A stretch of 64,000 nucleotides of DNA from positions 124,001-188,000 of the forward strand of contig NZ_JASTWE010000001.1 of NCBI RefSeq assembly GCF_030282845.1, read 5' to 3'. The DNA is from Pseudodesulfovibrio pelocollis (lineage in GTDB: Bacteria > Desulfobacterota > Desulfovibrionia > Desulfovibrionales > Desulfovibrionaceae). Numbering within the stretch: position 1 is the first letter of the stretch; each line of letters begins with the position of its first letter. Below, piece by piece: positions 1 to 64,000 of the stretch. Under the pieces are notes generated by a model. It was not told the origin of the DNA, did not search any database, and saw nothing but the letters and a program-made list of their open reading frames with translations. A program made the position numbers and the translations under genes.

Positions 1-2448
1 GTCCTTGTCGAGATGGGTCTTCAGGCCGATCTCGTCCTCGATGTAGGCGGCGGTGGAGAGCACCTCGCCCTGGCCGTACCAGCGCACGGCAGCGCCCACG
101 GCCACGTCCACGATGTGCGCGCCAGCCTCGGCAGCGGCTCCCATGGTGGGCACGAACAGGCCGTCGGTGTAGTGGCGGTGGCTGTGGATGACCAGCTCCG
201 GGTATTTGGCCCGGATGGTCCCGATGAGGTCGCGCATGAACCGGGGCGGGCACACGCCCGCCATGTCCTTGAGGCCGAGGATGATCATGCGCTCGGCCTT
301 TTTGGCGCTCACTCCGGCCACATCGGCGCACATGGCGATGATCTCGTCGGTGACGGCCAGGTAGCGATCGACATCAAAACCCTTGGCCCAGGACAGGGAC
401 AGGGCGGGCTCGAAGATGTTCCTGGTCGAGGCGAGCGCCACCTCGGCGAATGGCCGCATGTTCTCGATGTGATTGAGGAAGTCGAAACAGCGGATGACGT
501 CGTAGTGCTCGTTGATCATCTCGCCAGTGAGGCGCATGACGTTCTTTGGCTGCGGCTTGTAGCCAAGGACATTGGTGGAGCGGATGAGAATCTGCTTGAG
601 GGTGTGCGGGGCGAACCTGTTCCACTCGGCAGCCTCGGCAAAGGGATAGGTCATGTTGGCCAGCATGGCCACGTGGAAATGCGCCCCGCCGCCGTTCTCG
701 ATGGAGAAGAAGCCGCATTTGTCCAGGGTCGGGCCGATGATGCTGTCCTCGGCCATGCGGAAGCGGTTGCCGCTGTTGGACTGGGTGATGTCGCGGGTGG
801 TGGTGTCCGTCATGTGGACGACGCCCGCCTCGCGATCGGCGCGCAGGGTGTCCAGGATGGTGTCGCGGTCCATGCCGCGCGTGATGCGCGGCTCGAACCA
901 GGTGACCGCCTCGGGCGGGTCCGCCAGTTCGAAGCGGCCGACTCTCCTGTCGTCGCGGCCCCGGTATTCGCCAAGGCGCACGTACTTGTTGTACCCCAGG
1001 GCCGATATCTCGGCCACCAGACGGGTCAGGCGCAGGGAGTCGGGCTCGCGGTCAGAGTAGTCCATGAGTTCCGCGTAGTTGTGGCGCACGAAATTGGTGT
1101 CGTATTCCGCCTCGATGAACTTCGGGTGCTCCACGATCTTGCGGTGGAACGGAACCGTGGTCTTGACGCCGCTGATCATGTACTCGCGCAGGGCGCGGCC
1201 CATGAGGGCCACTACCTTGTTCCACGAGTTGCCGTAGGCGATGAGCAGTGCGGCCGCCGAGTCATAGTTGGAGGGGAAGCGGTAGCCGTCGCCCACGCAG
1301 GAGTCGATGCGGATACCCTGGCCACCGGGCGACACGTAGCGGGTGATGCGCCCGGAGTTGGGCTCGAAGTTCTTCTGTGGGTTCTCGCAGTTGATGCGGC
1401 ACTGGAATGCCCACTGATAGGGCTTGTTGGTCTCCTCGGAAAAACGCAGGGTGGAGCCAAAGGCGATGGCGATCTGCTCTTCCACCAGATCAACGCCATA
1501 GCGACATTCGGTGATGCCGTGCTCCACCTGGAGCCGGGTGTTGACCTCGATCAGGTAGGGCTCGCCGTCAGCACCCACAAGGAACTCCACCGTGGCCAGG
1601 GAGTAGTAGCCCACGGCCGTGACCAGCCGCCGGGAATACTCCTTGAGCTTCTCGCGCAGGGCCTCGGAATACCTGGGCCAGGGCGAGGGCGTGATCTCCA
1701 CGAGCTTCTGGTGGTTGCGCTGCACCGAGCAGTCGCGCTCGTCAAAGCAGAAGACATTGCCGTAATGGTCGGCGATGACCTGGATCTCTATGTGGCGGAC
1801 AGAGGTGAGCAGCTTTTCCACATACAGGCGCGGGTTGCCGAAGGATGCCTGGGCCAGGGCCGAGGCCTTGGCAAAGGCGTTTTCCAGCTCCTCGTCGCGA
1901 TACACCTCGTAGATGCCGCGTCCGCCGCCGCCGCCCTCGGCCTTGAGCATGACCGGAAAGCCGATCTTGTGGGCGATCTCGCGCGCTTCGGGAATGGAGA
2001 CCGCGCCGTCGGAGCCGGGCACCACGGGCACTCCCTGCTCGATGGCCAGCTTGCGCACCGCCACCTTGTTGCCCAGGATGCGCATGGGCTCCTGCCGGGG
2101 ACCGATGAAGATGAGCCCCGCCTTCTCGCACTTGGCCGGGAAGGAGTCGTCCTCGGCGCCGAATCCCCAGCCGGGATGAATGGCGACGATGCCACTGGCC
2201 TTGGCCTCACGGATGATGCGGTCAAGGTCGAGATAGGCGCGGGGGTCGGCACCGAGCATGAGCAGCTCATTGGCCCCCGATGTGGCCGGAGATGTCTTGT
2301 CAACGTCCGTGGCGGTCATGATCGCCTTGGCGTTGAACATCTCGGTGATGGAACGGCAGATGCGCCTCGCGGGAATGCCCCGGTTGGCGACAAGAATCCG
2401 TTTTCCCTTGACCTCTTCCAGAACCTCTTCAAAGGTCTTCGGCTTCAT
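1..2448 (-). CDS. pyc: Pyruvate carboxylase-type biotin enzyme, N-terminal 816 residues (partial)
   Basis: The biotin carboxylase and carboxyltransferase parts of a single-chain biotin carboxylase, which makes oxaloacetate from pyruvate in this family. The gene runs off the left edge, so the C-terminal biotinyl domain is not seen. It starts at the ATG at 2448 after a GGAG box. Residues 1 to about 460 are the biotin carboxylase domain: ANRGIPARR near the start, then the ATP-grasp loop KAEGGGGGRG and the EVNTRLQVEH motif. From about residue 540 comes the carboxyltransferase barrel, with TTTRDITQSNSGNR, the carboxylated-lysine motif GLKDMAG and a histidine-rich metal motif HSHRHYTDG. These barrel motifs differ from the usual RDAHQSLLATR and HTHDTSG forms, so pyruvate as substrate is inferred. 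The biotin ligase gene lies directly downstream. Confidence 0.88.
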   Translation of the reverse strand, partial: MKPKTFEEVLEEVKGKRILVANRGIPARRICRSITEMFNAKAIMTATDVDKTSPATSGANELLMLGADPRAYLDLDRIIREAKASGIVAIHPGWGFGAEDDSFPAKCEKAGLIFIGPRQEPMRILGNKVAVRKLAIEQGVPVVPGSDGAVSIPEAREIAHKIGFPVMLKAEGGGGGRGIYEVYRDEELENAFAKASALAQASFGNPRLYVEKLLTSVRHIEIQVIADHYGNVFCFDERDCSVQRNHQKLVEITPSPWPRYSEALREKLKEYSRRLVTAVGYYSLATVEFLVGADGEPYLIEVNTRLQVEHGITECRYGVDLVEEQIAIAFGSTLRFSEETNKPYQWAFQCRINCENPQKNFEPNSGRITRYVSPGGQGIRIDSCVGDGYRFPSNYDSAAALLIAYGNSWNKVVALMGRALREYMISGVKTTVPFHRKIVEHPKFIEAEYDTNFVRHNYAELMDYSDREPDSLRLTRLVAEISALGYNKYVRLGEYRGRDDRRVGRFELADPPEAVTWFEPRITRGMDRDTILDTLRADREAGVVHMTDTTTRDITQSNSGNRFRMAEDSIIGPTLDKCGFFSIENGGGAHFHVAMLANMTYPFAEAAEWNRFAPHTLKQILIRSTNVLGYKPQPKNVMRLTGEMINEHYDVIRCFDFLNHIENMRPFAEVALASTRNIFEPALSLSWAKGFDVDRYLAVTDEIIAMCADVAGVSAKKAERMIILGLKDMAGVCPPRFMRDLIGTIRAKYPELVIHSHRHYTDGLFVPTMGAAAEAGAHIVDVAVGAAVRWYGQGEVLSTAAYIEDEIGLKTHLDKD

Positions 2449-2523
2449 GGAATTCACTGATCTCCTTGCGCATGTGTGACCGAAAAACATCGTACCGGCC
2501 CGTCCGGCCTCGCCAGACAGAGC

Positions 2524-3471
2524 CTACAGGGGAAATATGGAACCGGAGTAGAGAACAACTTCCCTGCCCGCCCGCCGCAGGACAAGCCCTCCCTTGGATG
2601 AAAGGCCCGCTATTTCAGCTTGATAGGATTCCTGCCCTCCCTCCGTGACACGGACTCGCCGACCATGCCAGGCCAGGCGGTTCGTGACGGCGGACAGGAA
2701 CCGTGATGGCTCCAACTCGTCGAACAAGGTTGCATACACATTTCTTCCACGGTTCACAAGGGCTTCGCACAGGACCAGCGCGCCGCCCGGGGGGTGCGCA
2801 ATTCCCAGAGTTCCGGCCGGGACAGAATGATCTTCGCGCATCAGCCCATCGGCCGGAGACTCGACGAGATTGAGGCCGACACCCAGAACGACCAGCCCAT
2901 TTCGCTCCTCGATGAGCATGCCGCCCACCTTGCGTCCGTTGCGCAGGAGGTCGTTGGGCCATTTGATCTCGATGCGACAGCCCAGTGGCTCCAGCACCTC
3001 GGCGCAGACATGCCCGGCCACCAGGGGCAGCAGGTCGGTAGCGGCCTCGCGCCACGGTCCATCGCTCGGCGACGCGGGCATGATCACCGAGACATGGACG
3101 TTGCCCGCCGACGAAACCCAGGGGCGACGCATCTGGCCACGCCCGCCGCGCTGGCGCACAGCCGTCACCGCGTCCCACGGGCCAAGCACACCGGCCCCGG
3201 CCAGCAGCCGCGCCGCCTCCATGGTCGAGTCGCACTCTCCGACCACCACGATAACCTGCCCCGGCTCCGTCTTTCGCGAACGTTCTTCGGCGCTCCCTTG
3301 GGCGGCCACGAATCGACCCAAGCCGGCCACTTCAACGGCGTCTGTCCACGGGCCAAAGGCGCTGATGTCGGCCTCCCAGGTGGGGTGCGCCCGGGCCAAG
3401 TCATCGGGCGTGGTCGGGGCCACGCTCTCGCCATGGCCCGATATCCATGCAAAAATTCCTGGTGGCAGCAT
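2524..3471 (-). CDS. birA: Biotin--[acetyl-CoA-carboxylase] ligase, no DNA-binding domain
   Basis: Activates biotin with ATP and attaches it to a carrier lysine, presumably including that of the carboxylase encoded upstream on the same strand, which ends the other way. The 315-residue protein has the ligase signature GRGQMRRPW (usually GRGRRGRxW) and the biotin-binding stretch KWPNDLL followed by GRKVGGMLIE. There is no N-terminal winged helix, so it should not act as the biotin repressor. Instead about 70 residues of unrecognised sequence precede the catalytic core. The ATG at 3471 has an AAGG box eight bases upstream. It is divergent from the CCA-adding enzyme with only 27 bp between the starts. 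Confidence 0.9.
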   Translation of the reverse strand: MLPPGIFAWISGHGESVAPTTPDDLARAHPTWEADISAFGPWTDAVEVAGLGRFVAAQGSAEERSRKTEPGQVIVVVGECDSTMEAARLLAGAGVLGPWDAVTAVRQRGGRGQMRRPWVSSAGNVHVSVIMPASPSDGPWREAATDLLPLVAGHVCAEVLEPLGCRIEIKWPNDLLRNGRKVGGMLIEERNGLVVLGVGLNLVESPADGLMREDHSVPAGTLGIAHPPGGALVLCEALVNRGRNVYATLFDELEPSRFLSAVTNRLAWHGRRVRVTEGGQESYQAEIAGLSSKGGLVLRRAGREVVLYSGSIFPL

Positions 3472-3498
3472 GAGTTACCTTATGATAAAGTCCATGAA

Positions 3499-4608
3499 AT
3501 GAATGTGTATCTGGCAGGCGGCGCGGTCCGCGACCTTCTTCTGGGCAGACCCGTCGCCGACAGGGATTACCTTGTCACGGGCGCGACCAGACAGGAGTTC
3601 GCACAGCGCTTCCCCCAGGCCAGGGAGGTGGGCCGGAGCTTTCCGGTCTTCCTGCTGGACCGGTTGGAGTTCTCCTTTCCGCGCAAGGCCCCCCTGGACG
3701 AAGAACTACGGTCGCGCGACCTGACTGTCAATGCCATGCTCATCGACCAGGATGGCGACCTGATCTGCCACCCGGACAGTCTGGACGATCTGGCCTCGCG
3801 CACCCTGCGCCCGGCCTCGCGCCAGTCGTTTCTGGACGACCCCCTGCGCGTGTTCCGGGCCGCCCGGTTCTGGGCCAAGATGCCCGACTTCAACCCCCAC
3901 GACGAATTGGTGGAGATCATGCAACTGGTGGCTGCCAGGGGGTTGATCGCCACCCTACCCCCCGACCGCATCGGGCAGGAGACCCGCAAGGCGCTGCTTT
4001 CCGAATCCCCTGGCAACTATTTGAGATTGCTTGCCAAAGCTGACTGCCTTGACCCGTGGCTCACAGAGTTCAAGCAAAGCATTAACATTCCGGCTGGACC
4101 TGCGCCCTATCACGACACCGACGTGCTGGAGCACACTTGCCGGGTCATGGACAGTCTGGCCGGAGACGGCGTGGCCGTGTGGATGGGGCTATGCCACGAC
4201 ATCGGCAAGACCGTCACCCCGAAGGAAAAACTGCCCAGCCACCACGGCCACGACAGGATCGGCGCGGACATGGCCGACACCCTGGCCCGGCGCATCCGGC
4301 TTTCCAACACCCTGGCCCTGGCCGGGCGCAAGGGCGCGCAGTGGCACATGACCGCCGCGCGGTATCGCGAGCTGCGCCCGGGCACCAAGGTGGACATGCT
4401 CATGGACCTGCACCGCTGCGGCCTGCTGCGGCGGCTGTTCCGGCTGGTCACCGCCGACCAGGACGTGGACGACTGGCATCTGGCCGCGCGCGACATCCGG
4501 CGCGTCCTGGCGGTCCGGCTGCCCAGCGAGCAGCGCGGCCTCGGCCCTGACTCCGGCACCCGGCTGCGCCAATTGCGCGCCCAGGCCCTGGCCCCGCGCA
4601 GAAAATAA
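3499..4608 (+). CDS. cca: tRNA CCA-adding nucleotidyltransferase with HD domain
   Basis: Adds or repairs the 3' CCA of tRNAs. The 369-residue protein starts MNVYLAGGAVRD, the class II nucleotidyltransferase signature, followed by the catalytic acidic pair in VADRDYLVTG and the RRDLT-like motif SRDLTVNAM. FLDDPLRVFRAARF marks the nucleotide-selecting neck. The second half carries an HD phosphohydrolase domain (HTCRV at about residue 214, CHDIGK at about 232), as in the E. coli-type enzyme. The start at 3499 is set by homology; the ribosome site is weak. An upstream open frame in phase lies antisense to birA and is not coding. The alternative of a poly(A) polymerase is less likely because the N-terminus and HD domain follow Cca. 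Confidence 0.9.
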   Translation: MNVYLAGGAVRDLLLGRPVADRDYLVTGATRQEFAQRFPQAREVGRSFPVFLLDRLEFSFPRKAPLDEELRSRDLTVNAMLIDQDGDLICHPDSLDDLASRTLRPASRQSFLDDPLRVFRAARFWAKMPDFNPHDELVEIMQLVAARGLIATLPPDRIGQETRKALLSESPGNYLRLLAKADCLDPWLTEFKQSINIPAGPAPYHDTDVLEHTCRVMDSLAGDGVAVWMGLCHDIGKTVTPKEKLPSHHGHDRIGADMADTLARRIRLSNTLALAGRKGAQWHMTAARYRELRPGTKVDMLMDLHRCGLLRRLFRLVTADQDVDDWHLAARDIRRVLAVRLPSEQRGLGPDSGTRLRQLRAQALAPRRK

Positions 4609-4713
4609 TCGCTTTTTCGATCAGCCCTCTGGAAAGGCACAAGCTTTGGTGGTATGCGAAAGCAACCGGTCCGCGTTGCGGGCCAGCCGAACCCCGCCAA
4701 CACGGAGCACTGC

Positions 4714-5625
4714 ATGAGACTTGTCACCCGATCCGACTTCGACGGCCTTGTCTGCGCCACCCTGCTCAGGCATCTTGATCTCATAGACGACTATCTCTTC
4801 GCCCACCCCAAGGACCTTCAGGACGGCAAGGTGGAGGTCACGGACAACGACGTGCTCGCCAATGTGCCCTATGTGGCCGGATGTGGGCTGTGGTTCGACC
4901 ACCACACCAGCGAGCGGGAACGGCTGGGCGACATTGACTTCGAGGGCGACAGCCGCCCTCTGCCCAGTTGCGCCAGGGTCATTCACGAATATTACGGGGC
5001 GGACAGGTTTCCGGCCTCCTTCGGCCCCATGCTCGACGCCGTGGACAAGGTGGACTCTGCCGCCCTGTCCGCCGACGAGATCGCCAACCCCAAGGGCTGG
5101 GTCATGCTCGGTTTTCTCATGGACCCGCGCACAGGCCTTGGCCGCTACCGGGATTTCCGCATCAGCAACTACCAGCTGATGCTCGACATGATCGAATACT
5201 GCCGGACCAAATCGGCCGAGGAGATTCTGACCATCGGGGATGTCAGGGAGCGGGTGAGCAAATACGAGGAAGACTCCCCGGCCTTTGTCCAAATGCTCAA
5301 GGACAACAGCCAAGTCCACGGCAACGCTGTGGTTCTCGACATGCGCAGGCTGGATCGGATTCCCTGCGGCAACAGGTTCATGATCTACCCCCTGTTCCCG
5401 CAGTGCAACGTCAGCGTACGCATCCTGTGGGGCTTCAAGCGGCAGAACGTGGTCTTCACCGTGGGCCACTCCATCCTCAACCGGACCAGCAGGACCGACG
5501 TGGGCAGCCTGATGCTCTCCCTGGGCGGCGGCGGACACAGGGCCGTGGGCACCTGCCAGGTTCCCGAGGGAGAGGTTTCACAGACCCTGACCAGGATACT
5601 CGATCAACTCAGCGCCGACGGCTGA
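4714..5625 (+). CDS. DHH-family phosphoesterase
   Basis: A 303-residue protein of the DHH/DHHA1 superfamily (RecJ-like and oligoribonuclease or pyrophosphatase types), which cleaves phosphoester bonds with bound metals. It starts MRLVTRSDFDGLVCATLL, the first metal motif (SDFDG). The DHH motif itself is in WFDHHTSER, and a C-terminal glycine-rich DHHA1 motif GGGGHRAVG lies near the end. The ATG at 4714 has a GGAG box seven bases upstream and is preferred over an in-frame start 20 codons earlier. The substrate cannot be told from sequence; nanoRNA, pAp, cyclic dinucleotides or polyphosphate are all handled by this superfamily. It is followed 18 bp later by a receiver-domain gene, so the two are probably co-transcribed. 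Confidence 0.85.
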   Translation: MRLVTRSDFDGLVCATLLRHLDLIDDYLFAHPKDLQDGKVEVTDNDVLANVPYVAGCGLWFDHHTSERERLGDIDFEGDSRPLPSCARVIHEYYGADRFPASFGPMLDAVDKVDSAALSADEIANPKGWVMLGFLMDPRTGLGRYRDFRISNYQLMLDMIEYCRTKSAEEILTIGDVRERVSKYEEDSPAFVQMLKDNSQVHGNAVVLDMRRLDRIPCGNRFMIYPLFPQCNVSVRILWGFKRQNVVFTVGHSILNRTSRTDVGSLMLSLGGGGHRAVGTCQVPEGEVSQTLTRILDQLSADG

Positions 5626-5643
5626 CCCGGCCTCAGGGATGCC

Positions 5644-6048
5644 ATGACCAGAAAGCGGCTCCTCATCGTTGACGACGACACGCGCTTCGCCGACCTTGTG
5701 GTGGCGAAACTCTCGCCCCGCGCGGACTGCGCCGTCTCTGCGAGCGGAGAGGACGCGGTCCTTCGCTTCCAACATCAGTTGAGGAAAAACGAGCCCTTCG
5801 ACGCGGTGATCATGGACATCGTCATGCCTGGCCTGTCCGGCCACGAGACCGTGGCCAAAATGCGCGAGACCGAGAGGCGCAACTCCATCGACCCGCGACA
5901 GAGCTTCAAGCTGATCATGCTCACCGCCCACCGGGACATGAAGAACGTCAGCAGCTCCTTCTTCCGAGGCGGGGCCGACGCCTTTGTTCCCAAGGAAAAT
6001 TTCTCGGACAGGCTGCTGGAGGAACTGCGCAGGCTCGGGCTGACCTGA
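5644..6048 (+). CDS. Single-domain (CheY-like) response regulator
   Basis: A 134-residue receiver domain with no output domain. The acidic pocket is VDDD near residue 10, the phospho-acceptor Asp lies in VIMDIVMPG, the Thr switch is in MLTAHRD and the conserved Lys is in FVPKENF. A longer than usual loop with several Arg residues (around MRETERRNSIDPRQSFK) separates beta3 from beta4. It acts through protein-protein contact or as a phosphate relay. No histidine kinase lies next to it, so its partner is unknown. It follows the DHH phosphoesterase gene by 18 bp and converges on the next gene. Confidence 0.9.
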   Translation: MTRKRLLIVDDDTRFADLVVAKLSPRADCAVSASGEDAVLRFQHQLRKNEPFDAVIMDIVMPGLSGHETVAKMRETERRNSIDPRQSFKLIMLTAHRDMKNVSSSFFRGGADAFVPKENFSDRLLEELRRLGLT

Positions 6049-6057
6049 GCCTGCCGG

Positions 6058-6825
6058 TCAAGGGATGAGCAGATCGGCCATGGCCGCCCGCGCCTCGTCG
6101 GGCCGCTGACGATACAGCGCGCGGCACATCCGCCCTATCTCGCTCCCCACCTCGCGCAGCGGCGGCAGTTCCTGGACCTCGGGCAGCCCCAGTTCGTCAA
6201 ACCCCACCGGGACGAAGCGCAGGGCCTTATCCAGTCCCTCCCCATCCACATAGGACACATCACCAATGATTCGCTCGCGCTCGGCACTGGCCGGGTCCAT
6301 GTCCTTGACGTAGCGCAGGGTGCCGGTGGGGGTGCGGTTGCGGTTCACCCGGATCACCTCGGCGTCGATCATGGCCGCGAACTGCCTCAAGCCGAGGTAG
6401 TTGACCGTCAATTGCTTGCGCCCCTTGTCGCCATCCCTCACATAATAATGACCATGCAGGTAGTCGTGCGCGGCCCGCTGCAAGAGATCGTAGCTTATGC
6501 GCACGCACCTGACGTAGCGCCCGACCCGGGTCAGGGCCATAGGCAGCCGGGGGAACAGCGGCACGGGCGCGTCGTGACCAAAGGGGACGCAGGCCGGGTC
6601 CACCTCCAGGGCCAGGTAGAACGACGGCTCGCTACCCAGCAGCAAGTGATGCAGGCGCAGGGCGGCCCGCTCGACACCAGGGACCTGCTCACGTAACGTC
6701 CCTGTCATGCTCTCGAAATCCGCCATGAGGTCGTCGAGGCGCCGACGCTCGCCGAAATAGCTCTCTGCCATCTCCGAGACCACCTCATTTTGCAGCTGGT
6801 CCGCATACTCCTTAAAGTCTGCCAT
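6058..6825 (-). CDS. Conserved protein of unknown function, 255 residues
   Basis: I do not recognise this protein. It is soluble, with no signal peptide or membrane segment. The first 55 residues are predicted helical and rich in Glu, Leu and Arg (EYADQLQNEVVSEMAESYFGERRRLDDLM), possibly a coiled coil. The middle has aromatic stretches (FYLALEVDP, YDLLQRAAHDYLHGHYY) and the C-terminal third is again helical. The start at 6825 has an AGGAG box and codon use matches the neighbours, so it is a real gene. It is divergent from the fused succinyl-CoA ligase and convergent with the response regulator, so context gives no clear role. Confidence 0.75.
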   Translation of the reverse strand: MADFKEYADQLQNEVVSEMAESYFGERRRLDDLMADFESMTGTLREQVPGVERAALRLHHLLLGSEPSFYLALEVDPACVPFGHDAPVPLFPRLPMALTRVGRYVRCVRISYDLLQRAAHDYLHGHYYVRDGDKGRKQLTVNYLGLRQFAAMIDAEVIRVNRNRTPTGTLRYVKDMDPASAERERIIGDVSYVDGEGLDKALRFVPVGFDELGLPEVQELPPLREVGSEIGRMCRALYRQRPDEARAAMADLLIP

Positions 6826-6939
6826 GGGAACTCCTGGCGCAATGCCCGTTTATGAGGTATATACCCCCTATTCCCGCTTCCCGCAACGTGGCGGACAAGC
6901 GGATCGGGCTCCCAACCCCTTCTCCATAGAGGATACCGC

Positions 6940-9015
6940 ATGCTGTTGAACGAGCACATGAGCAAGGCCCTTTTCGCCAAGGCAGGTATTCCCGTCCCCC
7001 AGGGGCTGGCGTTCTTTCCCGGCCAGGACCCTTTTGACCCGCCCTTTGCCCCGCCATGGATACTCAAGGCCCAGGTGTTGACCGGCGGCCGGGGCAAGGC
7101 CGGAGGCGTGCAGCGAGTGGACTCGCCCGATGCCTTCGCCCCCACGGCCAGGAAGCTATTCGGCCTGACCATCGCGGGCCACGCCGTGCCCTTCATCCGG
7201 GTGGAACCGGTGGTGACCATCCAACGCGAGATGTACCTGTCGCTGACCGTGTCCCGCAGCCGCGGCTGCATCCTGCTCACCGTGGGCCGCGAGGGCGGCG
7301 TGGACATCGAATCCGGCGGCAAGGGCAATCTGCTCGTCCAGGAAGTGCGGCTCCCGGCCGGGCTCTCGGCCAACCAGGCACGGGCGGCCTTCTTCCACCT
7401 CGGCCTGGACCGGGACCGCTTTGCCGTTTTTTCCGCCCTGCTCGCCGATTTCTTCAAGGCCATGCTCGACAACGGCCTGCTCCTGGCCGAGATCAATCCC
7501 CTGATCATCACCGATGATCACCGGTTTTTGGCCCTGGACGGCAAGATCGAGATGGACGACAATTTCGCGGAACTCAATCCGGCCATGGAAGCGTATTACC
7601 AGCCTGAACACGCCAGCCCCGTGGAGAACGCGGCCCGTGAGGCCGGGCTCTCCTATGTCAGCCTCGACGGCTGGGTGGGGCTGATGGTCAACGGGGCCGG
7701 GCTGGCCATGGCCACCATGGACCTGCTCAATTTCTCGCGCCTTCCGGCCCGCAACTTTCTCGACCTGGGCGGCGCGGCAGACCACGCGCGCATGCGCACC
7801 GCCCTGGACCTGCTTTTTGGCGATGCCCGGGTCAGGGTCGTTTTCATTAATCTTTACGCGGGAATCCTCTCCTGCCGCAACGTGGCTCTGGCCCTGCGCG
7901 AGGCCCTGGGCGGCCGCGAACCGGAAAAACCCATCGTGGCCCGCATGGCGGGCAATGACGCTGCCGGTGGCGTGGAGGTGCTCACGGCCATGGGCTGCGC
8001 CAATCTGCATCTGGCAGACGACATGGCCGATGCCGTCCGCATCCTGGAATCCATCCGCCCGGCAGATGCCCCGGTCATCGAGTTTTCCGCCCCGGGCACA
8101 GCCGCCCCCGGCACCATGCCCGCGCCCACCGGCCACGTTTCCACAGCCCACCTCGGCATCGACGCTGACACGCCCATCCTGGTCCAGGGCATCACCGGCC
8201 GCGAAGGCCAGCTGCACACCCGGCTGATGCAGGCCTATGGTGCCAATGTGGTGGCCGGAGTGACGCCCTTCAAAGGCGGCCAGGAAGTCCTCGGGGTGCC
8301 GATCTACAATTCCATTGCCGAGGCCATGCGCCGCCACCAGATCGGTGCGAGCATCATCTTCGTGCCGCCGCGCATGGCTGCAGACGCGGTGCTCGAAGCG
8401 GCCTGCAACGAAATCCTCTGGGCCATGTGCATCACCGAGGGCATCCCCCAGCAGGAAATGCTGGCGGTCTTCGAGCAGATCAGACATTCGCCCACCCGTG
8501 TGGTCGGCCCCAATACGCCGGGCATCATCGTGCCCGGCCGGACCAAGATCGGCATAATGCCCACCGATCCATTCAGCCCCGGCCCGGTGGCAATCCTCTC
8601 GCGCAGCGGCACTCTGACATACGAGGTAGCGTCACGCCTCACGGCGGCGGGCATCGGCCAGTCTGTGTGCATCGGCATAGGCGGCGATCCGTTCATCGGA
8701 GTCGATTATGTGGATGCCATTGAAATGCTGCGCAATCACGATGAAACCCGGGCCGTGATCATCCTCGGCGAGATCGGCGGCCGGGCCGAGGAAAACCTGG
8801 CCGAGCACGTGATCCGCACCGGGTTCGCCAAGCCGGTGACCGCCTTCATCGCGGGCCGCACAGCCCCGCCCGGCAAGCGATTGGGCCACGCCGGGGCCAT
8901 TCTGGAAAAGGGCGGCGGCGTGGACCGCAAGCTCGAAACCATGCGCAAGGCCGGATTTGCGGTCTGCGCAAGCCTCGAAGAGGTCGCGGCCACGGCCGCC
9001 CGGACACTCGACTGA
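6940..9015 (+). CDS. Fused succinyl-CoA ligase (SucC-SucD on one chain)
   Basis: A 691-residue protein in which the beta subunit (residues 1 to about 375) is joined to the alpha subunit (about 400 to 691) of an ADP-forming succinate-CoA ligase. The beta part opens MLLNEHMSKALFAKAGIPVP and has an ATP-grasp region (KAQVLTGGRGKAGG, DGKIEMDD). The alpha part has the CoA-binding start (LVQGITGREG), the NTPGIIVPG and SRSGTLTYE motifs and the phospho-histidine loop KRLGHAGAI near residue 650. The usual enzyme is two genes in the same order, so this is a head-to-tail fusion of sucC and sucD. It does not match the alpha-then-beta order of NDP-forming acetyl-CoA synthetases, although a different acyl substrate cannot be excluded. 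GAGG precedes the ATG. Confidence 0.88.
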   Translation: MLLNEHMSKALFAKAGIPVPQGLAFFPGQDPFDPPFAPPWILKAQVLTGGRGKAGGVQRVDSPDAFAPTARKLFGLTIAGHAVPFIRVEPVVTIQREMYLSLTVSRSRGCILLTVGREGGVDIESGGKGNLLVQEVRLPAGLSANQARAAFFHLGLDRDRFAVFSALLADFFKAMLDNGLLLAEINPLIITDDHRFLALDGKIEMDDNFAELNPAMEAYYQPEHASPVENAAREAGLSYVSLDGWVGLMVNGAGLAMATMDLLNFSRLPARNFLDLGGAADHARMRTALDLLFGDARVRVVFINLYAGILSCRNVALALREALGGREPEKPIVARMAGNDAAGGVEVLTAMGCANLHLADDMADAVRILESIRPADAPVIEFSAPGTAAPGTMPAPTGHVSTAHLGIDADTPILVQGITGREGQLHTRLMQAYGANVVAGVTPFKGGQEVLGVPIYNSIAEAMRRHQIGASIIFVPPRMAADAVLEAACNEILWAMCITEGIPQQEMLAVFEQIRHSPTRVVGPNTPGIIVPGRTKIGIMPTDPFSPGPVAILSRSGTLTYEVASRLTAAGIGQSVCIGIGGDPFIGVDYVDAIEMLRNHDETRAVIILGEIGGRAEENLAEHVIRTGFAKPVTAFIAGRTAPPGKRLGHAGAILEKGGGVDRKLETMRKAGFAVCASLEEVAATAARTLD

Positions 9016-9028
9016 CAGGAATCCGCCA

Positions 9029-9082
9029 TTGAAAATACTGCTTATCGATCTCGGCATGGTCATGCGCGGCGGCCAGCGATAA
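9029..9082 (+). pseudogene. Remnant of a GT4-type glycosyltransferase start (17 codons)
   Basis: Directly after the fused ligase, an AGGA box and a TTG start an open frame reading KILLIDLGMVMRGGQR and then TAA. This is what the first beta strand and glycine loop of a family-4 glycosyltransferase look like (typically MKILxxDxxxxxGGxxR). Nothing of the rest is left: the convergent membrane-protein gene ends eight bases further on. I read it as the surviving 5' end of a deleted gene. A translated 17-residue peptide is possible but less likely. Confidence 0.5.
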
Positions 9083-9089
9083 GAAGCGT

Positions 9090-9545
9090 CTAGCGGAACT
9101 CGCCGTCCAGCAGCAGGTGGGAGAAATAGCCCGCGCAAAAGGCCGCATAGAACGGCACAAAGCCTCGCGCCGCCTCGATTCCGACGACAAAGGCGGGAAT
9201 GAGCAGGATGGGCAGCGGCACCACGAGCATGGCCCACCAGCTATGGGTCCACCCCCGGTGCGAGCCCATGGCCGGAAACATGGCCAGCAGCCCGAGCCAC
9301 GCGGCCCAGACGTAGTGTTCGCGAAGGATCAGGCCGAGGTCCACGACCGCCAGGACCATGTAGTAGAGGTTCTGCCCTTTGGAGTCCGTGTCCACATCGG
9401 GAAACAGCGCACCCATGAGGCAGAACCCGGTCAGGCCTGCCGCAGTGATCGGGTCCAGGGTCAGCCAACCCAGCAGTGATACGCCCACAAGGCCCATGAC
9501 CGCGAAGAAGAGGCCCCCGGCCAGATGTCCCTTGTAACCGGGCAT
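9090..9545 (-). CDS. YdjM-type membrane-bound metal-dependent hydrolase (DUF457)
   Basis: A 151-residue integral membrane protein of the YdjM/DUF457 family. The family is named as membrane-bound metal-dependent hydrolases, but its substrate is not established. It begins MPGYKGHLAGGLFF, with the conserved early His, then ALFPDVDTDSKGQ (Asp-rich loop) and SHRGWTHSWW, the His motif that defines the family, and ends in a helix with SHLLLDGEF. Four to five hydrophobic segments can be counted. It lies 16 bp after the TetR gene on the same strand and is probably co-transcribed with it. Confidence 0.82.
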   Translation of the reverse strand: MPGYKGHLAGGLFFAVMGLVGVSLLGWLTLDPITAAGLTGFCLMGALFPDVDTDSKGQNLYYMVLAVVDLGLILREHYVWAAWLGLLAMFPAMGSHRGWTHSWWAMLVVPLPILLIPAFVVGIEAARGFVPFYAAFCAGYFSHLLLDGEFR

Positions 9546-9561
9546 TCCCTCGCCGCCGGGT

Positions 9562-10152
9562 TCAGGACTCGCAGGCGGTGCGGACGCAGACGCTGCGCAG
9601 CACGAACTCCCTTGCCTCCTCGAACAGGCCGGGAATGTTGTACGGGGTCAGGAACCGGGTGCGCACCGCACCCACGATGTTGGCGTAGACCATGAAGGCG
9701 GTCTGGGTCACGGGCAGGTCCATGATGGAGCCGTCCTCGATGCCGCGCCTCAGGATCTCCTCGATCAGGTCGGTCAGGCCGCGGAATTTGGCCGCGATCT
9801 TCTTGCGATCAAGGTCCGGGTTGTCGTCGCTGAACGGCGAGCAGCGGATGATGGTCGGAAAGGTGGTCTCGTGGGCCAGGGTGAAGTCGAGGTACGCCTT
9901 GACAAAGGTCCCCAGGGCCTCACATCCGTTTTCGGTCTCGGCAGTCCGCTCGCGCAGCTCGAAGATCATGGTGTCCACAAGCTCGCTGCCTGCGGCCATG
10001 AACAGATTCTCCTTGCTGTCAAAGTAGTGGAAGACCAGCCCGGAGGCGACCCCTGCCTGCTCGGCCACCATTTTCATGGTCGTTCCCGCGTATCCGTAGC
10101 GGGCGAACAACTCCTGGGCCGCCTTCAAAATGCAGTCCTTTTTCGGTATCAA
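9562..10152 (-). CDS. TetR-family transcriptional regulator
   Basis: A 196-residue TetR-type repressor. The N-terminal helix-turn-helix is clear: ILKAAQELFARYGYAGTTMKMVAEQAGVASGLVFHYFDSKENLF in substance, with the family's YGY..T and YFxSKExL marks. The remaining 140 residues form the variable ligand and dimer domain, which gives no hint of the ligand. The start is a TTG at 10152 with a GGGGGAG box a short distance upstream; no ATG fits. It is followed by the YdjM-type gene. The downstream neighbour in the other sense is the end of sufB, so the target genes are not obvious; autoregulation is usual for the family. Confidence 0.9.
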   Translation of the reverse strand: MIPKKDCILKAAQELFARYGYAGTTMKMVAEQAGVASGLVFHYFDSKENLFMAAGSELVDTMIFELRERTAETENGCEALGTFVKAYLDFTLAHETTFPTIIRCSPFSDDNPDLDRKKIAAKFRGLTDLIEEILRRGIEDGSIMDLPVTQTAFMVYANIVGAVRTRFLTPYNIPGLFEEAREFVLRSVCVRTACES

Positions 10153-10302
10153 AACACTCCCCCTTCTTGATCATGGAATCGGAACCGCAACATTCCGAGC
10201 CCCAATGCCGCAAGGCTTTCAGGGCAGCACATTGCTTAGTACGGTCAGGACCATTGTTCAAGCGCAAATGTGCAATCCGCCGCCAGGTCGGACGAACAGG
10301 AC

Positions 10303-10336
10303 AAAAAAAAGCGGCGGAGTCCCACGACCCCGCCGC
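10303..10336 (-). terminator. Terminator after sufB
   Basis: On the minus strand a GC-rich hairpin (arms at 10311-10320 and 10327-10336) is followed by a run of eight T, shown as AAAAAAAA at 10303-10310 on the plus strand. It lies 23 bp after the sufB stop. Confidence 0.85.
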
Positions 10337-10358
10337 CAACGATCTTGCCTGGTCTCCC

Positions 10359-11519
10359 CTACATGGCATCGGACGCCTGCAACTCCTCGATCTGCTTGTC
10401 TATCTCGCGCTGGAGCCTGTCGGGCAGGCCCATGATGTCGGTATTGAGGAAGCCGCGCACGATGGTGGATGTTGCCTCGGCCTCGTCCAGACCGCGGGCC
10501 ATGAGGTATTCAATCTCGTCCTGGGCGATCTTGCCCACCGACGCCTCGTGGGACAGTTCCACGCCCTCGGCCGTGCCGTCCAACTCGGGAATGGCCCAGA
10601 TGCGGCCATCGCCGAGGATAAGCCCCTGGCATTCCAGGTGGCCCTTGCTGGGCACGGCATGGGCCCCGATGTGGCCGCGATTGATGATGGTGCCGCCGGT
10701 GGCGATGGTCCGGGCGATGATCTCGCAGCGGGTGCCCGGCGCGTTCATGATCACGCGGTTGCCCAGGTCCAGGTGCGATCCCCTGGGTGCCACCACCACG
10801 GAATTGAAGCGGGCCACGGAGTTGGCGCCGTTCATGGTAATGGACGGATACATCTGGAGGTCCTTGACCGCCTTGAGCAGCACATAGTTGGAGAGGAACT
10901 TGCCCCCCTCCTCGACCACGCCCGCCGACCGGGGCCGCACGGCCACGCTCTCGCCCCAGTTGTGGACCATGGTGAAGGTCAGCGAGGCGTTTTTCTTGAC
11001 GAAAAATTCCGAGATGCCGAGATGCGCCCCGGCCTTGGTGCCGTGGGCCACGGAGCAGCCGGTGATGATGTGCGCCTCGGCCCCTTCCTCGATGATCACG
11101 AGATTGTGGACGTTCTGGCCGACGTTTTCGGCCTTGAGCATGAGACAGGACTGGATGGGGTCCTTGATCTTGGCCCCGGCCCTGACCCGGATGAAGTAGC
11201 CGCCGTGCAGGTTGCCGTCTGCCGCCCGGGTGAACTCGTCCTTGTCCCTGTCCACCAGCGTCCAGTAGTATTCCTTGAGGCCGTCGTACTTCTTGAGGGC
11301 GTCCTTGATGTCGAGGATCTCGACCCCCTCGTCGTGGGACCGGCAGTGCACGGCCGAGTGGTCCATTTGGAGGTAGGAGGCGGACCGCATGGACTCGTCG
11401 GCCACCACGCCCGCCAGCAGAAGCTGGTCCTTGTCCTCCTGCGAGAGGGTGTTGAGGTCGTCTATGGCCTCGCGGTTCAGCCCTTCAAACGTGAATTGCG
11501 AAAGATCAACAGTGCTCAT
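10359..11519 (-). CDS. sufB: SufB/SufD-type Fe-S cluster scaffold protein
   Basis: A 386-residue member of the SufBD core family, the scaffold half of the SUF Fe-S assembly machine that works with the SufC ATPase. It has the beta-helix core with many short repeats (for example HNLVIIEEGAEAHIITGC, LGISEFFVKKNASLTFTMVHNW) and the conserved end SHEASVGKI...EIEYLMARGLDEAEA. It is shorter than SufB of E. coli (495) and there is only one SufBD gene, so the partner arrangement is the two-gene SufC-SufB (SmsCB-like) type described for archaea and anaerobes. GGGGAG precedes the ATG, 22 bp after sufC. Confidence 0.9.
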   Translation of the reverse strand: MSTVDLSQFTFEGLNREAIDDLNTLSQEDKDQLLLAGVVADESMRSASYLQMDHSAVHCRSHDEGVEILDIKDALKKYDGLKEYYWTLVDRDKDEFTRAADGNLHGGYFIRVRAGAKIKDPIQSCLMLKAENVGQNVHNLVIIEEGAEAHIITGCSVAHGTKAGAHLGISEFFVKKNASLTFTMVHNWGESVAVRPRSAGVVEEGGKFLSNYVLLKAVKDLQMYPSITMNGANSVARFNSVVVAPRGSHLDLGNRVIMNAPGTRCEIIARTIATGGTIINRGHIGAHAVPSKGHLECQGLILGDGRIWAIPELDGTAEGVELSHEASVGKIAQDEIEYLMARGLDEAEATSTIVRGFLNTDIMGLPDRLQREIDKQIEELQASDAM

Positions 11520-11541
11520 ATCTCTGCTCCCCGGGGAGTTG

Positions 11542-12312
11542 CTAGTTCATGCAGCGCACGCATTCCTGGTAGCCGTGCTGGCGAATGTGATCGAGGATGT
11601 CCCTGGGGCGGCCCTCGCAGCACAGATGGCCCTTGTAGAGCACCTGCCCACGGTCCGCGTTGACGTAATCAAGGATGTAGCCGGTGTGGGTGATGATCAG
11701 CCCGGCGGTCCTGGTGCTCTCCTTGCGGGCCTTGAGGGTCAGGTCCGACGAGAGGTCTGGCGCGATGTTAAAGTTGCCGTCGAGCACGTCGCGGGCCACC
11801 TTGCCCACCAGCTGCATGTTCTCCATGTCCACCCCGGACTCGGGCTCGTCAAAAAGGACCAGCTCCGGCTGCTGGGCCATGAGCTGGAGCAGTTCCGAAC
11901 GCTTGATCTCGCCGCCGGAAAACCCCGCGTTGATGTCGCGGTCCAGGAATTCCGTCATGTTGACCCGTCCGGCCAGCAGTTCGGGGTTGACCTTGCCCTT
12001 GCGCGAACACATCTGCACCAGATGCCGGGTGCGCAGGCCATGGATGGTCGGCGGCCGCTGGAACGACATGCCGATGCCAAGGCGCGCCCGCTCGTACATG
12101 GGTGCCTGGGTGATGTCTTCGCCCTTGAACAGGATGCGGCCCCGGGTCACCTCGTAGCCCGAAAAGCCCATCAGGGCCATGAGCAGCGATGTCTTGCCCG
12201 AGCCGTTGGGGCCGAACAGGATGAAGGTCTCGCCCTTCTTTATTTCGAGATTGATCCCCTGCAGCACCGGCTTGTCGCCGATGTTGACATGCAAGTCTTC
12301 AATGGTCAGCAT
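11542..12312 (-). CDS. sufC: SufC-type Fe-S cluster assembly ATPase
   Basis: An ABC-type soluble ATPase of 256 residues that powers cluster assembly on SufB. Walker A is GPNGSGKTS at about residue 37, the signature is FSGGEIKRSE, and Walker B is LVLFDEPESGVD, the usual SufC version. The start at 12312 gives MLTIEDLHVNIGDKPVL and has a GAGG box; an in-frame extension upstream would run into the divergent Smr promoter. The genes are ordered sufC then sufB, with no sufS, sufU or Rrf2 regulator beside them. The sulfur donor may therefore come from the NifS gene at 25.6 kb, which is an inference. Confidence 0.92.
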   Translation of the reverse strand: MLTIEDLHVNIGDKPVLQGINLEIKKGETFILFGPNGSGKTSLLMALMGFSGYEVTRGRILFKGEDITQAPMYERARLGIGMSFQRPPTIHGLRTRHLVQMCSRKGKVNPELLAGRVNMTEFLDRDINAGFSGGEIKRSELLQLMAQQPELVLFDEPESGVDMENMQLVGKVARDVLDGNFNIAPDLSSDLTLKARKESTRTAGLIITHTGYILDYVNADRGQVLYKGHLCCEGRPRDILDHIRQHGYQECVRCMN

Positions 12313-12463
12313 GGTGGTCCTCGCTTTGAATCGATATGCAGACAGACTCATTACTGAAGCCGGGGGGGGAAGTCCAGTCATTCGTCCCCGGTGCCGAAGG
12401 GCGGCAGGCCGCCGCTCCCGGCAGCAGCCAACGACACGGCCGATCCCGGCCTCGGAGAGACTC

Positions 12464-13198
12464 ATGGGCAAGAAACGCCGCCTGACTGATTTGACGGAAC
12501 TCAAGGGAATAGCCTCCCTGGCCAAGGCAAAGAAAAAGGACGCCTACACCCTGCCCTATGACAAGCCCAAAGCCCCGCCCGAGGAGCAGGCCCGGCGCGA
12601 CGAGGCGGCCGAAGCCGACCTGTTCGAGGGTGCCATGCAGGGAGTCAGGCCCATGAGCGGCGGCGGACGCAGGGTCGTGCCCAAGCCCGCGCCCGCCCCG
12701 TCGGCCGCAGCCATCCCCGAAGACGCCGAGGACGCCTATCTGAGCCGATTCCTCCGGGGCGAGGTGGAATTCGAACTCGAATACACCGACGAGTTCATGT
12801 ACGGCTACGTCCGGGGGCTGGACATCAAGACCTTTCAGCAGCTCAAGGCGGGCTCCCTCAGCGTGGCTGCCCACATGGACCTGCACGGCATGACCTCGGT
12901 CCAGGCGCGCGAGGGCCTGCTCTTCTTCATCCGCGAGAGCTATCTTCAGGGGCACCGCTGTGTGCTGGTGGTCACCGGCCGGGGCATCAACTCCCCGGGC
13001 GGCCAAAGCGTGCTGCGGCGCGAGACCGAGACATGGCTGACCCACGAGCCACTCAAACGGGTCGTCCTCGCCTTCTGCACGGCCCAGCCCAAGGACGGCG
13101 GCGCTGGAGCCATCTACGTGCTGCTGCGCAAACAGAAGAAAACACAAGGCAAGATCGCCTGGGAAACCATGCCGAACCAGGACGACTTCCAGCGATGA
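12464..13198 (+). CDS. Smr-domain protein
   Basis: A 244-residue protein with a C-terminal Smr (MutS2-related) domain, a nuclease or nucleic-acid-binding fold. The domain shows MDLHGMTSVQAREGLLFFI, with the LDLHG-type start, then VVTGRGINSPGGQSVLR, the TGxG loop. The first 90 residues are basic and low in order (MGKKRRLTDL, KPKAPPEEQARRDE), followed by an acidic linker. It is not MutS2, as no MutS part is present; stand-alone Smr proteins of this kind are common in Proteobacteria and their targets are mostly unknown. GGAG precedes the ATG at 12464. It is divergent from sufC. Confidence 0.88.
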   Translation: MGKKRRLTDLTELKGIASLAKAKKKDAYTLPYDKPKAPPEEQARRDEAAEADLFEGAMQGVRPMSGGGRRVVPKPAPAPSAAAIPEDAEDAYLSRFLRGEVEFELEYTDEFMYGYVRGLDIKTFQQLKAGSLSVAAHMDLHGMTSVQAREGLLFFIRESYLQGHRCVLVVTGRGINSPGGQSVLRRETETWLTHEPLKRVVLAFCTAQPKDGGAGAIYVLLRKQKKTQGKIAWETMPNQDDFQR

Positions 13199-13230
13199 TG
13201 GAATAGCCGCGCCTCCTCGGATCATGAATG

Positions 13231-13263
13231 AAAAACCTCCGCCCCATGGGGACGGAGGTTTTT
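13231..13263. terminator. Bidirectional terminator between the Smr gene and cheW
   Basis: An almost perfect hairpin with arms AAAAACCTCCG and CGGAGGTTTTT flanking a CCCC-ATG-GGG inner part. It has a T-run on both strands and lies between two convergent genes. Confidence 0.88.
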
Positions 13264-13283
13264 CTTTCGCTTCGTATGACGGG

Positions 13284-13823
13284 CTAGGCGGTGGCCTGGG
13301 CCGCTTCCTCGACAGGGGCCTTGCCCGGCCCGCCCTTGAGGTTGGTCAGTTCCTTGGCCATGGCCAGTTCCTCGGCCGAGAATATCTTGTTGATGTCGAT
13401 GATGATGATGAACTGCTCGTTCTGGCGGCCCATGCCCTTGATGTATTCCGCGTTGATGGCCGCACCCATCTTGGGGGCGGCTTCGATGGAATCGGGCATC
13501 ATCTCGAAGACTTCGCGCACGGAATCGACCAGAGCACCCATGACCGTGTACTCGCCGTCGAACTCGATCTCCACGATGATGATGCAGGTGTCCACGGTGT
13601 CCTCGCTCTTGGACATGCCGAGCTTGAGGCGCATGTCCACCACCGGGACGGCGTGGCCGCGCAGGTTGATCACCCCGCGCATGAACTCCGGCGTGCGCGG
13701 AATCTTGGTGATGGAGGTCAGCTCCAGCACCTCTCTGACGGTTCCGATGTCCAGGGCGAAAATCTCCTTGCCCAGGGTGAACGTCAAAAACTGGTTGATA
13801 TCCTTCAGCGCGTCTTCTGACAT
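13284..13823 (-). CDS. cheW: CheW chemotaxis coupling protein
   Basis: A 179-residue CheW that links chemoreceptors to the kinase CheA. It has the CheW-domain marks FTLGKEIFALDIGTVREV, the highly conserved RGVINLRGHAVPVVDMR and GALVDSVREVFEM, and ends in a short Ala/Pro tail. A strong GGAGGAG box fixes the ATG at 13823, and the conserved domain starts straight after; an in-frame extension of 18 codons has no support. No CheA or receptor genes adjoin it. A second CheW lies at 59.2 kb, so the genome has several coupling proteins. Confidence 0.9.
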   Translation of the reverse strand: MSEDALKDINQFLTFTLGKEIFALDIGTVREVLELTSITKIPRTPEFMRGVINLRGHAVPVVDMRLKLGMSKSEDTVDTCIIIVEIEFDGEYTVMGALVDSVREVFEMMPDSIEAAPKMGAAINAEYIKGMGRQNEQFIIIIDINKIFSAEELAMAKELTNLKGGPGKAPVEEAAQATA

Positions 13824-14068
13824 GACAACTCCTCCGAAAAATTGAGGATTATTCTCCACCCCACACCGAGTCGGCATTCGACCCCGGGATATTCAGGCCC
13901 GGTCGGCGACCGTGACTGATTCTTCCGATACCCCTGTTGAAAGAAGAAAACCATTATAATTCCCGTCCGCTCACAATGAAACATACGCGACCACCGTCGA
14001 AAAGAGAAGTCCGCTGACCGCGATTTTTCAAAAACTTCACGCCATTGGCTTTTTCCCGGAAAAAGGGA

Positions 14069-14098
14069 TTGACAATCCACCCTTCTCGCGGATAGTAA
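14069..14098 (+). promoter_or_regulatory. Promoter of the tRNA-Pro/tRNA-Thr unit
   Basis: A perfect TTGACA at 14069-14074 is followed after 17 bases by ATAGTA (or 18 by TAGTAA), a sigma-70-type spacing. The first base of tRNA-Pro is 13 bases further on, as expected for a stable-RNA promoter. Confidence 0.6.
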
Positions 14099-14110
14099 CA
14101 CCCTTCGCGT

Positions 14111-14187
14111 CGGGATGTAGCGCAGTCTGGGAGCGCACTTGAATGGGGTTCAAGGGGTCGGAGGTTCAAATCCTCTCATCCCGACCA
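14111..14187 (+). tRNA. tRNA-Pro (anticodon GGG)
   Basis: Folds as a full cloverleaf: acceptor CGGGATG with CATCCCG, D stem GCGC/GCGC, anticodon stem CTTGA/TCAAG with loop ATGGGGT, and T arm GGAGG-TTCAAAT-CCTCT. The anticodon is GGG (Pro, CCC and CCU codons). The CCA end is encoded at 14185-14187. Confidence 0.95.
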
Positions 14188-14248
14188 AACGACGAAACAC
14201 CCCGGTGGACCGGCAATCCGGTCCGCCGTTTCGTTGAAAGCTCAAGAA

Positions 14249-14324
<76 letters not shown>

Positions 14325-14331
14325 TATATCG

Positions 14332-14363
14332 CGAAGGCCGGTCAGATCACTGACCGGCCTTCG
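14332..14363 (+). terminator. Terminator after the tRNA pair
   Basis: A perfect 14-bp inverted repeat (CGAAGGCCGGTCAG and its complement) with a four-base loop, eight bases after the tRNA-Thr CCA. The following bases are only partly T-rich (TCGTTTCC). It also sits between tRNA-Thr and the convergent flagellin-like gene. Confidence 0.8.
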
Positions 14364-14387
14364 TCGTTTCCGCATGGATTCGCCGCC

Positions 14388-15233
14388 CTACCCCTGACCG
14401 TCGAAAATCGTTCCGGATTCCTTGAGGATAAGCTCGGCCAGCAGTTTTTCCAGCGTGTAGCCGGGGTCCGAGGGCTTTCTGAGCTGGGCGGCGTTGTCCA
14501 GAATCTGCGCCTGGCTTTGCAGGGCCAGCTGCTGCGAGTGCAGGCTGTCCTCCTTGCTCTGGTACATGCCCTGGACCGACTCCATCTCGCTGGCCAGGGT
14601 CTGGACAAAGCCGAGCTGGGTGGCCCTGGTTCCGTCATCGCCCAGGGCAGCACCCGAGAGATCGGCCCAGGCCACGCCGCTGGCCGGGGTGTCCACGGCG
14701 TAAAAAGATATGTTGAAACCGCCGCTTTTGTCCGACTGTATGAAGACCTTGCCGTCCGAGTCGATCTGCGAGGTGCCCCACTTGGTGCTGTCGAGCATGG
14801 ATATGCCGTTGAAGTCCGTGCCCGAGATGGTTCCGATGATCTTGTCGCGCAGGGCGTTGTAGTCGCCCTGGACCACGCTGCTCGACCCGCTGAGTTCGCC
14901 CGCATTGATCTTGTCGATGATCTCCTGCATGTCGCGCAGGGCACCGGTGATGGTGGCCATGCCGGTCCTGGCCACGCCCATCATGGAGGCGGCCTCGCCC
15001 ACGTTGCGCGCGGCCTGCCGGGTGGCTCCGGCATCGGCCCGCAGGGTGCCGCTGATGGCCTCCTCAAAGGGATTGGTGAAGGTCTTGGCCCGGAGGGGTT
15101 CGCCCAGCACGAGGCTGCGCAGGTTCCGCCCCACCGCCGACCCCGCGAACAGCTGATTGGTCAGCATGTCGCGCTCGAGCAGCCGCGCCGAGTACTCGTA
15201 AAGGAAGCTCTTCTCGATGTCGCTGAGGGCCAT
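14388..15233 (-). CDS. Flagellin-like protein
   Basis: A 281-residue protein whose middle resembles the D1 helices of flagellin: GMATITGALRDMQEIIDKINAGELS, then ALRDKIIGTISGTDFNGISMLD, where true flagellins have LQRMRELAVQAANGT and TxFNGxxLLDG. The extreme N-terminus (MALSDIEKSFLYEYSARLLE) does not match the flagellin D0 start, and the C-terminal 80 residues form Gln- and Ser-rich helices. It may be a minor or modified filament subunit, or a secreted relative. The start at 15233 has a GGAG box; a longer reading frame upstream is antisense to intergenic sequence and unsupported. No other flagellar genes are nearby. Confidence 0.65.
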   Translation of the reverse strand: MALSDIEKSFLYEYSARLLERDMLTNQLFAGSAVGRNLRSLVLGEPLRAKTFTNPFEEAISGTLRADAGATRQAARNVGEAASMMGVARTGMATITGALRDMQEIIDKINAGELSGSSSVVQGDYNALRDKIIGTISGTDFNGISMLDSTKWGTSQIDSDGKVFIQSDKSGGFNISFYAVDTPASGVAWADLSGAALGDDGTRATQLGFVQTLASEMESVQGMYQSKEDSLHSQQLALQSQAQILDNAAQLRKPSDPGYTLEKLLAELILKESGTIFDGQG

Positions 15234-15297
15234 GGGGTCTCCGGAGTCTGAACGTGGGTATCCGTCGGTTTTATCGGCTCCCTGGCGCACAACTTTA

Positions 15298-15329
15298 GGG
15301 CCGGCCGCAACATTTCGCGCGACCGGCCC
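15298..15329 (-). terminator. Possible terminator after ilvN
   Basis: A GC-rich inverted repeat (GGGCCGG at 15298-15304 and CCGGCCC at 15323-15329) lies 20 bp after the ilvN stop on the minus strand. The T-run is weak, so the call is tentative. Confidence 0.4.
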
Positions 15330-15348
15330 CATTGCGGACGACTGCCCG

Positions 15349-15627
15349 TCAGGCCACGAATTCGGCCATCCGGGTAAAGACCGCGTGCCCGCCGTCGTGG
15401 CGCTCGACCATGAGCACATCCTCCAGCTTGTCCACCTGCTTGATCATCTGATTGAGCCGTTCGTCGGCATCCACCAGCAGCCAGATGCGGCTGGTGCTCC
15501 CGCCGTTGACGGGCATGCAGGCGATGCCCTCCACATTGTAGGCGCGCCGGGCGAACAGGCCGCAGATGTGCGACATGACACCGGGATGGTTGTTCACCGT
15601 CAGTTCGATAACCGTCTGTTTACACAT
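15349..15627 (-). CDS. ilvN: Acetolactate synthase small (regulatory) subunit
   Basis: A 92-residue ACT-domain protein, the regulatory subunit that gives valine feedback control to acetolactate synthase. The ACT fold shows VIELTVNNHPGVMSHICGLFARRAYNVEGI, the usual IlvN/IlvH opening. It is of the short type, like E. coli IlvN (96 residues), and lacks the C-terminal domain of IlvH. The gene overlaps the end of ilvB by eight bases and has its own GGAGG box inside ilvB, so the two are translationally linked and made in step. Confidence 0.93.
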   Translation of the reverse strand: MCKQTVIELTVNNHPGVMSHICGLFARRAYNVEGIACMPVNGGSTSRIWLLVDADERLNQMIKQVDKLEDVLMVERHDGGHAVFTRMAEFVA

Positions 15628-17293
15628 GAACTTTTCCTCCGATCATCTGGGAGTTGGCGGCTCCGGGAGGAACCATGGGGTACACGGGGTCATCAGCGCT
15701 GACCGGCACATGGATCAGGCAGGGGCCGGACTGGGCCAGGGCCTCGGCCAGCGCGGCCCCGGGATCGGCGCTGCACCCAAGGTCGATGGCTGGCAGTCCG
15801 AAGCCCTCGGCGATCTTGAGAAAATCCACCCGCCGGGCATAGTCGGACGCGAAGTAGCGCTTGCCGTAAAACAGGTCCTGCTGCTGGCGCACCAGCCCCA
15901 GGGCGTTGTTGTTGAGCAGGATGATCTTGACGTTGACATGGTGCTCTGCGGCCGTGGCCAAGTCCTGGATATTCATCATGATCGACCCGTCGCCGCTGAA
16001 GCAGAGTACGGTGCGCTCCGGCGCGGCCAGGGCCGCGCCGATGGCGGCCGGCATGCCGAAACCCATGGTTCCCAGCCCGCCCGAGGTCAGCCACTGGCGC
16101 GGCCGCAGGAAGGGATAGACCTGGGCCGTGCGCATCTGGTGCTGGCCCACGTCGGTGCAGACGATGGCCTCCTCCCCGGCCAGTTCCGCAGCCTTGAGAA
16201 TCACCCCATAGGACGAGCACGGATCGTCGGCCCCGGGAATGATCACGGGATGCTCGCACCTGAGCCCGGCCACCTCGCCCAGCCAGGGCGAACGGTCTGC
16301 GGGCCTGACCAGCTCAAGCAGCGCTGCCAGCGAATCGACCAGATCACCCGCCACAGGCACGTGGGCGCTCTTGATCTTGTCCAGCTCGCTGGCGTCGATG
16401 TCCAGATGGATGATCTTTGCGTCCGGGCAGAATTCAGCCACCTTGCCCGTGGCCCTGTCGTCGAAGCGCACCCCGGCCGCGATGAGCAGGTCGCACCGCT
16501 CCATGGCCAGGTTGGTGTGCCGCGCGCCGTGCATGCCGAGCATGCCAAGACACAGGGGATGGTCCACAGGCAGCGCGCCCAGGCCCATCAGGCTCAGGGC
16601 AGCCGGAATCGACGCCTTCTCGGCCATGGCCCGTGCCAGGGCCGACGAGCCGGACTGGACAACGCCCCCGCCCAGATAGAGGATGGGCCGCTGGGCCTCG
16701 TCGATGATCCGGGCGGCGTGGGCCAGTTCCGGGGCCATCAGCTCGGGGCCGAAACCGCAGCCGCCCGGCTCGGGCCAGGCGTCGAATTCGAGCATGGCGG
16801 TCTGGACATCCTTGGGCACGTCGATGACCACCGGCCCGGGGCGGCCCGAGGACGCGATGCGGAAGGCATCCGGGATGACGCACAGCAGCTCGTCCACGCT
16901 GCGCACCAGATAGTTGTGCTTGGTGATGGGCACGCTCAGGCCGTAGGTGTCCACCTCCTGGAAGGCATCGGTACCGATCATGGCCAGGGGAACCTGCCCG
17001 GTGATGCAGATGATCGGGATGGAGTCGAGCTTGGCATCAGCGATGGCGGTCAGGGTATTGGTCGCGCCCGGCCCGGAGGTGGCGAAAAACACGGCGGGCC
17101 TGCCCGTAACCCGGGCCATGCCTTGGGCGATGAACCCAGCGCCCTGCTCGTGGCGGGTCAGGATGTGCCGAATGGGGCTGGCCGAGAGCGCGTCGTACAT
17201 GGGCAGATTCGCTCCCCCCGGAATTCCGGCAATGATCTCTATGTCCTGCCGCTCAAGCAGTTTGATGATGATTTCCGCACCACTGAATTTCAT
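15620..17293 (-). CDS. ilvB: Acetolactate synthase large (catalytic) subunit
   Basis: Catalytic subunit of acetohydroxyacid synthase, the first step of valine, leucine and isoleucine synthesis, using ThDP, Mg and FAD. The 557-residue protein has the catalytic Glu49 in TRHEQGAGFIAQG, FATSGPGATN, and the ThDP motif GDGSIMMN...LLNN in the C-terminal third. AGGAGG lies just before the ATG at 17293. Upstream on the same strand are a valine-rich leader peptide and a strong hairpin with a T-run, so expression is probably set by attenuation on charged tRNA-Val. Confidence 0.96.
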   Translation of the reverse strand: MKFSGAEIIIKLLERQDIEIIAGIPGGANLPMYDALSASPIRHILTRHEQGAGFIAQGMARVTGRPAVFFATSGPGATNTLTAIADAKLDSIPIICITGQVPLAMIGTDAFQEVDTYGLSVPITKHNYLVRSVDELLCVIPDAFRIASSGRPGPVVIDVPKDVQTAMLEFDAWPEPGGCGFGPELMAPELAHAARIIDEAQRPILYLGGGVVQSGSSALARAMAEKASIPAALSLMGLGALPVDHPLCLGMLGMHGARHTNLAMERCDLLIAAGVRFDDRATGKVAEFCPDAKIIHLDIDASELDKIKSAHVPVAGDLVDSLAALLELVRPADRSPWLGEVAGLRCEHPVIIPGADDPCSSYGVILKAAELAGEEAIVCTDVGQHQMRTAQVYPFLRPRQWLTSGGLGTMGFGMPAAIGAALAAPERTVLCFSGDGSIMMNIQDLATAAEHHVNVKIILLNNNALGLVRQQQDLFYGKRYFASDYARRVDFLKIAEGFGLPAIDLGCSADPGAALAEALAQSGPCLIHVPVSADDPVYPMVPPGAANSQMIGGKVHV

Positions 17294-17332
17294 GATGGAG
17301 CCTCCTGGTTGCCCCGGGCGGTCGGCGGGAAC

Positions 17333-17366
17333 GGAAAACCCCCGCCGGTTCGCACCGGCGGGGGTT
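17333..17366 (-). terminator. ilvB attenuator terminator
   Basis: On the minus strand, a perfect 13-bp stem (AACCCCCGCCGGT and its complement, four-base loop at 17350-17353) is followed by TTTT. It lies between the leader peptide stop (17399) and the ilvB start (17293), the position of a transcription attenuator. Confidence 0.85.
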
Positions 17367-17398
17367 GATGTGTACAGTCCTTGAAGAATGCAATCCCG

Positions 17399-17503
17399 CT
17401 ATGGCGCGTCCCTATGGGCACGACCTACTACGACGTCAACGACGACTACGGCGACCGCTAGGCGGGCGTCGAAAAGAAGGGAGTCGTGGTCGAAGTTGCG
17501 CAT
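17399..17503 (-). CDS. ilvB leader peptide, valine-rich (34 codons)
   Basis: A short frame from ATG 17503 to TAG 17399, with an AGGA box upstream. It encodes 34 residues with eight valines, seven of them in the block AVVVVDVVVG, with all but two of the valine codons being GTC or GTA/GTT mixtures of varied third base. This closely mirrors the E. coli ilvB leader IvbL, whose valine run is followed by a short Gly/Ala/Pro end; here the end is GRAHRDAP. The stop is 33 bp before the attenuator hairpin. Ribosome stalling at the valine codons when valyl-tRNA is scarce would be expected to prevent the terminator from forming. There is no leucine run, though LL occurs early. Confidence 0.85.
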   Translation of the reverse strand: MRNFDHDSLLFDARLAVAVVVVDVVVGRAHRDAP

Positions 17504-17536
17504 AAGCGGCTTGTTCCTTTCATTGAATATTGATTA

Positions 17537-17565
17537 CGCATAATCAAGGCGCAAGGCGGCGTCAA
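17537..17565 (-). promoter_or_regulatory. Candidate promoter of the ilvBN leader transcript
   Basis: Minus-strand TTGACG (17565-17560), 17-base spacer, TATGCG (17542-17537), about 35 bases before the leader ATG. The -10 region overlaps an imperfect palindrome, GATTA-N4-TAATC at 17532-17545, which could be an operator. Confidence 0.4.
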
Positions 17566-17651
17566 CATCTTTTTCCACCCATGCGACCCCTTGCCACCAT
17601 CCAGGAAAAGAACCATGCTGCTGGCGCACACGCCGTGCTCAGGAGTCATCC

Positions 17652-18251
17652 ATGCGCATCCTCATCGTCCTGGCCCACCCCGACCCGTCCAGCTTCAACC
17701 ACGCCATCGCCCGCCGGGCACAGGCCACGGCCTTGACCAACGGCCATGACGTGACCCTGCGCGACCTGTACGCCGAGGGATTCGACCCCATCCTGCCTGG
17801 CCCGGAAATCCCCCGGAGCGCCCCCCTCCCGGCCAAAATTGCCCGCCACTGCGAGGAGGCGGCCAGCGCCGACGGCATCATCGTGGTCCACCCCAACTGG
17901 TGGGGCATGCCCCCGGCCGTGCTGACCGGCTGGGTCGATAGGGTGCTGCGGCCGGGAACAGCCTATGAATTCGTGGGCGAGGATGGCGGCGAGGGAGTGC
18001 CCGTGGGGCTGCTCAGGGCGCGCACCGCCCTGGTCTTCAACACGTCCAACACCGAGGCGAACCGGGAGAACACCATTTTCGGCGATCCGCTGGAACGCAT
18101 CTGGAAGGACTGCGTCTTCGGCCTGTGCGGCGTGGCCGAGACCCGGCGGCGGATGTTCCGCATCGTGATCACCAGTTGTGCGGAAGAACGGCACCAATGG
18201 CTCGGCGAGGTCGAGGCTATGGTCAACGCGAATTTCCCCGCGCACCAGTGA
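17652..18251 (+). CDS. Flavodoxin-fold NAD(P)H:quinone oxidoreductase
   Basis: A 199-residue protein of the NQO1/KefF/MdaB family, which reduces quinones or related electrophiles with FMN or FAD. It starts MRILIVLAHPDPSSFNHAIARR, the flavin phosphate loop, followed by VTLRDLYAEGFDP. VHPNWWGMPPAVLTGWVDRVL is the family signature for flavin and substrate contact, and TSNTE lies in the second flavin loop. The ATG has an AGGAGT box. It is a lone gene between the ilvB leader (divergent) and a small membrane protein, and its substrate is unknown. Confidence 0.88.
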   Translation: MRILIVLAHPDPSSFNHAIARRAQATALTNGHDVTLRDLYAEGFDPILPGPEIPRSAPLPAKIARHCEEAASADGIIVVHPNWWGMPPAVLTGWVDRVLRPGTAYEFVGEDGGEGVPVGLLRARTALVFNTSNTEANRENTIFGDPLERIWKDCVFGLCGVAETRRRMFRIVITSCAEERHQWLGEVEAMVNANFPAHQ

Positions 18252-18343
18252 CCCTTCAAGCAGGCACCAATGTCCTGAAGAGATGCCGCAAAGGGACTTA
18301 ATCCCTGTAGTTGCGGTGATCAGGCCGTGATCGGCCAAATGCC

Positions 18344-18511
18344 TTAGAACCGGTCCACCACCACCCAGAAGGCCATCGCACCCACGGCCAGCCGCACCAC
18401 ATGGCGGATATGGAAGGCATAGCCCCAGTCTATGGTGAACATGGCGACCACACTGGCCACGAACACAACCAGGATGAGTTTTCTCCAGACATTGAGCTTG
18501 AGCAGATCCAT
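18344..18511 (-). CDS. Small membrane protein, 55 residues
   Basis: I do not recognise this protein. It has one or two hydrophobic helices (LILVVFVASVVAMFTI and VVRLAVGAMAFWVVV) and a basic start, MDLLKLNVWRK. An AAGGTGGAG box precedes the ATG at 18511. A longer reading from 18577 would start inside the terminator hairpin and is rejected. Confidence 0.6.
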   Translation of the reverse strand: MDLLKLNVWRKLILVVFVASVVAMFTIDWGYAFHIRHVVRLAVGAMAFWVVVDRF

Positions 18512-18535
18512 GGCGTTCACTCCACCTTGCAAGGC

Positions 18536-18565
18536 AAAGGGTTGCGGTTTCATCCGCAACCCTTT
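18536..18565 (-). terminator. Terminator after the Lon-family protease gene
   Basis: Perfect 12-bp hairpin (AAAGGGTTGCGG and its complement, six-base loop) 38 bp after the protease stop on the minus strand, ending in TTT. Confidence 0.7.
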
Positions 18566-18603
18566 GGCATGGTTCATGGTTTGTCAAGGAATAATACGCA
18601 TTC

Positions 18604-21156
18604 CTATTTCTTTTTGGGTGGGGTCTTCCGACCCGGAGTCTTCTTGGCCGGAGTTTTCTTGGCCGGAGCCTTTTTGGCCGAAGCCTTCTGGCTCCCCTTA
18701 TCGTCCTTGTTCTCACCCTTCTTGCCGAAGGCGACGAGGGTGTTCGCGAGCTCGCGCAGCCTGTCGTCGACCAGCCGGTTGATGGTGTCCTTGGGATACG
18801 TGCCGTTCTTGCTGCGCTCGCCCGCCTTGACGCCAGTGAGAATCTCGATGCCTTCGTCGATGGTCCGCACGGCCCAGATGTGGAATTCGCCGTCCTTGAC
18901 CGCCTGGATCACCTCGTCGCGGAGCATGAGGTCCTTGGTATTTGCCTGTGGGATCATAACGCCCTGCTTGCCGGTCAACCCGGCGTGCTTGCAGCAGAGA
19001 TAGAACCCCTCGATCTTCTGGTTCACTCCGCCGATGGGCTGGACCTCGCCGTACTGGTTCACCGAGCCGGTGACGGCGATGTATTGCCTGATGGGCTTGC
19101 CTGAAAGGCTTGAAAGCAGCGCGTACAGTTCCGTGGACGAAGCCGAGTCGCCGTCGATACCGCCGTAGGACTGCTCAAAGGCGATGCTGGCCGCCAGCGA
19201 CATGGGCTTGTCCTGGGCAAAACGGCTGCGCAGATAGCCCGCCAGGATGAGCATGCCCTTGTTGTGGGTGGGGCCGGACATGTCAGCCTCGCGCTCGATG
19301 TTGATGATCCCCTCCTTGCCCAGGGAGGTCACGGTGGTGATCCGGCTCGGCTTGCCGAACATGTAGTCGCCCATGGTGTAGACGGCCAGGCCATTGACCT
19401 GCCCCACCACCTCGCCATCGGTGTCCACAAAGAGGCTGCCCCGGTCGATCATCTCCTGGATGCGCTCCTCGATCTGGTTGGAGCGGTAGACGCGCGCGTC
19501 CACGGCCGCCTTGACGTGAGAGGCACCCACCATGGCCGACTCCTCGCGTGAGGCAAAATGATCGGCCTCGCTCAGGAGATCGGCCATGGCCGGGAAGGAA
19601 GTGGATATCTTCTCCTGCCGCCCAGCCCAGCGCACGGCCTCCTCCAGCACCGCAGTCACGCCCGAGGCATCAAAGGGCCGAAGCCCTTTTCGGTCCACCT
19701 CTGCACGAATGAACCGGGCCACCTGCATGACCGTGTCGTCGTCGCGGTTCATGCTCGACTCGTAGTCGGCCCAGACCTTGAATATCTTGGACACATCCTC
19801 GTCGTAATACTTGAGCATGGCATAGAGATAGGGGCTGCCCAGCACCACCACCTTGACGCGCATGTCTATGGGCTCGGGCTTGAGGCCGGTGGCGCTGATG
19901 AAATAATACGGGTCAAAGGTCTCGATCTCGATCTGCTCCGTCTTGAGCGAGCGCTTGAGGGTCTGCCACACGCCCGGCTCGAAGATGGCGTCCATCAGGT
20001 TGATCACGAGATAGCCGCCGTTGGCCCTGACAAAAGAACCAGCCTTGATCTTGGTGTAATCGGTGTGCCAGCCGCCGTTGCGGTCCATGACCCGCTCGAT
20101 GCTGCCAAAGAGATTGCGGTAGGTCGGGTATGACTCCACGATGACCGGCGGCCCCTGCTTGTCCGCATTGTCCACCAGCAGATTGATCTGATAGGGGTGA
20201 AAGACCACCTCGGGCGGCGGCCCGCCGAACATCATGCCCGGCAGCGGCCCCTGCTTGGGCGGACTGCCCAAGGCCTTGATGCTGTCAAGCTCGTCGCCCA
20301 TGTGGTCGAGGACTGAATCGAGATACACCTGGACCTTGGGATCGTCATACCGCTCGCGAAGCGGCTTGATGAAGTCCTGGGCCAGGGCCATGAACATGAG
20401 GCGGTCCACCTCCTCGTGCTTCTTGCCCACCTCCTTTTGCAGTTCCTTGAGCTCCAGGACTATCTGGTCGATCTGTTCCTTGAGTTCCAGACGCTTGGCG
20501 TGCAGGCGCTCGAACTCCTCCCTGGGGAAACGCTTGTTCTCGACCATCTCCTCAAGTTCGATCATGCGCTTGGGCTCGCCGTCCACCAGGGGGACCACAT
20601 CAGGCCGCTGGATCGGCCCCATCTGCATGCGCACCACCACCAGCCCGGTGTCCTTCACCTGATCCTCGATGGCCTTGTAGAAGCTCATCACCTTCTTCTC
20701 GTGGGCCTCGGCGATCTGGTTCTTGCGGGCAATGTATTCCTCGCTCTCGAAGAGCTGCGGGGCCTCGCGCTTCACCGTGTCCAGAAACTCCTGCATGTCA
20801 CGCTTGAACTCGCTGCCCTGCCCCGAGGTGAACCTGAGCAGTATCGGCGCTTCCGGGTGCTTGAAATTGTTGACATAGCAGAGATCGCAGGGAACGTGAT
20901 TCTTGTCCGCCATCTCGGCGAGAAGCTTCTTGACCGTGGAAAGACGCCCCGTGCCGGGCTGGCCAGTGACAAAGATGTTGTACCCCTTCTTGAGCATCCC
21001 CATGCCGAAGCGGAAGGCCTCCACGCCGCGTTTTTGACCGATGATCTCGGTCTGGGGCTCCAGTTCGTCCGTGGTCGTGAAGGTCATGATCCCGGGATCA
21101 AGGGTCCACTTGAGCTTGTCAGTGGGAACTTCGTGCGATGGCTTCTTGCTGGGCAT
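18604..21156 (-). CDS. Lon-family ATP-dependent protease with Lys/Pro-rich tail
   Basis: An 850-residue protein joining an AAA-type ATPase to a Lon serine-lysine protease, of the LonB-like family with an N-terminal AAA_32 module that replaces the classical Lon N-domain. The nucleotide loop reads GQPGTGRLST, with Arg in place of the usual Walker A Lys. A long helical insert rich in Glu and Lys (LEEMVENKRFPREEFERLHAKRLELKEQ region) follows. The protease domain has the nucleophile in GDSASSTELYALL and the Lys in GGVNQKIEGFY. The last 30 residues repeat KKxPAKK units, like histone H1, and look nucleic-acid binding. GGAG fixes the ATG at 21156; a longer frame overlaps hsp20. It is 14 bp after hsp20, so both probably respond to protein damage. 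Confidence 0.88.
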   Translation of the reverse strand: MPSKKPSHEVPTDKLKWTLDPGIMTFTTTDELEPQTEIIGQKRGVEAFRFGMGMLKKGYNIFVTGQPGTGRLSTVKKLLAEMADKNHVPCDLCYVNNFKHPEAPILLRFTSGQGSEFKRDMQEFLDTVKREAPQLFESEEYIARKNQIAEAHEKKVMSFYKAIEDQVKDTGLVVVRMQMGPIQRPDVVPLVDGEPKRMIELEEMVENKRFPREEFERLHAKRLELKEQIDQIVLELKELQKEVGKKHEEVDRLMFMALAQDFIKPLRERYDDPKVQVYLDSVLDHMGDELDSIKALGSPPKQGPLPGMMFGGPPPEVVFHPYQINLLVDNADKQGPPVIVESYPTYRNLFGSIERVMDRNGGWHTDYTKIKAGSFVRANGGYLVINLMDAIFEPGVWQTLKRSLKTEQIEIETFDPYYFISATGLKPEPIDMRVKVVVLGSPYLYAMLKYYDEDVSKIFKVWADYESSMNRDDDTVMQVARFIRAEVDRKGLRPFDASGVTAVLEEAVRWAGRQEKISTSFPAMADLLSEADHFASREESAMVGASHVKAAVDARVYRSNQIEERIQEMIDRGSLFVDTDGEVVGQVNGLAVYTMGDYMFGKPSRITTVTSLGKEGIINIEREADMSGPTHNKGMLILAGYLRSRFAQDKPMSLAASIAFEQSYGGIDGDSASSTELYALLSSLSGKPIRQYIAVTGSVNQYGEVQPIGGVNQKIEGFYLCCKHAGLTGKQGVMIPQANTKDLMLRDEVIQAVKDGEFHIWAVRTIDEGIEILTGVKAGERSKNGTYPKDTINRLVDDRLRELANTLVAFGKKGENKDDKGSQKASAKKAPAKKTPAKKTPGRKTPPKKK

Positions 21157-21170
21157 GATGGCAACTCCGT

Positions 21171-21581
21171 CTATTTCTTGATTATCCGGACAACCTGGTG
21201 GCGGGGGCATCGGGGCAGGCGGACCACGAGAACCCCCTCGACAAAGGCGACCTCGACATCGTCGGCCCTGATGGCGCAGGGCAACCGGACCTCTTTTCTG
21301 AAGGCCCGTGAACGGCGGTTGTTGCCAGCCGTCTCGAACACCTCGGCCGTGACCACCAGCAGCCGCCCAAGGGCCATGACCGTGACATCTTCCTGGTCGA
21401 TGGCTCCAAGCTCCATCCGGCACACCAGGGCATCACCCTCCTCCCAAAGCTCGATGTCGCCCGGCATGCGGCAGACCATGGCGGGCAGGTCGAGATCACG
21501 GCACAACTCGTCGAAAAGCCTGTCTATCTCAAGGCGCATCCTGGTGATTTCGCCCCGGCTCCAACGTTTCAGATCAGCCAT
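21171..21581 (-). CDS. Hsp20/alpha-crystallin family small heat-shock protein
   Basis: A 136-residue small chaperone that holds unfolded proteins. It has the alpha-crystallin domain: DIELWEEGDALVCRMELGAIDQEDVTVMALGRLLVVTAE, then a strand and loop SRAFRKEVRLPCAI, and VAFVEGVLVVRLPR near the end, where most members have a GVL strand followed by an IxI/V motif; here RIIKK forms the tail. AGGAGG sits before the ATG at 21581; a longer frame upstream crosses the terminator. It is followed directly by the Lon-family protease, a chaperone-protease pair. Confidence 0.88.
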   Translation of the reverse strand: MADLKRWSRGEITRMRLEIDRLFDELCRDLDLPAMVCRMPGDIELWEEGDALVCRMELGAIDQEDVTVMALGRLLVVTAEVFETAGNNRRSRAFRKEVRLPCAIRADDVEVAFVEGVLVVRLPRCPRHQVVRIIKK

Positions 21582-21674
21582 TGGCGCGTTCCTCCTGAGC
21601 GTGTCGGCCCGCCGCCTGGGCAGGCGGTGCAGACATATGTATTCAATGATTACACAATCCGGAGAGGCACGACA

Positions 21675-21706
21675 AGGGGCCTGCCGCATTTCCACGGCAG
21701 GCCCCT
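21675..21706 (-). terminator. Terminator after the 60-residue membrane protein gene
   Basis: Perfect 12-bp hairpin (AGGGGCCTGCCG at 21675-21686 with its complement at 21695-21706). It lies 27 bp after the stop of the small gene and before hsp20, separating the two transcripts. The following T-run is short (TTGT), so the call rests on the stem. Confidence 0.7.
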
Positions 21707-21732
21707 GGGAGCAATCAGAGAATGTGCTGCGA

Positions 21733-21915
21733 TCAAAGCCCCCTGAAAACGTTGGACACGGCAAGAATGCCAAACCCGGCGGACACGAGCCAAAAGGGCC
21801 GGACAAGGCCCTCCAGGGCGGGCACGGACATGACGTCAAGATGAATGAGGATGCCCATCAGACCCAGGATGACGCCTATGACCCAGGTGATGAGTTGCGG
21901 TGCGCTCAGATTCAT
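21733..21915 (-). CDS. Small membrane protein, 60 residues
   Basis: A protein with two clear hydrophobic helices: LITWVIGVILGLMGILIHL and VRPFWLVSAGFGILAVSNVF. I do not recognise its family. A leading MNLSAPQ is polar. It is 39 bp after the sensory protein gene on the same strand and is followed by a terminator, so it may be the last gene of that transcript. Confidence 0.7.
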   Translation of the reverse strand: MNLSAPQLITWVIGVILGLMGILIHLDVMSVPALEGLVRPFWLVSAGFGILAVSNVFRGL

Positions 21916-21954
21916 ACGCAGAAGATCTCCCTTGGCTTGTCTCGAAGAAAAACG

Positions 21955-24090
21955 TCACTCCTCGCTGGCGAGAAACGCCTCGGCCTCGCTGCCCGGAAGC
22001 GGTCTGGAATAGAGATAGCCCTGACCGTAATCGCATTGCAAGGAATAAAGCAGATCGCGCTGGCGCTCGGTTTCTATGCCTTCAGCCACCACCCGCAGGC
22101 GCAGGCTGTGGGCCATGTTGACGATGGCCCTGATGATTTCGATGTTTTCTGGCCCCTTTTCCATGAGCCGCACGAAGCTCAGGTCGATCTTGAGCTGGTC
22201 CACGGGAAATTTCTGCAGATAGCTCATGGAGGAATATCCGGTGCCGAAATCGTCGATGGAAAGCATAATACCGAGCGATTTCAAGATATTGAGACGGACT
22301 GACGACTCCATGGCGTCGAGCATGACAACCGTCTCGGTGATCTCAAGCTTGAGCAGGCTGGCGGGCAGGCCCGTGCTTTCGAGAATCTGCTTGACCATGT
22401 CCACGAGGCTGGCTTCGCCAAACTGCCTGGCAGAGATGTTCACGGACATGATCAGCTCGGCTGCCGCCGGATAGAGGGAGCGCCAGCGGCTCAGGGTACG
22501 GCAGGCGTCTTCGAGGATCTGCTCGCCCAATTCGACTATGAGCCCTGTCTCCTCGGCCACCGGGATGAACTCGCCCGGGCAGATCAGCCCCCGCTCGGGG
22601 TGGTGCCAGCGGGCCAGGGCCTCGAAGCCATAGAGCTGGCCGTCGGCCAGGGTGACGATGGGCTGGAAATGGGCCCTGAACTCCCGGGCGCGCAAGGCCC
22701 GCTTCAGATCGGCTTCCATGGCCAGCACACTGGCCGCGCCCTCGCGCATGCCCACCTCATACGTCACGCAGCGGTTCTTGCCGGCCCCTTTGGCCTTGTA
22801 CATGGCCAGTTGGGCGTTATGCACGAGATTGTCCCGGTCCTCGCCGTAGCCCCTGGCTATCTCCAGGCCCATGCTCGCCGTGATCGGGAATTCCATCCCG
22901 TCGATCTCAAAAGGTTCGGCAAAGGAATCCCTGACGGTCTTGACCATGTCGCGGACATCAAGCTTGCGGCGCATCTCCTCGAAAACGACCACGAAATCAT
23001 CCCCGCCGAACCTGGCCACGGTATCCATCGGACGGACGATGCGGCGCAGACGCACCCCGATCTCCACCAGGATGCGGTCACCCACCATGTGGCCGAAATG
23101 GTCGTTGACCACCTGGAATCTGTCGAGATTGATGAAAAGAACGGCGAAATAGTCCCCGCTGCGCATCGAACGTTCCACCGCCTGACTGAGCCGGTCGAGC
23201 AGCAGTGCCCTGTTGGGCAGGCCGGTGAGGGTGTCATGCAGGGAACTGTGCTTGAGCCGCTGCTCCATGCGCTTGCGGCCGGTCACGTCGCGCACGCTGA
23301 TGCGGACGCCAAGGGGCTGCCCGGTCTCGTCCTCCACCGCGTGCCTGACCATGCTCACCCACCGGACCCGGGCGTCGCGGTGGTTGATGCGGTAGTCGAT
23401 GCCCTCCTCCACCGAGGAAGAGCCGATCATGTAGTTGTGCCAGGCGGCGAAGTCGTCGGGATGGACGATGCGCTGCATCAGCTCCGGGTCTTCGACGAAA
23501 CGGGCCGGGGAATAGCCCGTGATGCGCTGACAGGAGGGAGAGATGTAGATGGCCTCGCCGCCAGGGCCTATCCAGCTTTCCCAGTCATAGATGTAGTCGG
23601 CCACCATTCTGTATCGCTGCTCGGATTCCTTGAGCGCCGCCTGAGAACTCTCCAATTCGGCCACGACCTTTTCCAGTCGCCGGGTGGCTGTCTCCAGGGA
23701 CAGATTCTTCCTGTGCAATTCCGCAAAAATGCCCACCTTGCCGCGCAGAATTTCCGGCTCCACGGGCTTGAACAGGTAGTCCACCGCGCCCAGCTCGTAG
23801 CCGCGAAAGACATTGCGCTGCTCCTTGCTGATGGCGGTGATGAAAATGATGGGCACGGTGCGGGTGTGTTCCGAGGCACGCAGCCTCTCGGCCAGTTCAA
23901 AGCCGTCCATGCCCGGCATCATGACGTCGAGCAGGGCCACGGCCGGATTGCTTTCGGCAGCCTTGACCAGCGCCTCTTCACCGGACATGGCCGTGATCAC
24001 GCGCATGTCCTGGCCGCGCAGGATTCCCTCAATCAACTTCAGGTTGATCCGGTCGTCATCGACCACGAGTATTTCGACTTCACCGCTCAT
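21955..24090 (-). CDS. REC-PAS-GGDEF-EAL response regulator (cyclic-di-GMP)
   Basis: A 711-residue protein. Residues 1-125 are a receiver domain (VDDD, phospho-Asp in ALLDVMMPG, Lys in YLFKPVEP), then a coiled linker, a PAS domain with its PAC part (about 160-280), GGDEF (about 285-445) and EAL (about 455-700). The GGDEF site reads FGGDDF, so the fourth residue is Asp, not Glu, and cyclase activity is uncertain. The EAL domain looks intact: GFEALARWHHP, ITETVV, DDFGTGYSS, and KIDLSFV and VVAEGIET. It is probably a phosphodiesterase, perhaps GTP-regulated, lowering c-di-GMP upon phosphorylation. The ATG at 24090 is the likely start, though its ribosome site is weak. No kinase lies next to it. 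Confidence 0.92.
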   Translation of the reverse strand: MSGEVEILVVDDDRINLKLIEGILRGQDMRVITAMSGEEALVKAAESNPAVALLDVMMPGMDGFELAERLRASEHTRTVPIIFITAISKEQRNVFRGYELGAVDYLFKPVEPEILRGKVGIFAELHRKNLSLETATRRLEKVVAELESSQAALKESEQRYRMVADYIYDWESWIGPGGEAIYISPSCQRITGYSPARFVEDPELMQRIVHPDDFAAWHNYMIGSSSVEEGIDYRINHRDARVRWVSMVRHAVEDETGQPLGVRISVRDVTGRKRMEQRLKHSSLHDTLTGLPNRALLLDRLSQAVERSMRSGDYFAVLFINLDRFQVVNDHFGHMVGDRILVEIGVRLRRIVRPMDTVARFGGDDFVVVFEEMRRKLDVRDMVKTVRDSFAEPFEIDGMEFPITASMGLEIARGYGEDRDNLVHNAQLAMYKAKGAGKNRCVTYEVGMREGAASVLAMEADLKRALRAREFRAHFQPIVTLADGQLYGFEALARWHHPERGLICPGEFIPVAEETGLIVELGEQILEDACRTLSRWRSLYPAAAELIMSVNISARQFGEASLVDMVKQILESTGLPASLLKLEITETVVMLDAMESSVRLNILKSLGIMLSIDDFGTGYSSMSYLQKFPVDQLKIDLSFVRLMEKGPENIEIIRAIVNMAHSLRLRVVAEGIETERQRDLLYSLQCDYGQGYLYSRPLPGSEAEAFLASEE

Positions 24091-24201
24091 CGTCGTCCGC
24101 CATGCCGCCCTTTCTCCGGCGCCCCCGCATGGCGCGAAGACAGCCCGGAATTTCCGCAAATGGAACAGGTGCTTCAGGCAGTAGATACATATTGAGCCAA
24201 T

Positions 24202-24228
24202 ATGTCAACGCCCTCTGTCATTTGACAT
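24202..24228. promoter_or_regulatory. Inverted repeat ATGTCAA-N13-TTGACAT
   Basis: Perfect seven-base arms at 24202-24208 and 24222-24228, with a further TGTCA at 24216-24220 pairing with TGACA at 24223-24227. It lies in the divergent region between the c-di-GMP protein and the DUF493 gene. The right arm contains TTGACA, a candidate -35 (with TATACA at 24243, 15-base spacer). Confidence 0.4.
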
Positions 24229-24280
24229 GGGGCCACACCGGATATACATCCGGCGCAGCCAAGGAAATCCGGAGACCACC

Positions 24281-24541
24281 ATGACCGACCGCAACAACCA
24301 TTTCGAGAGCATTCTCGACGAACATCACCAGTGGCCCTGCCCCTATGTCTTCAAGTTCATCGTGCCCACGGGCAATCTCCCTTTGCTCGCGGCCCTGTTC
24401 GAATCCGAGCGGCTTGTGACCCGGGAGTCCAGTGGCGGCAAGTACACCAGCGTCACCCTTGAATCCACCATGTGCTCCGGCAGCGAGGTCATGACGGTCT
24501 ACCGCAAGGCATCGGAAATCCCCGGACTGGTCGCCCTGTAG
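24281..24541 (+). CDS. DUF493 (YbeD-like) protein
   Basis: An 86-residue protein of the DUF493/YbeD family: WPCPYVFKFIVPTGN, with a YxFKxI stretch typical of the family, then the strand TSVTLESTMCSGSEVMTVYRKASEIPGLVAL, with the last Y-x-xL-like pattern. The fold is ACT-like (E. coli YbeD) and its role is not settled. The ATG at 24281 has a GGAG box; a longer in-frame start has none. Divergent from the c-di-GMP gene, single-gene unit. Confidence 0.82.
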   Translation: MTDRNNHFESILDEHHQWPCPYVFKFIVPTGNLPLLAALFESERLVTRESSGGKYTSVTLESTMCSGSEVMTVYRKASEIPGLVAL

Positions 24542-24658
24542 CGCCAGCGTGACAGGGAGGCCTGCCCTGACCCGATGCTGGCATTGACACGGAAAAAATC
24601 TTGACTGATTTGATCGGATTTATTGCAGCCAACGCCTTTACAGGGCGGCCGGACATAC

Positions 24659-24686
24659 TTACATATGCAAAACAATGTGCTATGAT
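24659..24686 (+). promoter_or_regulatory. Candidate promoter of the nifU operon
   Basis: TTACAT (24659-24664), 16-base spacer, TATGAT (24681-24686), about 65 bases before the nifU ATG. Another TTGACT-rich stretch is at 24601. No clear IscR/Rrf2 operator can be named. Confidence 0.5.
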
Positions 24687-24753
24687 CTTTCCGGTGTACT
24701 GACGCAACCATCGCCCCGCACTCCGGAACAAACCAAGATTACAGGAGATCGCC

Positions 24754-25605
24754 ATGTGGGAATACACCGACAAGGTCAAGGACCACTTCCTCAACCCGCG
24801 CAACGTGGGCACCATTGAAGACGCCGACGGCGTGGGCGAGGTGGGTTCCCTGGCCTGCGGCGACGCGCTCACCCTCTATATCAAGGTGGACGGCGACGTG
24901 ATCGCCGATGCCAAATTCCAGACCTTTGGCTGCGCCAGCGCCATCGCCTCCAGTTCGGCCCTGACCGAGATGCTCAAGGGCAAGACTGTGGCCGAGGCGG
25001 AAAAGATCACCAACAAGGACATCGCCGAATACCTGGGCGGCCTGCCGCGCGAGAAGATGCACTGCTCGGTCATGGGCCAGGAGGCCCTTGAGCAGGCCAT
25101 CAGAAACATGCGCGGCGAGGTGCCGAGCAAGATGGAACATTCCCACGAGGGCACCCTCATCTGCGAGTGTTTCGGCGTCTTCGACGAGGAAATCCTGCGC
25201 GCCATCAAGGAAAACGACCTCAAGACCGTGGAGGACGTGACCAACTTCACCAAGGCGGGCGGCGGCTGCGGCAAGTGCGTGGAAGACCTGGAGCGCCTGC
25301 TTGGAGAGGCGCGCGGTGAGGGTGTCTGCCAAACCCCGTCCGAAGAGCCAGCCCACCCGGCCCAGGGCCTGACCAACATCCAGCGCATGCACCTCATCGA
25401 ATCGGTCATCGATAACGAGATCCGCCCCATGCTCCAGCGAGACGGCGGCGACATCCGCCTGCTGGACATCGACCGCCAGATGGTCCTGGTCCAGTTCATC
25501 GGCATGTGCTCCAACTGCCCGTCGAGCCAGCTGACCCTGCACAACCTGATCGAAGCCAAGCTCAAGGAAAAGGTGGACCCCGAAATCACGGTCCGCGAAG
25601 GATAG
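24754..25605 (+). CDS. nifU: NifU-type Fe-S scaffold, full three-domain form
   Basis: A 283-residue scaffold for Fe-S cluster assembly. The IscU-like N-terminal domain has Cys35, Cys60 and Cys104 ([22 protein letters not shown]). The middle BFD-like domain holds a permanent [2Fe-2S] at Cys137, Cys139, Cys172 and Cys175. The C-terminal NifU domain has the Cys252-x2-Cys255 cluster (MCSNCPSS). These positions are nearly those of Azotobacter NifU. No nitrogenase gene is in the window, so it probably serves general Fe-S biogenesis. An AGGAG box precedes the ATG, and nifS follows three bases after the stop. Confidence 0.95.
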
Positions 25606-25608
25606 GCC

Positions 25609-26805
25609 ATGAAGATTATTTACATGGACAACAACGCCACCACCCGGGTGGACCCGGCGGTGTTCGAGGAAATGAAGCCCTATTTCTGCGATCTTTACGG
25701 CAACCCCTCGTCCATGCACCGCTTCGGCGGACAGGTGGGCATCAGGCTTCGCGAGGCGCGCGCCCGGGTGGCCGCCCTGCTCCACTGCGAGCCAGACGAG
25801 ATCATCTTCACCTCCTGCGGCTCGGAGTCGGACAACACGGCCATCCGCTCGGCCCTGTCGGCCCAGCCCGACAAGCGGCACATCATCACCACCCGCGTGG
25901 AGCACCCGGCCATCCTCAGCCTCTGCAAGTTCCTGGAGAAAAAGGAAGGCTACGACGTCACCTGCCTCGGCACCGACGAGAACGGCCGCCTCGACCTCGA
26001 CGAATACCGCGAGGCCATCCGGCCAGACACTGCCATCGTCTCGGTCATGTGGGCCAACAACGAGACCGGCAACATCTATCCGGTGGAGGAGATGGCCGCC
26101 ATCGCCAGGAAACGCGGCGTGGTCTTCCACACCGACGCGGTCCAGGCCGTAGGCAAGATCCCCATCGACCTCGGGGCCACACCCATCGACATGCTCTCGC
26201 TTTCGGGCCACAAGCTTCACGCGCCCAAGGGCGTTGGCGCGCTCTTCGTGCGCAAGCGGCTACCGTTTCGCCCCTTTCTCATCGGCGGCCACCAGGAGCG
26301 CAGCCGCCGGGCCGGAACCGAGAACACCACCGGCATCATCGCCCTGGGCAAGGCGTGCGAACTGGCCATGGCCCACATGGACGAGGAAAACACCACGGTC
26401 AAGGCGCTGCGCGACCGGCTGGAAACCGGGCTGCTGGAGCGAATTCCCGACGCCATCATCAACGGCGACAGGAGCAACCGGCTGCCCAACACCACCAACA
26501 TCTCCTTCGGCTATGTGGAGGGCGAGGCCATCCTGCTGATGATGGACCAGATGGGCATCTGCGCCAGCTCCGGCTCGGCCTGCACCTCGGGCAGCCTGGA
26601 ACCCTCGCACGTGCTGCGCGCCATGGGCGTGCCCTTCACCTTTGCCCACGGCTCCATCCGCTTCAGCCTGAGCCGCTTCAACACCGAGGCCGAGGTGGAC
26701 TCCGTGCTCGTCACCCTGCCCACCGTCATCGAAAATCTGCGCAAGCTCTCGCCCTTTTCGGCCGGAAAGACTGCGCCAGCCTGCACCAAGTCGTTTTCGG
26801 AGTAG
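25609..26805 (+). CDS. nifS: Cysteine desulfurase NifS
   Basis: A PLP enzyme of 398 residues that takes sulfur from cysteine and passes it to NifU. The PLP lysine is Lys202 in [11 protein letters not shown], and the active-site Cys is Cys325 in [11 protein letters not shown], the same numbers as Azotobacter Nif[12 protein letters not shown] opens the protein, and HTDAVQAVG carries the PLP-contacting Asp. AAGGA precedes the ATG. It sits between nifU and cysK, so cysteine supply and use are coded together. Confidence 0.96.
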
Positions 26806-26807
26806 CC

Positions 26808-27752
26808 ATGAAAATAGCCCCCAAAATAGCCAATGACATGACAGAACTGGTGGGCCGAACCCCGCTGGTGCGCCTGAACCGCCTCGGCAGCGACCTCGGG
26901 GCCACCCTGGTGGCCAAGCTCGAATTCAACAACCCCTGCGCCTCGGTCAAGGACCGCATCGCCAAGAGCATGATCGAGGCGGCCATGGCCGATGGCCGCG
27001 TCACCCGGGAAACGGTCCTGGTGGAACCCACCAGCGGCAACACCGGCATCGGCCTCGCCTTCATCTGCGCGGTCAAGGGGCTCAGGCTGATCCTGACCAT
27101 GCCCGAGAGCATGAGCGTCGAGCGGCGCAAGCTTTTGACCGGCTTCGGGGCCGAGCTGGTGCTCACCCCGGCCGACCAGGGCATGAAAGGAGCCATCGCC
27201 AGGGCCGAAGAAATCGTGGCCGCCACGGAAAACGCCTTCATGCCAATGCAGTTCGAGAACGAGGCCAACCCGGCCGCCCACCGCAGGACCACGGCCGAGG
27301 AAATCTGGGCCGACACCGACGGTGCGGTGGACATCTTCGTGGCCGGGGTCGGCACCGGCGGCACCATCACCGGCGTGGCCGAAGTGCTCAAGGAGCGCAA
27401 GCCCGGCGTCAAAGCCGTGGCCGTGGAGCCGACCGACTCGCCTGTGCTCTCCGGCGGCAAGGCCGGTCCGCACAAGATTCAGGGCATCGGCGCGGGCTTC
27501 GTGCCCGGGGCGCTCAACACGGCCATCATAGACGAGATCATCACCGTGGACAACGACACCGCCTTCGGGACCGCCAGACGGCTGATCCGCGAGGAGGGCA
27601 TCCTGTGCGGCATCTCCTCGGGCGCCAACTGCGCCGCGGCCCTTGAGCTGGCCGCCCGCGAGGAGAATGCGGGGAAGATGATTGTCTTCATCGTCTGCGA
27701 CACGGGCGAGCGCTATCTCAGCACTGCCCTCTTCGAGCAGGAACAATCATGA
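26808..27752 (+). CDS. cysK: Cysteine synthase A (O-acetylserine sulfhydrylase)
   Basis: A 314-residue PLP enzyme making cysteine from O-acetylserine and sulfide. PLP lysine in [14 protein letters not shown], the substrate loop [12 protein letters not shown], and the phosphate loop [17 protein letters not shown]. The ATG at 26808 comes two bases after the nifS stop, with a GGAG box inside nifS. A sulfate reducer has ample sulfide, so this step can use it directly. The last four bases overlap cysE (ATGA). Confidence 0.95.
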
Positions 27753-28669
27753 CCGAACACGACTACACCCTGGCCGACGTGGTGGCCCTGCTCACGGAGT
27801 CCGGCGACAACGGCCCGGCCTCGCACCGCTACGCCGACGACGTGCCCATGCCGTCCATCGAGATCCTCACCGAGATTGTTCAGGACCTGCGCTGCGTCCT
27901 GTTCCCGGGCTATTTCGGCCCCTCCGAGATCACGCCGGACACCATGCCCTACTACATCGGCTCCACCCTGGACCGGGTCAAGCGGCGACTGGCCGACCAG
28001 ATCAACCGGGGCTACTGTTTCGTCTGCGACAAGACCCAGGTGGACGCCTGCCAGGACTGCGAGGCCAAGGCCAAACGCATGGCCCACCAGTTCATCACCA
28101 CCCTGCCGCGCATCCGCAAGCTCCTGCTCATCGATGTGGAGGCCGCCTACGACGGCGACCCGGCGGCCAAGACCCACGGCGAGACCATCTTCTGCTACCC
28201 GTCGGTACGCGCCCTGACCAACTACCGGGTGGCCCACGAACTCTACAAGCTCAACGTGGACATCATCCCCCGCATCATTGGCGAGATGGCCCACTCGGAC
28301 ACCGGCATCGACATCCACCCCGGCGCCACCATCGGCAAGGGGTTCTTCATGGACCACGGCACGGGCACGGTCATCGGCGAAACCTGCGTCATCGGCAACA
28401 ACGTGCGCGTCTACCAGGGCGTCACCCTGGGGGCCAAGAGCTTCCCCAAGGGTGACGACGAGCGGCTGATCAAGGGATTGCCCCGCCACCCCATCGTGGA
28501 GGACGACGTGATCATCTATGCGGGAGCCACCATTCTGGGCCGGGTGACCATCGGCAAGGGCGCGGTCATCGGCGGCAACGTCTGGATCACCCGCGATGTG
28601 CCGCCCGGCTCCCAGGTCGTCCAGTCGCGTGTGCTGCAACAGTCCTTCGTGGACGGCGGCGGCATCTGA
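27749..28669 (+). CDS. cysE: Serine O-acetyltransferase with four-Cys module
   Basis: A 306-residue CysE/EpsC-type enzyme that makes O-acetylserine from serine and acetyl-CoA, the step before CysK. The C-terminal left-handed beta helix is clear: [42 protein letters not shown]. The helical N-terminal half contains Cys90, Cys93, Cys101 and Cys104 (CFVC-x7-CQDC), a pattern that could bind zinc or an Fe-S cluster and that I do not know from standard CysE. Overlaps cysK by ATGA, GAGCAGGA box. The CysE tail that binds CysK usually ends in Ile; here it ends GGGI, which fits. Confidence 0.93.
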
Positions 28670-28686
28670 TCCACGCAGTCAAAATG

Positions 28687-28719
28687 AAAAGAGGGCGACA
28701 CGGGTCGCCCTCTTTTTTT
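28687..28719 (+). terminator. Terminator after the nifU-cysE operon
   Basis: Perfect 13-bp hairpin (AAAAGAGGGCGAC and its complement, four-base loop) followed by a T-run. It lies between cysE and the convergent TPR gene and could also serve the latter. Confidence 0.92.
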
Positions 28720-28738
28720 CCGTGTCGGCTCCGTCGGT

Positions 28739-29371
28739 CTATTTTTCCAGCTCGGAAACCAGCGAGGCCACGGGACGGCCCGTAGGCGTGGTGGCCGACG
28801 GGTCGATGGCCAGCACCTGGCGCCACGCCTTGAGGGCGTTCTCCCTGTCGCCGAGGTCGTGCAGGTAGACCACCCCCATGTTGAAGCGCGCCGTGACATG
28901 GGCAGTGTCCAGGCTGGCTGCATGGCTGAAGGCGTCGATGGCCTTGTCGAATTGCTCCATGCGTCGATACATGACGCCCAGGTCCGACCAGACGCCGGGC
29001 CGCATGGGCGCGAGCTCCACCGCGCGCTCATAGGCAGCGGCGGCCTTGGCGGGCAGGTCGTGGTCGAAACAGTAATTGCCCAGCGCCACCCAGGCGTCCG
29101 CGTTGGTTGGGTCCGCAGCCGTGTCCGCCTCAAGCCGGGCCAAGGTGGCCGGGTCGGCCGCGTGGGACTCGGTCTGGGAAGCGGCCGGGCCGGGAGCGCC
29201 GGACATGATCGCCTGCCGCCCGCCGCGCTGCTCCACATAGATCATGGTCAGCGCGTTGCCCAGGAAAGCGCCCGCAAGCAGGGCCACGACCACCAGCAGA
29301 ATGCATGATGACCTCCTGACATACTGCTGCCGCGCCTCATCCGCTTCCCGTTCTTTCTTGTGTTTTCCCAT
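28739..29371 (-). CDS. Membrane-anchored TPR protein
   Basis: A 210-residue protein with a basic start (MGKHKKEREADEARQQYVRRS), one membrane helix at about 22-45 (CILLVVVALLAGAFLGNALTM) and about three tetratricopeptide repeats in the periplasmic or cytosolic remainder: DAWVALGNYCFDHDLPAKAAAAYERAVELAP, VWSDLGVMYRRMEQFDKAIDAFSHAASLD, and ARFNMGVVYLHDLGDRENALKAWRQVLAIDP. It is of a kind often seen with cytochrome c maturation (CcmI/NrfG-like), but no such genes adjoin it. AGGAG box at 29371. Confidence 0.8.
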   Translation of the reverse strand: MGKHKKEREADEARQQYVRRSSCILLVVVALLAGAFLGNALTMIYVEQRGGRQAIMSGAPGPAASQTESHAADPATLARLEADTAADPTNADAWVALGNYCFDHDLPAKAAAAYERAVELAPMRPGVWSDLGVMYRRMEQFDKAIDAFSHAASLDTAHVTARFNMGVVYLHDLGDRENALKAWRQVLAIDPSATTPTGRPVASLVSELEK

Positions 29372-29602
29372 GAATTCTCCTGATCGCGTGGGGTTGTCGG
29401 GTTCATCCGCCAGGACGGACCCATCCCCTACCAGATTCGCAGCCGGGAGACCAGCGCCAAAGGCCATCGCAACCAGCCACCGGCAATGACGAAATCCTTG
29501 CGAGACTTGACTTCCGGGCCGGGTTGTACCACTGTACCCCGACTCATTTGAGGGGACCACATTCTTTCATAGAAATATATCGCGTCGGAGGACCGAAGAC
29601 CC

Positions 29603-32431
29603 ATGAGCGACTACAAAGACACCCTGCTCCTGCCCCAGACCGCCTTCCCCATGAAGGCCAATCTCAAGCAACGCGAGCCAGAGATGCTCAAGTTCTGGGA
29701 AACGATCGGGGCCTACGAGCGCATGGTCGCCGCCGGAGACCCCGACGACACCTATGTCCTGCACGACGGTCCGCCCTACGCCAATGGGCACATCCACATG
29801 GGCACGGCCCTGAACAAGGTGCTCAAGGACATCGTGGTCAAGTCGCGCAACATGCAGGGCCAGACCGCCCACTATGTGCCGGGCTGGGACTGTCACGGCC
29901 TGCCCATCGAACACAAGGTGGAACAGGAACTCAAGAAGAAGAACAAGGAACTCGACACCCTGACCATCCGCAAGATCTGCCGTTCCTACGCGGCCAAATG
30001 GCTCGACGTGCAGCGCGGCGAGTTCAAGCGACTGGGAGTGCTCGGCACCTGGGACGCCCCGTACATGACCATGGACCCGCAGTACGAGGCGGCCACGGCC
30101 CGCGAACTGGGCCGCTTCATGGAGCGCGACGGCGTGGTGCGCGGCAAGAAGCCCATCTACTGGTGCTGCGACTGCCGCACCGCCCTGGCCGAGGCCGAGG
30201 TGGAATACGAGGACCACAAATCGCCGTCCATCTATGTCCGCTTCCCCATGGCCGACCCAAAGGCCCGAGAGCTGGCCGACCTGGACGTGAACAGGCTCTT
30301 CATCCTCATCTGGACCACCACCCCCTGGACCATCCCGGACAACATGGCCGTGGCCGTGCACCCCGAGTTCGACTACGTGGTGGTCGAGGCGGGCGGCGAC
30401 TTCTATGTCCTGGCCGAGGGGCTGCTCGAAGACTGCGCCGCCAAGTTCGGCTGGACCGACCATAACGTGCTGGCCACGGTCAAGGGCGCGCAGCTTGAGG
30501 GCCTCAAGGCCAAGCACCCCATCTACGACCGCCAGTCCCCGGTGGTGCTGGCCGATTACGTCACCCTGGAAACCGGCACCGGCTGCGTCCACACCGCCCC
30601 GGGCCACGGCCGCGAGGACTTCGAGACCGGCCTCAAATACGGCCTGGAGGTCTACTCGCCCATGAACGACCGGGGCGAGTTCCTGCCCGAGGTGGAGCAT
30701 TTCGCCGGGCTCAATGTCTGGGGCGCCAATCCGAAGGTCATCGAAAAACTTGAGGAACTTGGCAACCTGATGACCTCGCGCCAGATCGCCCACTCCTATC
30801 CGCACTGCTGGCGCTGCAAGCAGCCGGTCATCTTCCGCGCCACCACCCAGTGGTTCATCGGCATGGACGAGAACGACCTGCGCACCCGCGCCCTGGACGC
30901 CATCCGAAACAAGGTGCAATGGATTCCGGCCTGGGGCGAGGAGCGCATCCACAGCATGATCGCCAGCCGCCCTGACTGGTGCATCTCGCGCCAGCGCAAC
31001 TGGGGCGTGCCCATTTCGGCCCTCATCTGCGAGGAATGCGACGAGACCTGGTTCGACGCCAAGTGGGTCTACGCCATCTGCGAGAAGTACGCCACGCACG
31101 AAACCGGCTGCGACTACTGGTTCGAGGCCCCCATCGAGGACCTTGTCCCGGCCGGGTTGACCTGCTCCAAGTGCGGCGGCAGCCACTGGAAGCGCGAGAC
31201 GGACATCCTCGATGTCTGGTTCGACTCCGGCACCAGCTACGCCGCCGTGGTCGAGCGCCGCGCCGAAACCCGGTTCCCGGCCGACCTGTACCTCGAGGGC
31301 TCGGACCAGCATCGCGGCTGGTTCCACAGCTCGCTGCTCGCCTCGGTGGGCACCCGCGACCTGCCGCCCTACAGGGCCGTGCTCACCCACGGCTACGTGG
31401 TCGATGCCGATGGCCGCAAGATGTCCAAATCCATCGGCAACGTCATCGCGCCCCAGGAGATCATCGACAAGTTCGGCGCGGAAATCCTGCGCATGTGGGT
31501 CTCGGCCTCCAACTACCAGGAGGACATCCGCATCTCGGACGAAACCCTGAACCGGCTGGTGGACGCCTACCGGCGCATCCGCAACACCTGCCGCTACCTG
31601 CTCTCCAACCTCAACGACTTCGACCCGGCGAACCGGGTGGCCGTGGCCGACCTGCTGCCGCTGGACCGCTACGCCCTGGACATGGTCGCCAGGCGCCACG
31701 CAGCCATCGGTCAGGCCTACGTCAAATACGAATTCCACAAGGTCTACCACACCCTGCACAACCTCTGCGTGGTGGACCTCTCGTCCTTCTACCTCGACAT
31801 CATCAAGGACCGACTCTATGTCGAGGAGCAAGGCGGCCTCAAGCGCCGCTCGGCCCAGACCGTGCTCTGGCAGACCCTGCTCATGCTCCTTGAGGACATG
31901 GCCCCGGTCCTCTCCTTCACCGCAGAGGAGGCGTTCCAGACCCTGCCAGAGGCCATCAAGGCGGACCTGGACCAGACCGACACGGTCTTTGCCCTGCGCT
32001 TCGCGCCCGACGAGGTCAATCTGCCCGCCGACGAGCGCGCCCGCTGGGACATGCTGGCCACCGTGCGCGGCGAGGTGAACAAGGCCATCGAACCCAAGCG
32101 CAAAGACCGCGTCATCGGCAAGTCCCTTGACGCCCATGTGACCCTCCATGCCACCGAGGCGGTGCGCGAACTGGTGGCGGCCGAGGATCTGGACGCGCGC
32201 GAGTTCTTCATCGTCTCCAAGATCACCCTGGCCGATGTGGCCGACCTCGCGGCTGACACCCCAATAGGCGTCTTTGTCGCCGAGGACGTGAAAGATCTGA
32301 AAATCGCGGTGGAGCCCGCGCCCGGCGTCAAATGCGAGCGGTGCTGGCGCATCAGCGAAGACCTGGGCACCGACCCGGCCCACCCGGCCGCCTGCCCGCG
32401 CTGCACCGCGGTCCTCAAGACCCTGGTCTAA
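29603..32431 (+). CDS. ileS: Isoleucyl-tRNA synthetase
   Basis: Charges tRNA-Ile. The 942-residue class I enzyme has the HIGH-type motif [13 protein letters not shown], the editing CP1 domain ([22 protein letters not shown] and [16 protein letters not shown]), and KMSKS as [11 protein letters not shown] zinc-binding C-terminal [12 protein letters not shown]...CPRC stretch is present, as in the E. coli-type enzyme. A GGAGG box precedes the ATG. It is followed four bases later by lspA, the conserved ileS-lspA pairing. Confidence 0.97.
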
Positions 32432-32435
32432 CCGC

Positions 32436-32924
32436 ATGGACAGGTATCGTCTCGCGTCCCTGTGGGCGGCCCTGGTGGTCATCCTGGATCAGGCCACCAA
32501 GCTGTGGGTGGCCGCGACCATTGACCTGTGGACGGGATTTCCTGTCATCCCGGGCTTCTTCAACCTGGTCCACGTCACCAACCGGGGCGCGGCCTGGGGT
32601 TTTCTGGCCAGCGAGAGCATCGACTGGCAGCGCCCGCTGTTCATCGCGGTGACCCTCGTGGCCCTGGGGCTCATCGGCTACATGCTGCGCACGACCCCGG
32701 CCTCGGACCGCTGGATGATCACCGGCCTCGGGCTCATCGCCGGGGGTGCCGTGGGCAACCTCATCGACCGGATCCGGCTCGGCGCGGTCATCGACTTTCT
32801 GGACTTCTACCACGGATCGTTTCACTGGCCCGCCTTCAACGTGGCCGACTGCGCCTTGACCATAGGCGCGTGCTGCATCATTGTGTCCATGTTCTTCAAC
32901 CGACGAAGCGCCGACTCCGCCTGA
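32436..32924 (+). CDS. lspA: Lipoprotein signal peptidase II
   Basis: A 162-residue inner-membrane aspartyl protease that removes the signal peptide of prolipoproteins. Four membrane helices. The catalytic Asp pair lies in GNLIDRIRLGAVIDFLDF and FNVADCALTIG. It begins five bases after ileS. A lipoprotein with a lipobox is encoded two genes downstream. Confidence 0.96.
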   Translation: MDRYRLASLWAALVVILDQATKLWVAATIDLWTGFPVIPGFFNLVHVTNRGAAWGFLASESIDWQRPLFIAVTLVALGLIGYMLRTTPASDRWMITGLGLIAGGAVGNLIDRIRLGAVIDFLDFYHGSFHWPAFNVADCALTIGACCIIVSMFFNRRSADSA

Positions 32925-32950
32925 ACCGGCACGCGCCAAGGAGTGTTTCG

Positions 32951-33178
32951 ATGTTTGCCGACTTCTCCGCCTTGACCGCCACCCAATGGACCGTGATCCT
33001 GTCCATTCTCGGCATCTGCTTCGCCTTCAGCGCCTGGAGCATCCTCGACACCTGGAAACGGACATTCGAGTCCGCCAACGAGAAGATGCTCTGGATACAG
33101 CTGTGTATTTTTGTTCCAATTATCGGCTCTGTGGCGTATCTTTTTATCGGAAGAAAAAGAGGAAGCTCACGGTCATGA
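32951..33178 (+). CDS. Small membrane protein, PLDc_N-like domain
   Basis: A 75-residue protein with two hydrophobic helices and a basic end. The ILDTWKRTFESANEKMLWIQLCIFVPIIGSVAYLFIG part resembles the PLDc_N domain found before phospholipase D-like proteins, often called an inner-membrane transporter-like module; there is no PLD catalytic part here. GGAG box before the ATG. Its stop overlaps the lipoprotein start (ATGA). Confidence 0.7.
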   Translation: MFADFSALTATQWTVILSILGICFAFSAWSILDTWKRTFESANEKMLWIQLCIFVPIIGSVAYLFIGRKRGSSRS

Positions 33179-34104
33179 CAAAAATATTCAAGATTATCCC
33201 GGCCCTTGTCGCCGTGCTGGTCATGCTCGCCGCCCTTGGCTGCGCCTCCAAGACCGACATGGAAACCCTCCAGGTCGAACGCCGTCAGGATCGCGACCGC
33301 ATCAGGCAGTTGGAGGCCGAGCTTGAGGAATCGCGCCAGCAGATCAAGGCGGAAATCGAGGATTCGCAGTCTCCGGTACGTCAGCGTGCGGCGGACATGT
33401 GGGCCGAGATCCAAGCCATGCGCACGGACTTAGCCCGGCTCAGGGGCGATCTTGAGACCATGAACATGCGCCTGGACAGACAGGTGGGCGAGTCCAACTC
33501 CACCATGACCCTGTCCACCCTGGCCGGGCAGCTCGACGAAATCGAATTCGTGCTCGAAAACCAGCTCATGGTGGACCTCTCCAAGATTCGGCGGGAACGG
33601 GCCGCGAGCCTTGCCGCCACGGCCGTCCCTCTCGCGACACCTCTCGCGACAGGTCCTGTCACCACAGGACCGGCAGCGGCCGGACCGGAGCACGACGACG
33701 AGCCCGGCGAGACCAAGGGAGCCTCCGCCGATCCGGCCAAGGCCCTCTACGACAAGGCCTACGCCCTGTACAAGGAGAACCAGTTCGAGCGGGCCCGCTC
33801 CTACTGGGCCGAATTCACAGATACTTTCAAGAACCACACCTATGTCCCCAGCGCGGTCTTCTGGCAGGGACAATGCTACTTCCAGCTCAAGGACTACGCC
33901 CGTGCGGTGATCCTCTTCGAGGACGTCATCGAGAAATTCCCCAAGAGCGCCAAGTTCAAGTCCGCCCTGCTTCGGGCCGGTTTTTCCTGGGACTATCTGG
34001 GCAAGCCCGAGCTGGCGAAGATGCGCATGAACGAAGTGGTCAAGAAGTTCCCCGACTCGGTCGAGGCGACCCAGGCCAAGCGCTATCTGGAAAAGGCCAA
34101 ATAA
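33175..34104 (+). CDS. CpoB/YbgF-like lipoprotein with TPR repeats
   Basis: A 309-residue predicted lipoprotein: signal peptide with lipobox LAALGC, Cys23. It follows a coiled-coil rod (ETLQVERRQDRDRIRQLEAELEE and on), a flexible Ala/Thr/Pro linker near 150-185 (ATPLATGPVTTGPAAAGP) and C-terminal TPR units (KALYDKAYALYKENQFERARSYW, AVFWQGQCYFQLKDYARAVILFEDVIEKFP). This is the YbgF/CpoB layout of the Tol-Pal and peptidoglycan coordination proteins. Start overlaps the preceding gene, with a GAGGAAG box. Confidence 0.82.
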   Translation: MTKIFKIIPALVAVLVMLAALGCASKTDMETLQVERRQDRDRIRQLEAELEESRQQIKAEIEDSQSPVRQRAADMWAEIQAMRTDLARLRGDLETMNMRLDRQVGESNSTMTLSTLAGQLDEIEFVLENQLMVDLSKIRRERAASLAATAVPLATPLATGPVTTGPAAAGPEHDDEPGETKGASADPAKALYDKAYALYKENQFERARSYWAEFTDTFKNHTYVPSAVFWQGQCYFQLKDYARAVILFEDVIEKFPKSAKFKSALLRAGFSWDYLGKPELAKMRMNEVVKKFPDSVEATQAKRYLEKAK

Positions 34105-34136
34105 CATCGGCGTCCACGACGACCATCTCAAACAGA

Positions 34137-34164
34137 ATCAATCATGCAGGATCAATCATGCAGG
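34137..34164 (+). repeat. Tandem 14-bp repeat covering the start of the NIL-ferredoxin gene
   Basis: The unit ATCAATCATGCAGG occurs twice in direct succession (34137-34150 and 34151-34164). The GCAGG of the first copy acts as the ribosome site for the ATG of the second, so the duplication has created the translation start region. Confidence 0.75.
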
Positions 34165-34598
34165 ATATAGTCAAGGGTTTCAGGAAGATAGTCTACCTCT
34201 CCTTCCCGCCGGAAGTGTCGGGACGGCCCGTGGTCTGCAACCTGACCCGGCTTTTCGACCTCAGCTTCAACATCCTCAAGGCGGACATCAGCCCCCGCCA
34301 CGAGGGGACCATGACCCTGGAGGTCTCCGGTCTTGAGGAGTCCTTTCACAAGGGCATCGGGTATCTCAAGGAAAACGGCATCCGCATCACCCCGGTGGCC
34401 CACAAGATTTTCCGCAACGAGGAATCGTGCATCCACTGCGGCATGTGCACGGCCATGTGCCCCACCGATGCCCTGATGCTCGATCCGGGCACCCGGCTGG
34501 TCATCTTCGATGTGGACAAATGTTCGGCCTGCGGCATGTGTACCCGGGTCTGCCCGGTCAAGGCCATGACCCTCGACCTCAAGGACGACAGAAACTAG
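34158..34598 (+). CDS. NIL-domain 2[4Fe-4S] ferredoxin
   Basis: A 146-residue protein. Residues 1-80 match the NIL domain (ligand-binding part also found at the C-terminus of methionine ABC ATPases). The rest is a 2[4Fe-4S] ferredoxin with CIHCGMCTAMCP and CSACGMCTRVCPV. Such proteins are seen in anaerobes with methionine or sulfur metabolism, but the precise role is unknown. Start at 34158 within a 14-bp duplication, with an AGGA site. It is in a run with a PilZ protein and CheZ. Confidence 0.85.
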   Translation: MQDIVKGFRKIVYLSFPPEVSGRPVVCNLTRLFDLSFNILKADISPRHEGTMTLEVSGLEESFHKGIGYLKENGIRITPVAHKIFRNEESCIHCGMCTAMCPTDALMLDPGTRLVIFDVDKCSACGMCTRVCPVKAMTLDLKDDRN

Positions 34599-34621
34599 AC
34601 CGCCCACGGGAGGACGCCGCC

Positions 34622-35140
34622 ATGAGCGACCAAAAGCGAACATTCTCGCGCGTACCGGTACGTCTCAAGGGATATGCCAGGATCATGAGGGACATTAAGT
34701 CCCCGCCAATGTTCACTGGCGACGGCCCTGGCGACGCGGCCAGTTGCGATACCCTCTTTCGAGGAAGCAAGCTACCGGAAGACCTGACGAACTTCCTCCT
34801 CGAAATGAACCGCAAGCTCGACAGGATTCTCGGCGTGCTCAGCCAGAAGGGCCTGCGCGACGACTTCCCCCTGGACCTTGAGATCCTGGAGCTTTCGGCT
34901 GCGGGGATCAAGTTCCGCTCGCCCACCTCCTTTGCCATGAACACCCCCCTTGAGGTGGTGCTGATCCTCGGCCAGGTCCCCCTGCGCATGGCTGGCAGCA
35001 AGGGCCGCATCCGTGGCCTGGAGGAGGATACAGGCCTCTACCGCTTCGAATTCATAGACACCATGGGCTCAAGCATGGAAACCATCGTCCAATTCGTCTT
35101 CCAGCAGCAGCGCGAGCACATCCGAAAATCCAAAATGTAA
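34622..35140 (+). CDS. PilZ-domain protein
   Basis: A 172-residue cytoplasmic protein. The N-terminus RTFSRVPVRLKGYARI has the R-x3-R c-di-GMP motif of PilZ, and LELSAAGIKF fits the second motif, with Glu in place of the usual Asp/Asn. The helix ELTNFLLEMNRKLDRILGVLSQ region lies between. PilZ proteins bind c-di-GMP and act on motility or polysaccharide export; here cheZ follows 14 bp later. GGGAGG precedes the ATG. Confidence 0.75.
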   Translation: MSDQKRTFSRVPVRLKGYARIMRDIKSPPMFTGDGPGDAASCDTLFRGSKLPEDLTNFLLEMNRKLDRILGVLSQKGLRDDFPLDLEILELSAAGIKFRSPTSFAMNTPLEVVLILGQVPLRMAGSKGRIRGLEEDTGLYRFEFIDTMGSSMETIVQFVFQQQREHIRKSKM

Positions 35141-35154
35141 ACGCGGGAGAAGCA

Positions 35155-35892
35155 ATGACCGGCAACGAAGAACTCGTCAAGGAGCTGATGGAAAAGGTCA
35201 CGGACCAGCTTGTGGTCAGCCTGAGGGACACCATCTCCGCAGCGGTCGAGAGGGAGATCGCCAAAAGTCTCTCGAAATCCCTGCTCGAAGGCGAGTTCTA
35301 CCGCAGAGTCAACGAGGACCTTCAGGAAGGGCTCAAGAAGATATATCATGAGGTCAAGGCGGCCAGGGGCGGCAGGGAAATCACCAGCATCGAGGCCGAC
35401 TTCAATCCCGAGGAGCTGTTCAGCGAGACCTCGGACCAGCTCGACGCCGTGTTGCGGACCACCGAGAAGGCGGCCGTGGACATCATCGACATCGTCGAAA
35501 AGCTCCAGGACATGCAGACCACGGTGGCCAGAATCGTCAAGGGATTCGAGTCCGGCGGCGTCACCAAACAGGACCGCGTCCGGCTCAAGGAGATCAACGA
35601 GACCCTGGGCAACGACCTCTCCACCATCATGGTCACCCTGAGCTTTCAGGACCTTACCGGCCAGCGCATCAAGATCATCATCAACTCCATCCGCGAGGTG
35701 GAAAAGATCGTGCGCGAGGTCATACTCTCCACGGGGCTGATGATCCGCCAGCGGGAACAGGAGCCGGACAAGGACATAGACTCCCTGTCCGAGGACGCCA
35801 AGATTCAGGCCACCTCGAAGCTTCAGGGCCCCAGCGAAGGTGCCAGACAGGGCGACGTGGACGACCTGCTCGCCTCCCTGGGGCTTGACTGA
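35155..35892 (+). CDS. cheZ: CheY-P phosphatase CheZ
   Basis: A 245-residue helical protein that dephosphorylates CheY-P. The catalytic helix is LSFQDLTGQRIKIII, with the Asp and Gln in FQDLTGQ. The C-terminal DVDDLLASLGLD is the CheY-binding peptide also seen in E. coli CheZ. The long N-terminal part is a coiled-coil region. The gene closes the run that starts at ileS. Two CheW genes are elsewhere in the window. A ribosome site of the GGGAG type precedes it. Confidence 0.93.
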   Translation: MTGNEELVKELMEKVTDQLVVSLRDTISAAVEREIAKSLSKSLLEGEFYRRVNEDLQEGLKKIYHEVKAARGGREITSIEADFNPEELFSETSDQLDAVLRTTEKAAVDIIDIVEKLQDMQTTVARIVKGFESGGVTKQDRVRLKEINETLGNDLSTIMVTLSFQDLTGQRIKIIINSIREVEKIVREVILSTGLMIRQREQEPDKDIDSLSEDAKIQATSKLQGPSEGARQGDVDDLLASLGLD

Positions 35893-35913
35893 TCACCCGG
35901 CGACAGCACACAA

Positions 35914-35950
35914 AAAGGGGCCGCTCCGGAATCGTCCGGGGCGGCCCTTT
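35914..35950. terminator. Terminator between cheZ and mgtE
   Basis: Long hairpin with arms AAAGGGGCCGCTCCGGA and a nearly matching complement, T-run on both sides (the minus strand reads into CTTTTTG). It sits between convergent genes. Confidence 0.85.
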
Positions 35951-35972
35951 GCCTTTGCGGGCAGGGGCTTCT

Positions 35973-37304
35973 TCACGTCAGCAGAAAAATGCCAGCCAAG
36001 CCGAGCAGGATGAAAAAGCCCATGGAATCGGTGATGGTGGTCAGGAAAATGCTCGACGCCTGGGCCGGGTCGCGCCCCATCTCCTTGAGTATCAGCGGTA
36101 TTGACGCCCCGGCCAAGGCACCAAGGAGCATGTCCACGCCCAGGGCCAGCCCCAGGACCGAGGCCAGGTCGGCCTTGCCCGTGATGGCGTAGGCCACGGC
36201 AAAGACCAGAATCGAGATGATGACGCCGTTGAGCAGGCCGATGCGCATCTCGCGCAGCACGGCCAGCCATGCACGCTTGCGGTCGAACCGCTCCATGGCC
36301 ATCTGGCGGATCATGACAGCCAGGGCCTGCTGCCCGGTGTTGCCCGCCTGATTGGCCACCAGGGGCATGAGCACGGCGAGCACGGCCATCTCGGCGATGT
36401 TGCCCTCGAAGAGATGGACAACCCAGGCCGAGACAGAGGAGAAAAGCACGTTGATGATCAGCCAGGGCAGGCGCATGCGCACGGAATACAGCCACGGGGA
36501 GTCCGTGGTCTCGTCCGCGCCCGCGCCGACCATGGCCTGCATGTCCTCGCTGGCCTCCTCGTGGATGATGTCGATGACGTCATCGACGGTGACCACGCCG
36601 AGCAACCGGTTGCCGAAATCGACCACTGGCACGGCCAGCAGGTTGTATCGGGCGATGAGGTGGGCCACCTCTTCCTTGTCCATGTTGTACCCGGCGGTGA
36701 TCAGGCTCTGGGTCTTGACCAGATCCTTGAGCACGGCCCCGCGGCGGGCCAGGAGAATGTCGCGCAGGGAGACCACGCCCACCAGCCGGTCCTTCTGATC
36801 GGTGAGGTAGGCGTAGTACGGAATTTCCTTGTCCTCGACCTCGTCGCGGATCTTGGCGATGGCCTGATCCACGTTGAGGTCCTGGTCGAGGATGACCACC
36901 TCGGTGTTCATGACACCGCCGGCGGTATCGGGATCAAAGGTGAGCAGGGTCTTCAGTTCGGCCCGTTCCTCGGCCGGAACGCGGCTGAGCAAGGACAGAC
37001 GCAGTTCCTCGTCGAGCCCCTTGAGCAGCGCGGTGGCGTCGTCGGGCGACATTTGCTCGACAATGAGCGCGCCAAGCCCCCGGTTGAGATTCTTGAACAG
37101 CTCGACCTGATCGTATTCGTCCATCTCCGCAATGGACTCGGCAGCGTCCCGAATGGGAAGCTGCTTGATGAATTTCACCTGCTCGGCGATGTCGAGCCCC
37201 TCGATGGTCTCGGCGGCGTCGGCCGGGTGCTGGACCTCGATTTCGACCGTGGATTCGGCCGGATTCGCGTCCTCGCGGGGGCGGATGTCCTCTTCGCTGC
37301 TCAT
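35973..37304 (-). CDS. mgtE: Magnesium transporter MgtE
   Basis: A 443-residue MgtE channel. The N-domain is helical (EQVKFIKQLPIRDAAESIAEMDEYDQVELF), two CBS domains follow (VDQAIAKIRDEVE, VVSLRDILLAR; AVPVVDFGNRLLGVVTVDDVIDII), then five membrane helices after about residue 270, ending TTITDSMGFFILLGLAG, with the pore Asp. The N-domain and CBS gate the channel by cytosolic Mg2+. The ATG at 37304 has no good ribosome site; no better start fits. Confidence 0.95.
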   Translation of the reverse strand: MSSEEDIRPREDANPAESTVEIEVQHPADAAETIEGLDIAEQVKFIKQLPIRDAAESIAEMDEYDQVELFKNLNRGLGALIVEQMSPDDATALLKGLDEELRLSLLSRVPAEERAELKTLLTFDPDTAGGVMNTEVVILDQDLNVDQAIAKIRDEVEDKEIPYYAYLTDQKDRLVGVVSLRDILLARRGAVLKDLVKTQSLITAGYNMDKEEVAHLIARYNLLAVPVVDFGNRLLGVVTVDDVIDIIHEEASEDMQAMVGAGADETTDSPWLYSVRMRLPWLIINVLFSSVSAWVVHLFEGNIAEMAVLAVLMPLVANQAGNTGQQALAVMIRQMAMERFDRKRAWLAVLREMRIGLLNGVIISILVFAVAYAITGKADLASVLGLALGVDMLLGALAGASIPLILKEMGRDPAQASSIFLTTITDSMGFFILLGLAGIFLLT

Positions 37305-37477
37305 GGGGAGGATTTCTAGCCCAATTCCCGGTTCAGGTCAAAGCGTTCGGGAAAAAGTCGTGTTATATCTTTGTGAATTCTTTCATCAGAGACCCCGACC
37401 TTGACGAAAGTGCGGCCGTGCCTTACTTGCGTTTCACGCCCCATGAACAACCCGCACCGAGCGAACCGGACACGATC

Positions 37478-38347
37478 ATGCCCACGACCCTCTTTGATGA
37501 ATTCTTTCAGGCAGAAGCCAGGATGTTTCTCCTGGCCACCATCCGCATCGCCCTGGCCGAGGACGGCTCGGACCTGACCTCCCTTGGCCTCTTTACCGAG
37601 GGAGACATGGCCCAGGCCATGATCGTGGCCAAGCAGGACACCGTGGTGGCCGGGCTGCCCATCATCCCCATGGTCCTTGAGTTCGGCGGCGATCAATGTC
37701 AGGTCCATCTCAACGTGGACGACGGCGAACGCGTCTCGGATGGCGCGATGGTGGCCGCGATGCGCGGCCCGGCCATCCAGTTGCTCAAGGCTGAGCGCGT
37801 GATCATGAATTTCCTGTGCCACCTCTCGGGTGTCGCCACCCTCACGGCCAAGTATGTGGAGGCGCTCAAGGGCACCAAGACCCAGCTCCTCGACACGCGC
37901 AAGACACTACCGGGGCTGCGCTTTCCAGAAAAATACGCCGTGCTCGCGGGCGGCGGCAAGAACCACCGCCTGACCCTCTCGGACATGCTCATGCTCAAGG
38001 ACAACCACATCGACCGGGCCGGGAGCATCACCCGGGCCGTGGACGCCCTGCTGCGCGCCCATTCGCCCTGCCCGCCCATCGAGGTGGAGTGCCGGACCAT
38101 CGAGGAGGTCGAAGAGGCCTGCCAATGCGAAATCCAGCGCATCATGCTCGACAACATGGACACCGAAACCATCAGGACCGCCCTTGGCATCATCCCGGAG
38201 ACCATCGAAACCGAACTCAGCGGCAATGTCACCCTGGAAAACATCCGCGAGCTGGCAGAACTCGGGCCGGATTACATCTCGGTCGGCAGGCTGACGCACT
38301 CGGCCCATTCGTCTGATTTCAGCATGCAATTCGTGCCCTTAAGCTAA
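37478..38347 (+). CDS. nadC: Nicotinate-nucleotide pyrophosphorylase (quinolinate PRTase)
   Basis: Makes nicotinate mononucleotide from quinolinate and PRPP. 289 residues from the ATG at 37478. Motifs are NFLCHLSGVATLT, LDTRKTLPGLRFPEKYAVLAGGGKNHR and MLKDNHI, which bind the substrates with Arg, His and Lys residues. The conserved ETELSGNVTLENIRE is near the end. Upstream extension of 35 codons has no ribosome site and lies in the mgtE divergent region. First gene of nadC-nadA-nadB. Confidence 0.95.
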   Translation: MPTTLFDEFFQAEARMFLLATIRIALAEDGSDLTSLGLFTEGDMAQAMIVAKQDTVVAGLPIIPMVLEFGGDQCQVHLNVDDGERVSDGAMVAAMRGPAIQLLKAERVIMNFLCHLSGVATLTAKYVEALKGTKTQLLDTRKTLPGLRFPEKYAVLAGGGKNHRLTLSDMLMLKDNHIDRAGSITRAVDALLRAHSPCPPIEVECRTIEEVEEACQCEIQRIMLDNMDTETIRTALGIIPETIETELSGNVTLENIRELAELGPDYISVGRLTHSAHSSDFSMQFVPLS

Positions 38348-38358
38348 AAAGGAACATT

Positions 38359-39396
38359 GTGGAAAACTCCGTTCGCGATATCCTCGCCATCAAGGAGGCC
38401 ATGGGCAGCCGACTCGCCATCCTCGGCCATCACTACCAGTCCGACGCGGTCATCGCCTTGACCGACATCCAGGGCGACTCGCTCGAACTCGCCCGCCGCA
38501 TCGGCGATCTCGACGCCGAGCACATCGTCTTCTGCGGCGTGTTCTTCATGGCCGAATCCGCCGCCATCCTGCGCCGCCCGGGCCAGAAGATTCACATTCC
38601 AGACACCAACGCCACCTGCCCCATGGCCGACATGGCCGACGCCGGGCGTGTCGAGGCCGCCCTGAACATCCTCCAGGCGGACGGACGCACAATCATTCCG
38701 CTGACCTACGTCAACTCCTCGGCCGCGGTCAAAGGCGTGGTCGGCCGCTTCGGCGGCTCGGTCTGCACCTCGGCCAACGCGGCCACCATGCTCGCCTGGG
38801 CCATGGAGCGCGGCGACGGGGTGCTCTTCCTGCCCGACAAGCATCTGGCCATGAACACGGCCAACGCCCTGAACATTCCAGAGGGCGCGCGCGTCATCCT
38901 GCCCCAGGGCGTCATCGACGGCGACCCGCGACTGTTCATCGACCCGGCGACCGTGGCCGACAAGCGCCTCATGGTCTGGCCGGGCTACTGCCCCATCCAC
39001 GAGAAATTCTCCGTGCAGACCGTGGCCGAGCTGCGCACCAGGAACCCGGACATCAAGATCGTGGTCCACCCCGAATGCGACCCGGCGGTGGTCCAGGCGG
39101 CTGACGGCAGCGGCTCCACCACCTATCTCATCAATTACGTCACCGAGGCCCCGGCCGGTTCCATCATCTCCATCGGCACCGAGATCAACCTCGTGTCGCG
39201 TCTAGCCAAGCGTTTCCCGGACAAGACCATCAAGCCCCTGTCCTTGAGCCAGTGCGACGACATGGCCAAGATCACCACCGACAATCTGGCCGCCCTGCTC
39301 AGGGGAATCGAGACCGCCACGCCCGTGGAAGTGGACGAGACGATCAAGACCCCGGCCCGGCTGGCCCTTCAGCGCATGCTCGACGCCTGCGCCTGA
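38359..39396 (+). CDS. nadA: Quinolinate synthase
   Basis: A [4Fe-4S] enzyme that condenses iminoaspartate with DHAP to form quinolinate. The 345-residue protein has the three Cys ligands in TNATCPMAD, GSVCTSANA and HPECDP. The start is GTG at 38359, behind AAGGA, 11 bp after nadC. It uses iminoaspartate from NadB, which follows 14 bp later. Confidence 0.96.
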   Translation: MENSVRDILAIKEAMGSRLAILGHHYQSDAVIALTDIQGDSLELARRIGDLDAEHIVFCGVFFMAESAAILRRPGQKIHIPDTNATCPMADMADAGRVEAALNILQADGRTIIPLTYVNSSAAVKGVVGRFGGSVCTSANAATMLAWAMERGDGVLFLPDKHLAMNTANALNIPEGARVILPQGVIDGDPRLFIDPATVADKRLMVWPGYCPIHEKFSVQTVAELRTRNPDIKIVVHPECDPAVVQAADGSGSTTYLINYVTEAPAGSIISIGTEINLVSRLAKRFPDKTIKPLSLSQCDDMAKITTDNLAALLRGIETATPVEVDETIKTPARLALQRMLDACA

Positions 39397-39410
39397 GAAA
39401 AGGCGACCCC

Positions 39411-41012
39411 ATGGCCGAATCCGCAAGCACACCCCGCCAATCCTGCGACGCCCTGGTCATCGGCTCCGGCATAGCCGGGTCCGTGGCCGCCCTGACCCTG
39501 GCCGACCAGGGGGTGGACGTCATCCTCATCACCGCCGCCGACACCCTGACCCGGGGCAATACGGCCCTTGCCCAGGGCGGCATCGTCTACACCAGCGACG
39601 AGGACGACCCCAAGACTCTGGAGCGCGATATCCTCACTGCGGGCTGGGAGCAGAACTTCGGCCGGGCCGTGCGCTTCCTGTGCCGCCGGGGCCCGCAGGT
39701 GCTCCGCGATATTTTCCTCGACAAGTACAAGATCCCCTTCAACCAGCGAAAGCCCGGCGAATGGTACCTGACACGCGAGGGCGGCCACTCCCTGCCCCGC
39801 ATCCTCTACTGCGACGACCACACCGGCCGGGACATCATGATCGTCCTGTGCGCCGAGATCGAGCGCCATGACAAGATCCGGGTGCTCACAAGGCGCACGG
39901 CCATCGACCTGCTGACCACCCAGCACCACGGCAACCACCTCGACTTCAAATACAATCTCGACAACCGCTGCGTGGGCGCCTACGCCTTCAACGAATCCAC
40001 GGGCCAGGTGGAAACCATCATGGCCAAGTCCACCCTGCTGGCCACCGGGGGCATCGGGCAGGTGTACCTGCACACCACCAACACCTCCGGGTCCATCGGC
40101 TCGGCCATCGCCATGGCCCACCGGGCCGGGGTGCGGCTCATGAACTGCGAATACGTGCAGTTCCACCCCACGGCCCTGTATGGCGGCTCCCGGCGCGACG
40201 AACGGCGGTTCCTGGTGTCAGAGGCGGTGCGCGGCGAGGGCGCGGTGCTGGTCAACGCCCGGGGCGAACGGTTCATGCCCGGCTATGACCAGCGGGCCGA
40301 CCTCGCCCCGCGCGACATCGTGGCCAGGGCGATCATGGACGAGATGCTTCACTCGGGGGACGACTGCGTTTTTCTCGACCTCTCAGGCATCAAGCACGAC
40401 GTAACCACCCGTTTTCCAACCATCTATGAGCACTGCCGCCAGATCGGCGTGGACATGCGCCGCGACCTCGTGCCCGTGGTCCCGGCCGCCCACTACTTCT
40501 GCGGCGGGGTCATGGTGGACAACCACGGCCGCACCAGCCTTGATCGCCTCTACGCAGCCGGAGAGTGCAGCTGCACCGGCGTGCACGGGGCCAACCGGCT
40601 GGCCAGCACCTCGCTGCTGGAAGGCATGCTCTGGGGCTACAGCGCCGCCAACGACATGGCCGCGCGCATGCCGCGCAACGGCACGGCCAGCCGAAGGCTC
40701 AGCGAGAACATCCCGGACTGGGTCAGCCACGGCTGCATGCAGAACGAGGACCCGGCCCTCATCGCCCAGGACTGGGCCAACATCCGCAACACCATGTGGA
40801 ACTACGTGGGCATCTCGCGCACCGAGAAACGGCTCATGCGCGCCTTCTCGGACCTGCGCAAGCTGACCAAGGACTTGCAGGACTTCTACCACGAGACCGT
40901 GCTCAGCAAGTCCCTCATCGACCTGTTCCACGGCTCCCAGACCGCCTACATCGTCACCCAGGCCGCCCTGCGCAACAAGCGGACCAGGGGCTGCCACTTC
41001 CGGGCCGATTGA
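39411..41012 (+). CDS. nadB: L-aspartate oxidase
   Basis: FAD enzyme that makes iminoaspartate from aspartate. 533 residues from the ATG at 39411. It has the Rossmann start DALVIGSGIAGSVAALTLAD, NTALAQGGI, the substrate-contacting EYVQFHPTAL, HYFCGGVMVD and GECSCTGVHGANRLASTSLLEG, all typical. In an anaerobe the electrons would go to fumarate or another acceptor instead of O2. AAGG box. Confidence 0.95.
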   Translation: MAESASTPRQSCDALVIGSGIAGSVAALTLADQGVDVILITAADTLTRGNTALAQGGIVYTSDEDDPKTLERDILTAGWEQNFGRAVRFLCRRGPQVLRDIFLDKYKIPFNQRKPGEWYLTREGGHSLPRILYCDDHTGRDIMIVLCAEIERHDKIRVLTRRTAIDLLTTQHHGNHLDFKYNLDNRCVGAYAFNESTGQVETIMAKSTLLATGGIGQVYLHTTNTSGSIGSAIAMAHRAGVRLMNCEYVQFHPTALYGGSRRDERRFLVSEAVRGEGAVLVNARGERFMPGYDQRADLAPRDIVARAIMDEMLHSGDDCVFLDLSGIKHDVTTRFPTIYEHCRQIGVDMRRDLVPVVPAAHYFCGGVMVDNHGRTSLDRLYAAGECSCTGVHGANRLASTSLLEGMLWGYSAANDMAARMPRNGTASRRLSENIPDWVSHGCMQNEDPALIAQDWANIRNTMWNYVGISRTEKRLMRAFSDLRKLTKDLQDFYHETVLSKSLIDLFHGSQTAYIVTQAALRNKRTRGCHFRAD

Positions 41013-41184
41013 TCAGCCGCCCCGGCCAGACCACCCCTTCCAATCCGCCAAACAACCCCGCAACCGCCACACACCAACGACTCTGGAAAAAGTCTAGAGA
41101 ATGTCCAGAACGCTGACGGAGGAGGCTGGCGTGCCGACAGCTGCCACCTGTTGACTGTGGAACCTTGCGTGCTCCCCTTCCGGG

Positions 41185-42642
41185 TTACTTGCGCCAGAAT
41201 TCCGGGACGAAGAGAACGATGACCGTGTAGATTTCGAGGCGGCCCAGGACCATGCACAGGGTCAGTGCCCACTTGGCGGTGTCTGACAGCCAGGCGTAGT
41301 TGTTCATCGGCCCCACCCCGCCGATGCCCGGACCGATGTTGCCGATGCAGGCCAGGGCAGCCGCAAAGGACGTGACCACATCCACGCCCGTGGCGGCCAC
41401 CACGAAGGCGGCAAGGACGAAAAGCCCGAGCCAGAGGATGAAGAATCCCCACACACCGCGCAACACATCATCCTGCACCGCCACATGGCCCATCTTGACT
41501 CGGCTCACCGAGCGCGGATGAATGAGCCGGAACAGCTCCTGGTAGGAATGCTTGCACAAAAGCATGAGGCGCATCACCTTCATGCCCCCGGCCGTGGACC
41601 CGGCGCAGCCGCCCACGAACATGCAAAAAACCAGAACCGCCTGGGCGATGCCCGGCCACAGTTCGTAATCGGCCGTGGCGTATCCGGTGGTGGTCAGGAT
41701 GGAGGCCACCTGAAAGGCGGTGTAGCGCACGGACTCGCCCACCGTGTCGTAGTCACCGGCGGCATGGACGGCCACGGTCAGGACCACGACGAAACACAGG
41801 ACCATGACCGCGAACACCCGGCACTCGGGATTCCTGAGCATGGCCGAGGGTTTCCCCTTGAGCAGCAGATAATGCAGGGAGAAGTTGATGCCCGCTATGA
41901 GCATGAAGACGGTGATGACGCCGTCGATGAAGGCGCTGTCAAAGGCGGCCACCGAGGCGTTGCGGGTGGAGAACCCGCCGGTGGCCATGGTGCCGAAGGT
42001 GTGGCACAGGGCGTCGAAGAGGTCCATGCCCCCCAGCATGAGCAATGCGGTCTGCACCGCGCTGAACACGAGATAGACCTTCCACAGGGTCACGGCCGTG
42101 TCCTTGATGCGCGGCTTGAGCTTGTCCGGCGCCGGGCCGGGCACCTCGGCCCGGTAGAGCTGCATACCGCCCACCCCGAGAAACGGCAGGATGGCCAGGG
42201 AGAGGACGATAATGCCCATGCCGCCCAGCCAGTGCGTCAGGCTGCGCCAGAAGAGGATGCCCCGGGGCACGGCCTCGATATCCGTGAGCACGGACGCCCC
42301 GGTGGTGCTGAAGCCTGAGAGGGACTCGAACACGCAATCCACCACCGAATCAAAGGTGCCGCCGAGGTAGAACGGCAGCCCGCCAAAGGCCCCGGCCGCG
42401 AACCAGCCCAGGGCCACAATGGCCATGCCCTCGCGATGGGTCATGGCCCCGCGCGAGGCGACCGGATCGCGAAAGGCGAAGAAGAACAACGCGCCAGAGG
42501 CCACGGTGATGCCCATGGACTGGGCCAGGGGCCAAGCCGTGCCGTCGCCGTAGTACACGCCCCAGGTTAACGGCAAGACCATGGTCAGCCCGACGCAGGC
42601 CACCAGCGCGCCGATGACATGCAACACGTACCGCCAGCGCAT
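41185..42642 (-). CDS. trkH: K+ uptake protein TrkH
   Basis: Ion-conducting membrane subunit of the Trk K+ uptake system, 485 residues with about ten membrane helices. Four pore loops carry the selectivity Gly residues: SLSGFSTTGASV, GTMATGGFSTRN, ILTTTGYATADY and CIGNIGPGIGG. Its start (42642) directly abuts the trkA stop with no gap, so translation is coupled. Confidence 0.95.
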   Translation of the reverse strand: MRWRYVLHVIGALVACVGLTMVLPLTWGVYYGDGTAWPLAQSMGITVASGALFFFAFRDPVASRGAMTHREGMAIVALGWFAAGAFGGLPFYLGGTFDSVVDCVFESLSGFSTTGASVLTDIEAVPRGILFWRSLTHWLGGMGIIVLSLAILPFLGVGGMQLYRAEVPGPAPDKLKPRIKDTAVTLWKVYLVFSAVQTALLMLGGMDLFDALCHTFGTMATGGFSTRNASVAAFDSAFIDGVITVFMLIAGINFSLHYLLLKGKPSAMLRNPECRVFAVMVLCFVVVLTVAVHAAGDYDTVGESVRYTAFQVASILTTTGYATADYELWPGIAQAVLVFCMFVGGCAGSTAGGMKVMRLMLLCKHSYQELFRLIHPRSVSRVKMGHVAVQDDVLRGVWGFFILWLGLFVLAAFVVAATGVDVVTSFAAALACIGNIGPGIGGVGPMNNYAWLSDTAKWALTLCMVLGRLEIYTVIVLFVPEFWRK

Positions 42643-44007
42643 CTAGAAGAACTCCACCTTGGTGGTCAGGGCCTTCTCCACCTTGGGGATGTTGGGCCGG
42701 GTGGAGATGATCAGCAACCGATCCAGCGGCTCGATGACCGTATCGCCCCGGGGAATGACCACCGTGTCGCCGCGCTGGAAGCAGAGGACCAGACAGCCGC
42801 GCGGCAGGTCCAGGTCCATGATGGCCTTGCCCACGATGGGCGAATTCTCCTGGGCGATGGCCTCCAGCGCCTCGGCCTGCTCGCCCTTGATGCTGACCGT
42901 GGATATTATCTTGCCGCGCCGGATGAAATGGAGCAGCGAGTTGATGGCCGAGAGCCTGGGGCAGACTGCGTAGTCGATGCCGATTGGCTCGATCAGGGGC
43001 AGGTATCCGAAATTGTTGACCCGTGTGATGGTGCGTTTGGCTCCCAGGCTCTTGGCCAGCAGGCAGGAGAGGATGTTGCTCTCCTCGTCGCCGGTCACGG
43101 CGATGACCATGTCCATGTCCTGGATGTTCTCCTCGCGCAGCATCTCCTGATCCGTGGAATCGCCCATGAGCACGATGGGCCGGTCGAGCCGCTCGGAGAG
43201 GTATTCGCACCGCTTCTGGCTGCGATCCAGCACCCGGGTGTGGAAGAACTTGTTGTCCAGCGCCTTGGCCAGCTTGTAGCCGATGTTGCCGCCGCCCATG
43301 ATCATGACCTCGCGCACCGGATCGGTCTCCACGCCAAGGCGGCTCAGCACCTCGTCCTGGTCGATGATGTCACAGGCGAAATAGACCACGTCGCCGCGCA
43401 TGATGCGGTCCTGGCCGCGCGGGATGATCAGTTCGCCATCGCGCACCAGGGCGGCGATGACCACGCGCAGGTCATCGCCCATGACCTCGCGCAACTGCAT
43501 CAGACGCATGCCCACCACCGGGCTGTCGTCGGGCAGGTTGATGCCCACGAGGCGGATCTTGCCGTCGGCGAAGTCGTTGATCTCCACGGCCCCGGGCACG
43601 CTCATGAGGCGCAGCACCGAGTTGACCACCTCCTCGTCGGGATTGATGATCTTGGTGATGCCCGCGCCCTCGGTGAGCAGATGCCTGTAGTTGGCGTACA
43701 TGCTGCTGCGGATGCGGGCCAGCTTGGTCGCCTTGCTGCCAAGGGTGTTGGCGAAGAAGCAGCTGATGAGGTTGATCTCGTCGCTGTCGGTGACCGCCAG
43801 CAGGATGTCCGCCTTGACGATGCCCGCCTGCTCCAGCACCTCGGGGCTGCTGCCCGAGCCCTGAACGGTCTGCACGTCGGCCGACTCGGCCACCCTGCGC
43901 AGGGCGTCGGCGCTGCTGTCGATGACCAGCACTTCCTTGTGTTCGTCGGCCAGCCGCCTGGCGATATGGTAGCCCACCTCGCCCGCTCCGATGATGATGA
44001 TTCGCAC
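42643..44007 (-). CDS. trkA: Trk K+ transport regulator TrkA
   Basis: A 454-residue cytoplasmic gating subunit of the Trk system with two RCK repeats, each a Rossmann (TrkA-N) plus a TrkA-C domain. GAGEVGYHIARRLA near the start and GGGNIGYKLAKALD in the second half bind NAD(H) or ATP. The start is GTG at 44007 with GGAGG nine bases upstream; a longer frame reaching 44430 runs over the sulfite reductase gene in antisense and is rejected. Confidence 0.95.
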   Translation of the reverse strand: MRIIIIGAGEVGYHIARRLADEHKEVLVIDSSADALRRVAESADVQTVQGSGSSPEVLEQAGIVKADILLAVTDSDEINLISCFFANTLGSKATKLARIRSSMYANYRHLLTEGAGITKIINPDEEVVNSVLRLMSVPGAVEINDFADGKIRLVGINLPDDSPVVGMRLMQLREVMGDDLRVVIAALVRDGELIIPRGQDRIMRGDVVYFACDIIDQDEVLSRLGVETDPVREVMIMGGGNIGYKLAKALDNKFFHTRVLDRSQKRCEYLSERLDRPIVLMGDSTDQEMLREENIQDMDMVIAVTGDEESNILSCLLAKSLGAKRTITRVNNFGYLPLIEPIGIDYAVCPRLSAINSLLHFIRRGKIISTVSIKGEQAEALEAIAQENSPIVGKAIMDLDLPRGCLVLCFQRGDTVVIPRGDTVIEPLDRLLIISTRPNIPKVEKALTTKVEFF

Positions 44008-44116
44008 CGTGAATTTCCTCCTGCCGCCCCGGGTGTGCGACCCCTGCCTTGTACGCCGGTTTTCCGGCTCCTGCAACATGGCACTTCCCGGAAATGCGAA
44101 CCGGCACGGCATGACA

Positions 44117-44155
44117 AAGCCGGAGCCGCCCCGCCTGGCGGGCCAGCTCCGGCTT
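44117..44155 (-). terminator. Terminator after the siroheme sulfite reductase gene
   Basis: Arms AAGCCGGAGC and GCTCCGGCTT (44117-44126 and 44146-44155) with a GC-rich inner stem, followed on the minus strand by TTTGTC. It is 20 bp after the stop. Confidence 0.55.
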
Positions 44156-44174
44156 GTGCAACACATTGATAAAT

Positions 44175-44825
44175 CTATTTTATCGACGATCTCACCATTT
44201 CGATGCCCACCCGCTCCACGAACCGGGCGGTGCGCTCGCGCTGCTTGGCCTCCCGCTCGTAGCAGGCCAGGGCCGCGCCGATGACGCGCAGGGCCTCGTC
44301 CTCGTCCAGGTTCTCGGCCAGTTCGTCGCCGATACGCACCCGCTTGCCCGCATTGCCGCCAAAGACCACGGTCCAGCCGTGCTTCTTGCCCACCAGCCCG
44401 ATGTCGCGCACAAAGCTCTCGGAACAGCACATGGAGCAGCCCGAGACCCCGGCCTTGACCTTGGCGGGCAGGCTGAGGGTATTCAGAAACTCCTCAAGTT
44501 TGGTACCCATTGCCATGGAATCCTGCATGGCCAGACGACAGGCCGTGGTGCCCGGGCACGCCTGGACATAGTATTTGCAAAACTCGCCCACCGGACCAAG
44601 GCGTCGGATGACCTCGTGGAGCCGGTCGGCCGGAACGCCCTGGAGCTTGAGGCGCTGTCCGGCGGTGACGCGCACCCCGGACAGGCCGAACTCCTGGACA
44701 ACCGAATTGATGATATTCAACTGTTCCAGGGTGATCCGGCCCAGCGCCACACGCGGGGTGATGGAATACAACCCCTCCTGACGCTGGGCCAGAACCCCTT
44801 CCGGCAATGGTTCGGTCTTCATCAC
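44175..44825 (-). CDS. Small siroheme sulfite reductase (assimilatory-type, single-chain)
   Basis: A 216-residue protein, the size of the 27-kDa 'assimilatory-type' sulfite reductase known from Desulfovibrio vulgaris. It carries one siroheme-[4Fe-4S] site: CPGTTAC (C-x5-C) and CSMCC (C-x3-C). It has only one copy of the ferredoxin-like plus siroheme half, so it is about half the size of CysI, with N-terminal VALGRITLEQLNIINSVVQEFGLSGVRVTAGQRL. A start at 44825 or the ATG one codon later is possible after AAGGAG. It lies downstream of a cupin, ferredoxin and polyferredoxin genes on the same strand. It may reduce sulfite or nitrite. Confidence 0.85.
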   Translation of the reverse strand: MMKTEPLPEGVLAQRQEGLYSITPRVALGRITLEQLNIINSVVQEFGLSGVRVTAGQRLKLQGVPADRLHEVIRRLGPVGEFCKYYVQACPGTTACRLAMQDSMAMGTKLEEFLNTLSLPAKVKAGVSGCSMCCSESFVRDIGLVGKKHGWTVVFGGNAGKRVRIGDELAENLDEDEALRVIGAALACYEREAKQRERTARFVERVGIEMVRSSIK

Positions 44826-44912
44826 ATCTCCTTGACGCCGTGTTTTCCTCTCGTCTGCCGCGTCGACGCATTCATGCCGACACGTCCATGTTGACTCATC
44901 CGGGCCGCCGCA

Positions 44913-45230
44913 TCAGATGGGCGGGGCGATGGTCACCAGCACGCGCATGTCCGTGGTGGCGCGCACCCCGTGCGGCTCGGCGATCAGCGAGACCAGCACG
45001 TCGCCGGGCCGGGCGGGCATGGTCGCGCCATCGGCCCCCAGGAACTCGCCTTCCCCTTCGAGGATGACCAGGGTCAGCTCCCCTTCCAGGTCGTGGGAGT
45101 GCACGGGCAGCTTTTGTCCGGCCTTGAAGTTGAAGTTGATCACCTTCATGTGCTCGGACTCGTGGGCCAGGTAGTTGGAAAAGGTCAGGTCCTTGAAGCC
45201 GTGTTCCTTGAACAGTTCTATCTTCTTCAT
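44913..45230 (-). CDS. Cupin-domain protein
   Basis: A 105-residue single cupin barrel. Metal-binding cupin motifs are HSHDLEGELTLVILEGEGEF (motif 1) and PGDVLVSLIAEPHGVRA (motif 2). Motif 1 has two His, one Glu and a further acidic residue, and motif 2 one His, so a metal site looks plausible. The substrate is unknown. It is the third gene of the redox operon, 15 bp after the ferredoxin gene. Confidence 0.82.
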   Translation of the reverse strand: MKKIELFKEHGFKDLTFSNYLAHESEHMKVINFNFKAGQKLPVHSHDLEGELTLVILEGEGEFLGADGATMPARPGDVLVSLIAEPHGVRATTDMRVLVTIAPPI

Positions 45231-45245
45231 GAAAGCCTCCCTGGG

Positions 45246-46043
45246 CTATGCGTTGAACGGCTCGGTACGAAGAATCCGGCCGTCGAGGGACACGATGACG
45301 CGCCGGGCGTTCACCGGAACGGACGCGCGCTTGATGGCGTGGGACAGGATGACGCTCATGGACGAGCAGCACGGCACCTCCATCTCCATGACGGTGATGG
45401 ACTTGAGGTTGTTTGCCGCGATGATTGCCGCCAGCTTGTCCACGTATTCCTGCTGGTTGTCAAACTTGGGGCAGCCCATGAGCACCACCCGGCCGGGCAG
45501 GAAGTCCGCATGGTAGGCGGGCAGGGCCACGGGCACGCAGTCGGCGGTCAGCAGGAGGTCTGCCCCGCGCAGGAACGGCGCGGTGGGCGGCACGAGCCGA
45601 AGCTGCACCGGCCAATGGGAAAGAGCCGAGCCGCTCCCCTGCGCCGTGCCCGCAGCCCTGGCCGAGGGAATGTTGGCCCGCTCACACGGGGTCATGGTCC
45701 GCATGGCCGCGCCTGGGCAGCCGCCCATGGGCCGGGCCGAACCGGGGTCCAGGCGCAGACTCTCGGGCGAAGGCATGTGGTCCGGCACCGGGCGGCCCTG
45801 GGCCTTCAGGTGTTCGGCCACGGCCTCGGGGTCAAAATCCTCGGCCTCGCACTCGATCACCTTGAGCGCCCCGGTGGGGCAATCTCCCAGACAGGCGCCC
45901 AGGCCGTCGCAGTATTGTTCCTTCACCAGCCGGGCCTTGCCATCCACGATGGCCAGGGCACCCTCGGCGCAGGACGGGACGCACTCGCCGCATCCGTTGC
46001 ACAGATCCTCGTCGATGCTGATCATTTTTCTCATGTAAGCCAT
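45246..46043 (-). CDS. 4Fe-4S ferredoxin-domain protein
   Basis: A 265-residue protein. The N-terminal ferredoxin part has CNGCGECVPSC and a second, longer-spaced Cys set in YCDGLGACLGDCPTGAL. The remainder, after a Pro-rich linker with two Cys motifs (GGCPGAAMRTMTPCERA), has no family I can name, with further Cys in MGCPKFDNQ and VPCCSSMSV that might bind another cluster. An AGGTG box supports the ATG at 46043 (MAYMRKMISIDED). It follows the polyferredoxin gene by 26 bp and may be its soluble electron partner. Confidence 0.8.
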   Translation of the reverse strand: MAYMRKMISIDEDLCNGCGECVPSCAEGALAIVDGKARLVKEQYCDGLGACLGDCPTGALKVIECEAEDFDPEAVAEHLKAQGRPVPDHMPSPESLRLDPGSARPMGGCPGAAMRTMTPCERANIPSARAAGTAQGSGSALSHWPVQLRLVPPTAPFLRGADLLLTADCVPVALPAYHADFLPGRVVLMGCPKFDNQQEYVDKLAAIIAANNLKSITVMEMEVPCCSSMSVILSHAIKRASVPVNARRVIVSLDGRILRTEPFNA

Positions 46044-46069
46044 GGTATCACCTCGCATGTTGCAATGTA

Positions 46070-47431
46070 TCATATTCTCGCCACGCCGAGAAACACGGCG
46101 TGGAGGCTGACGACCAAAACGATGAACGCGGTCCGGGCCGCACCCGATGAAAGCCCGGGGAATCGATAGCCGATCTGCCCGTGGGCGCAGGCGGACACGC
46201 AATCCCCGCACAGGGTGCAGGACAGGGCCGGAGCCCCGGCGGCCACGCGGTCCGCGTCAAGGGCACTGTAGCGGCAACAGGTGAAGCACGCGCCGCAGCC
46301 GGTGCAGTCGCGGCCGATGCGCATCCGCCAGGGCGAGAGTCTGCCCAGCACGTTGGCCACAAGCCCCATGGGGCAGTAAGTGGTGCAGTGGACCATCAGC
46401 CCCATCCTGCGCGAGGCAAAGGCCATGACGCCCACACCGATCAGGCCGAAGGCCGCAGCCAGGAGCACCGCCGTGGAGCCGGGCACGCCCATGGCCCGCA
46501 GCACCAGGGCCGCGCCCACCACCAGGGCCAGGGTCGCACCACGGCCGATTACGCTCAGGCGGCGCACTGCGGCCGACGGGGCCGGACGCGGGCCGCGACG
46601 GCTCATGGCGTCGTCCCACGCGCCGATGTAGCACAAATGGCTGCACCAGGCAGGGCCGACCAGGAGTACGGTCACGCCGAAGAGGATGGGCATGAATAAT
46701 CCTTCGCCTCGGAAGACCGGCCCGCCCGCGATGAGGGCGGGCACAGGCAGGTGGAGCGAGCCGGTCATGAGCATACCCTCCACGCCTGCCAGCCCGAGGG
46801 CGAGCTGGCCGAAAAAGACGGCCGAAAACAAGGCCCAGATGCGCGGCCTGACGAATCCGTGCCCGCCGGGGGCGAGCATCAGCCCGGCTATCCACTGGGC
46901 GTAGACGCCCAACGCCGCCATCTCCATCCACCCCCAGCCCGGAAAATACCTGTCGGCCAGAAGGATGGGGAACGGCACCTTGGCACGGATCACGGCCAGG
47001 GCAACGACCGTGAGCAGAAACACGGCGGCGCGCGGCGAGGCGTGATCGCCCCGGCTGAAGAACCGCCTGCCCGGCCCGGCCGCCACCACCAGCAGCGCCA
47101 GCAGGTCAAAGACCACGACGCCGGTCATGATGGCCATCAGCCGCATCCAGGGCGCGCCCACGGCCTGGCGGAATCCGACCAGGTTCATGGCCGTCTCCAC
47201 CCAGACCAGCGCGCCCCAGGCCAGGACGACCATGAGCACGATACGCACCCAGCCGCGCCGCAGGAACATCAGTCCCGCAAGAGCGACCAGGGCGGCCACC
47301 ATGCCGCTATCGCCCGCGCGCAGGCTGTGCGCGCCGAGCAGCAGCAGGGCCACCACGGGCAGGATCATCAGGAGGTGTCTTTCTCGCGTCATCATGGTCA
47401 AAGCATGGTCTTTCTTTTTGACGACAGCCAT
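46070..47431 (-). CDS. NapH/NosR-like membrane polyferredoxin
   Basis: A 453-residue membrane protein with about nine to ten hydrophobic helices and a C-terminal ferredoxin domain. Cys motifs CSHLCYIGAWDD and CTTYCPMGL near 265 and 345 are of the NapH/NosR/CcoG kind, and CTGCGACFTCC and CTLCGDCVSAC bind two [4Fe-4S] clusters. It would pass electrons from the quinone pool or cytosol to a partner. The start given is the ATG at 47431, which overlaps the FNR-type site; the ATG pair at 47395/47392 (MMTRERH) is a fair alternative. It heads the redox operon divergent from a Crp/Fnr gene. Confidence 0.82.
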   Translation of the reverse strand: MAVVKKKDHALTMMTRERHLLMILPVVALLLLGAHSLRAGDSGMVAALVALAGLMFLRRGWVRIVLMVVLAWGALVWVETAMNLVGFRQAVGAPWMRLMAIMTGVVVFDLLALLVVAAGPGRRFFSRGDHASPRAAVFLLTVVALAVIRAKVPFPILLADRYFPGWGWMEMAALGVYAQWIAGLMLAPGGHGFVRPRIWALFSAVFFGQLALGLAGVEGMLMTGSLHLPVPALIAGGPVFRGEGLFMPILFGVTVLLVGPAWCSHLCYIGAWDDAMSRRGPRPAPSAAVRRLSVIGRGATLALVVGAALVLRAMGVPGSTAVLLAAAFGLIGVGVMAFASRRMGLMVHCTTYCPMGLVANVLGRLSPWRMRIGRDCTGCGACFTCCRYSALDADRVAAGAPALSCTLCGDCVSACAHGQIGYRFPGLSSGAARTAFIVLVVSLHAVFLGVARI

Positions 47432-47449
47432 GACTTAGGTCAAATTGAC
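47430..47449. promoter_or_regulatory. FNR/HcpR-type half-sites between the redox operon and its regulator
   Basis: The stretch contains ATGAC-N4-GTCAA (47430-47443), one base from TTGAC-N4-GTCAA, and overlapping it GTCAA-A-TTGAC (47439-47449). The spacing matches Crp/Fnr-family operators. It lies between the divergent starts of the polyferredoxin gene and the Crp/Fnr gene. Confidence 0.55.
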
Positions 47450-47478
47450 ATGATTATTCGCGAAAACAGGGAGAAACA

Positions 47479-48159
47479 ATGGCGACAGACAAACTGGCTG
47501 CGGTCAGTTCCATCACCTTCTTCGAGGGGTTGCCGAAAGAAAAGCTGGCCAGGATCGCGGACATCGCCGTGGTCAAGCGCTACGACAAGGGCGAGGTCCT
47601 CTTCGAGGCGGACATCCCTGCCCACGGCTTTTTCGCGCCGGTCAGCGGCCGGGTCAAGATTTACCGCACCTCGCCCTCGGGCAAGGAGCACATCCTGCAT
47701 GTGTTCGGCCCTGGCGAGGCCTTTGGCGAGGTGCCGGTATTCGAGGGCAAAACATTCCCGGCCCATGCCCAGACCCTGGAGCCGTGCGAGACGCTCTTCT
47801 TCCCCAGGCGCGACTTCGAGAACATGATCAGGAAAGACCCGGACATCGCCATGAAAATGATGGCCATGCTCTCCCAGAAGCTGCGCCTGCTGGTCAACAA
47901 GATCGATGATTTAAGCCTCAAGGAGGCCCCGTCGCGCGTGGCTTCCTATCTCCTGCTGCTGCGCTCGTCCCAGGACTCGGACACCTTCCGCCTCGACCTG
48001 CCCAAAGGCCAGATCGCCTTTTATCTCGGCACCATACAGGAAACCCTCTCGCGCATATTCAAGCGCTTCACCGACGAAGGCATCATCGCCATCAACGGCA
48101 GTGAGATCACCATCCTGGACCAAAAACGCCTTGAGGAACTGGCCGAGGAAGGCCGATGA
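47479..48159 (+). CDS. Crp/Fnr-family transcriptional regulator
   Basis: A 226-residue regulator: cNMP-like sensor domain (about 10-130), dimer helix (RKDPDIAMKMMAMLSQKLRLLVNKIDDL) and a winged helix-turn-helix whose recognition part reads LPKGQIAFYLGTIQETLSRIFKRF. No FNR-type cysteine cluster is present, so it is not a [4Fe-4S] FNR. In Desulfovibrio similar proteins (HcpR) sense NO or heme and control redox and nitrosative-stress genes; identity as HcpR is inference. It is divergent from the redox operon. GGGAG box. Confidence 0.88.
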   Translation: MATDKLAAVSSITFFEGLPKEKLARIADIAVVKRYDKGEVLFEADIPAHGFFAPVSGRVKIYRTSPSGKEHILHVFGPGEAFGEVPVFEGKTFPAHAQTLEPCETLFFPRRDFENMIRKDPDIAMKMMAMLSQKLRLLVNKIDDLSLKEAPSRVASYLLLLRSSQDSDTFRLDLPKGQIAFYLGTIQETLSRIFKRFTDEGIIAINGSEITILDQKRLEELAEEGR

Positions 48160-48197
48160 GCCCCGGGACACGGGAACAACAGCCAGACAACGCAAAA

Positions 48198-48230
48198 AGC
48201 CCGCCGCACGGATCGTGCGGCGGGCTGCTT
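48198..48230. terminator. Bidirectional terminator between the Crp/Fnr gene and rpsT
   Basis: Perfect 13-bp stem (AGCCCGCCGCACG and its complement) with a three-base loop. AAAAA precedes it, giving TTTTT for the minus strand (rpsT), and GCTTTC follows on the plus strand. Confidence 0.88.
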
Positions 48231-48253
48231 TCGCGCAGCAAAAAAGGGATGCC

Positions 48254-48520
48254 CTACTGACCGATCTTGTTGACGGCCACCTGGAGGCGGGCGACGCGGC
48301 GCTGAGCCTGACGGGCATGGATGACGTTCTTGCGGGCGGCCTTGTCCAGCAGGGACGTTGCAGCCTTGAGCGCCTCCTGGGCCTTTACGGCGTCGTTCTC
48401 CTCGATGGCCATGCGAACAACCTTGACGGTGTTCTTGATGCGGGTCTTGGAGATACGGTTGCGGGCGCGACGCTTCAAGCTCTGACGGTGCCTTTTCAGG
48501 GCGGACTTGTGATTAGCCAA
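48254..48520 (-). CDS. rpsT: Ribosomal protein S20
   Basis: An 88-residue 16S rRNA-binding protein, very basic, with ANHKSALKRHRQSLKRRARN at its start. The start is TTG at 48520 with GGAG eight bases upstream. A TTG/UUG start is also used by E. coli rpsT, where it takes part in autoregulation. A separate strong promoter lies upstream (48588-48615), 3' to glyS. Confidence 0.97.
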   Translation of the reverse strand: MANHKSALKRHRQSLKRRARNRISKTRIKNTVKVVRMAIEENDAVKAQEALKAATSLLDKAARKNVIHARQAQRRVARLQVAVNKIGQ

Positions 48521-48587
48521 GGTGAATACTCCTGATCTTTTATCGTAGTGAAACGTTTTCTTGCTGATTTTCCCGAAGGGAGAGCCT

Positions 48588-48615
48588 TTTATATGGACTC
48601 TCTTTCTTATGTCAA
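48588..48615 (-). promoter_or_regulatory. Promoter of rpsT
   Basis: Minus-strand TTGACA (48615-48610), 16-base spacer, TATAAA (48593-48588), just after the glyS stop. The predicted transcript has an untranslated leader of about 60 bases before the TTG start. Confidence 0.7.
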
Positions 48616-48622
48616 GATTTTT

Positions 48623-50734
48623 CTACACCTGCAAGGCGTTGAAGTCGGCCAACCGACCCAGCCGGTCCACCAGCGCCTTGAGCAGGTTGAGCCGGTTCAG
48701 GCGGACATCGACATCATCGCACATGACCATGACGTTGTCGAAGAATCCGTCCACCGAGGGTCGCAGCTCGCGCAGCAGGCCGAGAAGCCCCGCGAAATCA
48801 CGGTTTTCCCACAGGGCGTCGAACCGAGGGGCGGTCTGTTCCAGGCGCGCCCCAAAGGCGGTTTCGTGCTCGCCCTCGAAGAGGTCCGGGTCGTAGCCGC
48901 CGGTCAGCTCCTGTCCGGCCTCGTCACCCTGCTTGCGGATGATGTTGGCCGCGCGTTTGAAGGTCAGCACCGCCTGCTCGAAATCCGGCTCCCGGCTGAA
49001 GGTGTCGAGGGCGTCGAGCCGGGCCTTGAGGGTGCGGATGTCGGTGAATCCGGCCCCCAGAGCGGCATCCACCACCCGGGTCTCAATGCCCTGCCCGGTG
49101 AACAGGGCGCGCAGCCGCTGGCTGAAGAAATCAAGCAGTTTGGCCAGGGCCTCTTCCCGCTCGATCTTCCAGGGAATGCCCACCGCATAGGCGTCCTGCG
49201 CGGCGGTCAAGACAGTTTTCAGATCCAGGTCCAGGTCGTGCTCCATGACGATGCGGGCGATGCCCAGAGCGCAGCGGCGCAGGGCATAGGGGTCGTTGGC
49301 CCCGGTGGGCACCTTGCCCAGGCCGAAGCAGCCCACCAGGGTGTCTGCCTTGTCGGCCATGGAGACAAAGGCCCCGGACAGGCTCGACGGCACGGGCGAG
49401 TCCGGCCCGGCGGGCAGGTATTGCTCGTAGATGCCGCGCGAAATGATGTCGCCCTTGCCGGCGCGCTCGGCGTAGATGCCGCCCATCTTACCCTGAAGAG
49501 TGTCGAACTCGATGACCATTTCGGACACGAGGTCGGCCTTGGAAAGACGGCCCGCCTGGGCATAGGCCTCGAACTCGCCGGGCAGAATGCCCCTGGATGC
49601 GGCCAGGGTCTCGGCCAGCCCCGCGCACAGTACGCCGATGCGGCGCGACTTGTCGCCCACCGAGCCCAGCGGGCCGAGGAAGACCACGTTGTCCAGCTTG
49701 TCGAGCCAGGTGCGAAAATCGACCTTGCAGTCCGCCTCCCAGAAGAAGCGGGCGTCCTCCAGCCGCGCCTTGAGCACGCGCTCCCACCCCTTCTTGACCA
49801 GGGCGATGTCCGTGGGCTCGATGTTCAGGGTGGTCAGAAAATGCGGCAGCAAGCCGCCGTCCGGCCCCTGCACGCCAAAGCTCTTCTGGTGCGACTGCAT
49901 GGATGTCAGCAGCACCTCGCGGGGCAGTTCAAGATAGCGGGGATCAATGTCGCCGATGAGCGGGCGCGGGTACTCCACGAGGTTGGCCACCTCGTCGAGG
50001 AGCGCCTCATCCCAGACGATGGTGCCGCCCAGGGCCGCAGCCAGCCTGTCGCCCTCGGCCACGATGGCTTCCTTGCGCGCCACGGGATCAATGACGACCC
50101 GGCACTCCTTCTCGACAACAGAGAAATATTGGTCGGCTGAGGCCACGGTGAACGGCCCCGGCCCCAGGACGCGGTGACCGCGCGTGGACCGTCCGGCGGT
50201 CAGGTTCTCCACGGAAAACTCCACCACCGCCCCGTCCAGCAGGGCCAACAACCAGCGGATGGGACGGCCAAAGGCGAAATCGTAGCCGCCCCAGCGCATC
50301 TTCTTGGGGAAGGAAAGGGACTCCACGGCCCTGACGCACAGGGCGGGCAGGATGTCGATGGCCTTGCCGCCGCCCACGCTCCTGGTGACGGCCAGGTATT
50401 CGCCCTTGTCCGTCTCCAGACGGAAGATGGCGGATTCGTCCACGCCCTGAGTCCGGGCAAAGCCTTGCCCGGCCTTGGTCAGGTTGCCGTCGCTGTCAAA
50501 GGCGATGCGGGCTGGCGGGCCGGTGACGGTCTCCTCCTGCCGCCGCTGGGCATCAGCCATGCCAGCCACATGGGCGGTGATACGGCGCGGGGTGGCAAAG
50601 GTGCGCACGCCCCGGTTCTCGATCATCGCCTCGTCGAGCAGCCGGGCAAGGGTCTGCTCAAGCTCGGCCGCCAGCCTGGGCACGAAGCGGGCAGGCATTT
50701 CCTCGGTTCCGATTTCCAATATGAATTCGGCCAT
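48623..50734 (-). CDS. glyS: Glycyl-tRNA synthetase beta subunit
   Basis: A 703-residue subunit of the alpha2beta2 glycyl-tRNA synthetase, which recognises tRNA-Gly. MAEFILEIGTEEMPARFVPR is its usual start, then FGVQGPDGGLLPHFLTTLN and a C-terminal HD/anticodon part (VMEHDLDLDLKTVLTAAQDAY, RLNLLKALVDRLGRLADFN). It follows glyQ by 39 bp. Confidence 0.96.
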   Translation of the reverse strand: MAEFILEIGTEEMPARFVPRLAAELEQTLARLLDEAMIENRGVRTFATPRRITAHVAGMADAQRRQEETVTGPPARIAFDSDGNLTKAGQGFARTQGVDESAIFRLETDKGEYLAVTRSVGGGKAIDILPALCVRAVESLSFPKKMRWGGYDFAFGRPIRWLLALLDGAVVEFSVENLTAGRSTRGHRVLGPGPFTVASADQYFSVVEKECRVVIDPVARKEAIVAEGDRLAAALGGTIVWDEALLDEVANLVEYPRPLIGDIDPRYLELPREVLLTSMQSHQKSFGVQGPDGGLLPHFLTTLNIEPTDIALVKKGWERVLKARLEDARFFWEADCKVDFRTWLDKLDNVVFLGPLGSVGDKSRRIGVLCAGLAETLAASRGILPGEFEAYAQAGRLSKADLVSEMVIEFDTLQGKMGGIYAERAGKGDIISRGIYEQYLPAGPDSPVPSSLSGAFVSMADKADTLVGCFGLGKVPTGANDPYALRRCALGIARIVMEHDLDLDLKTVLTAAQDAYAVGIPWKIEREEALAKLLDFFSQRLRALFTGQGIETRVVDAALGAGFTDIRTLKARLDALDTFSREPDFEQAVLTFKRAANIIRKQGDEAGQELTGGYDPDLFEGEHETAFGARLEQTAPRFDALWENRDFAGLLGLLRELRPSVDGFFDNVMVMCDDVDVRLNRLNLLKALVDRLGRLADFNALQV

Positions 50735-50773
50735 GTGTGTACTCTTTTCTTCTCGGTTCGCTAGGCTTTCGCC

Positions 50774-51643
50774 CTATTTCTTCAGCATGGGATAGCCCAT
50801 GGCCTCGCGCTGGTCGGCATAGAGTCTGGCGATCTTGGAGGCCAGATTGCGCACGCGGCCGATGTAGGTGGCGCGCTCGGTGATGGATATGGCGCCCCGG
50901 GCGTCGAGCATGTTGAAGGAATGGGAGCACTTCAGGCAGCAGTCATAGGCGGGCCAGGGCAGCCCTTCCTCGCACAGCCTCAGGCACTCGGCCTCGAACC
51001 GGTTGAACAGCTCGAAGAGCAGGGCCGGGTCGGACAGTTCGAAATTGTATTTCGACTGCTCCACCTCGTTTTGGTGATAGACGTGGCCGTAGGTGATCTC
51101 GTCGTTCCAGGCAAGGTCGTAGACCGACTCCTTCTCCTGGAGATACATGGAGATGCGCTCAAGGCCATAGGTGATCTCCACAGACACGGGCTTGAGGTCG
51201 ATGCCGCCCACCTGCTGGAAATAGGTGAACTGGGTCACCTCCATGCCGTTGAGCCAGACTTCCCAGCCAAGGCCCCAGGCACCCAGGGTCGGCGATTCCC
51301 AGTCGTCCTCCACGAAGCGGATGTCGTGGCAGGCGGCGTCGATGCCCAGCGCGGCCAGACTCTCCAGGTACAGCTCCTGGATGTTGTCGGGCGAGGGCTT
51401 GAGGATGACCTGGAACTGGTAGTAGTGCTGCAAACGGTTCGGATTCTCGCCGTAGCGCCCGTCCGTGGGCCTGCGCGAGGGCTCGACATAGGCGGTCTTC
51501 CACGGCTCCGGCCCGATGACCCGGAAGAATGTCGAGGGGTTGAATGTCCCCGCGCCGCACTCGATGTCCATGGGCTGGACAACGGCGCAGCCGTAATCGG
51601 CCCAGAAGCCCTGAAGCTTCAGTATCACGTCCTGAAAATTCAT
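50774..51643 (-). CDS. glyQ: Glycyl-tRNA synthetase alpha subunit
   Basis: The catalytic class II subunit that activates glycine, 289 residues: [38 protein letters not shown] is highly conserved, and [18 protein letters not shown] follows the Arg-rich motif 2 region. An ATG at 51643 with a TTGGAG box is used; an in-frame extension of 68 codons overlaps recO. Confidence 0.97.
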
Positions 51644-51656
51644 CGAATACTCCAAC

Positions 51657-52415
51657 TCAGACCTTTTTATACATGCCGTTATCCCAGGAAAGGCCCAGGT
51701 GATAGGCGACAAACAGCTCGACCAGTTGGCTGCCCTGGCGTCTGACCTCGCGGTCCATGGCCACCCGCGCCCAGTCGTCCGGCTCGCTGACGCGAATCCA
51801 CTCCAGGGCGCGCAACACGCCGGGGGAAACCGGCCGGGCAAGTCCATCTAACGGTTTCCCGGCCGAATGACAAGCCGGACAGAGCACTTGCCCCTGCTCC
51901 ACTCCGAACAGCCAGCCCTGACCGCCGCCCACGGGTCTCCCGCATGTCCCGCAGTTCTCGAAATCAGGGTCATGGCCCATGGCAAAGGCGAGCCTGGCCC
52001 GGAAGAACCAGGGCACAACGTCCGGGCTGCCGCTGCCCGCGTCGAGCATGTACAGGGTCTTGAGAAGCAGATGGTAGACCGGGGCGGCGTCCGATGGGTC
52101 GATCTCCACCGCCTCCACGAACCGGACGCAGTTGGCGGCCATGCCAGTGATGGCCGAGTTGGCCCGGATGCCGGAAAAGTTGTGCAACAGCGAGCCCTCG
52201 TTCAGCACCGAGTAGGTTCCGCGCCTGTCGGAGCCGATGGAGAAAAGGACGAGGCTCAAGGGATCGAGGCAGCCCACGAAGCGGCGGCGACTGCGGCTGC
52301 CACCAAAGGCGAAGGCGTTGAAAATACCGCGCGAGGCGGTGAAGAGTCTGACCCAGCAATCCGCCTCCCGAAAGCAGCCCACCTTGAGGACCAGGGCTTT
52401 TTCGGTGGCGTCCAT
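51657..52415 (-). CDS. recO: DNA repair protein RecO
   Basis: A 252-residue recombination mediator that loads RecA with RecR and anneals ssDNA. OB-fold N-domain ([33 protein letters not shown]) and a zinc site in the C-half, CGTCGRP and CPAC. The Lys/Arg-rich strand SRSRRRFVG is the DNA-binding face. A GAAGG box precedes the ATG. It sits 13 bp before glyQ. Confidence 0.93.
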
Positions 52416-52445
52416 GTCGGCCTTCGGTGCGCGGTCCCGGCTGGG

Positions 52446-53444
52446 CTAATCCATGCCGAAACGCAGGGTCTGGATGTTCCCCCGGGCGTTTTCGAGGGGA
52501 TAGGGCTTGCCGTTGTAGGTGACGGTGACACCAGCCACGTTGCCGATGCGGATGCGGCGCGGGCTGTTGAACATCAACCGCAAGGGCTCGCCTTCGCGCA
52601 GCACGAAGTCGCGAGACATGTTTGTCTCCTCGCCCTGCCACACGCCGACCCAGCACCCCTTGGACGTAGTGGCGCGGATGATCACCACATGGTCGTATCT
52701 CTGTGTACCGGCCTCGACATCGGAGGTGGAGAAGCTCTCCTCCTCAGGCTCGCCGGTCCTGTCCACCACCCTGTCGGCGGTTCGATCAGCCGCAGCCCCG
52801 GACGCCGCCGAGGCCCGGGCACCTGATGCGGACTGCGCCCCGGGCGCCTCGCCCGAGGCATCCGAAGACAAGCCCTCCTGGCCGGAAGCGCCGGGCACCG
52901 CGTCCTCATCCGGCGGCGTCCCCTCCGGGGGGACATCCGGTACCCCGTCCCCGTCATCGTCGACCAAGGGTTCAGAACCGTCGGTCATGGACTGTTCCAC
53001 GCCGGTGGGCTGCGACGCCGTGTCCCTGTCGCCCGTGCTGAAGCTGTAGAGCAAAAGCCCCACCACGACGAGGAGAAAAAGCAGGGCCACCACCAGCACC
53101 ACCCGGGAGCGCCGCCCCTCGGGCGAGACGCACTCCCGGCCGTGAAACGCCTTCTCCGCATTGGGAGAGACATCATAGGCAGGGCCCCTTGGCTCGCATT
53201 CCTGTTCGCCGAACTCGCGGTCCACGACCATGCCCAGTTCGTCGGCATCCAGGCCTAGGAGCCGGGCGTAACTCTTGATAAAGCCTTTTGCATATACAGG
53301 ATGAGGCAGAGTCGAGCGATTCCCGGCCTCCATGGCCTCAATGTTGGTACGGCTGATCTTGGTGGCCTCCATGACTGCTGCCACGGTCAACCCCCGCCTC
53401 TCTCGCTCCTCTTTGAGCGTTTTTCCGAGTTCCTCGAAATTCAT
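52446..53444 (-). CDS. rodZ: RodZ-like cell-shape protein
   Basis: A 332-residue bitopic protein. Residues 1-80 are a Cro-type helix-turn-helix (LGKTLKEERERRGLTVAAVMEATKI). A single membrane helix follows at about 112-134 (VVLVVALLFLLVVVGLLLY), then an acidic Pro/Gly/Ala-rich linker and a C-terminal DUF4115 beta domain (VIIRATTSKGCWVGVWQ, LRLMFNSPRRIRIGNVAGV). This is the RodZ layout, which ties MreB to the envelope. The linker has a DDDGDGVPD motif of the thrombospondin-3 calcium type. GGAG box. Confidence 0.85.
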   Translation of the reverse strand: MNFEELGKTLKEERERRGLTVAAVMEATKISRTNIEAMEAGNRSTLPHPVYAKGFIKSYARLLGLDADELGMVVDREFGEQECEPRGPAYDVSPNAEKAFHGRECVSPEGRRSRVVLVVALLFLLVVVGLLLYSFSTGDRDTASQPTGVEQSMTDGSEPLVDDDGDGVPDVPPEGTPPDEDAVPGASGQEGLSSDASGEAPGAQSASGARASAASGAAADRTADRVVDRTGEPEEESFSTSDVEAGTQRYDHVVIIRATTSKGCWVGVWQGEETNMSRDFVLREGEPLRLMFNSPRRIRIGNVAGVTVTYNGKPYPLENARGNIQTLRFGMD

Positions 53445-53472
53445 CGGGATTCTCCGTTGACGAACGATATCG

Positions 53473-54411
53473 TCAGTCCATGTAGATTATGACGGAACTC
53501 TGTTTGAGTTTCTCAAAGTACTCGTCGAAAATTGTTTCCCGCTTGGCCTCCATCAGCCTCTCGAAAATGGAATCGCGCACCTCCTCAAGGGGCACGAGCC
53601 TGTCCGAGGCGACGGAAACCGGTGAGAGCAGCGCCGTGTGGCCGCGCACCTGTAGGGGCTGTCCCACGCCACCCTGCTTGACGCCCTCGACGGACTCGCG
53701 CCAGTCGTCGGCCAGATCGGCCCAGTTGACCTCGCCGATGACGCCGCCCGAATCCTTGCCAGGGCCAACGCTGTATTTCTCAACCGCCTCGGCAAAGGTC
53801 ATCTCGCCGTCCTCGATGCGCTTCTTGACCTCGATGGCCGAGACATCCGCCGGGAGCATGATGATGGCCAGGGTGACCATCTTGTCGAGCACGTAGTTGT
53901 CTCGCCGGGCGTCGTACTCGTTCTGAATCTCCGTATCGGTGACCACTACCTTGCTGTGGACCATGTAGCCGAGCAGTTCCTGCTTCTCGATGATCCCCCG
54001 AAGCTTGTAGCGGAACTCCGGCATGGTCAGCCCGTCGCGCTTGATCGCCTCCTCGAATTCATCGGCGCTCAGGCCGCGCTCCTCACGCATCCGGCGTATC
54101 TCTTCATCCACCACTGAGTCGGACACCTCAATCTGGTATTGCCTGATCTCCTGCTTCATGAGCAGGTCGTTGACCATCCTCTCCAGCGTCTGCCGACGCA
54201 GGTCGGCCAGCTGTTTCTGCTCGGCCTGGGTCAGCTGCCGCCCCCTGATGGAGGCGAGGATGGGCCGCATCTCCTCATCAAGATCGTACTGGGTGATGAT
54301 GTCGGTGTTCACCTTGACCAGAATCCTGTCGTATATGTCACCCTGCGCCTTGGACTGCACGGGAAAAATCAGGAATGCCAGAAGGATGAACAAGAAAAAA
54401 CGTCGTGCCAC
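53473..54411 (-). CDS. SurA-type periplasmic peptidyl-prolyl isomerase
   Basis: A 312-residue outer-membrane-protein chaperone: signal peptide MARRFFLFILLAFLIFPVQSKAQ, a SurA_N chaperone domain (about 25-180) and one parvulin-type domain (about 180-280) in which FAEAVEKYSVGPGKDSGGVIGEV resembles the parvulin centre. E. coli SurA has two parvulin domains; here only one. The GTG at 54411 is preferred because GGGAG lies seven bases upstream and a signal peptide follows directly; the ATG at 54480 would add 23 residues. Confidence 0.85.
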   Translation of the reverse strand: MARRFFLFILLAFLIFPVQSKAQGDIYDRILVKVNTDIITQYDLDEEMRPILASIRGRQLTQAEQKQLADLRRQTLERMVNDLLMKQEIRQYQIEVSDSVVDEEIRRMREERGLSADEFEEAIKRDGLTMPEFRYKLRGIIEKQELLGYMVHSKVVVTDTEIQNEYDARRDNYVLDKMVTLAIIMLPADVSAIEVKKRIEDGEMTFAEAVEKYSVGPGKDSGGVIGEVNWADLADDWRESVEGVKQGGVGQPLQVRGHTALLSPVSVASDRLVPLEEVRDSIFERLMEAKRETIFDEYFEKLKQSSVIIYMD

Positions 54412-54502
54412 TGAGTATCTCCCAAAGGCCCCGGGGGGCTTGATTCGCTGATGGTGACGGATTCTAGTCTCTTTACGCATACTATGCAACGAACGCGCCG
54501 GG

Positions 54503-55648
54503 TTATCCGTTTTCGCCGTCATCAGGGGGTTCCTCGCCGTCGAGATCCTCCTCGGGCACGAACTCCTCCTCCGAACTCTCGTCCTCTCCGGCCATGTCTT
54601 CTCCGAACACGGCCTCGCCGGACGCATCGGCATCCTGGCTCTCATCCATGACGGGTGATACCGCCCGTTCCGGCTCCGGCCCCTCGGAATAGCCCTGTTC
54701 GGGCAGAAGCTCCAACCCGACCGGCGCGGATTCGTCCGAAGGAAGCAGATGGCTGCTGACCGAAATCCTGGCCCGGGCCACAGCCGTCTCAAGCCATGTG
54801 TCAAAGGCGTCCTGCAACTTGCGCTCGACCAGGGCGTTTTCCACCAGGGGGTAGGCCTGGGCCGGTTCGAGCACCTTGGCCGGGCTGCGCTCCAACAGAA
54901 CAAGAGCCTCGAAGCCGAACCGGTCGGTGAGCACCCCGCTGGCCTGCCCCGGAGCGACCCCGGTCAGGGCGTTTTTCCAGGTGGCGGACAGCCGCTCCTC
55001 CCGGATCATCACCTCGCGGGTCTCCACCTCGCCAAAGGCGGTGGTCAGGTCCAGTTGATCCCGCTCGGCCAGGAAGCGCTCCACGGCCTTGCTCACAATC
55101 TCTCGGCTGGGGCCGCGCACCACCAGGACACGTAACGATTCCGGCAGGTAGAAGTCCGAGATACGGTCGCGATAATACTGCTCGGCCTCGCGGTAGTCGA
55201 TCTTGATCTGCGGCCGCAGCACCTGATGAAAGAACTTGCGCATGGCCAGATGGTTGCGCAATTGGAGCCGCCACGCCTTGAGGTCAATGTATTCCTCCAC
55301 CAGCATCTGGTCAAAGGCGCCCTCGGGATAGTCGGCGCGCACCTCTTCCTCGGCCTTGAGCATCTCGTGGTCCGAGACGCCGATGTCACGTTTTTCAAGC
55401 TCCTGGACCACCAGTTCCTGCACGATGAGTTCCGTCAGGATCTCGCCGTACTCACTCTTGAGATTTTCCACGCTGGGCACATAGCCGCCCACAGCGTCCA
55501 CCTGGAACTGGTCGTGCTGGAATTCAAGCTGGGAGAGATAGATGGGCGCGCCATTGACGCGGGCCACCACCCCTATCTCTTCGGCCGGATTGGAACATCC
55601 GGCGAACAGGGCCACGGTCAGGAGAAGGATGGCGAGGTTGCGGAACAT
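54503..55648 (-). CDS. SurA_N-domain lipoprotein (parvulin-like)
   Basis: A 381-residue predicted lipoprotein: lipobox LFAGC, Cys18, after MFRNLAILLLTVALFAG. A SurA_N-type chaperone domain follows (VARVNGAPIYLSQLEFQHDQF; SEYGEILTELIVQELVVQELEKRDIGVSD), and a PpiC-like section, PSREIVSKAVERFLAERDQLD to TDRFGFEALVLLERSPAKV, though not all active-site residues are visible. The last 60 residues are strongly acidic, rich in Glu and Asp. GAGGGAG box. It precedes the SurA-type gene, so the two may cooperate in outer-membrane assembly. Confidence 0.8.
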   Translation of the reverse strand: MFRNLAILLLTVALFAGCSNPAEEIGVVARVNGAPIYLSQLEFQHDQFQVDAVGGYVPSVENLKSEYGEILTELIVQELVVQELEKRDIGVSDHEMLKAEEEVRADYPEGAFDQMLVEEYIDLKAWRLQLRNHLAMRKFFHQVLRPQIKIDYREAEQYYRDRISDFYLPESLRVLVVRGPSREIVSKAVERFLAERDQLDLTTAFGEVETREVMIREERLSATWKNALTGVAPGQASGVLTDRFGFEALVLLERSPAKVLEPAQAYPLVENALVERKLQDAFDTWLETAVARARISVSSHLLPSDESAPVGLELLPEQGYSEGPEPERAVSPVMDESQDADASGEAVFGEDMAGEDESSEEEFVPEEDLDGEEPPDDGENG

Positions 55649-55661
55649 GGGCTCCCTCGGG

Positions 55662-58600
55662 CTAGGATTCCCGCGGTTTGGCGGCCGCCGCATCGAGCAG
55701 TTCTTCCAGCTCGGCGGCCGTGTTTTCAAGGGCAAGGCGCGTGGACCCGGCATCGGCGTATCTGACCTCAAGCTTGGCCGGGGGCAGCAGCCTGGCCCGG
55801 CCGTCGCGCCGGGCCACCCAGTCGAGCAGCGCCTGGGTGCTCACGGCGGGCGCACCGTCGCCCCAGGAAACGACCGCCCGGGCGGGATACAGCTCGGCCC
55901 GGGCCGCGCGCAGCCGCGACAGCGTCTGCTTGAGGCGCAGCACGCCCAGGAATGTTTCCAGCTCCGGGGCTGGATGGCCGAACCGGTCGCGCATCTCGGC
56001 CTCAAGCTCGCGCAGGGCCGTCTCGTCCCGGGCCGACGAGAGCGCCCGGTAGTAGCGCAGCCGCTCGCGGGCATCCGGGATGCTTGAGGCCGGGATATGG
56101 GCCTCGAAGACGAAATTGAGTTCCGGCTCGCTGGCCCTGATCTCGGTCTCGCCGCGCACCCTCCGCACCTCTTCCTCAAGCATCTCCAGGAAGAGGTCAA
56201 GCCCGACCTTGGCTATCTGGCCGGACTGGGCCTCGCCGAGGATGTTGCCCGCGCCACGCAGGCGCAGATCCTCCATGGCGATCTTGAAACCTGCTCCCAG
56301 ATAATCCATGTCCAGAATGATACGCAAGCGTTTGCGCACGGTTTCGCTGAGGTCGTCGATGCTCGGGACGACGAAATAGGCATAGGCCTGCCGCTCGCTG
56401 CGCCCCACCCTGCCGCGCAGCTGATAGAGTTGCCCCAGGCCGAAGAGCTGGGCCTGATCCACAATGAGGGTGTTGGCATTGGGGAAATCCAGCCCGGACT
56501 CCACGATGGCCGTACACACCAGCACATCCACCTCGCCGTGCCAGAAGCCGCGCATGGCCTCCTCAAGCCCCTTCTCGTTCATCTGGCCGTGGGCCATGCC
56601 CACCCGGGCGTCGGGGGCCAGTTCGCGCACGAATTCGACCACCCGCTCCAGGCCGTTGACCCGGTTGTAGACCCAGTAGACCTGTCCGCCCCGGTCCAGT
56701 TCGCGGCGCAGCACCCCGCGCAGGGCCTCGGCGTCGCGCTCTGTGATGGCCGTTTCCACGGGCTTGCGGTCGAGGGGCGGCGTCTCGATGACCGAAAGCC
56801 CCCGGATGCCCGAGAGGGAGAGCTGCAAGGTGCGGGGGATTGGCGTGGCCGTCAGGGTCAGTACGTCGATGTTCTGCCGGAAATGCTTGAGCCGCTCCTT
56901 GTGCTTGACGCCGAACCGCTGCTCCTCGTCGAGGATGAGCAGGCCGAGGTTGGGCAGCTCCACATCCTTGGACAGGATGCGATGGGTGCCGATGAGGATG
57001 TCCAGCTCGCCACGGCTCGCGGCCTGGAGCACCGTCTTCTGGCGCTTGGGAGGCACGAATCGGCTGAGCAGCCCGATGCGCACGGGAAAGCCCTCCATGC
57101 GCTTGGTGAAGGTCTGGTAATGCTGCTCGGCCAGCACCGTGGTCGGGCAGAGCAGGGCCGTCTGCATTCCCTCCAGGGCGGCGCGGAAGGCGGCGCGCAG
57201 GGCCACCTCGGTCTTGCCGAAACCCACGTCGCCGCAGACCAGCCGGTCCATGGGCTCGGGTTTTTCCATGTCGCGGAACACGTCGCGCACGGCCTTGTCC
57301 TGGTCAGGGGTCTCCTCGAAGCCGAAGGTGGCCTCGAACTCGGCGTACATGTCATCGGGCGGCCCGTAGGAATAGCCCTTGCCCACCCGGCGGAAGGCGT
57401 ACATCTCAACCAGATCGTGGGCGATCTTCTCCACCGCCTTGCGCACCCGGGCCGTGGTGGCGCTCCAGCGGGTGCCGCCCAGCTTGTCCAGGGCGGGCTG
57501 GCGGGCTCCCTCCGGGCCCTTGAAGCGCTGCACGAGGTTGAGCCGGTCCACGGGCAGGTAGAGCTTGTCCTCGCCCGCGAAGAAGAGCAGCAGGTAGTCG
57601 TTGGCCGCGTCGCCGATGTTCATGTGGTGCAGGCCGCCGAACTGGGCCAGACCGTAGTCGCGATGCACCAGCAGGTCGCCGTCGGCCAGGTCCTCGTAGC
57701 GGTCAAGGCCCTGGAAGGCCGTGTCACGGACGGTGTGCGCCCGGGTCGGCTCTGGCTGGAGCACTTCCTCGCCCAGGATGCGCGTGCGGCTCCAGGCCAG
57801 TTCCATGCCCTTGCGCAACGGCGAGACCAGGGCGAACAGCCCGCCGGAACCCGGGGCGTATTCAAGAGAAATGGGCAGTTGCTCGGGCTCGGCCATGCCC
57901 AGGAACTTGGCCCGCGAGCGTTCGGAGCGGAAGCTGAGAATGGTCCGAAAACCCGCCCTGCTCCATTCCCTGAGCCCGGTGACCAGGGCCGACCACGGAC
58001 GGCGAGACGCCTCGGGCTGCCAGAAGATGTCGGTGAAATCGCTGTAGGGTGTTTCGGCCAGACCGATGCCGTTCTTGTCCCGACCGACGGTCAGTTCCTC
58101 GAAAACCAGCTGCGGGGCGTCGCGCCAGGCCGTGCGCGCCCCCTCGTGGGAACGGCAGAAGAAGCGCAGGGGCCAGCGCACCCCCTTCTGGCGCAATTCC
58201 TCGTCGATAAAATCGCGCCATGCCTGATCCTGGTCCTCCAGCCGCGCCCGCAGGTCGCCGGAGAGCAGGAAGGCGGCGTCCTCGGGAAAGTGGCGCTCAA
58301 TGCCCACCGAGTCGGGATAGTACATGCCGGGCCAGTAGTTGCCATCGCCCGCATCGAGCCGCCCGAGCAGCGCGGACTCCTCTGCCGCGCCCATCTCGCC
58401 GGTGCGGCGCAGCCGGTTCCAGACCTCGCGCGCCTTGTCCGCATGGTCGCCGGAGGTGATGCCCGGGGCCACGGGCAGCAGCACGGCCTCTGTTAGATCG
58501 GCCCGGGATCGCTGGCTGGCCGGGTCGAAGAGGCGGATCTCCTCGATGGCGTCGCCGAAGAATTCAAGGCGCAGGGGCAGGTCGTAGCCCGGGGCGTGGA

Positions 58601-59138
58601 TATCGAGGATATCGCCGCGCATGGCCATCTCGCCCGGCCCGGAGACGATCTTTCGCCGCATGTAGCCCCAGGACACGAGCTGCTCCAGCAGGATGTCCGG
58701 GGACATTTCCTCGCCCCTGGTCAGGGCCACCCAGTTTTCGCGCACCACCGATGCCGCAGGCCAGTGCGGCAGGAGGTTGTCCGCGGTCATGAGCACTCCA
58801 AGGGGGCGCCTGCCATAGGTCAGCCCGTAGAGCGCGGCCCAGCGCTCACTCCAGGCCTGGGCCTCGGGCTGGCGGGGCAGATACGGAGGCAGGAAGACCC
58901 AGTCCCGCTCCCAGGAGGGGGCGTATTTCTCCCCCCCCGAGCGCGAGAAGAGGGTCAGCAGCGCGCGCACCTGCTTGAATTCCTGCACGCCGGGCACCAC
59001 CACGACCGCGCTGCGGCCCAGGTCGAGCATGGTGCGGGCAATCAGCGCCTGGGTGCCCGGCCCGCCCTTGAAGACGCGCAGGGTCTGGGTTTTGCCCGCA
59101 ATGAAATCGGTGATTGCACCTGGAAGAATGGATGACAT
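55662..59138 (-). CDS. mfd: Transcription-repair coupling factor Mfd
   Basis: A 1158-residue ATPase that removes stalled RNA polymerase and recruits UvrA. UvrB-like N-terminal modules (about 1-330), RNA polymerase interaction domain (VHRDYGLAQFGGLHHM; around 490), then a RecG-like motor with Walker A GDVGFGKTEVALRAAF and the helicase motif DEEQRFGVKHKE. The TRG and D7 regions close the protein. Weak ribosome site at the ATG 59138. The first gene of the long minus-strand run. Confidence 0.97.
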   Translation of the reverse strand: MSSILPGAITDFIAGKTQTLRVFKGGPGTQALIARTMLDLGRSAVVVVPGVQEFKQVRALLTLFSRSGGEKYAPSWERDWVFLPPYLPRQPEAQAWSERWAALYGLTYGRRPLGVLMTADNLLPHWPAASVVRENWVALTRGEEMSPDILLEQLVSWGYMRRKIVSGPGEMAMRGDILDIHAPGYDLPLRLEFFGDAIEEIRLFDPASQRSRADLTEAVLLPVAPGITSGDHADKAREVWNRLRRTGEMGAAEESALLGRLDAGDGNYWPGMYYPDSVGIERHFPEDAAFLLSGDLRARLEDQDQAWRDFIDEELRQKGVRWPLRFFCRSHEGARTAWRDAPQLVFEELTVGRDKNGIGLAETPYSDFTDIFWQPEASRRPWSALVTGLREWSRAGFRTILSFRSERSRAKFLGMAEPEQLPISLEYAPGSGGLFALVSPLRKGMELAWSRTRILGEEVLQPEPTRAHTVRDTAFQGLDRYEDLADGDLLVHRDYGLAQFGGLHHMNIGDAANDYLLLFFAGEDKLYLPVDRLNLVQRFKGPEGARQPALDKLGGTRWSATTARVRKAVEKIAHDLVEMYAFRRVGKGYSYGPPDDMYAEFEATFGFEETPDQDKAVRDVFRDMEKPEPMDRLVCGDVGFGKTEVALRAAFRAALEGMQTALLCPTTVLAEQHYQTFTKRMEGFPVRIGLLSRFVPPKRQKTVLQAASRGELDILIGTHRILSKDVELPNLGLLILDEEQRFGVKHKERLKHFRQNIDVLTLTATPIPRTLQLSLSGIRGLSVIETPPLDRKPVETAITERDAEALRGVLRRELDRGGQVYWVYNRVNGLERVVEFVRELAPDARVGMAHGQMNEKGLEEAMRGFWHGEVDVLVCTAIVESGLDFPNANTLIVDQAQLFGLGQLYQLRGRVGRSERQAYAYFVVPSIDDLSETVRKRLRIILDMDYLGAGFKIAMEDLRLRGAGNILGEAQSGQIAKVGLDLFLEMLEEEVRRVRGETEIRASEPELNFVFEAHIPASSIPDARERLRYYRALSSARDETALRELEAEMRDRFGHPAPELETFLGVLRLKQTLSRLRAARAELYPARAVVSWGDGAPAVSTQALLDWVARRDGRARLLPPAKLEVRYADAGSTRLALENTAAELEELLDAAAAKPRES

Positions 59139-59179
59139 GAATGTGACCGGCGCGGCTCGGGTTTGTGGAATGAAAACTG

Positions 59180-59216
59180 AAAAACCGCCTCTTCCCTATC
59201 GGGAGCAGGGCGGCTT
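59180..59216 (-). terminator. Terminator after the second cheW
   Basis: On the minus strand a CCGCC/GGCGG hairpin with inner CCC/GGG pairs, followed by TTTTTC. It lies 23 bp after the cheW stop. Confidence 0.6.
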
Positions 59217-59239
59217 GTCACCATGAAATTTCCCGGGGA

Positions 59240-59740
59240 TCACACGCCGGTCAGGGCTTCCTTCTCGTCGCTGTCGAGCAGGGAATTGAGATCGAGCAGA
59301 ATGAGCAGCCGCTCGTCGAGCTTGCCCACGCCGTCGATGTAGTCGGCGTCCATGCCCGCCACCACGGGCGGCGGGGGCTGGACGGCGTTGGCCGGAAGCC
59401 GCAGCACCTCGGACACGGCATCGACCACGAAACCGACGATGATCATGTCTATCTCGATGACGATAATGCGGGTGTACTTGTCGTGCTCCTTGGAGCGCAG
59501 GCCAAAGCGGCTGCGCATGTCCACGATGGGGATGACCTTGCCGCGCAGGTTGATGACGCCCTCGACAAAGACCGGGGCGCGGGGAACCTTGGTGATCTCC
59601 ATGGTGCGGATTATCTCCTGCACCTGAAGGATGTTCACCCCGAACTCCTCCTCGCCGATGCTGAAGGTGACGAGTTGGATGAGTTCCAGATCGGCCTCGA
59701 CCTCGTCGGCATCGTACTTGGACTCGACTTGTATGTTCAT
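59240..59740 (-). CDS. cheW: CheW chemotaxis coupling protein (second copy)
   Basis: A 166-residue CheW with FSIGEEEFGVNILQVQEII, RGVINLRGKVIPIVDMR... in the variant GVINLRGKVIPIVDMRSRFG, and VVDAVSEVLRLP. The ATG at 59740 has GAGGT at short spacing; the in-frame ATG at 59773 has none. It is in the mid-40s percent range of shared short motifs with the copy at 13.3 kb only by eye, so they are likely separate paralogs serving different receptor arrays. No receptor or CheA adjoins. Confidence 0.88.
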   Translation of the reverse strand: MNIQVESKYDADEVEADLELIQLVTFSIGEEEFGVNILQVQEIIRTMEITKVPRAPVFVEGVINLRGKVIPIVDMRSRFGLRSKEHDKYTRIIVIEIDMIIVGFVVDAVSEVLRLPANAVQPPPPVVAGMDADYIDGVGKLDERLLILLDLNSLLDSDEKEALTGV

Positions 59741-59959
59741 TGCGACCTCGTCGGCAGCCCTCATCAAGGGCACAGGCTGTTTTTTTCAGTCAAAACAATC
59801 TGTCAACCGGCGTCAGCTTTGTCAATGGAAATATCCCGGCAACCCCCGCAGGACGCCCGGCCGCGCCCATCGGAACCGTCCCGCCACCCGGGCGCGGCCC
59901 TGCGTCGATGCGGTTATACCGTGTCGCGGGCAAAGTCTTGTTGACGAGGCTGGCATAAA

Positions 59960-59974
59960 GGACTAACTTAGTCC
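59960..59974. promoter_or_regulatory. Palindrome GGACTAA-C-TTAGTCC in a promoter region
   Basis: Perfect seven-base arms around one base, 63 bases before a small gene. TTGACG at 59941-59946 with a 17-base spacer gives TAACTT as -10, inside the palindrome, so it could be an operator. TAAAG at 59956 could also be a sigma-28 -35. Confidence 0.4.
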
Positions 59975-60036
59975 AAACGAAACACCTATAGGGTTGATTT
60001 TTTTAATAATTCTTACACAAGGAAGGACCGCGCAGC

Positions 60037-60252
60037 ATGGGTCAGTACGCCTCCTTCAACGACCAATGTTCCCTCGAAGCCCAGGTGAAGAACCTGGCCG
60101 ACGAGGAGCTACTCGACTTCTGGGAAGAAACCCAACAACTTGCGAGAATGCAGGATCAGTCGGAACAACTGGATGTCGAATACAACCCGGAATACGAGCG
60201 GGTCATCCTCCAGGAGTTGCAGTACCGCACCTGTTTCAAAGGTCAATTCTGA
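60037..60252 (+). CDS. Small protein of unknown function, 71 residues
   Basis: I do not recognise this protein. It is acidic and helical, rich in Glu and Gln (VKNLADEELLDFWEETQQLARMQDQSEQL), with a C-terminal TCFKGQF. GGAAGGA precedes the ATG and a strong terminator follows, so it is a real single-gene unit. Two Cys occur (one at the start, one near the end). Palindromic sequence lies in its promoter. Confidence 0.7.
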   Translation: MGQYASFNDQCSLEAQVKNLADEELLDFWEETQQLARMQDQSEQLDVEYNPEYERVILQELQYRTCFKGQF

Positions 60253-60270
60253 TTCCGCCCGCCCAGGCAG

Positions 60271-60313
60271 AAAAAAACTCCCCGTCCCTCAGTTGAGGAA
60301 CGGGGAGTTTTTT
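60271..60313. terminator. Bidirectional terminator before the ugd stop
   Basis: Long hairpin with arms AAAAAACTCCCCGT and ACGGGGAGTTTTTT and inner CTCA/TGAG pairs, T-runs on both strands. It separates the small gene (plus) and ugd (minus). Confidence 0.92.
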
Positions 60314-60333
60314 ATCGTCCTGCTGATGCCGGA

Positions 60334-61671
60334 CTACAGGACCGGCGTACGGCCGATGCTGAAGTAGGCGAACCCCTCCCGGCCCATGCGCGCGGGCTGG
60401 TAGAGGTTGCGGCCGTCAAAGACCACCGGGGCCGCGAGCAGGGCGCGTATCCTCGCGAATTCCGGGTTGCGGAACTGGTTCCAGTCCGTGACCACGGCCA
60501 GGGCGTCGGCCCCGGCCAGCATCTCGTACTGATTGTCCACTATCTCCAGATTGGGCAGATGGCCCAGTTCCTCCCTGGCGCGCCCGCCCGCCACCGGGTC
60601 AAAGGCGCGGACCCGCATGCCCAGGCCGGTCAGGTCCTTGATCACCTCGATGGACGAGGCCTCGCGGATGTCGTCGGTATTGGCCTTGAAGGCGATGCCC
60701 CACAGGGCCAGGGTGCGTCCGGCCACACCGCCCTGCTCGGCGAAGTAGGCGATGATCTTGTCGGCCAGCACATGCTTCTGGGCGTTGTTGACCTCGTCCA
60801 CCGAGCGAATCAGCCGGGCGTCGTAGCCGTGGTCGCCCGCAGTACTGATGAGGGCCTTGACGTCCTTGGGAAAGCACGAGCCGCCGTAGCCCACGCCAGG
60901 ATAGATGAAGCTGTAGCCGATGCGGCTGTCCGAGCCGATGCCCATGCGCACTTCGCTGACATCGGCCCCCACCCGCTCGCAGATGTTGGCGATCTCGTTG
61001 ATGAAGGATATCTTGGTGGCCAGCATGCAGTTGGCCGCGTACTTGGTCATCTCCGCGCTGCGCACGCCCATGACGATGAGCTTGTCGCGGCTGCGGGCAA
61101 AGGGGGCGTAGAGCGCGCCGAGCACCTTGGCCGAGTTCTCGTCGTCGCTGCCCACGATGACCCGGTCGGGCTTCATGAAGTCGCCCACCGCGTCGCCCTC
61201 CTTGAGGAACTCGGGGTTGGAGACCACGTCAAAGGGAATGTCCACGCCACGCTTGCCGAGTTCTTCTGCGATGATGGCGCGGACCCGGTCTGCCGTGCCC
61301 ACCGGGACGGTTGACTTGTCCACCACGATCTTGGGCGCGGTCATGCGCTGGCCGATCTCGCGGGCCACGGCCTCGACATAGGAGAGATCGCAGGTGCCGT
61401 CATCGGCCTGGGGAGTGCCCACGGTGATGAAGAGCACCTCGGAATCGGCCATCCCCTCTTCGAGACTGGTGGTGAAATGCAGCCGGTCCTGCTCGGTGTT
61501 GCGGCGCACCAGTTCCTCAAGCCCCGGCTCATAGATATGGACCTTGCAGGCCTTGAGGGTCTCGATCACCTTGGGATTGACGTCCACGCAGGCGACCCTG
61601 TTGCCCATTTCGGCGAAGCAGGCGGCGGAGACGAGCCCCACGTAGCCTGTGCCGACGATGCATACGTTCAT
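60334..61671 (-). CDS. ugd: UDP-glucose 6-dehydrogenase
   Basis: A 445-residue NAD-dependent enzyme making UDP-glucuronate for polysaccharides. MNVCIVGTGYVGLVSAACFAE is its Rossmann start, STVPVGTADRVR and YPGVGYGGSCFPKDVKALI (the active-site Cys) and the C-terminal WGIAFKANTDDIREASS follow. The ATG has a GGGAG box. A TTGACA promoter lies upstream. Confidence 0.96.
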   Translation of the reverse strand: MNVCIVGTGYVGLVSAACFAEMGNRVACVDVNPKVIETLKACKVHIYEPGLEELVRRNTEQDRLHFTTSLEEGMADSEVLFITVGTPQADDGTCDLSYVEAVAREIGQRMTAPKIVVDKSTVPVGTADRVRAIIAEELGKRGVDIPFDVVSNPEFLKEGDAVGDFMKPDRVIVGSDDENSAKVLGALYAPFARSRDKLIVMGVRSAEMTKYAANCMLATKISFINEIANICERVGADVSEVRMGIGSDSRIGYSFIYPGVGYGGSCFPKDVKALISTAGDHGYDARLIRSVDEVNNAQKHVLADKIIAYFAEQGGVAGRTLALWGIAFKANTDDIREASSIEVIKDLTGLGMRVRAFDPVAGGRAREELGHLPNLEIVDNQYEMLAGADALAVVTDWNQFRNPEFARIRALLAAPVVFDGRNLYQPARMGREGFAYFSIGRTPVL

Positions 61672-61717
61672 TGAAGAATGACTCCCGTGATAAGGGTTTG
61701 CTCGTTTTCAGGCCAAG

Positions 61718-61747
61718 GCGATACCTTTAGTGCGCTTTTGCTGTCAA
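61718..61747 (-). promoter_or_regulatory. Candidate promoter of ugd
   Basis: Minus-strand TTGACA (61747-61742), 18-base spacer, TATCGC (61723-61718), about 45 bases before the ugd ATG. Confidence 0.45.
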
Positions 61748-61837
61748 CTCGAAGGAGCGACACCACAGGTTGCCATTTGCGGCCGGAAAACGTAATCAAC
61801 GGGGATAGCACGACATCATTCACCGGAGGAAAGACGA

Positions 61838-62563
61838 ATGCCGTCACTCACCGTCAACGTCGATCATGTGGCCACCTTGAGGCAGGCCAGAATGGGCATC
61901 GAGCCCGAACCCGTGACCGCCGCATACATGGCCGAACTGGCCGGGGCCACCGGCATCATCGTCCATCTGCGCGAGGACCGTCGGCACATCCAGGACCGCG
62001 ACGTGGAACTCATCCGCAGGACCTGCAACACCCGCCTGCACCTGGAGATGGCCGCCACCGAAGAGATGCGGACCATCGCCCTGGACATCGCCCCGGAGAT
62101 CGTCTGCCTCGTGCCCGAGAAACGGCAGGAGCTGACCACCGAGGGCGGGCTCAACTGCGTGGGCCGCGAAGGCGAGCTGGCCGACTATCTCGTCCCCCTG
62201 CACGAGCGGGGCATCCGCTCCAGCCTGTTCATCGACGCCGACCCGGCCCAGATCAAGGCCGCAGCAGCCACGGGCACCGAGTTCGTGGAGATCCACACCG
62301 GCCACTACGCCGACGCCAAGGACATCCGCGACCGGAACAGGGAGCTGGCCTCCATCCTGGAGGGCATCCGCATCGCCCGCTCCCTGGGACTCAAGGTCAA
62401 CCTCGGCCACGGGCTCAACTACCGCAACGTGCTCGCCTTCAGCCATGTCGAGGGCGTCAGCGAATACTCCATCGGCCACGCCATCATGGCCAAGGCCATC
62501 TTTGTGGGCCTGGACCGCGCCGTGCGCGACATGGTGGCCATCATCCGCACCTTCGCGGACTGA
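61838..62563 (+). CDS. pdxJ: Pyridoxine 5'-phosphate synthase
   Basis: Makes PNP from 1-deoxyxylulose 5-phosphate and 3-amino-2-oxopropyl phosphate. A 241-residue barrel: [17 protein letters not shown] (His of the active site), [20 protein letters not shown] and [16 protein letters not shown] before the ATG. First gene of pdxJ-acpS-nnr. Confidence 0.97.
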
Positions 62564-62585
62564 CCGACGGACACCGGGAGCATCC

Positions 62586-62969
62586 ATGATCAAGGGACTC
62601 GGCCTCGACCTGACCGAACTGCACCGCATCCGCGAGACCTGGAACCGGTTTGGCAGCAGGTTCGCGGAAAAGATACTGACCGAGCGCGAGCTGGCGCAGC
62701 TGCCCCGGCACGATCCCGTGCCCAGGCTGGCCGCCCTGTTCGCTGGCAAGGAGGCGGCGGTCAAGGCGCTGGGCACCGGCTTTGCCGACGGCGTCCATTT
62801 CAAGTGCGTGGAAATCCTGCACGCCGAGAGCGGCAAGCCGGGCATCAGCTTCCTCCACCGGGGACGCGAGGTCTGCGAGCGGCTCGGCGTCACGGCGGCG
62901 CACATCTCCCTGACCCACTCCCGCGACACGGCCGCCGCCACCGTGGTGCTGGAGGGCGATTCCCGCTGA
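62586..62969 (+). CDS. acpS: Holo-[acyl-carrier-protein] synthase
   Basis: Transfers phosphopantetheine from CoA to ACP. 127 residues: GLGLDLTELHRI, with the Mg-binding Asp, FAGKEAAVKALGTG, with the Glu, and AAHISLTHSRDTAAATVVLE at the end. ATG at 62586 with GGGAG box, 22 bases after pdxJ. Long in-frame extension overlaps pdxJ and is rejected. Confidence 0.94.
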   Translation: MIKGLGLDLTELHRIRETWNRFGSRFAEKILTERELAQLPRHDPVPRLAALFAGKEAAVKALGTGFADGVHFKCVEILHAESGKPGISFLHRGREVCERLGVTAAHISLTHSRDTAAATVVLEGDSR

Positions 62970-63071
62970 CCCAGGACAGGTCGTTGACAATCTCTCAACC
63001 GCAGGTGCTTCAAAACAGTGTTACGCCACGCAGCAGATCGCCGTTTTTCAACAACCTGCCAAGGAGGCCCG

Positions 63072-64000
63072 ATGCTGCTCCCCCTGCCCACCCCGGCCGA
63101 GATGGCGGCCTGGGACCGGGAAACCATCGAGACCATCGGCATCCCGGGCGTCACGCTCATGGAGTCCGCCGCGCGCGAGGCCGTGGCCGTGCTGCTCGAA
63201 GAGTACGGGGCGGCCGATCAATGCGGCCTCTCTGCCGGGCATGGCCCCCTGGACGGGCTTGAGGTCTTCTGCTTCGCCGGGCCGGGCAACAACGGCGGCG
63301 ACGCCTTTGCCGTGGCCCGCCACCTGATCGACCTGGGCGCGGACGTGACCGTGTTCCACACCCGGCCCAAGAAGGGCTACCGGGGCGAGGCCAGGGCGCA
63401 CCTGGAACTGGCCCGCAGGGTTGGCGTGCCCATGCGCCATCTCGACGCGGCGGACGCGGCCGGACTGTCTCAGCCGGACATCATCGTGGACGGCCTGCTG
63501 GGCACCGGCTTCACCGGCCAACTCAAGCCCGACTTCCTGACCCTGATCCGGGCCGTGAACCGGCTGGGGCGGCGCGCCTTTGTCCTGGCCATCGACATTC
63601 CCTCGGGCTTAAGCGGCCTGACCGGGCAGCCCCAACCCGAGGCGGTGGCAGCCGACGCCACCGTCACCTTCCAGGCGGTCAAGCTCGGGCTGGCCATGCC
63701 CGGGGCCGCGCACTTCACCGGCGTGGTCCATGTCCGGCCCATCGGCATCCCGGCCCGGATCATGCGCGACAATCCCGCTCGCCACGCCCTGCTGACCGAA
63801 GCCATCATGACCCTCATCCCCGAGCCAGACCCGGCCATGCACAAGGGGAGCGCGGGCAGCGTCCTGATCGTGGGCGGCTCGCCCGGACTGACCGGCGCGC
63901 CCCGGCTGGCCGCGCTGGGCGCCCTGCGCGCCGGGGCCGGACTGGTCACCGTGGCCTGCCCCGGCGGGCTGGCCGACAGCGTCAAGGGCGGCTCGGCGGA
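63072..64000 (+). CDS. nnr: Bifunctional NAD(P)HX epimerase/dehydratase (partial)
   Basis: Repairs hydrated NAD(P)H. The YjeF N-domain (epimerase) runs to about residue 215 (MESAAREAV, CFAGPGNNGGDAFAVARHL, VDGLLGTGFTG, IDIPSGLSG), then the carbohydrate-kinase-like dehydratase domain begins (HKGSAGSVLIVGGSPGLTGAP). The right edge cuts the gene after 309 codons. GGAGG lies before the ATG. Confidence 0.93.
   Translation, partial: MLLPLPTPAEMAAWDRETIETIGIPGVTLMESAAREAVAVLLEEYGAADQCGLSAGHGPLDGLEVFCFAGPGNNGGDAFAVARHLIDLGADVTVFHTRPKKGYRGEARAHLELARRVGVPMRHLDAADAAGLSQPDIIVDGLLGTGFTGQLKPDFLTLIRAVNRLGRRAFVLAIDIPSGLSGLTGQPQPEAVAADATVTFQAVKLGLAMPGAAHFTGVVHVRPIGIPARIMRDNPARHALLTEAIMTLIPEPDPAMHKGSAGSVLIVGGSPGLTGAPRLAALGALRAGAGLVTVACPGGLADSVKGGSA

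Follow-up and report, generated by a model that had tools for sequence, protein, structure and literature searches.

The ilvBN locus and its leader region

The window analysed here, 64,000 nucleotides of the Pseudodesulfovibrio pelocollis genome (contig NZ_JASTWE010000001.1, positions 124,001 to 188,000), encodes the two subunits of acetohydroxyacid synthase I (AHAS I) on its minus strand: the large subunit gene ilvB (15620..17293, 557 codons), which scores 934 bits against NCBIfam model NF006016 (cut-off 870) and contains the Pfam TPP enzyme domains, and the small subunit gene ilvN (15349..15627, 92 amino acids), which overlaps the end of ilvB and scores 152 bits against NF006036 (cut-off 128). 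These models are designated acetolactate synthase large subunit and small subunit, respectively, and presumably represent IlvB and IlvN of E. coli AHAS I. The closest named relative of the window ilvB is from an uncultured Pseudodesulfovibrio (83%), in line with membership of Desulfovibrionaceae, formerly counted among the Deltaproteobacteria. A second AHAS gene in the same genome, 46% identical to the window ilvB, has ilvH- and ilvC-like frames on its 3' side and other frames close on its 5' side (all named by eye), and its locus has no match to covariance model R1 (L002, L182) or R2 (L002). The attenuated pair described below therefore coexists with another AHAS, and E. coli likewise has an attenuated ilvBN beside another AHAS. 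Genes for tRNA-Pro(GGG) and tRNA-Thr(GGT) are located close together on the plus strand (14111-14325), downstream of ilvN.

The minus strand upstream of ilvB carries, in order, the sequence AAAGGA, a leader frame, a 32-base spacer, a hairpin, 43 bases and the ATG of ilvB at 17293, so that 105 nt extend from the leader stop to the ilvB start. AAAGGA (17515..17520), located 5' of the leader ATG, reads as a Shine-Dalgarno-like sequence, and an AAAGG-like stretch with small variations occupies the same site in 12 aligned congeners. The leader frame (17399..17503; ATG at 17503, TAG at 17401-17399), which the original prediction had given as 34 codons with eight valines, was confirmed by translation of the open reading frame (MRNFDHDSLLFDARLAVAVVVVDVVVGRAHRDAP). 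Codon variation and computed folds define its regulatory valine run as codons 17-26 (17426..17455), V-A-VVVV-D-VVV. The valine cluster is not a chance occurrence, because the leader is the one frame among 824 window ORFs of 10-70 codons (413 + 411) to have at least six valines in any nine codons. The RNA from 17515 to 17325 folds with z = -2.87, and none of 200 shuffled sequences was equally stable. A simple pattern scan of 17250-17750 recognised no sigma-70 promoter. Also 5' of the leader, a perfect palindrome (TTGATTA-TGCG-TAATCAA, 17530-17547) that is not kept in the 12-genome alignment is possibly an operator or a chance occurrence. The neighbouring long frame (17652-18251) is on the plus strand, opposite to the leader.

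Translation and conservation of the leader

Within the core codons VVVDVVV (20-26), which were chosen after the variation table had been inspected, 12 congeners show 1 minor letter at first codon positions, none at second positions and 18 at third positions; widening the range to codons 17-28 gives 12, 14 and 28. Because the third base varies while the valines stay fixed, the leader frame is evidently translated. This codon signature would also suit translational coupling, in which the leader frame raises or gates ilvB translation through reinitiation and the hairpin merely stabilises or separates, and reinitiation at leaders has been proposed (PMC4833913). However, the 105 nt that separate the leader stop from the ilvB start argue against coupling, as do the conserved complementarity of RNA strands 2 and 3 and the position of the switch relative to the valine run (both described below), for which reinitiation has no need, making this explanation highly unlikely.

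The original prediction had staked its case on a valine run and a hairpin being conserved at this place in relatives, and both are. An upstream ORF with at least four valines in nine codons is present at 102 of 107 loci with IlvB at least 51% identical to that of the window, versus five of 33 loci below 51%, counting loci whose upstream sequence extends for 250 nt or more (which left out L028 and L051 at or above 51%, L052 and L080 below it) and including in the 107 four identical-sequence pairs (L015/L094, L030/L101, L026/L106 and L029/L111), for a total of 103 distinct upstream sequences. With a threshold of six valines in nine codons, the counts are 90 of 107 and one of 33. Two of the five positives below 51%, L049 and L146, are AHAS I-clade members with real leaders; three of the other 31 loci below 51% reach four valines in nine codons, and none reaches five. 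The five misses among the 107 are four loci with leaders of fewer valines (L114, L115, L116 and L120) and Clostridium chromiireducens L047.

At L047, a T-box (3643-3896; RF00230, 121.5 bits) precedes an AHAS I-type ilvB that has no valine leader: the same gene with a different sensor. T-boxes sense uncharged tRNA directly. The occurrence of a T-box before this type of gene favours the idea that the window also has a ligand-binding riboswitch or a T-box instead of a translated leader, but gathering scores were not reached by any Rfam family, either at the window (searched in E-value mode, with three weak matches, each on or near the terminator) or in five relatives, and good conservation in the 12-genome alignment falls on the valine run of the frame, on strand 2 and on the terminator. 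A riboswitch or T-box in the window is almost certainly not the explanation.

Predicted terminator and antiterminator

The perfect 13-bp stem expected before ilvB was found at 17366-17337 as an intrinsic terminator on the minus strand, AACCCCCGCCGGU-GCGA-ACCGGCGGGGGUU, with 13 perfect pairs and a GCGA loop. The TTTT reported to follow the stem is present; half of it is inside the stem, as it consists of the two T that close the right stem arm plus 17336-17335, and consequently the free U tract is short, the sequence directly 3' of the stem being TTCCGTT. Five or six T follow the stem in some congeners. The hairpin is absent from the terminators listed by the pattern scan of 17250-17750, which requires at least five T after a stem. 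Over 74 aligned leaders, 93.2% of the cells of the terminator stem are standard, and its double-change cells number 61 versus 15.9 in shuffles; in an alignment of the window's own family alone, 95.2% of cells are standard. By set thresholds, 101 loci have the terminator and seven do not (L025, L027, L032, L117, L118, L121 and L039), all seven of which were matched by covariance model R1 (L117 at just E 8e-4).

The short U tract, together with the lack of a recognised promoter 5' of the leader, would be compatible with a constitutive terminator that serves another transcript and stands beside a chance or unrelated frame, the ilvBN promoter being 3' of the terminator. However, no upstream transcript obviously needs ending here, because the neighbouring frame is on the other strand, and records of several phyla retain the unit before AHAS I-type genes, whereas a search of 32 other-type AHAS loci did not find it. 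A constitutive terminator is thus considered extremely unlikely.

The alternative antiterminator that the original prediction called for exists, with a different 5' strand, which is drawn from codons 3' of the valine run and from bases at and beyond the stop codon; an antiterminator formed by the valine codons themselves was rejected, the pairing partner being located 3' of the run. In the window, strand 2 (17395..17407, minus strand; GCGCC-AUA-GCGGG) covers the Ala and Pro codons, the stop codon and the bases directly 3' of it, and strand 3 (17352..17366, minus strand; AACCCCCGCCGGUGC) makes up the 5' arm of the terminator together with its loop, 17362-17352 forming the 3' strand of the antiterminator. 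The core consensus of the 74-leader alignment, GCGCCG-UA-GCGGG ... AACCCCCGCCGGCGC-GA-GCCGGCGGGGGUU, has the same arrangement: its first block runs from the last sense codons through the stop codon into the bases beyond, and is complementary to the terminator's 5' arm and loop. One pair of the alignment (columns 42-96) is unformed in the window, where AUA bulges. The alignment retained 74 of 91 candidates, and its statistics are favoured by the dropping of 17 in which strand 2 was outside the common register; in it, 91.0% of antiterminator pair cells are standard versus 38.7-57.1% when the strands are slid. Double-change cells number 24 versus 10.2 in shuffles, none of 500 of which scored as high, and seven pairs have changed on both sides, a number equalled or exceeded by 42 of 500 shuffles; the shuffle controls are lenient for related rows, and the slid controls preserve relatedness. 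An alignment restricted to the window's own family (37 of its 43 rows in the larger alignment) gave 92.9% standard cells versus 38.5-60.2% when slid, and nine double-change cells versus 4.6 in shuffles (two of 500 as high). Sixteen of the 17 dropped candidates were later run against R1, and all 16 were matched (E <= 2.1e-4).

Of 94 loci, 63 have a duplex between the strand 2 region and strand 3 that is better than its dinucleotide shuffles at p <= 0.05, the window among them (p = 0.045), and 31 miss this level; the mean z is -2.47. Leaders of genus g7 end differently (KPEGRL or similar; L125, L126, L129, L130, L131 and L134), with the antiterminator strand sited in other codons of the coding region, and yet complementarity is retained (p = 0.005 for L125, L126, L131 and L134, 0.01 for L129 and 0.025 for L130). 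A suspicion that ilvB is broken by internal stops in this genus was rejected upon reading of six g7 loci, which have an ordinary stop at the gene end.

The pause hairpin envisaged for the leader RNA fared less well. A 1:2 hairpin forms in the window fold and can be drawn in congeners too, but compared with codon-order shuffles it finds no general support (mean z -0.22, negative in 46 of 93).

Ribosome position and the predicted switch

Folds were computed with a model in which the ribosome occupies 15 nt, counted from the start of its A-site codon, and the RNA extends just through the terminator loop. In the window, every computed ribosome position between codons 17 and 28, a span that includes the entire valine run, leaves 10 nt of strand 3 paired with upstream sequence; at codons 29, 30 and 31 this drops to 8, 5 and 3 nt, and between codon 32 and the stop it amounts to 0-3 nt. 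With the ribosome placed on the last valine of the run, 72 of 92 leaders pair 7 nt or more of strand 3 upstream (the other 20 fail this test), versus nine of 92 with the ribosome on the stop codon. The attenuation control proposed outside the gammaproteobacteria gains support from this predicted switch. The terminator of the window (-29.0 kcal/mol) is far more stable than the antiterminator (-16.1 kcal/mol), and so the switch would have to be kinetic.

Computation reveals a translation signature, two alternative stems with covariation, a positional fit and homology to the E. coli attenuator. Very probably, the ilvB leader is an ivbL-type, ribosome-mediated attenuator of transcription, through which the availability of charged valine tRNA would control ilvBN. 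With ample valine, the ribosome would reach the stop codon and cover strand 2, allowing the terminator (strands 3:4) to form and transcription to stop before ilvB. When Val-tRNA is scarce, the ribosome would stall within the valine run and leave strand 2 free to pair with newly made strand 3, and RNA polymerase would continue into ilvBN. Both termination and read-through would be expected in cells, presumably with valine as the signal.

Distribution of the probable attenuator

Covariance model R2, derived from 37 leaders of the window's family alone, was evaluated on two sets of 32 loci, one of AHAS I type that had played no part in building it and one of the other AHAS type. In the first set, 30 loci gave a coding-strand match (E <= 5e-4); in the second, none reached E 0.1. 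The two AHAS I-type loci left unmatched are L047, with its T-box, and L028, whose upstream sequence is 46 nt long. The resemblance to the leader-peptide layout of E. coli ivbL-ilvB, noted originally from inspection, was substantiated by an R2 match at ivbL of strain K-12 (E 1.4e-10). Further matches are in Rhodocyclaceae, Desulfopila and records labelled Hydrogenedentota, Verrucomicrobiota, Elusimicrobiota, Latescibacterota (E 4.8e-4), Fibrobacterota (E 2.7e-6) and Spirochaetota (E 1.6e-5 and 4.9e-5), adding by record label six phyla to those of the window and E. coli, with the proviso that single taxon labels may be wrong because many records are metagenome bins. Sampling was centred on relatives of the window, and hence says little about where this attenuator family is commonest.

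R1 matches 66 of 345 genomes of the window's phylum at E <= 1e-3, but in 47 of these every match is weaker than 1e-6, and the weak matches often span the terminator part alone. At E <= 5e-8 there are 17 places, 16 of which precede an AHAS I-type ilvB; seven of the 17 supplied sequences to R1, and so this is not an independent test. At one place (L198, G193:C182, 1501-1622), an R1 match of E 4.8e-15 with a leader ending MNRDVHSPNTMLPIRLALLGVGVGVRVLDAAVP has no ilvB within 1.5 kb of 3' flank, and is classed as an orphan or rearranged element. Two successive R1 matches precede an AHAS I-type ilvB at L206 (G246; contig positions 33386-33501 and 33222-33331), the first of which carries the leader MEHYSTNLQSVVLQLLVVVVNRMPSAG, possibly a tandem attenuator. 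Elsewhere in the window, on the minus strand at 60269-60318, a weak R2 match (E 0.017; model positions 65-112, mainly the terminator part) is probably an ordinary terminator.

Valine codon choice

The valine codons of 59 distinct leaders of the window's family are GTA (39.1%), GTC (38.9%), GTG (11.9%) and GTT (10.2%), whereas those of the ilvB genes at the same loci include 3.5% GTA, 22.1% GTC and 61.3% GTG; the share of GTA is greater in the leader than in its own ilvB at 51 of the 59 loci. Another 38 leaders, compared with their genes, have 34.3% versus 8.0% GTA and 25.4% versus 49.4% GTG, and GTA is higher in 29 of the 38. The tRNA-Val anticodons identified in the window genome are UAC, GAC and CAC, with 37 of 45 tRNA matches typed and the remaining eight (84-93 nt) of the size of Leu, Ser or Tyr tRNAs. 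By the usual wobble rules, GUA and GUC are each read by one isoacceptor, and GUG and GUU by two. Dependence of GUA and GUC on a single isoacceptor would make stalling sharper, and selective charging is argued to be a cause of leader codon bias in PMC1183508. Alternative causes of the bias would be avoidance of GUG as a stray start codon and RNA pairing.

Possible descent of the ivbL-ilvBN unit

Two IlvB trees were constructed with AHAS of the other type as the outgroup, by FastTree (131 rows, two of which, not named as outgroup, landed on the outgroup side) and by IQ-TREE in quick mode (69 rows). In both, the enteric IlvB proteins (Kluyvera, Serratia, Edaphovirga and Orbus) group with those of Rhodocyclaceae/Zoogloeaceae with support of 99, and this group is nested in a clade with genes of Desulfobacterota, Hydrogenedentota and Verrucomicrobiota. 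The enclosing forks have support of 81-94 (IQ-TREE) and 83-96 (FastTree), and many forks are unresolved, giving moderate support to the nesting of the enteric copies among those of these three phyla, from which a direction of transfer may be suggested. Other bins labelled Pseudomonadota are placed elsewhere (L044, L046 and L048), and two more (L015 and L040) among Desulfovibrionaceae, probably due to old labels.

The chances seem about even that E. coli ivbL-ilvBN is a late twig of one cassette (leader, antiterminator, terminator, ilvB and ilvN) that came from outside the Gammaproteobacteria and moved as a unit among at least eight phyla, by record label, with its three-strand RNA core closely kept and its valine codons chosen as GUA and GUC (one isoacceptor each, given tRNA-Val with UAC, GAC and CAC anticodons) while GUG was shunned. 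The presence of ivbL-type attenuator homologues in several phyla opens their origin, transfer and codon choice to comparative study, and the cross-phylum family and the codon choice are the parts worth following; an attenuator in a sulfate reducer that began as a guess has become testable.

Comparison with known attenuators

The attenuator of the window is of the E. coli ivbL kind, which is already known; what was not expected is the breadth of its distribution and the nesting of the enteric copies. The open literature searched for leader attenuation in Desulfovibrio, deltaproteobacteria and Verrucomicrobia yielded no relevant paper; earlier predictions may stand in the comparative surveys of Vitreschak (2004) and Lopatovskaya (2010).

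Actinobacterial ilvB leaders, including that of Corynebacterium (the ilvB-II motif), are likened to the window by description: each has a short frame with branched-chain codons, according to PMC10272879 and PMC1262725, the latter of which calls the exact mode unclear and mentions codon changes in S. coelicolor that were without effect. These leaders differ from the window in preceding other operons (ilvBNC and similar). The T-box of C. chromiireducens is likewise a cis-acting leader switch before the same gene family as in the window, but without a valine leader.

The closest parallel is ivbL-ilvBN of E. coli K-12 (b3672-b3671-b3670), in which, as in the window, a valine-rich leader that ends in Ala-Pro is followed by a terminator and the AHAS I pair ilvB-ilvN, and 105 nt separate the leader stop from ilvB. 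The original prediction had compared the Gly/Ala/Pro ends of the two peptides; Ala-Pro is indeed common to both, and is best explained by the RNA pairing of strands 2 and 3. The E. coli leader has nine valines in two blocks split by Arg, whereas that of the window has eight, the last two blocks of which are separated by Asp, and a longer stretch of residues precedes its Asp-Ala-Pro than in E. coli. The 2:3 duplex of E. coli consists of 6 + 3 pairs (GCGCCG with CGGCGC, GGG with CCC), its second helix being shorter than that of the window.
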